Source: Candidatus Halobonum tyrrellensis G22 (GTDB lineage Archaea > Halobacteriota > Halobacteria > Halobacteriales > Haloferacaceae). Taken from it: a stretch of 38,121 nucleotides of DNA. Under the pieces are notes generated by a model. It made no database searches and was not told the DNA's origin. It saw only the letters and a list, made by a program, of their open reading frames with translations. The stretch is taken from assembly GCF_000495475.1 (NCBI RefSeq), contig NZ_ASGZ01000033.1:1-38121 (forward strand), given 5' to 3'. Shown here in pieces: positions 1 to 38,121 of the stretch (positions are counted from its first letter, which is position 1; the number at the start of each line of letters is the position of its first letter). Position numbers and translations under genes: made by a program.

Positions 1-317
1 GGCGCCTCCATCTCGCCGGCGAGGCGCGCGGCGTCGGCCGCCAGCGTCCCGGGGTCGACCCCCGCCTCGGCCGCGACGGTCCGGAGGTGGGCGGCCAGGA
101 GCGTCAGCGCCCGCAAGCGGGTCTGGTCGCCGTCGCCGCCGCGCGCGACGGCCGTCTCCACCTCGCCGCCGCGGACGACGCCGACGTGGACCGCGCGCAG
201 GTCGTCGCCCGCCAACAGCGCACGCGCGTTCGACAGTTCGCGCTCGAAGCCGGCGTCCGCGCCGTCGCCGTCGGCGTCCGACTCCGGGTCGTCGGCGTCG
301 TCGGGGGCGTCGCTCAC
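1..317 (-). CDS. Small acidic haloarchaeal protein, cut by window edge
   Basis: This reading frame is absent from simple ATG-based lists because it starts with GTG (complement of 315-317) and runs off the left edge. It begins MSDAPDDADDPE and has an acidic N-terminal tail of about 25 residues. A compact domain follows (ELSNARALLAGDDLRAVHVG, then a predicted helical part reading LRALTLLAAHLRTVAAEAG). About 105 residues are visible and the C-terminus is missing. It lies 53 nt downstream of the Rieske gene on the same strand, so co-transcription is likely. The alternating Val/Gly pattern and the helices look like a small soluble regulatory or roadblock-like fold, but I cannot assign a function. 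Third-position GC matches its neighbours, which supports real coding. Confidence 0.7.
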   Translation of the reverse strand, partial: MSDAPDDADDPESDADGDGADAGFERELSNARALLAGDDLRAVHVGVVRGGEVETAVARGGDGDQTRLRALTLLAAHLRTVAAEAGVDPGTLAADAARLAGEMEA

Positions 318-370
318 GGGTCGACGTGACCGCGGCGCGAGAAAAGGCCGTCGGGGACCGCTCGGCTCGG

Positions 371-1264
371 TTACTCGTCGGGGCGCGGCAGCGAGGTGAA
401 CACCGTCTCGACGATGCTGAACGGCTCGTACACCGACTGGTGGCACGGGCAGTACACCTCGTTGGCGGCCGCGAACTTGGCCGACGACTCTGTCTGCTTG
501 TAGCCGGGGATACAACAGAAGTGGGTGCACTTGTTGAGCCACGCGATGAACCCCTCGGCGGTCGACGCCTGGAGCCACTCCTGTGTGGCGGCGTCGACCT
601 CGTACGTCTCGCCGTCGGCGCCCGTCGCCCGTCCCGTCTCGGCGAGTTGCTCGATGAGCGGCGAGCGGAGGAGTTGGATCGGGAGGGTGTCCTCCGACTC
701 CTGCGAGCGCCACGTCCCCGTGGCGGGCTTGCCCAGCCCGGGGACGCCGATACCGTTCCCCCACGACTCGTAGTTGTCGAACAGGTCGACGGTGAACCGC
801 TCGCCGCCGCTCATCGCCTCCGACTGCCAGTCGTACGCCGGGCTCTGCCCCGACCGGAAGAAGTTGTCCCCATCGTAGTCGGGGGCGACGTTCGTGTACG
901 TCTGGATGCCGCAGTACTGGAACCACTCGGAGGAGTACGTCTTCCCGCCGAGGTCCATCTCCGCGACCGTGATCTGGGTGTTGTTCTCGGTGACCGTCTT
1001 GACCTCGGGCCAGACCCCCTCGACGTAGCCGTCGGAGGTGACCTCCAGCGGGATCTGGGGCATGCCGCGCGGCGCGGGCCCGTCGGTGTTCTCGATGGCC
1101 ATCGCCCGGGTCGACCCGCCGCCCGTCCCGGGGCTGGTGGTGACGCTGTTGACGGCGGCGGCGCCGCCGGCCCCGACGCCGGCGAGGGCCGCGCCGCCGA
1201 CGACCCCCTTGACGAACCGGCGACGACCGGACTCGCCGGGATACTTGTCGTCGTTCGCGCTCAT
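371..1264 (-). CDS. Rieske iron-sulfur protein with Tat signal
   Basis: A 297-residue Rieske [2Fe-2S] protein that probably passes electrons from quinol to a cytochrome b partner on the outer face of the membrane. The start is the ATG at 1264, because the twin-arginine motif GRRRFVKGVVGG then falls near residue 13, followed by a hydrophobic Ala/Gly stretch. The sequence GGAGGG lies just upstream. A longer frame exists but would bury the Tat signal. Cluster ligands are visible near the C-terminus: C246 and H248 in CTHFCC, and C272 and H275 in CPCH, with C250/C251 and C274 available for the usual disulfide. The mature domain is larger than a minimal Rieske domain, as in haloarchaeal homologues. 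No cytochrome b gene is visible in this window; it may lie beyond the left edge. Confidence 0.93.
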   Translation of the reverse strand: MSANDDKYPGESGRRRFVKGVVGGAALAGVGAGGAAAVNSVTTSPGTGGGSTRAMAIENTDGPAPRGMPQIPLEVTSDGYVEGVWPEVKTVTENNTQITVAEMDLGGKTYSSEWFQYCGIQTYTNVAPDYDGDNFFRSGQSPAYDWQSEAMSGGERFTVDLFDNYESWGNGIGVPGLGKPATGTWRSQESEDTLPIQLLRSPLIEQLAETGRATGADGETYEVDAATQEWLQASTAEGFIAWLNKCTHFCCIPGYKQTESSAKFAAANEVYCPCHQSVYEPFSIVETVFTSLPRPDE

Positions 1265-1637
1265 TACCGACCCTCCGGTGTGCCGACGCAAAAGCTTGAC
1301 GAAAGGTCGATCGAAGCGCAGTACCCGGGATCTCGCGGCGTTCGGACGCCCCCTCACACGCCCCCCGCTGTGCCCGTCCCGCGCGACGCTCACGAGCGGT
1401 ACGTAGCCGCCCGAACCCCTCGTAGCGAACTACTTGACCCGTCGCCGCTCACGCAGCCCTGGCGTCCGCGTGACGGGCGGTCGCCGTTTCGTGTCCACGC
1501 CGGCCTCGCGGTTCGTGTCCCGCGCGGCCCCCCTTCGGTTCCGGCCCGCGTTCGCGCCGATCGATCGGTACTCGGGAGTGAGGCAATTTTTCCCCGAACC
1601 GGCAACTGTTGAGGCTCCGCGTGTTACTCGTCATCGC
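1265..1637. other. Divergent intergenic region between Rieske gene and ppc
   Basis: These 373 bases separate two divergently transcribed genes and should hold both promoters. On the minus strand an AT-rich stretch (AAGCTTTTGCG, about 1288-1298) sits at a plausible TATA distance before the Rieske ATG. On the plus strand AGGCAATTTTT (about 1581-1591) lies about 50 nt before the ppc ATG, which would leave a short leader. Long open frames cross the region on both strands, but they lack the codon bias of the neighbours and carry no recognisable motif. I read it as non-coding. Confidence 0.6.
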
Positions 1638-4319
1638 ATGACTGACGAGGAGCGGACCGTAGAGCGAGACGTACGCGAACTCGGCGCCGACCTCGGGTCG
1701 GTCGTCCGCCGACACACGTCCGACGCCGCGTTCGACGCGGTCGAGGACGTGCGCACGGGGTCGATCGACTACCGTCGGGGCGACGCCGACAGCCGGGCGC
1801 CCGTCCGGGAGCGGCTGGCGGGGTTGGACCCCGAGACGACCCGGACGGTGGCGCGGGCGTTCGCCACCTACTTCGAACTGGTCAACGTCGCCGAGGAGCG
1901 CCAGCGGGTCCGCGCGGTCAGGCAGGGCCGAACCGCGGGGACGCTCGGCGACGGTCTCGACGAGACCGCCGACGCGCTCGCGTCCGTCGACCGCGAGACC
2001 GCCGAGCGCGTGCTCGCGGACGTGCGGGTGGTGCCGACGTTCACCGCCCACCCGACCGAGGCGCGCCGGAAGACGGTGAAGGCGAAACTCCGACGGGTGT
2101 CGGAGACGCTCGCCGACCTCGACGAGCGACGCCTCACCGACGACGAGGCGGCGGCGCTCGACGGCGGTCTCGGCGCCGAGGTGGCGTCGCTGTGGGCGAC
2201 CCGGCAGGTCCGCTCGCGCCGCCCCACGCCGTCCGACGAGGCGCGGGACGTGCGGTGGTACCTGGAGGGGACGCTGTTCGACGTGCTCGACGACACGTAC
2301 GACGCGCTGACCGACGCCGTCGCCGAGGCCCACCCCGACCTGGACGTTCCCTCGGTGCTTGAGTTCCGGTCGTGGGCGGGCAGCGACCGCGACGGCAACC
2401 CCCACGTCACGCCCGACGTGACGGCAGAGACGCTCGACGCCCAGCGGGCGGCGGTGCTCGACCGCTACGACGACGCCCTCCGCGACGTCGCGAGCGCCGC
2501 CAGCCACGAGGCGAGCCGCCTCGACCACACCGACGTATTCGAGGAGCGCGCCGCCGCCGAGCGGGCGGCGGTGCCGGCCGTCGCCGACCGCCTCGACGAG
2601 GAGTACCCCGAGGAGCCGTACCGGCGGTTCGTCAACCTGCTCCGCGCGCGCGTCGACCGGGTCGACGACCTCCGCCCCGGCGGGTTCGACGACGCGGCCG
2701 ACCTGGAGTCGGCGCTGGCGACGCTCGACTCGGACCTGCGCGCGAACGAGTACGAGTCGGTCGCCGACGAGGCGGTCGAACCGCTCCGGCGGCGCGTCGA
2801 GACGTTCGGCTTCTCGCTGGCGGCGCTCGACCTCCGCGACCACCGCGAGAACCACACCGAGACGGTCGCGGCCGTCCTCGACCGCGAGGGGGTCGACTAC
2901 CACGCGCTCTCGGAGACCGAGCGGGTCGACCTGCTCACCGAGTCCGTCGTCGACGAGTCGGTCGGGACGCTCGACCCGGACGGTCTCGGGGAGACGCCCG
3001 CGCGGGTGTGCGACCGCTTCGCGGCGCTCGCCGACTGGCACGCCGAGTACGGCGAGGAGGCGATCGACACCTACTGCATCTCGATGACCGAGGAGCCGTC
3101 GCACGTGTTGGAGGTGCTCTACCTCGCGGATCTGGCGGGCGTGGTGTCGCTGCCCGACCACTGCGGGCTGGACGTGGTGCCGCTGCTCGAAACCGCGTCG
3201 GCGCTGTCGAACGCCCGCTCCATCTTCGAGACGCTGACCGACAACGAGGCGTACGGCGCCGCCCTCGACGTCCGCGGCGGCGTCCAGGAGGTGATGCTGG
3301 GCTACTCCGACTCCAACAAGGAGAACGGCCCGCTGGCGGCGTCGTGGGACCTCCACCGCAACGCCCGGCGGCTGGCGGAGGTGGCCGACGACGTGGGCGT
3401 CGAACTCCGGCTGTTCCACGGCCGCGGCGGCTCCATCTCGCGGGGCGGCGGGCCGATGAACGAGGCGCTGCTCGCGCTGCCGACGGAGACGGCGACCGGC
3501 GAGGTGAAGTTCACCGAGCAGGGTGAGTCCATCGCCGAGAAGTACGCCAACCCCGACGTGGCCGAACGCGAGTTGGAGCAGATGCTCGACGCGCAGGTCC
3601 GCGCGCGCCTCCGCAACCTCACCGGCGACGCGCCCGACGTGCGCGACGAGTGGGTCGACGCGATGGACGCCGCGGGCGAGGCGGCGCGGACGGCGTACCG
3701 CGACCTGCTCGACACGGAGGGGTTCGTCTCCTTCTTCGAGACGGTGACGCCCATCGCGGTCATCGAGGACCTCAACATGGGGTCGCGGCCCGCCTCGCGG
3801 TCGGGCGAGCGCACGGTCGAGGACCTCCGCGCCATCCCGTGGGTGTTCTCGTGGACGCAGTGTCGCGCCATCCTCCCCGGCTGGTACTCGGTGGCGTCGG
3901 GGCTGGACGCATTCCTCGACGACGGCGGCGACGTGGAGACGCTCCGCGAGATGTACGAGTCGTGGCCGTTCTTCCGGACGACCGTCGACCACGTCGCGCT
4001 GTCGCTCGCGCGGACGGACCTGGAGATCGTCGACGAGTACGCCGAACTCGCCGACGAGGACCTCCGCGAGCGGTTCCTCCCGCGGATCCGCGCGGAGCAC
4101 GACCGCGCGGTCGAACTCGTCCGGAGCGTCACCGGCCGCGAGCGACTGCTCCGCCGCGAGTGGCTCGACGAGACGCTCGACCGGCGCAACCCGTACGTCG
4201 ACCCGCTCAACCTGCTACAGGCGGACCTGCTGAGTCGGGAGAACCGAACCGACGCCGAGGAGCGCGCGCTGCGGCTCACGGTCAAGGGCATCGCCGCCGG
4301 GATGAAGAACACGGGGTGA
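1638..4319 (+). CDS. ppc: Phosphoenolpyruvate carboxylase
   Basis: An 893-residue bacterial-type PEP carboxylase, which converts PEP and bicarbonate to oxaloacetate and phosphate to replenish the TCA cycle. The start is ATG 1638 (MTDEERTVERDV); the frame stays open upstream but that part shows no family similarity. Signature motifs occur in order: the catalytic-His region TAHPTEARR, GSDRDGNPHVT, MLGYSDSNKENG, the Gly-rich loop FHGRGGSISRGGGP, EQGESIAEKYANP, MGSRPASR, WVFSWTQCRAILPGWY, and the C-terminal NPYVDPLNLLQ. The tail MKNTG matches the family's usual ending. Length is normal for the family. The gene is monocistronic, diverging from the Rieske gene and converging on a small membrane-protein gene. 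Confidence 0.98.
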   Translation: MTDEERTVERDVRELGADLGSVVRRHTSDAAFDAVEDVRTGSIDYRRGDADSRAPVRERLAGLDPETTRTVARAFATYFELVNVAEERQRVRAVRQGRTAGTLGDGLDETADALASVDRETAERVLADVRVVPTFTAHPTEARRKTVKAKLRRVSETLADLDERRLTDDEAAALDGGLGAEVASLWATRQVRSRRPTPSDEARDVRWYLEGTLFDVLDDTYDALTDAVAEAHPDLDVPSVLEFRSWAGSDRDGNPHVTPDVTAETLDAQRAAVLDRYDDALRDVASAASHEASRLDHTDVFEERAAAERAAVPAVADRLDEEYPEEPYRRFVNLLRARVDRVDDLRPGGFDDAADLESALATLDSDLRANEYESVADEAVEPLRRRVETFGFSLAALDLRDHRENHTETVAAVLDREGVDYHALSETERVDLLTESVVDESVGTLDPDGLGETPARVCDRFAALADWHAEYGEEAIDTYCISMTEEPSHVLEVLYLADLAGVVSLPDHCGLDVVPLLETASALSNARSIFETLTDNEAYGAALDVRGGVQEVMLGYSDSNKENGPLAASWDLHRNARRLAEVADDVGVELRLFHGRGGSISRGGGPMNEALLALPTETATGEVKFTEQGESIAEKYANPDVAERELEQMLDAQVRARLRNLTGDAPDVRDEWVDAMDAAGEAARTAYRDLLDTEGFVSFFETVTPIAVIEDLNMGSRPASRSGERTVEDLRAIPWVFSWTQCRAILPGWYSVASGLDAFLDDGGDVETLREMYESWPFFRTTVDHVALSLARTDLEIVDEYAELADEDLRERFLPRIRAEHDRAVELVRSVTGRERLLRREWLDETLDRRNPYVDPLNLLQADLLSRENRTDAEERALRLTVKGIAAGMKNTG

Positions 4320-4366
4320 GCGCGGCCGCGCCGGCGCGCGCCCGTCGCGTCGGGTCGCCATCCGCC

Positions 4367-4663
4367 TCAGGGCCGCAGTCGCTCCGACGCGGCGGCCAGC
4401 GTCCCCGACCCGAAGACGGCCGCCGCCGCGGTCAACACCAGTACCGCCAGCGCGCCGCCGAGGAACCCGTCGAGGCTCGCGCCCGCCGCCACGCGGACGA
4501 GCAGCCCCCCGAGCAGCGCGAACAGCACCGCCACGCCGAGGACGAGACGCAGCGTCGCCCGCCGCGGCGGCGACCGGTCGGGCGGGCGGTCGGGGTCGGC
4601 CCCCTCGGCCCCCCCGGTCGCCCCGGCGCGCTCGGCGTCCGTCGGGTCCTGACCGTCTGACAT
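4367..4663 (-). CDS. Small two-helix membrane protein, unrecognised
   Basis: A 98-residue protein with a hydrophilic N-terminal half rich in Asp, Pro and Arg and two predicted membrane helices (about residues 38-60, LRLVLGVAVLFALLGGLLV, and 68-90). It has no catalytic motif. A good TATA-like element (complement of TATAAC at 4690-4696) sits about 26 nt before the ATG, so transcription is probably leaderless. It converges with ppc, leaving 47 nt between the two stop codons. Function is unknown. Confidence 0.75.
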   Translation of the reverse strand: MSDGQDPTDAERAGATGGAEGADPDRPPDRSPPRRATLRLVLGVAVLFALLGGLLVRVAAGASLDGFLGGALAVLVLTAAAAVFGSGTLAAASERLRP

Positions 4664-4689
4664 GGCGGGCTAGACGAGACGGCCCGCCC

Positions 4690-4696
4690 GTATAAC
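4690..4696 (-). promoter_or_regulatory. TATA box for the small membrane-protein gene
   Basis: The plus strand reads CGTATAACTCTC, giving GAGAGTTATACG on the coding strand. It is centred about 28 nt before the ATG at 4663, the spacing expected for a leaderless haloarchaeal transcript. Confidence 0.55.
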
Positions 4697-4763
4697 TCTC
4701 AGCCGTCCCCGGAGTGAAACTAAATCCGACAGACGCAAGGCGGCCGGGCGGGGAACCCCACCC

Positions 4764-5762
4764 GTGTCTCTTGGGGGTCGCCGGCGCGCGCTCGTCGCGT
4801 TCGCGGGTACCGCACTCACGTTCGGGACGGCGTTCGCGGGGATCAAAGCCGGGTTGGCCGCGGTGCCGCCCGCGCTGTTCGCCGGCGTCCGGTTCGTCGG
4901 CGGCGGACTGCTGTTGCTCGGCGTCTGGGGCGCGCTGGGTCGGCTCGACCGGCCGCGCGGCCGCGGCGACTGGTGGGGCGTGCTCGCGGCGGGCGCGTTC
5001 CTCGTCTGGCTCAACGGCGTGACGCTGTTCGTCGGCCAGCGGACCGTCACCAGCGCCGCCGCCGCGACGCTGTTCGCGGCGCTGCCGGTGCTCACGCCGC
5101 TGTTCGCGCGGGTGGTGCTCGGCGAACGCCTCGGCGCCCGCCGGACGGCCGGGCTGGCCGTCGGGTTCGCCGGGACGCTCGTTGTCGTCGCGCCCGACCC
5201 GGGCGCGCTCGCGTCGGTCTCGCCCGGGCGGGCGCTCGTCGGCGTCGCCGTCGTCAGCGCCGCGCTCGGCGGCGTCCTGCTCCGGCGCGCCGCCCCCGCG
5301 ATGGACAGCGTCTCGCTGACCGGGTGGGCGATGCTGCTCGGCGGGTGCGGGGCGCTCGCGACCAGCCGCGCGCTCGGCGAGTCGTGGACGGTGACGTGGA
5401 CGCCCGGCGCGGCCGTCGCCGTCGGCTACGTGGTCGCCGTCGCGACGGCGGTGTCGTTCCCGACGTACTTCTGGCTCATCGGGACGGTCGGGCCGACGCG
5501 CGCGAACCTCACCTCGTACGTCGTCCCGTTGGTCGCGGCGGTCGCCGGCGCCGTCGCGTTCGGGGAGACGGTGGCGCCGACCACCGCCGCCGGCTTCCTC
5601 GTCATCGCAGTCGGGTTCCTCGTGATGGAGTGGGAGACGGTCCGCGAGGCGTTCGGGCGGGGCGACCCCTCGGCGGACGAGGGCGCGGGTTCGGGTGCGC
5701 CACCGCCCGGCGGGGGCGGCGCGCCCGCCGACGGCGTCGACGACGTGGGACGCGAGCGGTGA
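4764..5762 (+). CDS. EamA/DMT-family transporter
   Basis: A 332-residue integral membrane protein with two tandem EamA repeats and about ten predicted helices. These include VAFAGTALTFGTAFAGIKAG near the N-terminus and FAALPVLTPLFARVVLGERL at the end of the first half. That second stretch is the characteristic EamA motif, in which a helix is followed by an acidic-basic loop. The second repeat carries SYVVPLVAAVAGAVAFGETV. Family members export or import small metabolites; the substrate cannot be read from sequence. The GTG start at 4764 gives a normal N-terminus, since helix 1 follows immediately. The C-terminal 35 residues form a Gly/Pro/Asp-rich cytoplasmic tail. It is probably transcribed alone, as it diverges from one membrane-protein gene and converges on the aldo/keto reductase gene. 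Confidence 0.92.
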   Translation: MSLGGRRRALVAFAGTALTFGTAFAGIKAGLAAVPPALFAGVRFVGGGLLLLGVWGALGRLDRPRGRGDWWGVLAAGAFLVWLNGVTLFVGQRTVTSAAAATLFAALPVLTPLFARVVLGERLGARRTAGLAVGFAGTLVVVAPDPGALASVSPGRALVGVAVVSAALGGVLLRRAAPAMDSVSLTGWAMLLGGCGALATSRALGESWTVTWTPGAAVAVGYVVAVATAVSFPTYFWLIGTVGPTRANLTSYVVPLVAAVAGAVAFGETVAPTTAAGFLVIAVGFLVMEWETVREAFGRGDPSADEGAGSGAPPPGGGGAPADGVDDVGRER

Positions 5763-5807
5763 CCGCCGACGGGGCGCGAGAGCGCGAGTCCGGCTCCGTG
5801 TTCGGCG

Positions 5808-6614
5808 TTACGCCTCGGCGTCGTTCCACGGCGCCGCGTCGAAGTCGACCAGACGCTCCTCCCGGTCGATGTCGTCGATCCGTTCGACCTCCTCGTCGGT
5901 GAGGTCGACGTCGAGGGCCGCGAGGTTGTCGCGGATGTGCTCCTCGCTCGTCGCCTTCGGGATGGCCGCGACGTTCTCCTTGGTGAGCAGCCACGCGATG
6001 GACACCTGCGCGGGCGTGGCGTCGTGGGCCTCGGCGACGTCTCGGATCTCGTCGACCTCCGCCACCTCGTTGCGCGCGATGGGCGAGTAGGCGACGAGCC
6101 AGTGGTCGTTCTCGACGGCGTACTCGCGGAGTTCCTCCTGTTGGAGCAGCGGGTGACACTCCACCTGGTGGGCGAAGACGGGCGCGTCGAGGTGGTCTCT
6201 CGCCTCGTCGAGTTGGTCCGGGCGGAAGTTCGAGAGCCCGATTCGATCGACCACGCCGTCGTCGACCAACTCGTCGAGGGCGCGGCACGTCTCCGCGGCG
6301 TCGTACGTGTCGAGCGGCCAGTGGACGTACAGCAGGTCGATGGTGTCGACGCCGAGGCGGGCGGCCGACTCGTGAGCCGTGGCGACCGCGTCGTCGTACG
6401 CCAGGTTGCCGGTGTCGAGTTTGGTCGCCACGAACGTGTCGTCCATGTCGGACCCCGACCGCTCGACGCCGCGGCGGACCAGCGCCTCGTTCTGGTACCC
6501 CTGTGCGGTGTCGACCATCTCGTAGCCCGCGTCGAGTGCGGTCGCCACGCTCTCGGTACACTGCGTGCCGGGGAGCAGGTACGTCCCCTCGCCGAACCGC
6601 TGGAACTCGGCCAT
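5808..6614 (-). CDS. Aldo/keto reductase
   Basis: A 268-residue NADPH-dependent oxidoreductase of the AKR superfamily, reducing an aldehyde or ketone (substrate not predictable). The catalytic tetrad is in the expected order: D35, Y40 (in DTAQGYQNE), K65 (VATKLD) and H98 (YVHWPL). The C-terminal cofactor region contains IPKATSEEHIRDN, typical of the 2,5-diketogluconate-reductase-like branch. The ATG at 6614 is chosen because the protein then starts at MAEFQRFGEG, just before the first beta strand. The longer upstream frame (to 6746) is Arg/Gly-rich and unlike the family. It stands alone, converging with the DMT transporter gene. Confidence 0.95.
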   Translation of the reverse strand: MAEFQRFGEGTYLLPGTQCTESVATALDAGYEMVDTAQGYQNEALVRRGVERSGSDMDDTFVATKLDTGNLAYDDAVATAHESAARLGVDTIDLLYVHWPLDTYDAAETCRALDELVDDGVVDRIGLSNFRPDQLDEARDHLDAPVFAHQVECHPLLQQEELREYAVENDHWLVAYSPIARNEVAEVDEIRDVAEAHDATPAQVSIAWLLTKENVAAIPKATSEEHIRDNLAALDVDLTDEEVERIDDIDREERLVDFDAAPWNDAEA

Positions 6615-6687
6615 GCTCGCGCGTCGGCCGCCGCCGGCGTCAACCCATCGGAACCGGACGTGTCCACCACCCACACCGCCCGGTGGT

Positions 6688-6755
6688 GTTCCGGCCGCGA
6701 CACGGCGGACGCAACACACCGCCCTGCGGCGTTCCGGACACGACACACCGGACGC
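6688..6755. repeat. Imperfect direct repeat in divergent promoter region
   Basis: Two similar segments of about 25 nt (6688-6712 and 6731-6755), both beginning GTTCCGG and ending CGGACGC, lie 43 nt apart between the aldo/keto reductase gene and the DUF5802-type gene. They differ at only a few positions. They could be tandem regulator sites or simply composition-driven repeats. Confidence 0.45.
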
Positions 6756-6773
6756 GCCCGCTCGCCCGCCGGA

Positions 6774-6794
6774 CGCCGGTGATTCTCACCGGCG
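6774..6794. promoter_or_regulatory. Perfect 9-bp inverted repeat upstream of a TATA box
   Basis: CGCCGGTGA, then TTC, then TCACCGGCG form a perfect palindrome with a 3-nt spacer. Its centre is about 40 nt upstream of the TATA box at 6823-6829, a position suited to an activator or a distal operator of the DUF5802-type gene. No U tract follows, so it is unlikely to be a terminator for either flanking gene. Confidence 0.5.
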
Positions 6795-6822
6795 AGAGCC
6801 GGGAACGGACGATCCCCACGAC

Positions 6823-6829
6823 TATATAA
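6823..6829 (+). promoter_or_regulatory. Strong TATA box for the DUF5802-type gene
   Basis: The sequence ACTATATAATG is the clearest TATA box in the window and is followed by an unusually AT-rich stretch (TTTTTCGGTAATGCTTAACA). Transcription should start near 6852-6855, leaving a leader of about 30 nt before the ATG at 6883. Confidence 0.7.
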
Positions 6830-6882
6830 TGTTTTTCGGTAATGCTTAACACGGTAACACGTCTCACGGACTACTGCACAGC

Positions 6883-7239
6883 ATGTTCGAACCGTTTTCG
6901 AGCGGATACTACCTCGGGGAGATGTACGTTCAGCCGCGGGCCTCGGACGCGGCGGCGATCAAGCGCGCGGACCACGAGAAGGTCAACGAGCAGTTGTACG
7001 CCACCGGCGACGGCGTGGAACGACTCGACAACCCGCTCGTGATGAAGGTGGGCACCCGCCACTTCCCCGTGGTCGCCGACGACGACGTGCCCGGCGGCAC
7101 GCTCGCGGTCCCGGAGTCGTCGGTGCCCGACGACCTCAAGTTCTCCCTGCCCGACCGCAGGGAGGTGTTCCTCGCGAACGCCGACCGGGCGCGCGACCTG
7201 ATCCAGTACACGGGCTGGGAGGACGAGGACTACGCCTGA
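6883..7239 (+). CDS. DUF5802-type haloarchaeal protein
   Basis: A 118-residue soluble protein beginning MFEPFSSGYYLGEMYVQP, with the conserved segments EKVNEQLYATGDGVERLDNP and REVFLANADRARDL. From memory these match a haloarchaea-wide family annotated as DUF5802, whose function is not established. There are no cysteines or catalytic signatures. The family is nearly universal in the class, which suggests a housekeeping role (inference). The strong promoter and the inverted repeat upstream suggest high and possibly regulated expression. Confidence 0.88.
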   Translation: MFEPFSSGYYLGEMYVQPRASDAAAIKRADHEKVNEQLYATGDGVERLDNPLVMKVGTRHFPVVADDDVPGGTLAVPESSVPDDLKFSLPDRREVFLANADRARDLIQYTGWEDEDYA

Positions 7240-7394
7240 GTCGACGGGCGGGGCGCGGAACGGGTCGACGGGTTCGTTGCCCGGGAGCGGTCCGTATCGC
7301 GCCGTCGACCGAGCTATCAACGGGGTTGCGTGTCACCCATCTGTACTTAGTCGTGTTACCATCCCTCCCGCGTCCCTCGGCGGTCTCGGAGGAG

Positions 7395-7802
7395 ATGCGC
7401 CGGGGCGCCCTCCTCGGCAGCGTCGGATACAGCCTGGTTCTGATAGTCACGGTGTCCGTGGCGTACTCGCCGCTCTTCTGGGTCGCACTGTTCACCGTTC
7501 AGGTCGGCCCGTGGGTGTGGTGGGCGTTGCTCGGCGGCGGGATCGTCGGCGCCACGCTGGGGGTCACGGTCGTCCGGTACGGGCTCCTGTCGCCGGTGCT
7601 GGTCGTTGCAGCCGCGTACGTCGTCACCGTCTACCGGATGTGGGAGACGTTGACCTCGCCGCGTCTGTTCCTCCCGGGAACGCCGCTCGACCTGTACGCA
7701 GTCGGGTGGCCGGTCCTGCTCGGCGTCGCGCTCGGGTGCGGTCTGGTCGAGCGTCACGTCCGGTCCATCGGTCGGACAGGCAGATCGTCCAACGGCAAGT
7801 AA
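7395..7802 (+). CDS. Four-helix membrane protein, unrecognised
   Basis: About 135 residues with four predicted membrane helices, starting at GALLGSVGYSLVLIVTVSVA. Further segments are WWALLGGGIVGATLGVTVV, SPVLVVAAAYVVTVY and GWPVLLGVALGCGLV. The C-terminus is short and basic. I chose ATG 7395; TTG 7326 or GTG 7353 would add 23 or 14 residues. The GGAGG lying directly against the ATG is too close to be an ideal ribosome site, so the start is uncertain. The gene sits alone between the DUF5802-type and VLRF1 genes. Function is unknown. Confidence 0.72.
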   Translation: MRRGALLGSVGYSLVLIVTVSVAYSPLFWVALFTVQVGPWVWWALLGGGIVGATLGVTVVRYGLLSPVLVVAAAYVVTVYRMWETLTSPRLFLPGTPLDLYAVGWPVLLGVALGCGLVERHVRSIGRTGRSSNGK

Positions 7803-7911
7803 CGGGTCGGGCTTCCTCGGCTGACCACGGCGAACGGACACGCTCCCGTGTCGAGTACACGGGTCGCCGTCTTTTTGCCCCGTCGGGTCGCCCCTCGGGG
7901 TAGACCACACC

Positions 7912-8811
7912 ATGATCGACCGGCTCCTCGGCCGCGCGTCGCTGAAGGCGCGCATCGACGAGTTGGAGGGGGAGCGCGACTCGGCGGTGGCGCGGATGGA
8001 GGCCGAGGAGGAGCGGCGGGCGGAGGCCGCCCGCAAACGCCAGGAGGCCGAAGAGCGGGTCAACCGGCTGGAGGACCGGATCGAGGAGTTGGAGGACCGC
8101 ATCGACCGCGCGGAGGCCGAGGGGGACGCCGACCTCTCGTATCGGGGGACCGAGACGCTCCGGCGCGACCGCCTCGACGCCGTCCTGCGGAGGCTGGAGA
8201 GCGTCGACGCGGGCGCGGAGGGGGCGCTGTCGGCGTTCGTCGCCGCCGACGGCGACGTGCCCGACGAGGCGGCGGCGGCGTTCGGCGACCGGTCGGCGCT
8301 GGTCCGCCGCGCCGCGCCGACGCTCGTCTACCGCGACGACGCCGGGCTGGTGTCGTGTGCGCTCCGGCCGCCGCTCGCGCCCGACCCGTTCGCCGAGTGG
8401 GCCGACGGGTTCCGCGTCCGCGAGGAGTGGTTCCGGCCGACCGGCCGGTTCGCGTTCGCGCTCGCCCGCGCGGACACGTTCGCGCTCGGCGTCTACGAGG
8501 GAACCGAGCGGGTCGCGTTCGAGTCCGTCGAGACGGACGTGATGAACGAACACGACAAGGGCGGCTTCTCGCAGGCGCGGTTCGAGCGCCAGCGCGACGA
8601 GCAGATAGCCGCACACGTCGACGACTGTGCCGCGGCGCTCGACGCCGTCGAGGGCGTCGACCGGACCGTCCTCGTGGGCGAGCGGAGCGTGCTCTCGGAG
8701 TTGGACGAGTACGCCGACCACACCGCGGGCAGCGACGCGACGGGCGACCCCGAGGAGGCGCTCGCGGACGCGTTCGCCGACTTCTGGACCGCGACGCTCC
8801 GGCTGGTGTGA
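7912..8811 (+). CDS. Vms1/Ankzf1-type peptidyl-tRNA hydrolase (archaeal VLRF1)
   Basis: A 299-residue protein with an N-terminal coiled coil (about residues 10-68, heptads of Glu, Arg and Leu) followed by an eRF1-like VLRF1 domain. The catalytic-loop motif KGGFSQARFERQR lies around residue 216, preceded by VMNEHD. In the Vms1/ANKZF1 family this Gly/Gln-containing loop enters the ribosomal peptidyl-transferase centre and cleaves peptidyl-tRNA on stalled 60S or 50S subunits. The sequence matches what I remember of haloarchaeal proteins annotated as Vms1/Ankzf1-family hydrolases. The coiled coil probably mediates ribosome binding (inference). It is 61 nt upstream of a peroxiredoxin gene on the same strand, which hints at a shared stress context. 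Confidence 0.85.
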   Translation: MIDRLLGRASLKARIDELEGERDSAVARMEAEEERRAEAARKRQEAEERVNRLEDRIEELEDRIDRAEAEGDADLSYRGTETLRRDRLDAVLRRLESVDAGAEGALSAFVAADGDVPDEAAAAFGDRSALVRRAAPTLVYRDDAGLVSCALRPPLAPDPFAEWADGFRVREEWFRPTGRFAFALARADTFALGVYEGTERVAFESVETDVMNEHDKGGFSQARFERQRDEQIAAHVDDCAAALDAVEGVDRTVLVGERSVLSELDEYADHTAGSDATGDPEEALADAFADFWTATLRLV

Positions 8812-8872
8812 GCCGGCGGCCGGGACGGCGGCCGGAAGCGTGTTGAGTCTCGCGCCCCGAGTCGGGGGACGC

Positions 8873-9349
8873 ATGCCCGACGAAGGTGACGACGCGCCGG
8901 ACTTCACCGCACCGCTCGTGACCGACGACATCGAGGAGGCGACCCTCTCGGAGCGACTCGACGAGGACGCGCCGGTCGTGCTCGCGTTCTTCCCGGGGGC
9001 GTTCACGCCGCCGTGCCGCGAGGAGATGGCGCAGTTCCAGGCGGACATCGACCGCTACCGCGACCTCGGGGCGACGCTGTACGGCGTGAGCGTCGACACG
9101 CCGTTCGCCCAACAGGAGTTCAAAGAGCAGGAGGGGTTCGAGTTCGGCATGGTGAGCGACACCAACAAGCAGATCGTCGACGACTACGACGTCCGGATCG
9201 ACATGGAGGACATCGGCTACTACGGGCTCGCGAACCGCGCGGTCTTCGTCGTCGACGCCGACGGCGAGGTCACCTACAAGTGGGTCGCCGACGACCCCGA
9301 GACCCAGCCCGACTTCGACGCCGTCGCGGAGGCGGTCGAGGCGGCCTGA
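8873..9349 (+). CDS. Peroxiredoxin (AhpC/TSA-type redoxin)
   Basis: A 158-residue thiol peroxidase that reduces hydrogen peroxide and organic hydroperoxides. The active-site motif PGAFTPPC gives the PxxxTxxC signature with peroxidatic C48. No other cysteine is present, so it is a 1-Cys type or resolves with an external thiol. The remaining fold is standard: YGVSVDTPFAQQEFKEQ, then a late strand VFVVDADGEVTYKWV. The ATG at 8873 gives the family's usual N-terminus; the longer frame starting at 8627 would run through the end of the VLRF1 gene. A T5 tract (9377-9381) follows the stop. Confidence 0.95.
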   Translation: MPDEGDDAPDFTAPLVTDDIEEATLSERLDEDAPVVLAFFPGAFTPPCREEMAQFQADIDRYRDLGATLYGVSVDTPFAQQEFKEQEGFEFGMVSDTNKQIVDDYDVRIDMEDIGYYGLANRAVFVVDADGEVTYKWVADDPETQPDFDAVAEAVEAA

Positions 9350-9376
9350 GTCGGCTCACGACGCCCGAATCCCTCG

Positions 9377-9381
9377 TTTTT
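9377..9381 (+). terminator. Oligo-T terminator after peroxiredoxin
   Basis: TTTTT lies 28 nt after the peroxiredoxin stop, in the short gap before the convergent ATP-grasp gene. Archaeal termination typically uses such T tracts without a hairpin. Confidence 0.5.
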
Positions 9382-9398
9382 CGGCTAGTGCGTCCGGC

Positions 9399-10634
9399 TC
9401 AACAGGAGCAGTAGTACTCCCGGTCCGTGAGTTCCGTCTCGATGACGGCGGCGGTCGGCCCGGGGTCGGAGGGGCGGTAGACGCCCGTCGTCAGCCCCCG
9501 CTCCGACTCGAAGGCGCCCGAGACGAGGCTGGTCCACTCCTCGCGGGAGAGCACGTCCCAGAACGTGGGGTCGGTGGTCGCGAGGTTCAGGTAGTCGCGG
9601 AGGTACACCCACCGGGCGTCGCGGCGGTCTTCGGGTTCGTACTCGGCGTCGGTGACGCTCGCGTACGCAGCCATCGGGAGGTTCGCCCCCGCCTCGACGG
9701 TCATGGAGATCCACTTCCACGGCCGGGTGTTGATGTCGAGGAGGACGTACTCTTCTCGATCCTGGTCGTAGACGAACTCCGACTCGCTGATGCCGTGATA
9801 CCCGGTCTCTTCGAGCACCGACAGCGCCCGCTCGCGCACCGCGGGCTCGTCGACCGTCTCCACCAGACAGGAGGTGCCGAACCCCCGCGGGAACCGGACC
9901 GCGGCGTTGCCGACGACCGCGAGCGGCTCTCCGCCCTCCGGGGGGACGTAGCTGGCGAGCGACGTGTCCGCGCCCGTCTCGACGGGCACCTTCTCCTGGA
10001 GCAACACCGTCGCGTCCGCCTCGTCGGCCGCGGCGACGGTGTCGTGGAGTTCGTCGCGGTCCTCTACCTCGATGACGTTGGTGCCGAACGCCTCCTCGAA
10101 CTTCCGCTTGTGTGCGGGCTTGACCACGAGCGGGAAGCCGAGCGCCTCGGCCGCCTCGTCCACGGGCGTCTCGCCGACCCGGTACGTCTCGGGGTACGGC
10201 ACGCCCAACTCCTCACAGAGCGCGTAGAGGTTCGCCTTGTCGAGGACGCGCTCTATCCCCTCGGCGTCCGAGAAGGGGCGTCGAACCCCCTCGGGCTCCG
10301 TCTCGGCGAACCCGCGGACCCACTCGTCCATGCACGCGAACGCGACACAGTCCGTGCCCGCCGCGTCGGCGACGCGTTCGACGTCCGCGCGGAACCCGTC
10401 GGCGTCGTCGAGCGGGTACGTCACCGCGCCCGCGAAGGCGACGGCGTCCGAGGTGGGTGCGACCCCGTCGCCGTTCCGGTCGAGGGCGATCACGGGGACG
10501 TCGTGGGCGTCGAGCGCGCGCGCGACGCTCACCCCGGTGATGTGTGCGTTCGCCACCAGCGCCGGCGGGCGGTCGAACGACGCCGCCGCGACGGCGTCGA
10601 CCAGCCCGTCGGTGTCGTGGAACGTGTCGGCCAT
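9399..10634 (-). CDS. ATP-grasp carboxylate-amine ligase
   Basis: A 411-residue ATP-grasp enzyme that should activate a carboxylate as acyl-phosphate and join it to an amine. The N-terminal pre-ATP-grasp domain (about 1-110) contains VANAHITGVSVARALDAHDV. The ATP-binding domain has KANLYALCEELGVPYPETY, then FPLVVKPAHKRKFEEAFG with the nucleotide-binding lysine. The Mg-binding region contains SESEFVYDQ and YVLLDINTRPW. This arrangement resembles D-aspartate-ligase-like and haloarchaeal carboxylate-amine ligases; the substrate is unknown. The extreme C-terminus, YYCSC, has two cysteines in an otherwise Cys-poor protein. A TATA box lies about 25 nt before the ATG. Confidence 0.88.
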   Translation of the reverse strand: MADTFHDTDGLVDAVAAASFDRPPALVANAHITGVSVARALDAHDVPVIALDRNGDGVAPTSDAVAFAGAVTYPLDDADGFRADVERVADAAGTDCVAFACMDEWVRGFAETEPEGVRRPFSDAEGIERVLDKANLYALCEELGVPYPETYRVGETPVDEAAEALGFPLVVKPAHKRKFEEAFGTNVIEVEDRDELHDTVAAADEADATVLLQEKVPVETGADTSLASYVPPEGGEPLAVVGNAAVRFPRGFGTSCLVETVDEPAVRERALSVLEETGYHGISESEFVYDQDREEYVLLDINTRPWKWISMTVEAGANLPMAAYASVTDAEYEPEDRRDARWVYLRDYLNLATTDPTFWDVLSREEWTSLVSGAFESERGLTTGVYRPSDPGPTAAVIETELTDREYYCSC

Positions 10635-10655
10635 GCGCGTCGCTCGCGCCCGCGT

Positions 10656-10664
10656 GGTTAAAGG
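10656..10664 (-). promoter_or_regulatory. TATA box for the ATP-grasp gene
   Basis: GGTTAAAGG on the plus strand gives CCTTTAACC on the coding strand, centred about 26 nt before the ATG at 10634. A leaderless transcript is expected. Confidence 0.55.
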
Positions 10665-10797
10665 CCCGCGTCAGCCGGCGGTCTCTGCCTCCGTCGCGGA
10701 CTCCGACTCGGACACGGACTCGAACTCGGACGACTGGCGGGCCGGCCGGTCGGCGACGACGGCCCGGCGGGAACCGCTCGACGGCGGGCGAACGGGC

Positions 10798-10804
10798 GGT
10801 TTAT
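10798..10804 (+). promoter_or_regulatory. TATA box for the DUF5813-type gene
   Basis: GGTTTAT sits 25-32 nt before the GTG start at 10830, the leaderless spacing. It supports that GTG over any downstream start. Confidence 0.55.
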
Positions 10805-10829
10805 CCTCGTTGGGCGCCTCCCTCCGGCC

Positions 10830-11348
10830 GTGACCGACGGAAACGGAGACGAGTCCGGCGTTCCAGAGCGCGTCCGGCGGGCGGCGCGCGACCACGACGC
10901 CCTCGGCGACCCCGCGGGCGGGGGGTTCCCCGTCACGAGCACGCCGTTCGACGGCCGTATCGCGGTCGACGAACGCGACGACGGCCGACTCGCGTTCGAC
11001 GTGACCGTCCGCGTGCCGACGCTGTCGGCGGTGGCGGTCGACGAGGTGGCCGACGTGGTCGACGAGGGCTGGTACGACACGTTCGAGCGCCGGGTCGCCG
11101 ACATCGGCGCGGTGACCGAGGGGGACCACGACCTCTCGCCGGCGACCCGCCGCGCGGGCGAGGAGGCGGTCGTCGAGGCGTCGCTCACGGACCTGAACGA
11201 GCGGCGGGGCGTCAACGACGCCGTCGCGGTCGTCGACTACGTCGAGGGGACGTACGTGCAGGGCGTCGTCCCGGGCTACGAGTACACCGACCCCGTGGCC
11301 GGACTGATCGACCGGGCGCGCGCCGCGGGCGGCAGCGGCGACTACTGA
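10830..11348 (+). CDS. DUF5813-type haloarchaeal protein
   Basis: A 172-residue soluble acidic protein. Its N-terminal part reads PERVRRAARDHDAL and FPVTSTPFDGRIAVDE. The middle holds RVPTLSAVAVDEVADVVDEG, and the end DAVAVVDYVEGTYVQGVVPG. I recognise this as a haloarchaeal family annotated as DUF5813, without known function. The start is GTG 10830, supported by the TATA box 25 nt upstream. It diverges from the ATP-grasp gene and converges on the GrpB-family gene. Confidence 0.82.
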   Translation: MTDGNGDESGVPERVRRAARDHDALGDPAGGGFPVTSTPFDGRIAVDERDDGRLAFDVTVRVPTLSAVAVDEVADVVDEGWYDTFERRVADIGAVTEGDHDLSPATRRAGEEAVVEASLTDLNERRGVNDAVAVVDYVEGTYVQGVVPGYEYTDPVAGLIDRARAAGGSGDY

Positions 11349-11415
11349 GCGGTCCCGCACCGCCGGTCCGACCGGCCGTCCGACCGAGCGGGTCCCGTCA
11401 CGTTCGCTCCCGCTC

Positions 11416-11943
11416 TCAGTCCTCGCGACCGCCGAGCGCCCGCCCCACCACCCGCTCGACGAACTCGCCCTTGCCAGCGGTGTACGACGCGCGGTCGTCG
11501 GGGAAGCGGGCGGCCAGACCGCGTTTCAGCCGTTCGTACTCGGCCGCGGTTCGGGGGTCGCGTCGGAGGGCGTCGCGGAACGCCAGTTGCTCCCGGCGGT
11601 AGCCGCTCCCCGGTTCGGCGAGCGAGAGGTAGTGCGTCCGGCGCGACGGGGGACCCTTCGCGAGGAAGACGCGGCCGGACACGTCGTCGGGTCGCCGCTC
11701 GTAGCCGTTCGCTTCGAGCGTCGCGACGGGGCCGCCCACGTCGTCGAGGTCCGGGACGGTCGCGAGCAGGTCGACGACGGGCTTGGCGGCGAGCCCCTCG
11801 ACGGCGGTGCTCCCGACGTGTTCGAAACAGCCGACCGCGTCGCCGACCAGCGGGCGGAGCCGGTCGACTTCGCGCTCGTACGCCTCGCGCCACGCCGGCG
11901 TCCACTCGCGGAGTTCGACCGTCCCCCGTTCGAGTCCGACCAC
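11416..11943 (-). CDS. GrpB-family protein
   Basis: A 175-residue member of the GrpB/UPF0157 family, which has a nucleotidyltransferase-like fold. The hallmark FEHVGSTAVEGLAAKPVVDL appears around residues 40-60, followed by RTHYLSLAEPGS and a C-terminal helix near YERLKRGLAARF. The family's biochemical activity is not firmly established; some members are fused to dephospho-CoA kinase, and a relation to GrpE is not implied. The start is GTG at 11943. The RAM-domain gene upstream on the same strand stops 67 nt earlier (12011), so the two may be co-transcribed. Confidence 0.88.
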   Translation of the reverse strand: MVGLERGTVELREWTPAWREAYEREVDRLRPLVGDAVGCFEHVGSTAVEGLAAKPVVDLLATVPDLDDVGGPVATLEANGYERRPDDVSGRVFLAKGPPSRRTHYLSLAEPGSGYRREQLAFRDALRRDPRTAAEYERLKRGLAARFPDDRASYTAGKGEFVERVVGRALGGRED

Positions 11944-12010
11944 ACCGTCGACGCGCGGGCGAGGCGGGAAAACCGCTCGGGTCGAAGCGTCGGCACGTCG
12001 GCGCGTCCGC

Positions 12011-12244
12011 TCAGTCCATCGCGATGTACGTCCGGGTGTCCTCGACGCCGTCGATGCCCTGGATGCCGTCGGCCGCCACCTCCTTGACCTGCGCGGGACC
12101 GTCGACGCGCACCTTCACGACGAAGTCCATGTCGCCGGCGACGATGTGCGCCTCCTCGACCCCCTCGACCCCCCGGATCGCCCCCTTCACGCGGTCGGCC
12201 TCGCCGGTGCTGGCTTTCACCATCACGTACGCGGTCACGGTCAT
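12011..12244 (-). CDS. Stand-alone AsnC/RAM effector-binding domain protein
   Basis: A 77-residue protein consisting only of the Lrp/AsnC C-terminal (RAM) ligand-binding domain, beginning MTVTAYVMVKASTGEADRVK and containing EAHIVAGDMDFVV and GVEDTRTYIAMD. It has no DNA-binding helix-turn-helix. Such proteins form oligomers that bind amino acids or similar small molecules. Its ATG overlaps the trkA stop codon (ATGA at 12241-12244), so translation is coupled. The natural inference is that it senses an effector for the TrkA partner. It is a clear paralogue of the divergent gene at 13035. Confidence 0.92.
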   Translation of the reverse strand: MTVTAYVMVKASTGEADRVKGAIRGVEGVEEAHIVAGDMDFVVKVRVDGPAQVKEVAADGIQGIDGVEDTRTYIAMD

Positions 12245-12939
12245 CGCTCGGTCCCGGCGGCCGAGGCGAGCGTCGCCGCGGCGTTCTCGCCCACGAGGAG
12301 TTGACGCACGTCGCCGAGGACGTCGAAGTCGGCGAGCACCGCCAGTCGGTCGCCCTCCTCCAGCGAGTCGTCCGACAGCGGGATGCCCATCGGCTCGCCG
12401 TCCTTCCCGAACGCGAGGATCCGCGCTTGGGCGGGCAGCGACACCTCGCTCAGCGTGTACCCCCGCATCGGCGACTCCGCGGTGATGGTAAACAGGAGCA
12501 CCTGCAGGTGTTCGGCGATGTCGGCGATGGCGCGGATGTTCCCGCCCAGCAGGGCGTTCTTCGCACCGATGGCGCCCAGCCGCTCGGGGTAGATGATCTC
12601 GTCCACCTCGTCGGCGTACTTCGTGTATATCTCCTCGCGGTAGTCCTCGTCGATGCGCATCACGGTCCGGCAGCCGTAGTGGTCGGCGATCATGCACGCC
12701 GCGAAGTTGGCGTTGAGGTCGCCCGTGAGCGCGCCGACGGCGTCCGCCGCCTCGACGCCCGCCTCGACGAGCGTCTCCTCGCGGGAGCCGTCGCCCTCGA
12801 ACACGGTGAAGCCGGCGTCGCGGGCGCGGTCGGCCCGCTCGCCGTCGCCCTCGACGACGGTCACCTCGTGACCCTCCTCGTGGAGGACCCGCGCCGTGCG
12901 GAGACCGACGCGACCCGCTCCGATGACGATGAATCGCAT
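12241..12939 (-). CDS. trkA: TrkA-N/TrkA-C (RCK) potassium-uptake regulator
   Basis: A 232-residue protein with an N-terminal Rossmann NAD-binding domain: glycine motif GAGRVG at residues 7-12 and acidic residue in VTVVEGDGERADRA. A TrkA-C domain follows at about 150-215 (AESPMRGYTLSEVSLPAQ and LEEGDRLAVLADF). RCK subunits gate TrkH/KtrB-type potassium transporters in response to nucleotides; no transporter gene lies next to it. The ATG at 12939 is chosen because the fold begins at MRFIVIGAG and a TATA box lies 25 nt upstream. The longer frame to 13128 crosses the promoter. It is translationally coupled to the RAM gene downstream. Confidence 0.92.
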   Translation of the reverse strand: MRFIVIGAGRVGLRTARVLHEEGHEVTVVEGDGERADRARDAGFTVFEGDGSREETLVEAGVEAADAVGALTGDLNANFAACMIADHYGCRTVMRIDEDYREEIYTKYADEVDEIIYPERLGAIGAKNALLGGNIRAIADIAEHLQVLLFTITAESPMRGYTLSEVSLPAQARILAFGKDGEPMGIPLSDDSLEEGDRLAVLADFDVLGDVRQLLVGENAAATLASAAGTER

Positions 12940-12942
12940 GTG

Positions 12943-13031
12943 GTATGGTATAGCTACCCGAGGAAATAACTGTATCTCCGCGCTGGCGCCGCGGCGACGA
13001 CAGCGTTTTATCGTGGTACACGGTACCATAC
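12943..13031. promoter_or_regulatory. Symmetrical divergent promoter with a shared TACCATAC operator
   Basis: Both divergent genes have TACCATAC ending exactly 3 nt before their ATG: complement of 12943-12950 for trkA, and 13024-13031 for the RAM gene at 13035. Both also have a TATA element at about -25 to -31 (complement of AAATAAC at 12964-12970, and TTTTAT at 13006-13011). On the right side two overlapping inverted repeats are present: TGGTAC-ACG-GTACCA (13014-13028) and ACCATA-CGG-TATGGT (13025-13039). The motif would cover the transcription start, a position typical of a repressor. Confidence 0.75.
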
Positions 13032-13034
13032 GGT

Positions 13035-13268
13035 ATGGTTCGCGCGTTCGTGATGGTGAAGACCGCCCCGGGAACCGTCGGGCGCGTCGCCGAGGCGGTT
13101 CGGGGGCTGGACGCGGTGGGCGAGGCACACGTCGTCGCCGGCGACTACGACCTGGTCGCGGAGGTGGAGGCGGCCGAGATGTACGACGTGCTCGACACCG
13201 TCGCCAACGACGTCCGGTCGCTCGACGGCGTGACCGACACGAAGACGTACGTCTCGATGGACGGGTAG
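13035..13268 (+). CDS. Stand-alone AsnC/RAM effector-binding domain protein, second copy
   Basis: A 77-residue RAM-domain protein beginning MVRAFVMVKTAPGTVGRVAE, with EAHVVAGDYDLVAEVE and DGVTDTKTYVSMDG. It is a clear paralogue of the RAM protein at 12011 (shared FVMVK/YVMVK, EAH-VAGD and DT-TY-MD positions) and likewise lacks a helix-turn-helix. It is transcribed away from the trkA-RAM pair, with mirrored promoter elements, so the three genes are probably co-regulated. Its ATG lies inside a 6-bp inverted repeat. The two RAM paralogues may form mixed oligomers (inference). Confidence 0.92.
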   Translation: MVRAFVMVKTAPGTVGRVAEAVRGLDAVGEAHVVAGDYDLVAEVEAAEMYDVLDTVANDVRSLDGVTDTKTYVSMDG

Positions 13269-13328
13269 CCGCGCCCCACGGAGGGGTCGCTCCGACAGGT
13301 CAAAGGTCGTGAGGAGCCAACCGTCCGC

Positions 13329-13640
13329 ATGGCTTCGCTGGTCGCGCTCGGACTCACCGCGGCGGTGCTCGTGGTGCACACGCTCGTCGCGGCGGTGCTC
13401 GCGCGCTTCTTCCGTATCCGGCTGAACACCCAGTGGGGGTGGGTCGTCTACAGCCTCGCGCTCATCCCGGTCGTCCTCACGGCGACGACCATCCTCGCGG
13501 GGGCGGTCATCCCGCCGCTGTTCGACGGCGCGCCGCTGCTGCTCGCGACGTTCGTCGGTCTCCCGATGGCGCTCGGGTTCACCGTCGACCTGCTGTACGT
13601 CCCGGCGCCCGACGAGTACGACCTCCCCGAGGCGAACTGA
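13329..13640 (+). CDS. Small three-helix membrane protein, unrecognised
   Basis: A 103-residue protein with three predicted membrane helices: LVALGLTAAVLVVHTLVAAV at the N-terminus, WGWVVYSLALIPVVLTATTI in the middle, and LLLATFVGLPMALGFTVDLL near the end. The C-terminus is short and acidic (DEYDLPEAN). Between helices 1 and 2 is a basic loop, RFFRIRLNTQ. It lies 60 nt downstream of the second RAM gene on the same strand and may share its transcript. I cannot assign a function. Confidence 0.8.
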   Translation: MASLVALGLTAAVLVVHTLVAAVLARFFRIRLNTQWGWVVYSLALIPVVLTATTILAGAVIPPLFDGAPLLLATFVGLPMALGFTVDLLYVPAPDEYDLPEAN

Positions 13641-13730
13641 CCGGTCGAACCGCTCGGTCCCCGCCGGTCCGACCGCCCGTCGGGGGTCGCGCCCGCTCGC
13701 GAACGCGGCGGAGGCGAGTCGGTCCCCGGG

Positions 13731-14729
13731 CTACCCGCTCGCGGTCCCGGTCGGTACGGTTCCGTTCGGCGCCGTCACCGTTCCGTTCGGCGCCGTCGGA
13801 GTCTCGTTCTGTGCCGTCGCCGTTCCGTTCGGCGCGGGTCCGCCGGTCGTACCGCCCGCGAGCGCACGCTCCACCCACCCCGGCCGTCCGACCGCGGTGT
13901 TCCCGACGTCGGCGACGCGGAAGGCGTCCGTCACCACCGCCTCTTGGCCGAACTGCGTGGTCTGGTAGGTGAGCCGGTAGGCGACGACTCGGCCGTCGGG
14001 CGCGACCAGCAGCCGGACGTCGACCGAGCGCCACGACGGCAGGTCCTGACCGGTGGACGGTCGCTCGCGGGCGACCCGTCCCGGGCGCGCTTCGAGCACC
14101 GCGAGCCGTCGGCCGTCGTCGGTGACGGTGCCCGCGAACCGGGGGTCGAGCGTCCGCAGCAGCGACCGGAGCCGGTCGCTCCCGTCCGAGTCGACCCCCG
14201 CCGGGCGCTCGCCGGCCACCACGGTCAGGTTCGTGGTCGCGTTCTGCCGCAGGTCGCGCCCGACCGTCACCGAGCCGTTCGTCCAGTACGTCGTCGTCCG
14301 CACCTGGTCGTTGCCCCAGTGGGACCGCACCGAGACGAGACGGCGGTCGGCGTCGGCGGTCGGGCTCCCGGCGCCGAGTCCCGCGTCGGGGTCGACCCGG
14401 ACGCGGAGCGACTCGTTGACGATCCCCCGCCCGTTCCGGCGGGTCACCGCGCGGTGGCGGACCGTCGTGAACGACCGGTTCGACAGCGACGCCCGGTGGG
14501 CGGCGACCAACCGCTCGGCGTCGACGGCGTCGGCGGTCACCCCCGGCGGGAGTCCGCCGGCCGGCGTCGACACCGGGGTCGGCGTCGGGGAGGGGGTCGG
14601 CGTCCCGCGGAGGGCCGGGTTCACCGTCCGCGGTCCGGCGTCGTCGGCGGCGCCGAGGGCGTCGAAACCGCTACACCCGGCGGTGGCGAGGAGGATGGCG
14701 ACCGCCAGCGCCGCGAGTTGCGCTCGCAT
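13731..14729 (-). CDS. Secreted haloarchaeal lipoprotein with sequon-rich tail
   Basis: A 332-residue lipoprotein. The signal peptide ends in the lipobox ATAGC (Cys about residue 19), followed by a low-complexity Thr/Pro linker (TPTPSPTPTPVSTP). The folded part from about residue 65 contains LVAAHRASLSNRSFTTVRH and a series of beta strands ending near VVAYRLTYQTTQFGQEAV. This layout recalls haloarchaeal lipoproteins with a lipoprotein-carrier-like beta fold; the function is unknown. The last 35 residues are an imperfect repeat of APNGTVT units carrying four N-glycosylation sequons. It lies 50 nt downstream of tmk on the same strand. Confidence 0.87.
   Translation of the reverse strand: MRAQLAALAVAILLATAGCSGFDALGAADDAGPRTVNPALRGTPTPSPTPTPVSTPAGGLPPGVTADAVDAERLVAAHRASLSNRSFTTVRHRAVTRRNGRGIVNESLRVRVDPDAGLGAGSPTADADRRLVSVRSHWGNDQVRTTTYWTNGSVTVGRDLRQNATTNLTVVAGERPAGVDSDGSDRLRSLLRTLDPRFAGTVTDDGRRLAVLEARPGRVARERPSTGQDLPSWRSVDVRLLVAPDGRVVAYRLTYQTTQFGQEAVVTDAFRVADVGNTAVGRPGWVERALAGGTTGGPAPNGTATAQNETPTAPNGTVTAPNGTVPTGTASG
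13746..13840. repeat. Short tandem repeat coding for the APNGTVT tail
   Basis: Units related to CCGTTCGGCGCCGTC occur several times in this 95-nt stretch, coding for the repeated Ala-Pro-Asn-Gly-Thr segment at the lipoprotein C-terminus. One unit has drifted to Ala-Gln-Asn-Glu-Thr. Confidence 0.7.
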
Positions 14730-14779
14730 GCGGAAGGTGTCACGCTACGAGGTCATAAGCGTGAGCGCGGGCGGTCGGC

Positions 14780-15373
14780 TCAGCGACCGTCGAGCAGGCC
14801 CGCCACGGCGCGCTCGACCGATTCGAGCACGCGCTCGGGCGACCGGGAGGCGTCCACCCGGACGAACCGCCCGGGTTCGGCGTCGATCAGGCGCTCGTAG
14901 TTCGACCGCACGTCCGCGAGGAACGACGCGCGTTCGAACTTGTTGGTCGCCCCCGCCCGTCCGGCCGCCGTCTCGGGGTCGACGTCGAGGTAGACGGTGG
15001 CGTCGGGCGCCCGGGTGAACGCCTGGTGGACCCCGCGGACGTACTCCAGCGGGCGGTCGATCCCGGCGTCCGCGTCCGCGAGGCTCGCCGCCTGGTAGGC
15101 GTACCGCGAGTCGACGTAGCGGTCGGAGAACACCAGTTCCCCCTCCGCGAGCGCCGGCCGGACGACCCGCGAGAGGTGGTCGGCGTGGTCGGCGGTGAAC
15201 AGGAACAGTTCCGCCAGCGGGTCGGCCTCGTCGCCGATCGACCGGCGGACCGCGTCGCCGTACCACGAGTCGGTCGGCTCGCGGGTGAACGTCGCGTCGG
15301 GGTAGACGTCGTGTAGCGCCTCCCAGGCGGTCGTCTTGCCGCTCCCGTCCAGCCCCTCGAACGTGATGAGCAT
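14780..15373 (-). CDS. tmk: Thymidylate kinase
   Basis: A 197-residue dTMP kinase making dTDP for DNA synthesis. The P-loop is GLDGSGKTT (residues 7-15). The substrate-binding motif [10 protein letters not shown] follows near residue 30. The DR motif appears in [14 protein letters not shown] near residue 85, and the adenine-binding side contains [13 protein letters not shown]. Length is normal. It is the middle gene of a same-strand group, 34 nt after the PGF-CTERM gene and 50 nt before the lipoprotein gene. The neighbours are surface proteins, so this is not a nucleotide-metabolism operon. Confidence 0.96.
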
Positions 15374-15407
15374 CCCTACCGGACCGTGCGGGGGCCGGGG
15401 TTTACGG

Positions 15408-17132
15408 CTACCGTTCGCGGCGCGCGAGCAGCGCGGTCCCGACGAGCGCGACCAGCGCCGCGAGGGCGGAGAAGCCGGGTGCGGTCGTCGCCGTCTCGCC
15501 GTCGACCTCCGACTGGGCGTCCGCCGGCGGCGTCGCGTCGCCGGCGCTCGACGAGTCGTTCCCCCCGGTCGGGTCGGTCGCGTTCGGGGCGGCCGAGGAG
15601 CTGTCGCTGCCCGGCGCGCCCTCCGTCGCGTTCCCCGGCGCGCCGGCCCCGGGCGCGCCGGCGTCGAACCCGGTCGCGTTGGCGGGACCAGTGGCGTTCG
15701 CCGGTCCGGTCACGTTCGGCAGTCCGGTCGCGTTGGCGGGACCAGACGCGTTTGCGGGACCGCTCGCGTTGGTGTCGGCGTCGACGCCGACCGCGAGCGT
15801 CGAGAAGGCGGTGGTGTTCGCCTCGTACGTCCGCCCGCCCGTCCGTTCGGTGTCGAGACGGGTCCAGCCGCCGTCGGCCCGGTAGCGGTACAGCGCCACG
15901 TCGTCGGGCGTCGCGCCCGCGGGGAGCGGGGCGTCGACCCGGACCCGGACGGTGGCGCGGTCGAACCGCGCGTCGGAGACGCCGACGGCGCTCGTCGGGA
16001 CGTACGCGAGCGCGTCGCCCCCGTCGAGCGGCGGCCCGGCGGTGGTCGGCGTCGGCGTCCCGAACTCGACGCGGAAGTCGGCGGCGTCGAAGTCGAACGC
16101 GAAGCCGACCCGCTCGACGGTCACGCCGGCGCCCGAGACGCCGGGCAGGTTGGTGCCGAAGCGGGCCTGCCCCGGCACCGCCCGGACGAGCACCGTCGCC
16201 CCGTCGGTCGTCGCCACGGTCTCGTACTCCGCCGACCGGTCGAGGGGGTCGGCGTCGACGCCGCCGGCCGGCGAGGACCCGCCGCCAGTGGTCCCGGAAG
16301 AGCCGTCGGTTCCGGCAGTTCCGTCGGTCTCGTCGGTCCCGTCGGTCCCGTTCGGCCGTGTCTCGGCGTCGCTCCCGTCCGAGCCGTTCGGCTGGCGCAC
16401 GGCGGCGCCGCCGACCACCGTCCACGGGTCGCCGTCGTTGACCCGGAGCGCGGAGCCGTCCCGGAGCGTCTCGACGCCGCCGCCGAGCGCGTACGTCCGG
16501 TTCGCCCCCGCGGGGACGACGACCCGGCGGAGCGCCTGCCCGCCGAAGAGCGACCCGTGGTCGTTCCAGTGGACCACCGGTCCCGCGGCCGTCGACTCGT
16601 AGAGCGCGACGTCGTACGCCGCCGGCTCGGACGAGGGGTTCCGGAGCGTCGCCGTCAGCGTCGCGTTGCCCCGCTTGCCGACCGAGTCCGGGTCGAGCGC
16701 CGTCGAGACCAGGACGACCGACGACCGGACCTCGACGGTCGCCACGTCGGTCGCGAGCGCCGGGTCGCCCACGGGCGAGGCGTTCACGACCGCCGCCCGG
16801 AAGCGGTGGACGCCGCCGGCGAGCGCCCCCGCCTGGAGGGTCACGTCGACGGTCCCCGACCGGCCGCCGAGTTCGTAGTAGCGGTAGTGGTTCGGCCCGT
16901 ACACCCGGAGTTCGGTGTGCGTCAGATTCACCTCGGGAGCGAGTCGGTACCCCACCGTCAGCGTCGAGTTGCTCGTCCCGTCGACGGTCGCATCCGCCAT
17001 CGTGACCGCGGTTCCCTCGCCCGCGGGGACGGACGCGGTCCCCCCGGCGACGGTTCCGGCGCTCGCGGTGCCGGCGGCCGCGAGCAGGAGGGCGAACACG
17101 GCGACGACCGCACCGTGCGTGTTCAGTCGCAT
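15408..17132 (-). CDS. PGF-CTERM surface glycoprotein with PGF-pre-PGF domain
   Basis: A 574-residue secreted protein. A Sec signal peptide ([17 protein letters not shown]) leads into CARDB-like beta domains, seen in [19 protein letters not shown] and [20 protein letters not shown]. From about residue 310 comes a PGF-pre-PGF-type domain ([18 protein letters not shown] to [12 protein letters not shown]). A Ser/Thr/Asn/Gly-rich stalk follows, then the C-terminal signal [17 protein letters not shown] plus LLARRER. The PGF motif is the archaeosortase A recognition site, so the tail should be removed and a lipid attached. The ATG at 17132 is supported by a TATA box about 25 nt upstream; the 1125-residue read-through frame is spurious. 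The surface role (S-layer-associated or enzyme-like) is unknown. Confidence 0.93.
15669..15771. repeat. GPANAT stalk repeat in the PGF-CTERM gene
   Basis: DNA units related to GTTGGCGGGACCAG repeat here and code for [12 protein letters not shown] and LPNVT units. Six N-glycosylation sequons fall within about 35 residues. This is the membrane-proximal stalk of the protein. Confidence 0.75.
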
Positions 17133-17154
17133 CTGTCCGACGTGACACGACGAG

Positions 17155-17164
17155 CCGAATAAAC
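17155..17164 (-). promoter_or_regulatory. TATA box for the PGF-CTERM gene
   Basis: CCGAATAAAC on the plus strand gives GTTTATTCGG on the coding strand, 23-32 nt before the ATG at 17132. It fixes the start and implies a leaderless transcript. Confidence 0.55.
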
Positions 17165-17290
17165 GCTCCCTCCCGGCTATCAGGCGTTGTACTCGGACGT
17201 ACCCGCACTCCCGAACCTGGTGGCCGGTGGCCGAATCCGGGTCCCGCACACGGGTCCCGAACGCCGGGCGCCGGCCGCGCCGTCGGCGGT

Positions 17291-17851
17291 CTACCGGTCC
17301 ACGTCGACCGACTCGACGACGACGTCCTCGCGGGGCTGGTCGTCGGCGTCGGTGTCGACGTCGCCGATCTCGCGGATCACGTCCATCCCCTCGATCACCT
17401 TGCCGAAGACGGCGTGGCGGTCGTCGAGGTGGGGCTGGGCGCCGAGCGTGATGAAGAACTGCGAGCCGTTGGTGTCCGGTCCGGAGTTGGCCATCGAGAG
17501 GACCCCCTCCTCGTCGTGCCGGAGGTCGTCGTGGAACTCGTCGTCGAACTGGTAGCCGGGGCCGCCGCGGCCGGTCCCGGTGGGGTCGCCGCCCTGGATC
17601 ATGAAGTCGTCGATGATCCGGTGGAACGTGATCCCCTCGTACAGCGAGTCGCCCCGGATCTCGCCCGACTCGGGGTCCTCCCACGTCGTCGTGTCGCGGG
17701 CGGGGTCGTCGCTCGCCGCGGGGTCGTGTTCCGCGAGGTTGAGGAAGTTCTCGACCGTCCGCGGCGCGCGGTCGGCGTACAGTTCGACCGTGAACTCGCC
17801 GTGGTTCGTCTGGAACGTCACCGTCGGGTTGTCGCCGTTGCTCTCGCTCAT
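17291..17851 (-). CDS. Cyclophilin-type peptidyl-prolyl isomerase
   Basis: A 186-residue cytoplasmic cyclophilin that catalyses cis-trans isomerisation of prolyl bonds. Family motifs are complete: [20 protein letters not shown], the active site [19 protein letters not shown] with the catalytic Arg, and [37 protein letters not shown] ends the fold. An insertion of about 25 acidic residues after the first motif is common in haloarchaeal versions. The ATG at 17851 gives [11 protein letters not shown]; the upstream extension is not family-like. An AT-rich element (GAAAATACC, about 17874-17882) serves as TATA box. Confidence 0.96.
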
Positions 17852-18053
17852 CGTCCGGGATGCGGGCGGCGCGCGAAAATACCTGCCGCTTCGGCCGCTC
17901 CGACCGGGCACCGCAGTCGGGGCGGCGGGCCACTGCTCGGGCGGCACACCCGCGGAACGAGCGACGCGCCCGCCGCTCGGGTGCCCGCCCGCGGACCCGA
18001 CGGGCGGGAGCGGAGCGGGTAGCTACAAGCCCCTCGCCGCCGACTCCCCGCGT

Positions 18054-19022
18054 ATGGCCGACCACGACAGCGAACGCGTCACGCTCGCGCGCCTCCCGTC
18101 GGGCGTCGCCGTCGAGACGACCGTCCACACCTACGGCTCTGGCGACCCCGTCGTGTACGCGCAGGCGGCCCAGCACGGCCGCGAGATCAACGGGACGGCG
18201 GTACTCCGACGGCTCCACGACTACCTGCTCGACGCCGACCTCGACGGCACGTTCGTCGCCGTCCCCGTCGCGGACCCGCTGACGTTCGACACCGTCTCGT
18301 ACACCACGCCGGAGGCGTATGACTCCGTGAACAACAACATGAACCGCTGTTGGCCGGGCGACCCCGACGGCAGCGTCCACGAACGCATGGCGGCGGCGCT
18401 GTGGGAGTACGTCGGCGACGCCGACTACATCGTCGACCTCCACACCGGGAGCCGCGACATGCTGACCCACTCGGTGTACCTCCAGGGCGACGACGACTGC
18501 CGCCGGCTGGCGGAGGCGTTCGGCACCCGCCTCCTCCTCGCCGAGGCCGCGGGCGACGACGCCGACGTGGAGTGGGAGGAGCGGAACTTCGGGGGGAAGC
18601 TCCGGGTCGCCGCCACCCGCGAGGGCATCCCCGCCATCACGCCCGAACTCGCGCACAACAAGGAACTCGTCTCCGACGCCATCGGCACGGGCGTCGAGGG
18701 GACGAAGAACGTCCTCCGCGAGACGGGCGTCCTCGACGACGGCGTCGACGTGCCCGAGTGGACCGGGGTGCGCGCGCGCAACCACCTCGGTCGGGTGAAG
18801 GCGACCGACGCGGGACTGTTCAGCGCGGCGGGGGGACTCGCCGTGGGCAACAGCGTCGAGGAGGGGGAGACGGTGGGCGAACTGTTCGACCCGACGACGT
18901 ACGAGACGCTCCAGACCGCGACCGCCGACCGGGCGGGCGTCGTCTACTCGGTCACCCGGGAGGCGACCGTGACCGCGGGCGAGACGCTCGTCGGCGTGGC
19001 GATGCGGCTCGACGACGAGTAG
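18054..19022 (+). CDS. Succinylglutamate desuccinylase/aspartoacylase-family hydrolase
   Basis: A 322-residue zinc hydrolase of the M14-like AstE/AspA family, which removes acyl groups from N-acyl amino acids. Zinc ligands H41 and E44 lie in AQHGREINGTA. Substrate-binding residues are in SVNNNMNRCWPGD, and the third ligand His is in YIVDLHTGSRD (about residue 130). A catalytic Glu is likely in AITPELAHNKE. The C-terminal domain is a small barrel (GVRARNHLGRVKATDAGLFS). The start at ATG 18054 gives a sensible N-terminus (MADHDSERVTLARL). The specific substrate cannot be assigned. An M20 amidohydrolase close by (19689) also acts on N-acyl compounds, but the two genes are not co-directional. Confidence 0.92.
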   Translation: MADHDSERVTLARLPSGVAVETTVHTYGSGDPVVYAQAAQHGREINGTAVLRRLHDYLLDADLDGTFVAVPVADPLTFDTVSYTTPEAYDSVNNNMNRCWPGDPDGSVHERMAAALWEYVGDADYIVDLHTGSRDMLTHSVYLQGDDDCRRLAEAFGTRLLLAEAAGDDADVEWEERNFGGKLRVAATREGIPAITPELAHNKELVSDAIGTGVEGTKNVLRETGVLDDGVDVPEWTGVRARNHLGRVKATDAGLFSAAGGLAVGNSVEEGETVGELFDPTTYETLQTATADRAGVVYSVTREATVTAGETLVGVAMRLDDE

Positions 19023-19065
19023 CGCCGCGAGCCGTCCGGACGGCCCGGGTCGGAGAGTCGGGGCG

Positions 19066-19593
19066 TCAGACCCCGCGGGCGCCGACCGACGCCGCCTCGC
19101 GGTCGTCCCACGCCAGCAGTCCGACGGTGAAGGCGCCGGTCACCAGCCCGACGCCGACCATGTAGACCAGAAATCCGAGGTACCAGTCGACGCCGAGCAG
19201 GCCCGGCGCCCACCCGATGAGCGTCCCGAACGACGCGCCCGCGGCCTGCGACACCAGCGAGACGACGAGCGCCGCCATCCAGCCGCCGAGGAGGAGCCGG
19301 CACACCGCCCGCCAGCCGCGGCCGGTGACCGCCCGGGCGACCCACCCGCCGACGCCGACCGGGACGTAGAGGAACGCCACCCCGACGAGCACGGGCATCC
19401 GGGCGACGGCGGCACCGAACCCGCCGACCGCGCCGACCGCCGTGAACCCGCCGACGAGCAGCAGCGTCGCCGGCAGCGCGCGCTCGTAGCCCACGCGCCG
19501 ACCCAGCACGTACGTCGACAGCGACAGCAGGACGACCGCGGCGCTGGCCGCGAGGAAGAACAGGCCGTACGTCGCCGCCGGTCCGAGAGACAC
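19066..19593 (-). CDS. Six-helix membrane protein, unrecognised
   Basis: About 175 residues, almost entirely hydrophobic, with five to six predicted helices. Segments include TYGLFFLAASAAVVLLSLST, LPATLLLVGGFTAVGAVGGF, MPVLVGVAFLYVPVGVGG, LLLGGWMAALVVSLVSQAAG, and YLGFLVYMVGVGLVTGAFTV. Charged loops are short. The GTG at 19593 (MSLGPAATYG) is the likely start; the much longer frame reading through the M20 gene is an artefact. It is downstream of the M20 peptidase gene on the same strand. No transporter motif is visible. Confidence 0.78.
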   Translation of the reverse strand: MSLGPAATYGLFFLAASAAVVLLSLSTYVLGRRVGYERALPATLLLVGGFTAVGAVGGFGAAVARMPVLVGVAFLYVPVGVGGWVARAVTGRGWRAVCRLLLGGWMAALVVSLVSQAAGASFGTLIGWAPGLLGVDWYLGFLVYMVGVGLVTGAFTVGLLAWDDREAASVGARGV

Positions 19594-19688
19594 GCGTGCG
19601 GGTGGCGCGGACGGGCTGATAAGGGTACGCCACGAACTATCACGGGCGAGAATCCGGGCGGGGCACCGCCGGTCCGGGTGGCGTCGGC

Positions 19689-20972
19689 CTACAGCGACCG
19701 GACCGTCCCCGCGAGCACGCCGACGCCGATGTCGAGCGACGCCTCGTCGATGTCGAAGTACGCGGTGTGGTGGCCCGCGGGGTTCGACGCGCCCACGCCG
19801 ACGTACGTCGCGGTGCCGCCCGCCTCCTGCACCCGGCGGACGAGGTAGGAGGCGTCCTCGCTCCCGCCGAACGGCCGGTGGTCGACCACGTCGGTGACGC
19901 CGTCGACGCCGCCGGCGGCGTCCCGGACCGCGGCGACCATCTCGGGGTCGCACTCGAACGTGGTGGTCTTGCCGTACAGCGCGGTCTCCACCTCGCAGTC
20001 GTGCATGTCGGCCGCGGCGTCGAGCACCCGGTGGGCCGCGTCGAGCACGTACTCGTTCAACGCGGCCGTCTCGCCGCGCACCTCGACGCGCATCGTCGCC
20101 GCCTCGCTGATGACGTTCTGGGCGTTCGCCGACTCCACCATCCCGACGTTCACCCGGGTCGCGCCGTCGGCGTGCCGCGGGATCGCGTAGAGGTTCTGCA
20201 CCGCCGTCGCGAGCGCCTGCATCGCGTTCCGGCCGGCGTTGGGTTCGCCGCCCGCGTGGGCCGGCTCCCCCGAGAACGTCACGTCGAGTTTCGCGTTCGA
20301 CAGCGGCCGCTCGTAGCCCGCGACCACGGTTCCCGTCTCGGCGCCCAGCCCCAGGTGGACCGCAAGCAGGTGGTCGACGTCGTCGAGGTGGGCGGTCCGG
20401 CTCATCGGCAGGCCGCCGCGGCCCCCCTCCTCGGCGGGCTGGAAGAACAGCTTCAGCGTGCCGTCGAAGCCGCCGTTCGCGTCGAGTTCCCGCGCGACGC
20501 CCAGCCCGATGGCGGTGTGACCGTCGTGGCCGCAGGCGTGCATCTCGCCGGGGTGGGTCGAGCCGAACCCCTCGCGGGCGGGCCGGTGGTCGTCGTCGGT
20601 CGCCTCCTGGCGCGCGAGCGCGTCCACGTCGACCCGGAGGCCGACGACGGGACCGGAGCCGTCGCCGTACGCCTTCACGGCGACCAGCCCGGTCACGTCG
20701 CCCATCCGGTCGAGATAGTCCGTGGGTGCGCCCTCGCGTCTCGCGCGCGCTCTCGCGGCCGCGATGTCGTCGTCGCTCGGTACGCCCAGTCGCTCGTCGG
20801 CGGCGACCGCCTCCGAACCCAGGTGGAGGTCGAACCCGCGGTCGTCGAGTTCCGCGGCCACCAGCGCCGTGGTCCGGAACTCGGTCCACCCCTCCTCCGG
20901 GTGGCGGTGGAGGTCGCGCCGCACCGCCGTGAGGTCCTTCCCGCGCGTCGTCGCCTCGGCGTCGTCGTTCAC
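19689..20972 (-). CDS. M20-family amidohydrolase, AbgA-like
   Basis: A 427-residue zinc peptidase of the M20D type, closest in layout to p-aminobenzoyl-glutamate hydrolase subunit A. It opens with LRRDLHRHPE-like VRRDLHRHPEEGWTEFRTT. The specific insert around ERLGVPSDDDIAAARARAR is a feature I associate with AbgA. Metal motifs are GLRVDVDAL, MHACGHDGHTA and FQPAEEGGRGG; a dimerisation domain follows from about residue 220, with AHAGGEPNAGRNAM. The C-terminal metal His is in NPAGHHTAYFD. The product would be released glutamate from folate breakdown products, but related M20D enzymes cleave indole-acetyl or N-acyl amino acids, so the substrate is uncertain. Confidence 0.92.
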   Translation of the reverse strand: MNDDAEATTRGKDLTAVRRDLHRHPEEGWTEFRTTALVAAELDDRGFDLHLGSEAVAADERLGVPSDDDIAAARARARREGAPTDYLDRMGDVTGLVAVKAYGDGSGPVVGLRVDVDALARQEATDDDHRPAREGFGSTHPGEMHACGHDGHTAIGLGVARELDANGGFDGTLKLFFQPAEEGGRGGLPMSRTAHLDDVDHLLAVHLGLGAETGTVVAGYERPLSNAKLDVTFSGEPAHAGGEPNAGRNAMQALATAVQNLYAIPRHADGATRVNVGMVESANAQNVISEAATMRVEVRGETAALNEYVLDAAHRVLDAAADMHDCEVETALYGKTTTFECDPEMVAAVRDAAGGVDGVTDVVDHRPFGGSEDASYLVRRVQEAGGTATYVGVGASNPAGHHTAYFDIDEASLDIGVGVLAGTVRSL

Positions 20973-21050
20973 GGGCGGGGGTTCGGCCGACGCGGCATAA
21001 ACGGTCGTCAGCCGGCAGTCCGGGGGGTCGGAACGCCGGAGGCGCTCAGA

Positions 21051-22133
21051 TTAGAACGCCCGCAGGTCGTCGAGCACCGCGGCGGCGTCGCCGTCGTCGA
21101 TGCTGTTTCGGGCCATCTCCAGCCCCTCGTCGAGGTCCGCGGCGTCCTCGCGGGCGTAGATGCGGAACGCGGCGTTGAGCGCCACCGCGTCGTACCAGTG
21201 GTCGGTCCGGTCGCCCGCGAGCACCTCCTCGGTCACCCGCGCGGAGTCTTCGGCCACGTCGTCGACTTCGAGGTCCGCCTCCTCGAACCCCATCCCGTAC
21301 TCGGCTGTCTCGATCTCGAAGTCGTCGAACTGGTCGCCCTCGCTGCCGCCCTCGCCCGAACTCCACTCCGCGACTTTCGTGTAGCCGGGGCGGATGTCGT
21401 CGTACCCCTCCATCCCCTGGAACATGATCACCCGGTCGAGGTCGTGAAACTCGCTGTCGACGAACGTGTCGACCACCTTCTTCGCGAACGCGAGGTGGTA
21501 GAACGAGCCGAGGTGGGTCGACGCTCCCGCGGGGTTGGCGAGCGTCTCGACCGTGTTGACGAACGTCCGCACGCCCATCATCTCGCGGCGCTCGTGCAAC
21601 TCCTCGACGTCGGGGTTGAACGCGGGCTGGTAGTAGAAGCCGAACCCGGTGTCGTCGGTCATCGCCGCCGACTCGCCGGGCGAGAGGTCGGTCCGCACGT
21701 CGAGTTCGTCGAGGACGTGTTTGTACGCGTCCTGCTTTTGGGTCGGGACGCGGTCGCCCGAGTGGGTCACGACCGGCGTGCCGGCGCCCGCGGCGGCGAC
21801 GCCCGCGGCGACGCCGAGGACGGCCGTCTCGCCCTTGCCGTCGTAGTTCGCCCCGCAGTCGACCGGGTCGGCGTCGGGTTCGGCGTACTCGACGCGCGAA
21901 CACATCTCGTCGACGTACGCCGCGAGTTCCTCGGGGATGTTTCGCTTCCAGCGGTTCGCCAGCCAGAACGCGCCGAGCGTGGTGCGGTCGGGTTCGCCCG
22001 CGAAGATACGGCGCATCGCCTCGGTCGCCTGCTCGCGCGTCATGTCGTCGGCCGACTTCGGGCCGGAGCCACAGACCTCCGTCATCAGCCGCTTGAGGGG
22101 CCACTCGCCGAACTCCTCGGTCGCTTGTGCCAT
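21051..22133 (-). CDS. TrpD-like (anthranilate phosphoribosyltransferase family) protein
   Basis: A 360-residue glycosyltransferase-3-family protein. The N-terminal helical domain reads WPLKRLMTEVCGSG and AMRRIFAGEPDRTTLGAFW. The phosphoribosyl domain has VDCGANYDGKGETAVLGVAA, where true TrpD has a GTGGD loop, and VTHSGDRVPTQKQDAYK. It therefore looks like a TrpD paralogue (TrpD2/YbiB-like) rather than the tryptophan enzyme. Haloarchaeal versions are often annotated simply as anthranilate phosphoribosyltransferase. No other trp gene is nearby. The ATG at 22133 (MAQATEEFGEWPLKR) is followed by the conserved domain at once. It diverges from the siroheme decarboxylase gene. Confidence 0.85.
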   Translation of the reverse strand: MAQATEEFGEWPLKRLMTEVCGSGPKSADDMTREQATEAMRRIFAGEPDRTTLGAFWLANRWKRNIPEELAAYVDEMCSRVEYAEPDADPVDCGANYDGKGETAVLGVAAGVAAAGAGTPVVTHSGDRVPTQKQDAYKHVLDELDVRTDLSPGESAAMTDDTGFGFYYQPAFNPDVEELHERREMMGVRTFVNTVETLANPAGASTHLGSFYHLAFAKKVVDTFVDSEFHDLDRVIMFQGMEGYDDIRPGYTKVAEWSSGEGGSEGDQFDDFEIETAEYGMGFEEADLEVDDVAEDSARVTEEVLAGDRTDHWYDAVALNAAFRIYAREDAADLDEGLEMARNSIDDGDAAAVLDDLRAF

Positions 22134-22277
22134 GTGTGCGCCTTGGACTCTCCGCGCAAAAGCGTCCCGCTCGCCGAGTGGACGACCAAAAGCCCGGCGG
22201 TGGCTACGGCTAACTCGCGTTCCCAGCCGACGGGACGGTCCGAAAGCGGTAGGTAGCGTCGGCGCCAACCCCCGTCG

Positions 22278-23390
22278 ATGAGCCTGCCGGAGGGGGACGA
22301 CTGGCGGGAGGGACTGGACGCGGTCGACGCCCGCCTCGTCGACGAGTACCAGAGCGGGTTCCCGGTGGTCGAACGGCCGTTCGAAGCCGTCGGCGCCGAC
22401 CTCGGCGTCTCGGAGGCGGAGGCGGTCGACCGGGTGCGCGCGCTGCGGGAGGCGGGCGTGTTCCGGCGGTTCGGCGCGGTGCTCAACCCGCCGGTCGTCG
22501 GGTCGTCGACGCTCGCGGCGCTGTCCGTCCCCGACGACCGGTTCGACGAGGTGGCGGCGGTCGTCAACGGCTACCGCCAGGTCAACCACAACTACCGCCG
22601 CGACCACGAGTGGAACATGTGGTTCGTCGTCACCGCGAGCACGCGCGAACGGCGCGACGCCATCCTCGCGGACGTCGAGGCGCGGACCGGCTGTGCCGTG
22701 TTGAACCTCCCGATGCTCACCGACTACTACATCGATCTGGAGTTCCCCGTGTTCAACGCCGACGCGTTCGCCCGCGAGTCGTTGGAGTCGACCGACGCCT
22801 CCGCGACCCGCATCTCCGAGGACGCCGCGGGCGACCTCTCGGACCTGGAGGCGCGTCTCCTCTTGGAGATCCAGGGCGGCTTCCCGCTGTCGGCGACGCC
22901 GTACCGCGACGTCGCCGACGCGGTTGGCGCGGACGTCGACGACGTACTCGCGGCGGTCGAGCGCCTGCGCGCGGACGGCTGTATCAAGCGCGTCGGCTGC
23001 GTCGTCAACCACGTGGTCACGGGCTTTTCGAACAACTGCATGGTCGTCTGGGACGTCCCCGACGACCGGCTTGACGAACTCGGCGAGCGGGTGGGCGAAC
23101 TCCCGTACGTCACGCTGTGTTACCACCGCCCGCGCCGGCCCGAGCAGGGCTGGCCGTACGACCTGTTCACGATGATCCACGGCCGGGAGGCGGAGGCGGT
23201 CGACGCCAAGATAGACGAACTCGCGGCCGACCACCTCCCGTTCGACCACGAGCGCCTCTACTCGACGGGGACGCTGAAACAGACCGGCGCGCGCTACGAC
23301 GACCTGGTGGGGGCGCCCGTCGACGGCGCGGGCGAGGCGGGCGAGGCGGACGACGCGGCGGGGGCGGGCGGCGTCGACGCCGACGACTGA
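22278..23390 (+). CDS. ahbAB: Fused siroheme decarboxylase AhbAB
   Basis: A 370-residue protein with two Lrp/AsnC-like halves, AhbA-like (about 1-170) and AhbB-like (about 185-350). In the alternative haem pathway AhbA/AhbB decarboxylate siroheme to didecarboxysiroheme. Diagnostic His/Arg motifs are HNYRRDHEWNMWFVV near residue 104 and CYHRPRRPEQGWPYDLF near residue 281. Each half starts with a helix-turn-helix-like region (FEAVGADLGVSEAEAVDRVR; YRDVADAVGADVDDVLAAVE) that in this family no longer serves DNA binding. The C-terminal 25 residues are a Gly/Ala/Asp tail. Fusion of the two subunits is seen in other haloarchaea as I recall. A ferredoxin gene follows 106 nt later on the same strand and could supply electrons to later radical-SAM steps (inference). 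Confidence 0.9.
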   Translation: MSLPEGDDWREGLDAVDARLVDEYQSGFPVVERPFEAVGADLGVSEAEAVDRVRALREAGVFRRFGAVLNPPVVGSSTLAALSVPDDRFDEVAAVVNGYRQVNHNYRRDHEWNMWFVVTASTRERRDAILADVEARTGCAVLNLPMLTDYYIDLEFPVFNADAFARESLESTDASATRISEDAAGDLSDLEARLLLEIQGGFPLSATPYRDVADAVGADVDDVLAAVERLRADGCIKRVGCVVNHVVTGFSNNCMVVWDVPDDRLDELGERVGELPYVTLCYHRPRRPEQGWPYDLFTMIHGREAEAVDAKIDELAADHLPFDHERLYSTGTLKQTGARYDDLVGAPVDGAGEAGEADDAAGAGGVDADD

Positions 23391-23496
23391 GCCGCGCTCC
23401 CGCGTCGCCTCCCGGCCCGCGGCGAGCGGCGCCCGGACCCGACCCGTCGACCCGGCCGACCGACAGGGGAAAGGTCGTCGGGTCGAAGGGGGAGGT

Positions 23497-23838
23497 ATGA
23501 GCGAGTTGGACGCCGAGGTCCAGACCGCGAGCGACTACGGCGGCGAGGGGCCGCCCGTCGAGGAGAAGCCGTACAAGATAATCTTCGAGGCGAACGCCTG
23601 CTTCGGCGCGGGCAAGTGCGCCGAGGTGGCGCACAACTGGGAGATGGACATCGCCTCCGGGATGGCGAAGCCGAAGTCGTACTACTTCGCCGAGGAGGAG
23701 TTGGCGGAGAACGTCCGCGCCGCCGAGGTGTGTCCCGCCAAGAAGGGCGACGGCTGCATCCACGTCGTCGACCGGCGGACCGACGAGGAACTCGCGCCCG
23801 ACCCGCACGGCGACGGGACGCTGAGCGTGGACTGGTAA
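23497..23838 (+). CDS. Single-cluster ferredoxin with insertion-restored 3' end
   Basis: A 113-residue low-potential electron carrier. Cysteines are C35 and C41 (CFGAGKC, a C-x5-C spacing that lacks the middle Cys of a classic 4Fe-4S site), C79 in VCPAKKG, and C87. This suggests a [3Fe-4S] or atypical [4Fe-4S] cluster. The N-terminal 25 residues are acidic. The last 17 codons plus TA of the stop lie in a 54-bp sequence repeated at 25599-25652, so the present 3' end was recreated by an insertion; the stop is now TAA where the orphan copy has TAG. The gene is preserved in frame and presumably functional. Confidence 0.9.
   Translation: MSELDAEVQTASDYGGEGPPVEEKPYKIIFEANACFGAGKCAEVAHNWEMDIASGMAKPKSYYFAEEELAENVRAAEVCPAKKGDGCIHVVDRRTDEELAPDPHGDGTLSVDW
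23784..23837 (+). repeat. Left copy of 54-bp direct repeat (attL-like)
   Basis: This copy spans the third base of codon 96 to the second base of the stop codon of the ferredoxin gene. It is identical over 54 bp to 25599-25652. Sequences diverge immediately on the right (ACTCGC here, GGCCGG at the other copy) and after one base on the left. Confidence 0.92.
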
Positions 23839-24318
23839 CTCGCAGAGGGACCGATAGCAGTCGGCCGTTCCACGCCGGCACCCCCAACGTGAAGCCGAGA
23901 ATCGATCATCTCACCGAGGAGATGGTGGTGCTCCGCTTCAGTGGCTACTGGAGAGACGAGAAGCGAGAGGCTCCGAATAGATGGCGAACCCACCCACGTA
24001 CCTACCATCCCACTTCCGGCACAACCCCGAGACACGCCGATTGATCTCCTCTGTAGTGTTAATTTCGAGGAGTCGTTGGAGCGTCTCGTCAATCGTTTCG
24101 CGCTGATCCAGTCGTACGTGACTGCTGATACCTTGAGGGCATTTCTGCCACCATTAAATCATCTATCAGTATCTCTTGTGGTTATATGTATTTATTATAA
24201 AATAGTTTAGTGTACGCAGGATATAAACCGAGCTGTTCGGATTGGGAGTTCGGACGAGAGTTCACCAACACAGGCTGACGCATCCCGAGTGGATCAAATA
24301 ATTGCGCAGGTGGTAATC
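23839..24318. other. AT-richer non-coding part of the insertion
   Basis: No convincing gene was found in these 480 bases. The right half (about 24130-24320) is markedly AT-rich (for example GTATTTATTATAAAATAG), unlike the rest of the window. Short open frames exist on both strands. On the minus strand a 65-codon stretch (about 24166 down to 23949) containing RETIDETLQRLLEINTTEEI has coding-like composition, but it has no start codon and is enclosed by stops. It may be a decayed gene, possibly what is left of the element's own recombination or regulatory gene. Confidence 0.45.
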
Positions 24319-24323
24319 TTATA
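24319..24323 (+). promoter_or_regulatory. TATA box of the putative toxin-antitoxin pair
   Basis: TCTTATACTCGC is centred about 26 nt before ATG 24347, so the regulator gene should be transcribed without a leader. Confidence 0.55.
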
Positions 24324-24346
24324 CTCGCAGGACGTATAGGGGCAGT

Positions 24347-24874
24347 ATGGGCGAGGACGACTACCCTCGCGGCGTCGAGGAGTGGATCGAGAACACCACC
24401 GCGTTAGATCGTGTCAAAGGGATCGCCGCTGGACGACAACAGCCCATCTCGGTCGCGGAGGTGGCCGAAGAGGCGTTCGTCTCGAAGAACACCGCTCGGA
24501 GCCACCTCGAACGGTTGACGGAGTACAACATCCTTCGAGCAGAGACACGAGGAGGGACGACCGTCTACTCGGCGAACCCGCGCTACACCCGGTTCAGCGC
24601 AGTCGAGGAGTTGTTGGACGAACACGACCGGGCGGGACTGATGGAGCTCCGGTCGGAGATCCAAGAGCGAATCGAGGGGTGGCGCGAGGAGTTCGACGTC
24701 GAGGAGCGAGAGGAACTGTGTGAAGCGGCACGGAAGACGGAGTTCTCCGAAGAGACGAGGGGTCTCATCAACCCGTACCGGCAATGGGGGATGGAAGAAC
24801 ATCGACTCTCCCTCGTGAACGAGGCCCTTCGGTCGTACGAGGAGACGAATCCGACGGAGCCTGCCTCCGCGTAG
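24347..24874 (+). CDS. DUF7342-like winged-helix regulator, probable antitoxin
   Basis: A 175-residue protein. It opens WIENTTALDRVKGIAAG and has a winged-helix segment at about residues 30-75 (VAEVAEEAFVSKNTARSHLE, then TEYNILRAETRGGTTVYSAN). A helical C-terminal part follows, with FSAVEELLDEHDRAGLMELR and GWREEFDVEEREEL. This layout matches a haloarchaeal family I know as DUF7342, usually followed by a small partner gene as here. Only 1 nt separates its TAG from the next ATG, so translation is probably coupled. Autoregulation of the pair is the natural inference. Third-position GC is lower than in the flanking chromosome, in line with transfer on the insertion. Confidence 0.82.
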   Translation: MGEDDYPRGVEEWIENTTALDRVKGIAAGRQQPISVAEVAEEAFVSKNTARSHLERLTEYNILRAETRGGTTVYSANPRYTRFSAVEELLDEHDRAGLMELRSEIQERIEGWREEFDVEEREELCEAARKTEFSEETRGLINPYRQWGMEEHRLSLVNEALRSYEETNPTEPASA

Positions 24875-24875
24875 C

Positions 24876-25295
24876 ATGGCCGGGGGATACGACTCAGGCA
24901 AGCAGTCGCACGACGACCTTCGGAAGATTCGGCAGGGGCTGGAGCGACATCCGATGGTGGCGAGTGCGGAGGGAATCCCGCCGGGAGGGTACGAGCAGGT
25001 TCGCGCCGAACTGGATTCGAACTACATCGAAGGCGGTTCCGGTTCCAGCAGTCTGACCGTCTCGTGGTTCAGCGGAGTCGCGCCGGGGGATCGGCCCGAG
25101 TTCTCGTTTCACTACGTCGATGACACCCAGGAGGTGGGACTCCATCACCACCCGAACGAGCACGTCGATGGGTGGGGGCACGTCCAGAAGAGACATGCCG
25201 ACGACACCAGCTACCGCTACGTACCGTACACCTTCGGGAGTTTGGAGCCGGAGCGTGTGGTCTGGGAGGTACTCTCGTTCCTGAATGACCAGTAA
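24876..25295 (+). CDS. TumE-like partner protein, candidate toxin
   Basis: A 139-residue protein placed directly after the winged-helix gene. The core reads LTVSWFSGVAPGDRPEFSFH, then GLHHHPNEHVDGWGHVQKRH, then YTFGSLEPERVVWEVLSFL. The His-rich centre with a following Trp-Gly-His recalls the TumE/DUF6516 group of toxins, for which HTH antitoxins are typical. I rest the call on this pairing and on memory of similar haloarchaeal gene pairs, not on a demonstrated activity. Clustered histidines could bind a metal or catalyse RNA cleavage. It could instead be an ordinary effector of the regulator. It ends 304 nt before the right repeat. Confidence 0.65.
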   Translation: MAGGYDSGKQSHDDLRKIRQGLERHPMVASAEGIPPGGYEQVRAELDSNYIEGGSGSSSLTVSWFSGVAPGDRPEFSFHYVDDTQEVGLHHHPNEHVDGWGHVQKRHADDTSYRYVPYTFGSLEPERVVWEVLSFLNDQ

Positions 25296-25598
25296 CGTCC
25301 GTAGGAGCTGATTCTGACGCGGCGCGCACACGCGAGGTGGCGTACTGGCTCACGAGGCAGAGCTAACCGAGAGTATTCCGAATGGAGGCTTACAGATGGA
25401 TCCTTTCCGATGAAGAGAATTCACTGTACGTAGAGACTGCTGCGACAGAAGCGTGGGAAAACGTTGCCCACCGAATCTGTCACTCTTCTTCAATGACAAT
25501 CGAGTATCCTCCCTCCCGCAAGTGGGGTTAATCCGCTCCCGGTGGTGGTTTGTATGTCCGTCACCCGGAGAGAGGGTCAGAGAGCAGAACGGCACCGG
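25296..25598. other. Non-coding right part of the insertion
   Basis: These 303 bases follow the candidate toxin gene and reach the right 54-bp repeat. Composition is less GC-rich than the chromosome. No codon-biased frame, hairpin or terminal repeat was seen. A short frame ending in the right repeat (25453-25653) reads the last 17 ferredoxin residues after unrelated sequence and is not considered a gene. Confidence 0.5.
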
Positions 25599-25652
25599 CG
25601 AGGAACTCGCGCCCGACCCGCACGGCGACGGGACGCTGAGCGTGGACTGGTA
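25599..25652 (+). repeat. Right copy of 54-bp direct repeat (attR-like, orphan ferredoxin tail)
   Basis: Identical to 23784-23837. It codes for EELAPDPHGDGTLSVDW and then TAG, without the rest of the ferredoxin gene. It leads within 60 nt into tRNA-Leu, so this copy appears to sit in the original downstream context. Confidence 0.92.
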
Positions 25653-25711
25653 GGCCGGCGGGGTCGGGAAAACGAAACGGGCAAGCCCGCCGAGCGAGAA
25701 CGCCGACCCGC

Positions 25712-25796
25712 GCGAGGGTGGCCGAGCCTGGCCAAAGGCGGCGGACTTAAGATCCGCTCTCTCAGGAGTTCGAGGGTTCGAATCCCTTCCCTCGCA
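25712..25796 (+). tRNA. tRNA-Leu (UAA anticodon)
   Basis: An 85-nt type II tRNA. The acceptor stem pairs GCGAGGG (25712-25718) with CCCTCGC (25789-25795), with discriminator A. The anticodon stem-loop is GCGGA-CTTAAGA-TCCGC, giving anticodon TAA. A long variable arm follows, and the T arm is GAGGG-TTCGAAT-CCCTT. D-loop guanines are in GCCTGGCCAAAGGC. CCA is not encoded and no intron is seen. It lies 59 nt after the orphan ferredoxin tail. Confidence 0.95.
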
Positions 25797-25933
25797 GTGG
25801 TTCGAGCGGAGCGGTTCCAAGCGGGGAGGGAGCTCGCTCGGACCGCGGTTCGAACCCCCTATCGGACCGACGGATCCCCGGCGGCGCGGGGTCGCGAACC
25901 CGACACGGCACCCGCGGGCGCGCGACCACGGTG

Positions 25934-25940
25934 ATTTATC
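25934..25940 (+). promoter_or_regulatory. TATA box for the small XRE-like gene
   Basis: GTGATTTATC sits about 30 nt before ATG 25969, consistent with a short or absent leader. Confidence 0.5.
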
Positions 25941-25968
25941 CCGGTCGACCGATAGCTTCCGCCGACGG

Positions 25969-26214
25969 ATGGGGACACAGCGGGAGGTCGACGTGGGTCA
26001 GGTGTCGCCGCTCGCGTGGCGACTGCTCCGCGTCGCCGCGGGGTACGAACAGCGCGGCGTCGAACGCGAGGTGGACGACCTGTTGCAGGCGCACGTCTCG
26101 ATGCTCGAAAACGGCACCCGTGCGCTGTCGGCCGCCCGCCGCGAGCAGTTGCTGGACCTGTACGCCGCGGAACTCGACGCCGAACAGGTCGAGACGCTCG
26201 TCGAACGGTTCTAG
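25969..26214 (+). CDS. Small XRE/Cro-like helix-turn-helix protein
   Basis: An 81-residue protein made almost entirely of one five-helix HTH fold: SPLAWRLLRVAAGYEQRGVE, VDDLLQAHVSMLENGTRAL, then RREQLLDLYAAELDAEQVE. The pattern of a first helix, a recognition helix followed by ENG, and a terminal LYA helix is that of the Cro/C1 family. I remember near-identical small haloarchaeal proteins of unknown regulon. It begins 172 nt after tRNA-Leu and ends 130 nt before the DASS transporter, so it might regulate that gene (inference). Confidence 0.82.
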   Translation: MGTQREVDVGQVSPLAWRLLRVAAGYEQRGVEREVDDLLQAHVSMLENGTRALSAARREQLLDLYAAELDAEQVETLVERF

Positions 26215-26309
26215 CCGCCCGGCGACCGACACCCCGCGACGCGTTCGACGGCGCTCCCGAGAGAACGCCCGTGCCGTACGGTATCGTCCGTGTATCCCGA
26301 AGAAAATCG

Positions 26310-26316
26310 TTAAGTA
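26310..26316 (+). promoter_or_regulatory. TATA box for the DASS transporter
   Basis: AATCGTTAAGTATCA lies 29-35 nt before ATG 26345. It is in an AT-rich patch within otherwise GC-rich DNA. Confidence 0.55.
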
Positions 26317-26344
26317 TCACCCCCCGAACGAAACCCGTGTATCA

Positions 26345-27988
26345 ATGATACAGAGCCGTATGGGTGAGTCGACGAGCCGTATCGTCCTCTTCGCGGTCGC
26401 GGTGGTCGGGGCGGCCGCGATCGCGCTCGCGCCGAACCCCGCCGGTCTCAGCGTCCGCGGGCAGTACGCGTTCGCCACCATGTTCTTCGCCGGCCTGCTG
26501 TGGGTGACGGGCGCACTGCCGCTGGCGGTGACCGCGATATCGATCCCGTTCGTGTTGACCGCACTGGGGGTGTACGCCGACCTCGACGTCGCACTCGTCG
26601 GGTTCGCCGACCACCTCATCTTCCTGTTCATCGCCGGGTTCATGCTCGCGAACGCGCTCCAGAAGTACGACATCGACCGCCGGATCGCGCTGTGGCTGAT
26701 GGCGCGGATGGGCACCTCGCCCGAACGGCTCGTCGGCGCGGTGATGCTCGCGACCGCGTTCCTCTCGATGTGGGTGTCGAACACCGCGACGACCGCGATG
26801 ATGACCCCCATCGCCCTGGGCGTCCTCACGCAGGTGATCGGCAGCGAGGGCGTCCAGGCCGCCTCCGCGTCCGCCGACGAGGTCGACTCCGACGTGGCCG
26901 CCGACGGCGGTGCCGCCCCCGCCTCCGGCGGCGTCTCGGGGCTGGGGACCGACGACGGGTTCAGCAACCTCCAGGTGTCGATGCTGCTCGGCACCGCCTA
27001 CGCCGCCAGCGTCGGCGGCGTCGGCACGCTGATCGGCACGCCCCCGAACGCGATCCTCGCCACCCAACTCAACGAACTGCTCGACTACAACATCAGCTTC
27101 GGCCAGTGGCTCGCCATCGGGCTCCCGGTCGTCGTCGTGACGCTGCCGATCATCTGGTACCTCCTCACCCACCGGCTGTACCCGCCGGAGGTCTCCGACG
27201 TCGAGGGCGCCCGCGAGGAGGCCGAGCGCTACCTCGCCGAGGAGGGGAGCCTCGACAAACGTGGCCGCCGGGTCGCGGTCATCTTCACCGTCACGGCCAC
27301 CCTCTGGGTGGTCGGCGGGTTCGGCGACCTGATCGGGGGGTACTTCCCCGACGCGGTGGCGGTCACCCTCTTCGGCGGGTCGGGGATGGGCGTCGGCGGC
27401 GTCGAGGGCCACCAGGGCGTGCTCTACTACGTGATGGTGGGACTGGCCGCGATCCCGGCGCTCGTGCTCGCGGACACGATGGAGTGGGACGAACTCGTCG
27501 ACATCGACTGGGGGACGATCCTCCTGTTCGGCGGGGGGATCTCGCTGGCGGGCGCGCTCGAATCCACCGGCGCGACCGAGTGGATCGCGGACATCGTGTT
27601 CAGTTCGCTCACGGACGTCCCGATCGTCGTCGTCGTCGCGTCGGTCGTCCTCCTGATCATCTTCCTCACCGAGATGACGTCGAACACCGCTACCTCCGCG
27701 ATCATCATCCCGCTGCTCATCGGCGTCGGCGGCGTCTTCTCGACCACGCTGGGCCTCCCGGAGGTCGCCGCCGCGGTGTTTCTCGCGACCAGCGGCGCCA
27801 TCGCGGCGAGTTTCGCGTTCGCGCTCCCGGTCGCGACGCCGCCGAACGCCATCGTCTTCGGCAGCGGCTACCTCAAACAGGAGCAGATGATGCGTGCGGG
27901 CATCGTCCTCAACCTGCTGATGACCGTGGTGCTCACCGGACTCATCTGGCTGCTGTTCCAGTTCGTCTGGCCCGTCGTCCTCTGGTGA
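26345..27988 (+). CDS. SLC13/DASS-family sodium-coupled anion transporter
   Basis: A 547-residue membrane transporter of the divalent anion:sodium symporter family, probably importing dicarboxylates, sulfate or phosphate. Both diagnostic SNT motifs are present: MWVSNTATTAMMTPIALG near residue 143 and EMTSNTATSAIIIPLLIG near residue 443. These lie at the tips of the two re-entrant hairpins that bind sodium and substrate. A further signature is GTPPNAILATQLNELLD in repeat 1, mirrored by ATPPNAIVFGSGYLKQEQM in repeat 2. An acidic loop rich in Ala/Ser (about residues 170-200) is a haloarchaeal insertion. ATG 26345 (MIQSRMGESTSR) is preferred over ATG 26360; both fit the promoter. Confidence 0.95.
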   Translation: MIQSRMGESTSRIVLFAVAVVGAAAIALAPNPAGLSVRGQYAFATMFFAGLLWVTGALPLAVTAISIPFVLTALGVYADLDVALVGFADHLIFLFIAGFMLANALQKYDIDRRIALWLMARMGTSPERLVGAVMLATAFLSMWVSNTATTAMMTPIALGVLTQVIGSEGVQAASASADEVDSDVAADGGAAPASGGVSGLGTDDGFSNLQVSMLLGTAYAASVGGVGTLIGTPPNAILATQLNELLDYNISFGQWLAIGLPVVVVTLPIIWYLLTHRLYPPEVSDVEGAREEAERYLAEEGSLDKRGRRVAVIFTVTATLWVVGGFGDLIGGYFPDAVAVTLFGGSGMGVGGVEGHQGVLYYVMVGLAAIPALVLADTMEWDELVDIDWGTILLFGGGISLAGALESTGATEWIADIVFSSLTDVPIVVVVASVVLLIIFLTEMTSNTATSAIIIPLLIGVGGVFSTTLGLPEVAAAVFLATSGAIAASFAFALPVATPPNAIVFGSGYLKQEQMMRAGIVLNLLMTVVLTGLIWLLFQFVWPVVLW

Positions 27989-28046
27989 GGCGGCCCCGGT
28001 CTCGGGGCCGACCCGGGCTGCGGTAGCCGACCGAGGCGGGCCGACG

Positions 28047-28145
28047 CGCGTCCGCTCCCCCCGCGCTCTCCCTCTTTCGTTCTCCCTCTCGGCTCCGCTC
28101 CGTTACTTCCCTCTTTCTCTCCCTGTCGGCTCCTCGCTCGCTACT
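28047..28145. other. Pyrimidine-rich tract after the transporter
   Basis: About 100 nt that are overwhelmingly C and T on the plus strand (CTCCCTCTTTCGTTCTCCCT and similar). They lie between the convergent transporter and tautomerase genes. It may act in termination in the plus direction, through short T runs, but no classical element is clear. Confidence 0.4.
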
Positions 28146-28521
28146 CCCCGTCGTCCCCCCACGACCCGCCGACCCGGTCGTACCCCATCATCTCCTCGCC
28201 CGCGTGTTCAGTGAACGTCACCTTCACGTTCGGTTCGGGCACACCCCACCGTTCCACTACCTCCTCCATCGCCGCGAGCGCGAACGCCCGCTTCAACTCG
28301 AACGGCCGGCCCTCGCGCACGTCGGCGTCGAGAAACGCGAGCGGTCCGTCGACCGCACGCCCGAGGTGGAGGTCCGCGGGGTCGCGGTCGCGGACCGTGA
28401 CCGCGACGTGGCCCGCGGTGGTCTCCATGTGGTCGGTGTAGTGGTCGGTGACGGCCGCCGCGAACGACTCCTTCCCCGCGGCGGTCGGGTCGGCGGTGGT
28501 GTCGAACTGAAGGTGGGGCAC
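28141..28521 (-). CDS. Tautomerase-family protein
   Basis: A 126-residue protein beginning MPHLQFDTTA; after removal of Met the N-terminal Pro would be the catalytic base of a 4-oxalocrotonate-tautomerase/MIF-like enzyme. The fold repeat shows GHVAVTVRDRDPADLHLG and a second half with LKRAFALAAMEEVVERWG and NVKVTFTEHAGEEMMGYD, the usual beta-alpha-beta duplication. Substrate is unknown. It lies alone between the transporter and a small membrane-protein gene. Confidence 0.85.
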   Translation of the reverse strand: MPHLQFDTTADPTAAGKESFAAAVTDHYTDHMETTAGHVAVTVRDRDPADLHLGRAVDGPLAFLDADVREGRPFELKRAFALAAMEEVVERWGVPEPNVKVTFTEHAGEEMMGYDRVGGSWGDDGE

Positions 28522-28626
28522 GCCCCCAGTCGCGCCGCACCGCCCCTATCGCTTCCGCTCCGCCCGTCGACGGGGACCTGTCGGGCGGGCGTAAGCTATA
28601 CGGGTTCGTAATGAGATGTAATTAGC

Positions 28627-28815
28627 GTGCTCCCGCTCGAACCGCTCGCGCGGCCCGACCTCCGACTGCTCGTGATGGGTCTCCTGATGGTGGTGTCGGC
28701 GTGTGCGACGCTGCTGTTGTCCGTCCCGTTCAGCGTCGCGGGGTCCGTCGGGTCCGCACTCGCGGCCGTGGCGATGCTCGACGGCATCCTCCTCCGGCCT
28801 CCGACCGAGTCGTAA
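28627..28815 (+). CDS. Small two-helix membrane protein, unrecognised
   Basis: A possible 62-residue protein with two hydrophobic helices (RLLVMGLLMVVSACATLLL and AGSVGSALAAVAMLDGILL) joined by a short loop. The GTG at 28627 follows a TATA-like AAGCTATACGGG about 30 nt upstream, in an AT-rich patch. No homology is recognised. Support is the promoter spacing and hydrophobic pattern only. Confidence 0.55.
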   Translation: MLPLEPLARPDLRLLVMGLLMVVSACATLLLSVPFSVAGSVGSALAAVAMLDGILLRPPTES

Positions 28816-29215
28816 CGGCGTCGCGGCCGTCGCGGAACGCTGGCGTCCTCGACGTGTCCGTCCTCCCCCTCCCATCTCCCGACCGCCGAGCGCCGGCGCT
28901 CGGCAGTCGGGACGGCTACCCGACCGTCGGCGGCGCTCGCGGTGGAATCGGACGGTCGTCGCGGTGGAGTCGGACCTCGACGAGTGGCGAGCGCTCGCGG
29001 GTCGAATCGAGTGTAGGAACGAAAGAGGGCACGTGCCGCGAAAGAGAGTGCGGCACGGTGCCCCCTCGAATTGGTCCCCGCTGACGCTCCGGCCCTCCAG
29101 ACGAAGCGTCACTTGCAGACAGTGCTCCCGACCACTTAACCGTGGCGCCGCCGGCGTCGGATGCCGGAGGGCGTACGGGTGTTGGCACGTGCTCAATCGC
29201 GGGTCGGTCCCCCGC
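28816..29215. other. 400-nt intergenic region with a strong hairpin
   Basis: Frames crossing this region have irregular codon use with many Arg and Ser, so I see no gene. Its main feature is the hairpin at 29027-29063. It separates the small membrane-protein gene from the 3' end of the flavin monooxygenase gene, so it is a convergent or untranslated region long enough for a small RNA. Confidence 0.5.
29027..29063. other. Long GC-rich hairpin
   Basis: GGGCACGTGCCGC (29027-29039) pairs with GCGGCAC and GTGCCC (29050-29063) apart from one bulged G, leaving the 10-nt loop GAAAGAGAGT. A stem of 13 pairs is exceptional here. No T tract follows on either strand, so it is not an obvious terminator; it may be an RNA element or protein-binding site. 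Confidence 0.6.
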
Positions 29216-30577
29216 TCACGACCGGCCGGGGTGGTCCGCGGGGAGACGGGGGCCGCCGCCGAACAGTCGCTCGCGGAGCGTCCCGCCCGCCGGGTCGGCG
29301 AGCAGCCCCCGCTCGCGGAGTTCCGGCGACACCAGGTCGACGAAGTCGTCGAGGCTCCCCGTCCGCACCACCTCCTTGACGTTGAACCCGTCGACGCCCA
29401 CCTCCTCGTACCAGTGGGCGAGTTCGTCCGCGACCGTCTCGGGCGACCCGACGACGACGGGCGAGGTGGTGCCCAGCCCCGAGAACTCCGCCACCTCCCG
29501 GACGGTCCACTCGCGGTCCGGGTCGGAGGTCGTGAACGCGTTCATCGTCCCCTGGATGGCGTCGGTCTCGATGTGTTCGATCCGCTGGTCCGGGTCGAGT
29601 TCCGACAGATCCATGTCGAGAAAGCCCGACAGCAGCGCGAGCGTCGCCTCCACGTCGACGCTCGCCGTCAGCCGCTCGTACTTCTCCTCGGCGGCCGCGT
29701 CCGTCTCGGCGACGACGGGGACGATTCCGGGGAAGAACGCCAGCGAGTCGGGGTCCCGCCCCAAGTCGGCCGCCCGCCCCCGCAGGTCCTCCATGTACTC
29801 GCGGACGCCCGCCTCGGTGGGCTGCGAGCAGAACACCGCCTCCGCGTTCGCGGCCGCGAAGTCGCGCCCGCGGTCGGACGAACCGGCCTGGAAGACGACG
29901 GGCGTCCGCTGGGGCGACGGCTCGCAGCCGTGCGGGCCGGGCACGTCGAAGAACTCCCCCTCGTGGTCGACGGCGTGGACCCCGTCGGGCCGCGTGTAGA
30001 CGCCGCGTTCGGCGTCGCGGACCACCGCGTCGTCGTCCCACGACTCCTCCCAGAGCGCGTAACAGACGTCCATGAACTCGTCGGCGCGGTCGTAGCGGGT
30101 CCCCTTGTCCATCCGCCCGTCGAGCCCGAGGTTCGCCGCCGCGGATTCGAGATACGAGGTGACGACGTTGAACGCGACCCGCCCGTCGGTGAGGTGGTCG
30201 AGCGTCGACAGCTCCCGCGCGAGTTGGTACGGGTGGGTGTAGGTGGTCGACTTGGTGACCGCGAACCCCAGCGAGTCGGTCACCTCCGCCATCGCGGGCA
30301 CCAGGTAGCCCGGGTCGTTCGACGGCGTCTGGACCGCCTTCTCGACCGCCGTCCCGCGGTCGTCGCCGTACACGTCGTACACCCCGCGTACGTCCGCGAA
30401 GAACACCGCCGCGAACCCGCCGCGCTCGGCCGTCCGCGCCACGTCCGTCCAGTACTCGCGGTCGGTATACTCCGCCGACCGGTCGCCCGGGTGGGTCCAC
30501 GACCCCGGCGAGACGTGTTCGACGGAGTTCATGGTAAACAGGTTGAGGTGCATCCCGTCGCCGCTCGTGCCGCTCAT
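29216..30577 (-). CDS. LLM-class flavin-dependent monooxygenase (NtaA/SnaA/DszA type)
   Basis: A 453-residue FMN-dependent monooxygenase with a TIM-barrel fold, working with a separate flavin reductase. The start reads MHLNLFTMN, then SWTHPGDRSAEYTDREYW, the usual substrate-loop region. Further family motifs are VTKSTTYTHPYQLARELSTL, LTDGRVAFNVVTSYLESAAA, YDRADEFMDVCYALW, RTPVVFQAGSSDRGRDFAA, and VVGSPETVADELAHWYEE. Family members open chelators such as nitrilotriacetate or oxidise sulfur heterocycles; the substrate here is unknown. ATG 30577 gives normal length. It diverges from the DgcN-like gene. Confidence 0.93.
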   Translation of the reverse strand: MSGTSGDGMHLNLFTMNSVEHVSPGSWTHPGDRSAEYTDREYWTDVARTAERGGFAAVFFADVRGVYDVYGDDRGTAVEKAVQTPSNDPGYLVPAMAEVTDSLGFAVTKSTTYTHPYQLARELSTLDHLTDGRVAFNVVTSYLESAAANLGLDGRMDKGTRYDRADEFMDVCYALWEESWDDDAVVRDAERGVYTRPDGVHAVDHEGEFFDVPGPHGCEPSPQRTPVVFQAGSSDRGRDFAAANAEAVFCSQPTEAGVREYMEDLRGRAADLGRDPDSLAFFPGIVPVVAETDAAAEEKYERLTASVDVEATLALLSGFLDMDLSELDPDQRIEHIETDAIQGTMNAFTTSDPDREWTVREVAEFSGLGTTSPVVVGSPETVADELAHWYEEVGVDGFNVKEVVRTGSLDDFVDLVSPELRERGLLADPAGGTLRERLFGGGPRLPADHPGRS

Positions 30578-30746
30578 ACCCGCGGTAGCGCGTGCGCCAC
30601 GGTAATCCCCCTCGAAGTCGGCAACAGCGCGGGGTATCTCCGACGGCCGGACCGGTGACCGGACTCCGGACGGGGCGGATGCGGTCGGACGGGGGGACGA
30701 CCGGCCGGACACCGGGGCAATCGGCGGGAACGACCGCGGCGGACCG

Positions 30747-30753
30747 ATTTAAG
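30747..30753 (+). promoter_or_regulatory. TATA box for the DgcN-like gene
   Basis: GACCGATTTAAGCCC is centred 28 nt before ATG 30778, the leaderless spacing. It drives the two-gene dgcN-dgcA unit. Confidence 0.6.
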
Positions 30754-30777
30754 CCCCCCGGCACCAACCCGGCGCGC

Positions 30778-31800
30778 ATGAGCCAACGCGTCGTCCTGCT
30801 CGCACACGAGAAGTTCCCCGACGGGTCGAAAACCGCGAACGGCATCATCCGCTACGGCGACCAGGACGTCGTCGCCGTCCTCGACCGCGACCGGGCGGGC
30901 GACCGGGTCGCCGACCACCTCCCCGGCGTGAGCGACGCCCCCGTCGTCGGCTCGTTCGGCGACGTGGAGGGGGAGGTGGACGAACTGATCGTCGGCATCT
31001 CGCCCATCGGCGGCGCGTTCGACGAGTCGTGGCGGCCCGACGTGCGCGCCGCCATCGAGGCGGGCTGTGACGTGACCGCGGGGCTCCACTACTTCCTCAA
31101 CGACGACGAGGAGTTCGCGGCGCTCGCGGCCGACCACGGCGTCACCCTCACCGACGTGCGCGAACCGCACGAGGGGTTGGGCGTCGCCGAGGGGCGCGCC
31201 GACGAGGTGAGCGCGGACGTGGTGCTCACCGTCGGCACCGACTGCGGCGTCGGGAAGATGACCGCGACGATGGAACTCGCCGCGGCGGCCGAGGCGGCCG
31301 GCGTCGACGCGTGCGTGGTGCCGACGGGGCAGACCGGGATCATGGTCGAAGGGTGGGGGAACCCGGTCGACCGCGTGGTGTCGGACTTCACCGCGGGCGC
31401 CGTCGAGGAGATGGTCCTCGAACGGGGCGACGACCACGACCTCCTGATCGTGGAGGGACAGGCGTCCATCGTCCACCCCGCCTACTCCGCGGTGACCTGC
31501 GGCATCCTCCACGGCGCGATGCCGGACGCGCTCGTGCTCTGTCACGAGGCGGGCCGGAAGGCGATCCACGGCTACGAGGACACCGCGCTCCCCCCCATCG
31601 AGGAGTACGTCGACCTCTACGAGTCGGTCGCCGCGCCGGTCCACGGGACGGAGGTGGTCGCGGGCGCGCTCAACACCTCGGGTGTCGACGACGACGACGC
31701 GGCCCGCGAGGCGGTCGCGGACTTCTCGGAGCGACTCGGCGCGCCCGCGGCCGACCTCGTGCGGTTCGACGCCGGCGACGTGGTGGGGGCGCTCCGGTGA
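30778..31800 (+). CDS. DUF1611 protein, DgcN-like N-acetyltransferase
   Basis: A 340-residue DUF1611-family protein. The N-terminal domain is Rossmann-like (VVLLAHEKFPDGSKTANGII). The C-terminal P-loop NTPase-like domain carries LTVGTDCGVGKMTATMEL near residue 153, and later QTGIMVEGWG and DLLIVEGQASIVHPAYSAV. In the D-glutamate pathway described for marine bacteria, the DUF1611 protein DgcN acetylates D-glutamate and DgcA then handles N-acetyl-D-glutamate. The next gene is an enolase-superfamily epimerase, exactly that arrangement, with a 4-nt GTGA overlap. A role in D-glutamate or peptide-derived D-amino-acid use is therefore a good inference, not proven. Confidence 0.88.
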   Translation: MSQRVVLLAHEKFPDGSKTANGIIRYGDQDVVAVLDRDRAGDRVADHLPGVSDAPVVGSFGDVEGEVDELIVGISPIGGAFDESWRPDVRAAIEAGCDVTAGLHYFLNDDEEFAALAADHGVTLTDVREPHEGLGVAEGRADEVSADVVLTVGTDCGVGKMTATMELAAAAEAAGVDACVVPTGQTGIMVEGWGNPVDRVVSDFTAGAVEEMVLERGDDHDLLIVEGQASIVHPAYSAVTCGILHGAMPDALVLCHEAGRKAIHGYEDTALPPIEEYVDLYESVAAPVHGTEVVAGALNTSGVDDDDAAREAVADFSERLGAPAADLVRFDAGDVVGALR

Positions 31801-32837
31801 GCCTGTCGACCGAGTTCGAGCGCGTGTCGCTCCCGCTCGAGCACGCGTTCACCATCTCCCGCGGCACCCAGACCGCCGCCGAGAACGTCGTGGTCGAGAT
31901 CACCGACGACGACGGGACGACCGGCGTGGGCGCGGCCGCCCCCTCCGCCCACTACGGCGAGACGGCCGCCACCGTCGAGGCGGTGTTGCCCGACCTGCTC
32001 GCGGAAGTCGAGGACGTGGGCGACCCCCACGCGTTCGCGGAAGTCGAGCGGCGAACCCGTGCGGTGGTCGAGCGCAACCCCGCCGCCCGCTGTGCGGTCA
32101 GCATCGCGCTCCACGACCTCGCCGCGAAACGGCTGGGCGTGCCGCTGTACCGCCTGTGGGGGCTCGACCCGACGCGGACGCCCGAGTCGTCGTTCACGAT
32201 CGGACTCGACGACACCGACGTCGTCCGCGAGAAGACCCGCGAGGCGGTCGAGGCGGGCTACGGCACGCTCAAGCTGAAACTGGGGACCGACCGCGACCGC
32301 GAACTCGTGGCCGCGGTCCGCGCGGAGGCGCCCGACGCGACCCTCCGCGTGGACGCCAACGAGGCGTGGACGCCCAGGGAGACCGCACACAACACCGAGT
32401 GGCTCGCCGAGATGGGCGTCGAGTTCGTCGAACAGCCCGTCCCCGCCGACGACCCCGAGGGGCTGAAGTTCGCCTACGAGGCGTCGGCGCTCCCCATCGC
32501 GGCCGACGAGTCCTGCGTGACGCTCGCCGACATCCCGCGGGTCGCCGACCGGTGTGACATCGCGAACCTGAAGCTGATGAAGTGCGGCGGACTGCTGGAG
32601 GCGACGCGGATGGTCCACGCGGCGCGCGCACACGGGCTGGAGGTGATGCTCGGCTGTATGGTCGAGACGAACGCCGCCATCGCCGCCGGCTGTCACCTCG
32701 CGCCGCTTTTGGACTACGCGGACCTCGACGGGAGCCTCCTGCTCGCCGACGACCCGTACGACGGCGTCCCGCTCCCCGGCGGCCGGGTCGAGCTATCGGA
32801 ACTCGACCGGCCGGGGACGGGCGCGCGCGAGGCCTGA
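31797..32837 (+). CDS. Dipeptide epimerase of the enolase superfamily, DgcA-like
   Basis: A 346-residue muconate-lactonising-type enolase-superfamily enzyme. The N-terminal capping domain includes PLEHAFTISRGTQTAAENVV. The barrel has the base pair KLKLG (KxK), metal ligands in RVDANEAW, FVEQPVP and AADESCVT, and the opposite-face lysine in NLKLMKCGG. These are the residues of L-Ala-D/L-Glu epimerases and N-acetyl-D-glutamate racemase (DgcA). The start GTG overlaps the stop of the DUF1611 gene (GTGA), so expression is coupled. Context favours DgcA; a plain dipeptide epimerase is the alternative. Confidence 0.9.
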   Translation: MSLSTEFERVSLPLEHAFTISRGTQTAAENVVVEITDDDGTTGVGAAAPSAHYGETAATVEAVLPDLLAEVEDVGDPHAFAEVERRTRAVVERNPAARCAVSIALHDLAAKRLGVPLYRLWGLDPTRTPESSFTIGLDDTDVVREKTREAVEAGYGTLKLKLGTDRDRELVAAVRAEAPDATLRVDANEAWTPRETAHNTEWLAEMGVEFVEQPVPADDPEGLKFAYEASALPIAADESCVTLADIPRVADRCDIANLKLMKCGGLLEATRMVHAARAHGLEVMLGCMVETNAAIAAGCHLAPLLDYADLDGSLLLADDPYDGVPLPGGRVELSELDRPGTGAREA

Positions 32838-32885
32838 GCCGCGCCGGGAGCGCGGGGCGGCGCCGAGGGTCGCGCCGGTCTCACG

Positions 32886-34007
32886 TCACTCTCGCTCCGC
32901 CGACTCCGTCTGTGGGTCCGTCTCCGCGCCGGGTTCCGTCGCCGACTCCGTCTGTGGGTCCGTCTCCCAGTCGATCCGGTCCCGGTCGGTGTTCCGGAGG
33001 ACGAACGGTCCGATCGCGAGCGTGCGCTTCGTGACCGTCGCCACGCGGATCACGTACGTCAACAGGAGGAAGAAGGGGAGCAGCGTGACCGTCACGCCCG
33101 CCGCGAGCACCCACGTCAGCCGCTCGACGCCGACGAGCGCCCCGGGGAACGACGACCCGTTCACGAACAACTGGACCGTCACCGCGACGAACAGCGCGGG
33201 CACCGACGAGAGCAGCAGCACCCGCGAGAGGTTGACGAGTTCCCACTGGAAGTAGAGCGTCTTGAAGTGCTCGCGCGCCGGCCCGAACAGTCGGAGCAGC
33301 CCGAGCAGTTCGTCGAGTAGCCGGCGCGTCTCCGAGTCGAACGCGTCGCCGTGGCGCGCGACCAGCCGCCGACCCTGATACAGCCGCCACGAGTAGTTGA
33401 ACGTGAGCGCGCCGTACATCACGTCGAACCCGCCGAACGTGGCGTCTTCGAGCACCTCGCTCGCGCGCGCCGCGTCGTCGGAGACCGCGTCGACGTACTC
33501 GTCGACCTCGGCGTGGAGCGCGGTGTCCGGGGCGTCGGCGACCGCGGCGCCGAGCGAGTCGGCCCGCGCCCGCACGCCGTCGAGGAGTTGTCGCATGAAC
33601 GACGCGGGGTCCGCCGAGCCGACCGGACTGTCGAGCCGCGGGTTCGCGTCGTCGCGGAACTCCATCGACCCCTCCATCCGCTCGCGCTGGTCGCCGAGCG
33701 AGCCGAGTTCCTGCGAGAGGATGAGCTGGCTGATCGTGATCACGAGCGTCACCCCGGTGACGACTGCGCCGATCATGGGCGAGAACACCCACCAGAGCGT
33801 GTTCTTCTCGGCGACGAGCGTCCGGACGGGCACCCCGGCGACCCGGGCGACCGCGAGCACTCCCGCGAAGAACACGGCCGCGATCAGCCCCGCGGCGACC
33901 CGTCGGCGCCCGGTCAGCAGGAACCACTCCGCCGCCCGCTCCCGGCCGACCTGCCCGTCGGTCGCGTCGCCCGGACGGACGTCGCTCTCCGCGTCGTCGG
34001 CGCTCAC
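32886..34007 (-). CDS. Four-helix haloarchaeal membrane protein, unrecognised
   Basis: A 373-residue protein with two pairs of predicted helices. The first pair is at about residues 35-58 and 72-97 (VFSPMIGAVVTGVTLVITIS); the second is near residues 265-290 and 300-325 (WVLAAGVTVTLLPFFLLLTY). Between the pairs lies a soluble helical region of about 160 residues, including RLLDELLGLLRLFGPAREHF and ALTFNYSWRLYQGRRLV. The layout resembles bestrophin-like or other ligand-sensing membrane families only loosely. The C-terminus ends in a repeated ETDPQTESA unit. Start is GTG 34007. The PspA gene lies 165 nt upstream on the same strand, so a shared membrane-stress role is possible but unproven. Confidence 0.82.
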   Translation of the reverse strand: MSADDAESDVRPGDATDGQVGRERAAEWFLLTGRRRVAAGLIAAVFFAGVLAVARVAGVPVRTLVAEKNTLWWVFSPMIGAVVTGVTLVITISQLILSQELGSLGDQRERMEGSMEFRDDANPRLDSPVGSADPASFMRQLLDGVRARADSLGAAVADAPDTALHAEVDEYVDAVSDDAARASEVLEDATFGGFDVMYGALTFNYSWRLYQGRRLVARHGDAFDSETRRLLDELLGLLRLFGPAREHFKTLYFQWELVNLSRVLLLSSVPALFVAVTVQLFVNGSSFPGALVGVERLTWVLAAGVTVTLLPFFLLLTYVIRVATVTKRTLAIGPFVLRNTDRDRIDWETDPQTESATEPGAETDPQTESAERE

Positions 34008-34082
34008 GGGCGGGCTACGCCGTCGGGCGACAAATGAGCGGCGACTTCGGGACGGAGGGAAAGCGGGGACGGACGGGAGGGG

Positions 34083-34124
34083 CGGCGAGCGGGACCGAGC
34101 GGACGGCGAGCGGGGCCGAACGGG
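34083..34124. repeat. Short imperfect tandem repeat in intergenic DNA
   Basis: Two units near GGCGAGCGGGACCGAGCGGA and GGCGAGCGGGGCCGAACGGG lie in the 165-nt gap between the membrane-protein and PspA genes. The gap is otherwise purine-rich and non-coding. Confidence 0.45.
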
Positions 34125-34172
34125 CGGCGGGAGGCGGGTGACGAGGCTGCGAGCGCGCGCCGGGTCAGTTCG

Positions 34173-35024
34173 TCAGTTCGACCCCGACCCGCCGTTCTCC
34201 TCGCTTTTGAGTTCCTCCAGTTCGGCTTCGACCTCCTCGTCGGTGGGTTCGGCGTCGGCCTCCTCAACGGCCTCGTCGACGTCGGTCTCCGCGTCTGTCG
34301 CGCCATCGCCGTCGGCCGCGGCGTCGGACGTGCCGAACTCCGCTTTGAGCGTCTCCAGTTCGGCGTCCACCTCGCGGTCGGTCCGGCCGGCCGAGAGTTC
34401 GCGGTCGAGTTCGTCCTCGTCGGACATCGCGTCGTCGAACGCACCGGTGTCCTGGAGTTCGTCCATCGCCTCCGAGCGCGCCTCCATCTCCTCGGTGCGC
34501 TCCTCGGCGCGTTCGATGGAGCGGCCCACGTCCTCCATCTCGTCGCCGACGCCCGTCATCGCCTCCGAGACGCGGGTCGACGCCTCCGCGGCCTCGTAGC
34601 GCGCCTTCATCGTCTCCTTCTTCGTCTTGAACTCCTCGATGCGGCCCTGGAGTTCGTCCTTCTTGTCGACCAGCCGGTCCTGCGTGGACTGGAGTTTCTG
34701 GATCTGCTCCTCCAGGTCCTCGATCTGGTTCATCTTCGACTTCTTCTTCTCCAGCGCGCGCCGGGCGAGGTCCTCGCGGTCCTGCTGGACCGCCTCGCGG
34801 GCCTGCTCGTTGTGCTTCTCGACGTTCTCCTCCAGCCGGCGCTTCTGGATCTCCAGGCGCTTCTTCTGGGTGGTGAGGTCCGCGATCCCCTGTTTGACGT
34901 CCTGGAGTTCGTCACGCATCTGCTCGTAGCTGTAGTCGAGCGTCTCTGTCGGGTCCTCCGCTCGATTCAGGAGGGCGTTCACCTTCGAGCGGATGACGTA
35001 CGAGGCGCGAGAGAGGACTCCCAT
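34173..35024 (-). CDS. pspA: PspA/IM30-family membrane-stress protein
   Basis: A 283-residue PspA/ESCRT-III-like protein that assembles on and protects stressed membranes. It begins MGVLSRASYVIRSKVNALLN with the typical RAEDPTETLDYSYEQMRDEL. A long coiled coil follows to about residue 185, with LTTQKKRLEIQKRRLEENVE and KMNQIEDLEEQIQKLQSTQD. The C-terminal third is very acidic, with two related short units (DAELETLKAEF and EAELEELKSEE), longer than bacterial PspA. The ATG at 35024 has a TATA box about 25-31 nt upstream. Coiled-coil length fits the family. Confidence 0.95.
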   Translation of the reverse strand: MGVLSRASYVIRSKVNALLNRAEDPTETLDYSYEQMRDELQDVKQGIADLTTQKKRLEIQKRRLEENVEKHNEQAREAVQQDREDLARRALEKKKSKMNQIEDLEEQIQKLQSTQDRLVDKKDELQGRIEEFKTKKETMKARYEAAEASTRVSEAMTGVGDEMEDVGRSIERAEERTEEMEARSEAMDELQDTGAFDDAMSDEDELDRELSAGRTDREVDAELETLKAEFGTSDAAADGDGATDAETDVDEAVEEADAEPTDEEVEAELEELKSEENGGSGSN

Positions 35025-35048
35025 GGATGGGGACTAGCGAACGCCAGG

Positions 35049-35055
35049 TATAAAT
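35049..35055 (-). promoter_or_regulatory. TATA box for the pspA gene
   Basis: GGTATAAATC on the plus strand gives GATTTATACC, about 25-31 nt before the ATG at 35024. It is one of the best TATA boxes in the window. Confidence 0.65.
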
Positions 35056-35171
35056 CTCACCCGGACGACCGGCGGCGCCACCCCCGCGAGACGGCCAGCC
35101 ACGGCGGGCGGCGCGACGACGCGGTGCCGCGACCGACGCGCTCAGGGGGGTCGCGGCCGAACCGCCGGGGC

Positions 35172-35822
35172 GTGAGCGACCGAGACGCCGAGCGCGGGAC
35201 CGTCCTCGTCCCCGGCGGACGGGACGTTCGCGCGACGCTCGACCGCGCGGACGAGTCGGAGAGGGGGGACGGAGCGACCACGAGTGCGGAGGCGGGAGCC
35301 GACGCCTGCGTCGTCGCGTGCCCGCCCCACCCCCAGCAGCGCGGCCACCGCGGCGACGAACGCCTCCGCGCCGTGAGCGACGCGCTTGGGTCGCGGGGCG
35401 TCGACTGCCTCCGGTTCGACTACGGCGACTGGGACGAGGGGTACGGCGAACGCGCCGACGCGCGCAACGCGGTCGGGTGGGCCGGCGAACGGTACGACCG
35501 CGTGGGCCTGTTCGGCTTCAGCTTCGGCGGGTGTATCGCCCTGCTCGCGGCCGCGGAGGTGAGCGTGGCGGCGGTGAGCGCGCTCGCGCCGACGGCGCGC
35601 CTCGCCGAGGACCTCGACGCCGCGGCGGCGCTCGACCGGGTCGACTGCCCCGTACAGGTGGTGTACGGTAGCCGGGACACGACCGCCGACTGGGAACCCG
35701 TCGTCGAACGGGCGCGCGACCGCGGCGCGGACGTGGTCGAACTGTCCGCGGACCACTTCTTCGTCGGGCAGGCCGGGAAGGTGGGCGAGACGGCCGGCGA
35801 GTGGTTAGCGGGTCGGCTGTGA
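35172..35822 (+). CDS. Alpha/beta hydrolase, KANL3/dienelactone-hydrolase-like
   Basis: A 216-residue alpha/beta hydrolase. The nucleophile elbow is LFGFSFGGCIALL (Ser about residue 116), the acid is in VYGSRDTTADW, and the catalytic His is in SADHFFVG. The front part has VVACPPHPQQRGHRGDERLR, matching the PHPxxGG-type loop of small dienelactone-like hydrolases. GTG 35172 (MSDRDAERGTVLVPGG) is chosen because the first beta strand follows. The longer frame upstream reads through the pspA promoter. Its 3' end overlaps the convergent membrane-protein gene by 18 bp. Substrate is unknown. Confidence 0.9.
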   Translation: MSDRDAERGTVLVPGGRDVRATLDRADESERGDGATTSAEAGADACVVACPPHPQQRGHRGDERLRAVSDALGSRGVDCLRFDYGDWDEGYGERADARNAVGWAGERYDRVGLFGFSFGGCIALLAAAEVSVAAVSALAPTARLAEDLDAAAALDRVDCPVQVVYGSRDTTADWEPVVERARDRGADVVELSADHFFVGQAGKVGETAGEWLAGRL

Positions 35823-36221
35823 GGACTCCGATTCGGACTCCCGGTAGCCGAGTAGCAACTGGACGACCAGCGCGGTGACGGCGGCGACGACGACGAACCC
35901 CCAGAACGCCGACCACGCCGCCGCGCCGGGCGACTCCGTCACGACGAACGCGAACAGCCCCCACGCGGCCGCGGCGACGAACGGCGCGAGAAAGGGGAGG
36001 TCGCTCCACCGCCCGCCCGCGTTGCGGTACTCCACCGCGTACCCCCAGACGTTGCCGACGGTGAACTGGAAGAGGACGACGGCGAACAGGCCGTTGATGG
36101 TGGGGACCAGGAGTTCGGGCCCGACGGCCGGGTCGTCGCGCCACACCGAGGCGGCGAAGCCGACGACGAAGACGGCGAGCATCAGGCCGTGCCACGGTCT
36201 GAGGCGTGAGCGGAGGGACAC
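35805..36221 (-). CDS. Four-helix membrane protein, unrecognised
   Basis: A 138-residue protein with four predicted helices: WHGLMLAVFVVGFAASV, TINGLFAVVLFQFTVGNVWG, FLAPFVAAAAWGLFAFVV, and SAFWGFVVVAAVTALVVQLL. The ends are basic (N-terminus) and Ser/Glu-rich (C-terminus). The start is GTG 36221, 41 nt after the tfs stop on the same strand, so co-transcription with tfs is likely. It overlaps the hydrolase gene tail to tail by 18 bp. Function is unknown. Confidence 0.8.
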   Translation of the reverse strand: MSLRSRLRPWHGLMLAVFVVGFAASVWRDDPAVGPELLVPTINGLFAVVLFQFTVGNVWGYAVEYRNAGGRWSDLPFLAPFVAAAAWGLFAFVVTESPGAAAWSAFWGFVVVAAVTALVVQLLLGYRESESESSQPTR

Positions 36222-36262
36222 GTCCGCGATGGAACGGGCGACGACAAGTGACTATCGGACGC

Positions 36263-36589
36263 TCAGTTGTACTCCCGCCACCGGTACCCGCACTCGGTGC
36301 ACTTGAAGAAGCGCGTCGGCGGTTCGTCCGCGGCGCCGGTCTGTTTGATCGTGTACCAGGCGACGCCGTGACCACACTTCTCGCAGTGCACGTCGGACGA
36401 GGTGGGCTTCCCCTCGAAGTTGGCGCCCTCCTCGGTCTCTATCACGTCGTCGTCGGTCTGCGCCTCCGTCGAGACGAACTGCGCGGCGCGGTCCTCGTCG
36501 CGGTCGTCGGTCGCGCCACAGGAGGTACACACCATCGCGCCGTCCTCGGAGACCATCATCGACCCGCAGTCGTCGCAGAACTGGACCAT
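36263..36589 (-). CDS. tfs: Transcription elongation factor TFS
   Basis: A 108-residue archaeal TFS, the TFIIS-like factor that stimulates transcript cleavage by backtracked RNA polymerase. The N-terminal zinc ribbon has C5/C8 (CDDCG) and C21/C24 (CTSCG). The C-terminal ribbon has HCEKCGHG and KCTECGYRW. The catalytic acidic pair is in TGAADEPPTRFF. The start MVQFCDDCG carries a Val that I do not recall in the usual MQFC start, and its first codons include a 17-bp sequence repeated at 37887-37903. This suggests the present 5' end was rebuilt by an insertion. No clear TATA box lies at the right distance upstream. Confidence 0.95.
   Translation of the reverse strand: MVQFCDDCGSMMVSEDGAMVCTSCGATDDRDEDRAAQFVSTEAQTDDDVIETEEGANFEGKPTSSDVHCEKCGHGVAWYTIKQTGAADEPPTRFFKCTECGYRWREYN
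36567..36583 (-). repeat. 17-bp direct repeat, copy within tfs start
   Basis: On the coding strand CAGTTCTGCGACGACTG covers codons 3-8 of tfs. It is identical to 37887-37903. Flanking sequences differ at once on both sides. Confidence 0.8.
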
Positions 36590-36738
36590 GGGGTATCAAC
36601 GACCGTCGACGGAGTCAAGTCTGTCCATCCGACCGGTCCACCGGACTCGAACCCCGGTCGGAACCGACATGCCGAACGGTCTTCGACCACCGGTCGGCAC
36701 GAATCGCTACGACGAATAAAGGCCGACGGGGAAGACAG

Positions 36739-37527
36739 TTACATCTCTCCGCCACTGGCGCCCGTGTCACCGAAATCGCCGACGCCGACACCGGTATCAC
36801 ACGCCGCGACGGCGTCCGCCGCGGTAGAGTCCGAGACCGTCGCGCAGGTCGCCGGACTCCCCATCCCCCCGGCACTCCCCGACGCTGCTAGCGTCCCCCT
36901 CGGATACGGGGCCGAGACCATCTCGTCGACGTCGATGTCCGCCACCCCCTCGTCGTTCAACTCCTCGATGTCCACGACGAGTTCGTCGCTCCGCGCCGCG
37001 AACTCGCCGCTGAACTCGGCGTCCGGGAAGGCGTACACCATCGGCACCTGTTCCGGACGCACTCGCCCCCGTTCGACCGCATCGGCCAGGTCGTCACGCA
37101 CCCTGTCCAACTCGTCTAGTACCGCCGCACACCGGTCGGTTGAAACGCCCACCGTCTCCGTCCACGTGATCAGGCCGAACAGCAGGCTCTTCTGCTCCTC
37201 CCGTCGTCGGTAGAACCCCCTGTGACGCAGGTCCGCCTCGAAGTCGTACTCGTAGACCGCGTTCACCATGCGTTCACCGTCGTCGATCCCGACGATCGCG
37301 TCCCGGATCTCGACCTCGTAGGGACGGAGGTCCGCATCCTCGTCGAGGTGGGCGTCCGCGGTCGGACGGAACCCCTCGCCGTCGCCCTCGGGCCTAATCA
37401 GGCCCCGCATGGACATGCTGATGAGTGCCGCTTGCAGCGACGACTTCCGGGTCCACGACTGGTCCCCCTCCTCCGAGAGGATCCAGAGGAGTTCGACCGG
37501 ACGGAGGTCGTCGAGTTCGTGTGTCAC
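36739..37527 (-). CDS. Unrecognised protein with winged-helix-like N-terminus and Gly-rich tail
   Basis: A 262-residue protein. The start, LRPVELLWILSEEGDQSW, then SLQAALISMSMRGLIRPEG, looks like a winged-helix domain without obvious DNA-binding residues. It recalls proteins such as GPP34 or TIGR04222, where a similar fold mediates protein contact. The middle is acidic and helical (RCAAVLDELDRVRDDLADAV). The last 55 residues are Gly/Ala/Ser/Asp-rich with two Cys and repeated GVGVGDFGDTG-like units, resembling low-complexity tails of secreted or self-assembling proteins. GTG 37527 overlaps the stop of the preceding small frame (GTGA). I cannot assign a function. Confidence 0.75.
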   Translation of the reverse strand: MTHELDDLRPVELLWILSEEGDQSWTRKSSLQAALISMSMRGLIRPEGDGEGFRPTADAHLDEDADLRPYEVEIRDAIVGIDDGERMVNAVYEYDFEADLRHRGFYRRREEQKSLLFGLITWTETVGVSTDRCAAVLDELDRVRDDLADAVERGRVRPEQVPMVYAFPDAEFSGEFAARSDELVVDIEELNDEGVADIDVDEMVSAPYPRGTLAASGSAGGMGSPATCATVSDSTAADAVAACDTGVGVGDFGDTGASGGEM

Positions 37528-37817
37528 GGGTTACTAGCCGAATGGTAGCTCAGAAGTGATAAATCAGACGACGAACCCGTCTCCGAACCGGACTCCGGGG
37601 CGACGACTGCTCCGACCGTCTCTTCGGCGTACACAACAGGGCGAACTGGGTGTTCGGTGACGCCCGCCTCGTCACCCCTCCTCGACGGGAAACGGGACGC
37701 TCCGAACCCGAAGTCGCTCCCGGTCCCCGTCCACATCCCGTCCCGATCCCTCGACCAGTCCGCCGTCGTTGCACCCTGCACGTTCGCGGCCCACTCCGGA
37801 GCAAACGCACCGCCCAC
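37524..37817 (-). CDS. Possible small acidic protein upstream in a GTGA overlap
   Basis: A frame of about 97 codons from GTG 37815-37817, ending in TGA at 37524-37526, which overlaps the GTG of the next gene. The protein contains AFAPEWAANVQGATTADW and DGMWTGTGSDFGFGASRF and ends SYHSASNP. No homology is recognised and the start is uncertain. Codon use is fair but includes AGG and TTA. The exact GTGA junction is the main support; it may instead be decayed DNA. Confidence 0.35.
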   Translation of the reverse strand: MGGAFAPEWAANVQGATTADWSRDRDGMWTGTGSDFGFGASRFPSRRGDEAGVTEHPVRPVVYAEETVGAVVAPESGSETGSSSDLSLLSYHSASNP

Positions 37818-37873
37818 CCCGTCACCGCCGTCGGAGTCACCGGGAGAACGGCCGATACGCCCGCTAGAAGCTA

Positions 37874-37906
37874 CTACTCGGCGAACCAGTCGTCGCAGAA
37901 CTGCAT
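37874..37906 (-). pseudogene. Aborted tfs start (10 codons)
   Basis: On the coding strand ATG begins MQFCDDWFAE and then two stops (TAG TAG). The first six codons match the TFS N-terminus, with MQFC as in typical homologues. A TATA-like GGGGTTTAC (complement of about 37931-37939) sits 25-33 nt upstream. This is the residue of a tfs gene start interrupted after codon 6. Confidence 0.6.
37887..37903 (-). repeat. 17-bp direct repeat, orphan copy
   Basis: Identical to 36567-36583. It sits directly after an ATG that is preceded by a TATA-like element, in the position expected for an intact tfs start. Confidence 0.8.
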
Positions 37907-37957
37907 ACCGGGCGTTGCGCCGCCGGGCGGGTAAACCCCGCGTCGCCGGTCGCCGGC

Positions 37958-38113
37958 TCAGTCCGGCCCGCCCCGCGCGGCCACGGGACAGCCGCGAACC
38001 CGGACGTCGTCGCCGTCGAGCAGTTCCACGATGGCGGTTCCCTCGTGGGTGCAAGCCATCTCCGGCGGGGCGGCGAGGTGGGGACACTGCTGGCAGTACT
38101 CGCGTTTGTTCAC
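37958..38113 (-). CDS. Small four-cysteine, zinc-ribbon-like protein
   Basis: About 51 residues from GTG 38113, reading VNKREYCQQCPHLAAPPEM, then ACTHEGT and RVRGCPVAARGG before TGA. The four cysteines (CQQC, one in ACTH, one in GCPV) are suited to bind one zinc or iron. The frame stays open to the window edge, so the true start may be upstream. It resembles short haloarchaeal zinc-binding proteins of unknown role. The stop lies about 50 nt before the aborted tfs start. Confidence 0.72.
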   Translation of the reverse strand: MNKREYCQQCPHLAAPPEMACTHEGTAIVELLDGDDVRVRGCPVAARGGPD

Positions 38114-38121
38114 GACCCGCT

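Follow-up and report, generated by a model that had tools for sequence, protein, structure and literature searches.

Why do the first codons of tfs, the gene for transcript cleavage factor TFS, occur a second time upstream of the gene in the salt-loving archaeon Candidatus Halobonum tyrrellensis G22? The window, that is the whole stretch of DNA that was analysed (38,121 nucleotides), is the entire contig C33 of a 3.68 Mb genome. The original prediction was that an insertion had split the tfs start and supplied a new start codon, and perhaps a new promoter. Judged against the tfs loci of relatives, an insertion just after the tfs start codon is almost certain. The case appears to be an archaeal insertion that captured and re-started a conserved transcription factor gene, documented against many empty sites. 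The features used below are as follows.

36263..36589, minus strand: tfs, encoding transcript cleavage factor TFS (MVQFCDDCGS...), its start re-made; Pfam Zn_ribbon_TFIIS and Zn_ribbon_RPB9
36567..36583, minus strand: 17-bp repeat, right-hand copy (tfs codons 3-8), putative attR core; exact-copy search of the genome
36584..36589, minus strand: ATG-GTC from the insert, predicted new start codon plus an extra valine; absent from 98/101 relatives
36584..37886, minus strand: insert, 1,303 bp, GC 66.1%; empty site in relatives
36614..36620, minus strand: ACTTGAC, weak candidate TATA-like element of the new start; distance fits, score not above background
36739..37527, minus strand: ORF262, orphan protein-coding gene (262 aa) of the insert; codon-position GC
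37874..37906, minus strand: orphan start of ancestral tfs, MQFCDDWFAE-stop; sequence reading
37887..37903, minus strand: left copy of the 17-bp repeat, putative attL core; exact-copy search of the genome
37931..37937, minus strand: TATA-like element of the ancestral tfs start; position as in relatives
37958..38113, minus strand: YCxxC small-protein gene, N-terminal part lost at the contig end; precedes tfs in relatives

The 17-bp repeat and the orphan start

The repeat, CAGTTCTGCGACGACTG (17 bp), has exactly 2 exact copies in the 3.68 Mb searched, at 36567-36583 and 37887-37903 on the minus strand. They are spaced 1,320 bp apart, start to start, and the upstream copy lies behind an orphan ATG as had been predicted. 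The length of the repeat is by itself weak evidence, since 72 recurring 17-mers were observed in this GC-rich window vs 1.7 under a first-order null. The decisive evidence for an insertion is instead location, as read from the start codon, the reading frame and the gene order. The 17-mer was also encountered in ten viral contigs, in no case adjoining a tfs start, and these were discarded.

The orphan reads ATG CAG TTC TGC GAC GAC TGG TTC GCC GAG TAG, which is 10 codons, MQFCDDWFAE, and a stop. No similarity between the orphan and tfs was detected past the 17 bp. GGGTTTACC is located around -31 to -25 of the orphan ATG, where relatives have CTTTTG or TTTGTG. Using a promoter matrix built from 95 relatives, the orphan start scored 2.0, a value reached by 1.9% of window positions. 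The original description of this ATG was thereby confirmed, both for the stop after 10 codons and for a TATA-like element spaced as for a leaderless start. It is the orphan ATG, not tfs, that has the end of the small YCxxC gene as its neighbor, 51 bp away. Contig C33 stops inside this gene (window 38114-38121), and homologues of the gene extend further at the N-terminus.

Comparison with the tfs loci of relatives

tfs loci were taken from whole-genome searches and a named genome collection, which generated 101 readable loci, with at least two genomes counted twice. The start is ATG-CAR (MQFC) in 98/101 loci. The YCxxC gene ends 26-148 bp upstream of tfs in 45 of the relatives' loci, and tfs in relatives is preceded by a T-rich TATA-like element around -31 to -25, the leaderless distance. 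Taken together, the MQFC start, the YCxxC neighbor and the position of the TATA-like element in relatives identify the orphan as the ancestral tfs start and 36584-37886 as the insertion. When the flanks are joined minus the insert and one repeat, the result is MQFCDDCGSMMV and tfs becomes a standard MQFC gene. The 17-bp direct repeat at both insert borders matches one empty-site sequence that is single-copy in relatives. Comparison of occupied with empty sites thus gives the insertion, its borders, the repeat and the restored frame, and the predicted splitting of the original tfs start is borne out by relatives that start MQFC directly behind the YCxxC gene.

Two contrary outcomes had been named beforehand, relatives with MVQFC and the same upstream DNA, and an orphan derived from a decayed paralogue. 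Neither was seen. The 1.3-kb segment was found in none of the relatives searched, and no genome searched combines an MVQFC start with the upstream DNA present here. The only other tfs-like gene found in the genome is intact, 40% identical, and located on a different contig.

The interval between the YCxxC gene and tfs has also been invaded in three Halobellus species (L068, L069, L074), by a gene of ~390 codons for a membrane protein, and an alcohol dehydrogenase gene lies upstream of tfs in G352 (L037), with no tfs duplication. The 1.3-kb gaps in Halobellus and the alcohol dehydrogenase gene were considered as parallel insertions and rejected, because they are ordinary genes and tfs is not duplicated. 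Other elements at the tfs site were found in none of the genomes searched.

The new start of tfs

Pfam recognizes both zinc ribbons in the tfs product, which is of the TFIIS/RPB9 type and is 85% identical to TFS of Halobaculum gomorrense. The gene opens ATG GTC CAG TTC. The ATG-GTC at the insert end is in frame with tfs and an in-frame TGA lies three codons upstream, which leaves this ATG as the only ATG start that retains the first CxxC zinc knuckle. The insert therefore supplies tfs with a new in-frame start codon, presumably used in vivo, and hence the gene would survive. Starts of the form ATG-GTC-CAG or ATG-GTG-CAA (MVQFC) occur without a duplication at three other loci, L037, L038 and L089, so one additional residue is tolerated.

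The gene of a core RNA polymerase factor now lies under foreign upstream DNA. tfs had been said to lack an obvious TATA box, and this is fair, with a matrix score of -0.41 at the restored start, although ACTTGAC is found at the right distance and resembles the Halobellus element ACTTGTG. That the insert may have brought a new promoter, as suggested, is plausible: the candidate ACTTGAC has a fitting distance, and its score is reached by 6% of window positions.

The insert and ORF262

With a GC content of 66.1% (host, 72.1%), the insert falls below every one of 5,000 equally long stretches sampled from the host, and this low GC marks it as foreign. Only short patches of homologous DNA were found in 170 family genomes. 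There is no second copy of the insert in the genome, where matches were limited to a patch of 53 bp and a short one that looks like chance, and no free or circular form was seen. Terminal inverted repeats were absent from the first and last 45 bp. A search of the insert for a recombinase or integrase gave no match, and ORF262 is the sole convincing gene.

The codon-position GC of ORF262, 0.71/0.46/0.84, is similar to that of other genes here. Searches of Pfam, PHROGs, NCBIfam, PADLOC and PDB, of 391 class genomes and of genome, viral, plasmid and phage collections turned up no convincing relative. The weak hit that looked most similar by eye (G202, L047) was a wrong-frame match within other genes and was rejected. 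The predicted structure has a pLDDT of 36. The 53-bp patch, on contig C61 (near 54646-54698; L035 about 1463-1565), is 89% identical to the first codons of ORF262. It lies near tRNA-Ser in a 34-codon open frame that starts like ORF262 (MSGPLDDLRPVELLRILSEE), and this frame is perhaps what remains of a further copy of the ORF262 gene family that has been lost.

Origin of the insert

We favor site-specific recombination at a 17-bp attachment site as the probable origin of the insert. The starting point would be a circular, perhaps once larger, mobile DNA that underwent Campbell-type integration into codons 2-7 of ancestral tfs (MQFCDDC). Recombination would take place between a 17-bp attB in tfs and an identical 17-bp attP on the element, whose attP flank would bear ATG-GTC in frame with the core. 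Integration would cut the original promoter, ATG and core off from tfs, so that upstream they head a defunct stub of 10 codons, and tfs itself would begin MVQFC, possibly with a promoter that is new as well. As the insert has no integrase, the 1.3 kb with one orphan gene would be either a deletion remnant or non-autonomous cargo moved in trans. We infer the involvement of a (tyrosine) recombinase and the loss or lending of its integrase. The reconstructed attB has a perfect 5-bp dyad, GCAGT...ACTGC, around a 9-bp center, and the reconstructed attP has another, CCAGT...ACTGG, also with a 9-bp center but with different outer bases. These dyads suggest recombinase arms, but they are short and came to notice in hindsight, and 3.4% of window 17-mers match equally in the outer five positions. 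It is rather doubtful that haloarchaea have recombinase-free cassettes, each with a core borrowed from a housekeeping gene start and a built-in start codon, that are moved in trans by the integrases of other elements, and that the tfs insert is one of them.

An exact direct repeat, small size and the lack of an integrase would also fit a non-autonomous transposon that made a staggered cut and a 17-bp target duplication, with the in-frame ATG a matter of luck kept by selection on tfs. We regard this as unlikely, given that the insert has no terminal inverted repeats and that neither this genome nor the 170 family genomes contain another copy of it; 17 bp is also generally long for a transposon duplication. 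Casposon target duplications are about 14-15 bp. Foreign DNA could also have been trapped where tfs had suffered a staggered double-strand break, the repeat then arising as the ends were filled in. This route needs no recombinase and agrees with an insert that has no relatives. It requires, however, a 17-nt stagger and a fragment that ended by chance in an in-frame ATG, and the dyad symmetry would be accidental, which makes it somewhat less probable than transposition.

DNA imported from a haloarchaeon whose own tfs begins MVQFC might instead have recombined homologously, and such starts are known in L037, L038 and L089. This seems improbable, as it leaves the left 17-bp copy unexplained, and a homologue of the insert DNA was absent from the family genomes searched and one of ORF262 from the class search. 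The least credible reading has no insertion at all, only a chance repeat or a decayed tfs paralogue. 17-mers do recur in a GC-rich window, but here the similarity stops at exactly 17 bp and the orphan occupies the ancestral tfs position with promoter and neighbor, and we discarded both variants on the gene order in relatives.

Other insertions in the same genome

A 24-kb element of 55% GC is located in the 3' end of secY on contig C21 (about 21814-45868; L199, L200). It has two integrase genes and is flanked by 23-bp repeats, ATGATGCGCACCATGTTCGGCGG, and the final codon and the stop of secY are rebuilt by it, so short-core integration into housekeeping genes occurs in this lineage. It is like the tfs insert in its short repeat (23 bp) and in its target, a housekeeping gene whose end the element rebuilds, and unlike it in the use of the 3' end, in its tyrosine integrase genes and in its unrelated DNA.

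The window itself contains another insert (23838-25593; 23779-25652 with its 59-bp repeats; 1.76 kb, 58% GC), which lies upstream of tRNA-Leu and has a ferredoxin-like gene as its target, at the 3' end. Its cargo is a DUF7342 winged-helix regulator and a small 139-aa partner gene, which together look like a toxin-antitoxin pair. Relatives of the small gene had no comparable gene-end duplication in flanking repeats within 1.5 kb, and the few long repeat hits near them were cut-off loci or a separate longer duplication. Both inserts lack a recombinase, as originally noted. The mechanism proposed to be common to the two was not supported, because the repeats are 17 vs 59 bp, the targets are 5' vs 3' ends, the cargo differs and there is no significant sequence similarity between the inserts.

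Comparison with known systems

Integration at the 5' end of a gene is known from dusA-specific integrative elements, for example IMEVchUSA3, which use a short core, provide a new N-terminus and promoter, and restore the frame (PMC8409611). ICE SXT in prfC is cited in a passage of that paper as another element that rebuilds a 5' end. The tfs insert resembles this type: its target is likewise the 5' end of a conserved gene, entered at a short core, and it too supplies an in-frame start. The dusA-type elements are bacterial, 23-37 kb, and carry an integrase and an excision factor, and their expression was shown with lacZ (PMC8409611), whereas the tfs insert is archaeal, 1.3 kb, has no integrase and supplies only ATG-GTC, the promoter being a candidate.

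Among archaea, integrated elements of thaumarchaea have att repeats with a median of 17 bp, and 13 bp in NitEve-E2 (PMC6563490), so the tfs repeat is of the usual archaeal length. The tfs insert is like the NitEve-E2 type in its archaeal host, short att repeats, rebuilt frame and proof by occupied vs empty sites. It differs in its position at the 5' end, as all 14 protein-gene integrations in that survey were 3'-distal (PMC6563490); our search covered the open-access literature, and earlier archaeal reports may exist. The pTN3-like archaeal elements, which sit in the 5' half of tRNA genes, share with the tfs insert the archaeal host, the 5' side and a target then expressed from the element's side, but their target is a tRNA gene and they encode their integrase (PMC8371274). 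With the tfs insert, the recorded mobile DNA of haloarchaea gains a small cargo that has an orphan gene and no recombinase. The phenomenon itself is known; this archaeal example of it is small, clean and somewhat unusual, with an uncommon location and the customary integrase missing.
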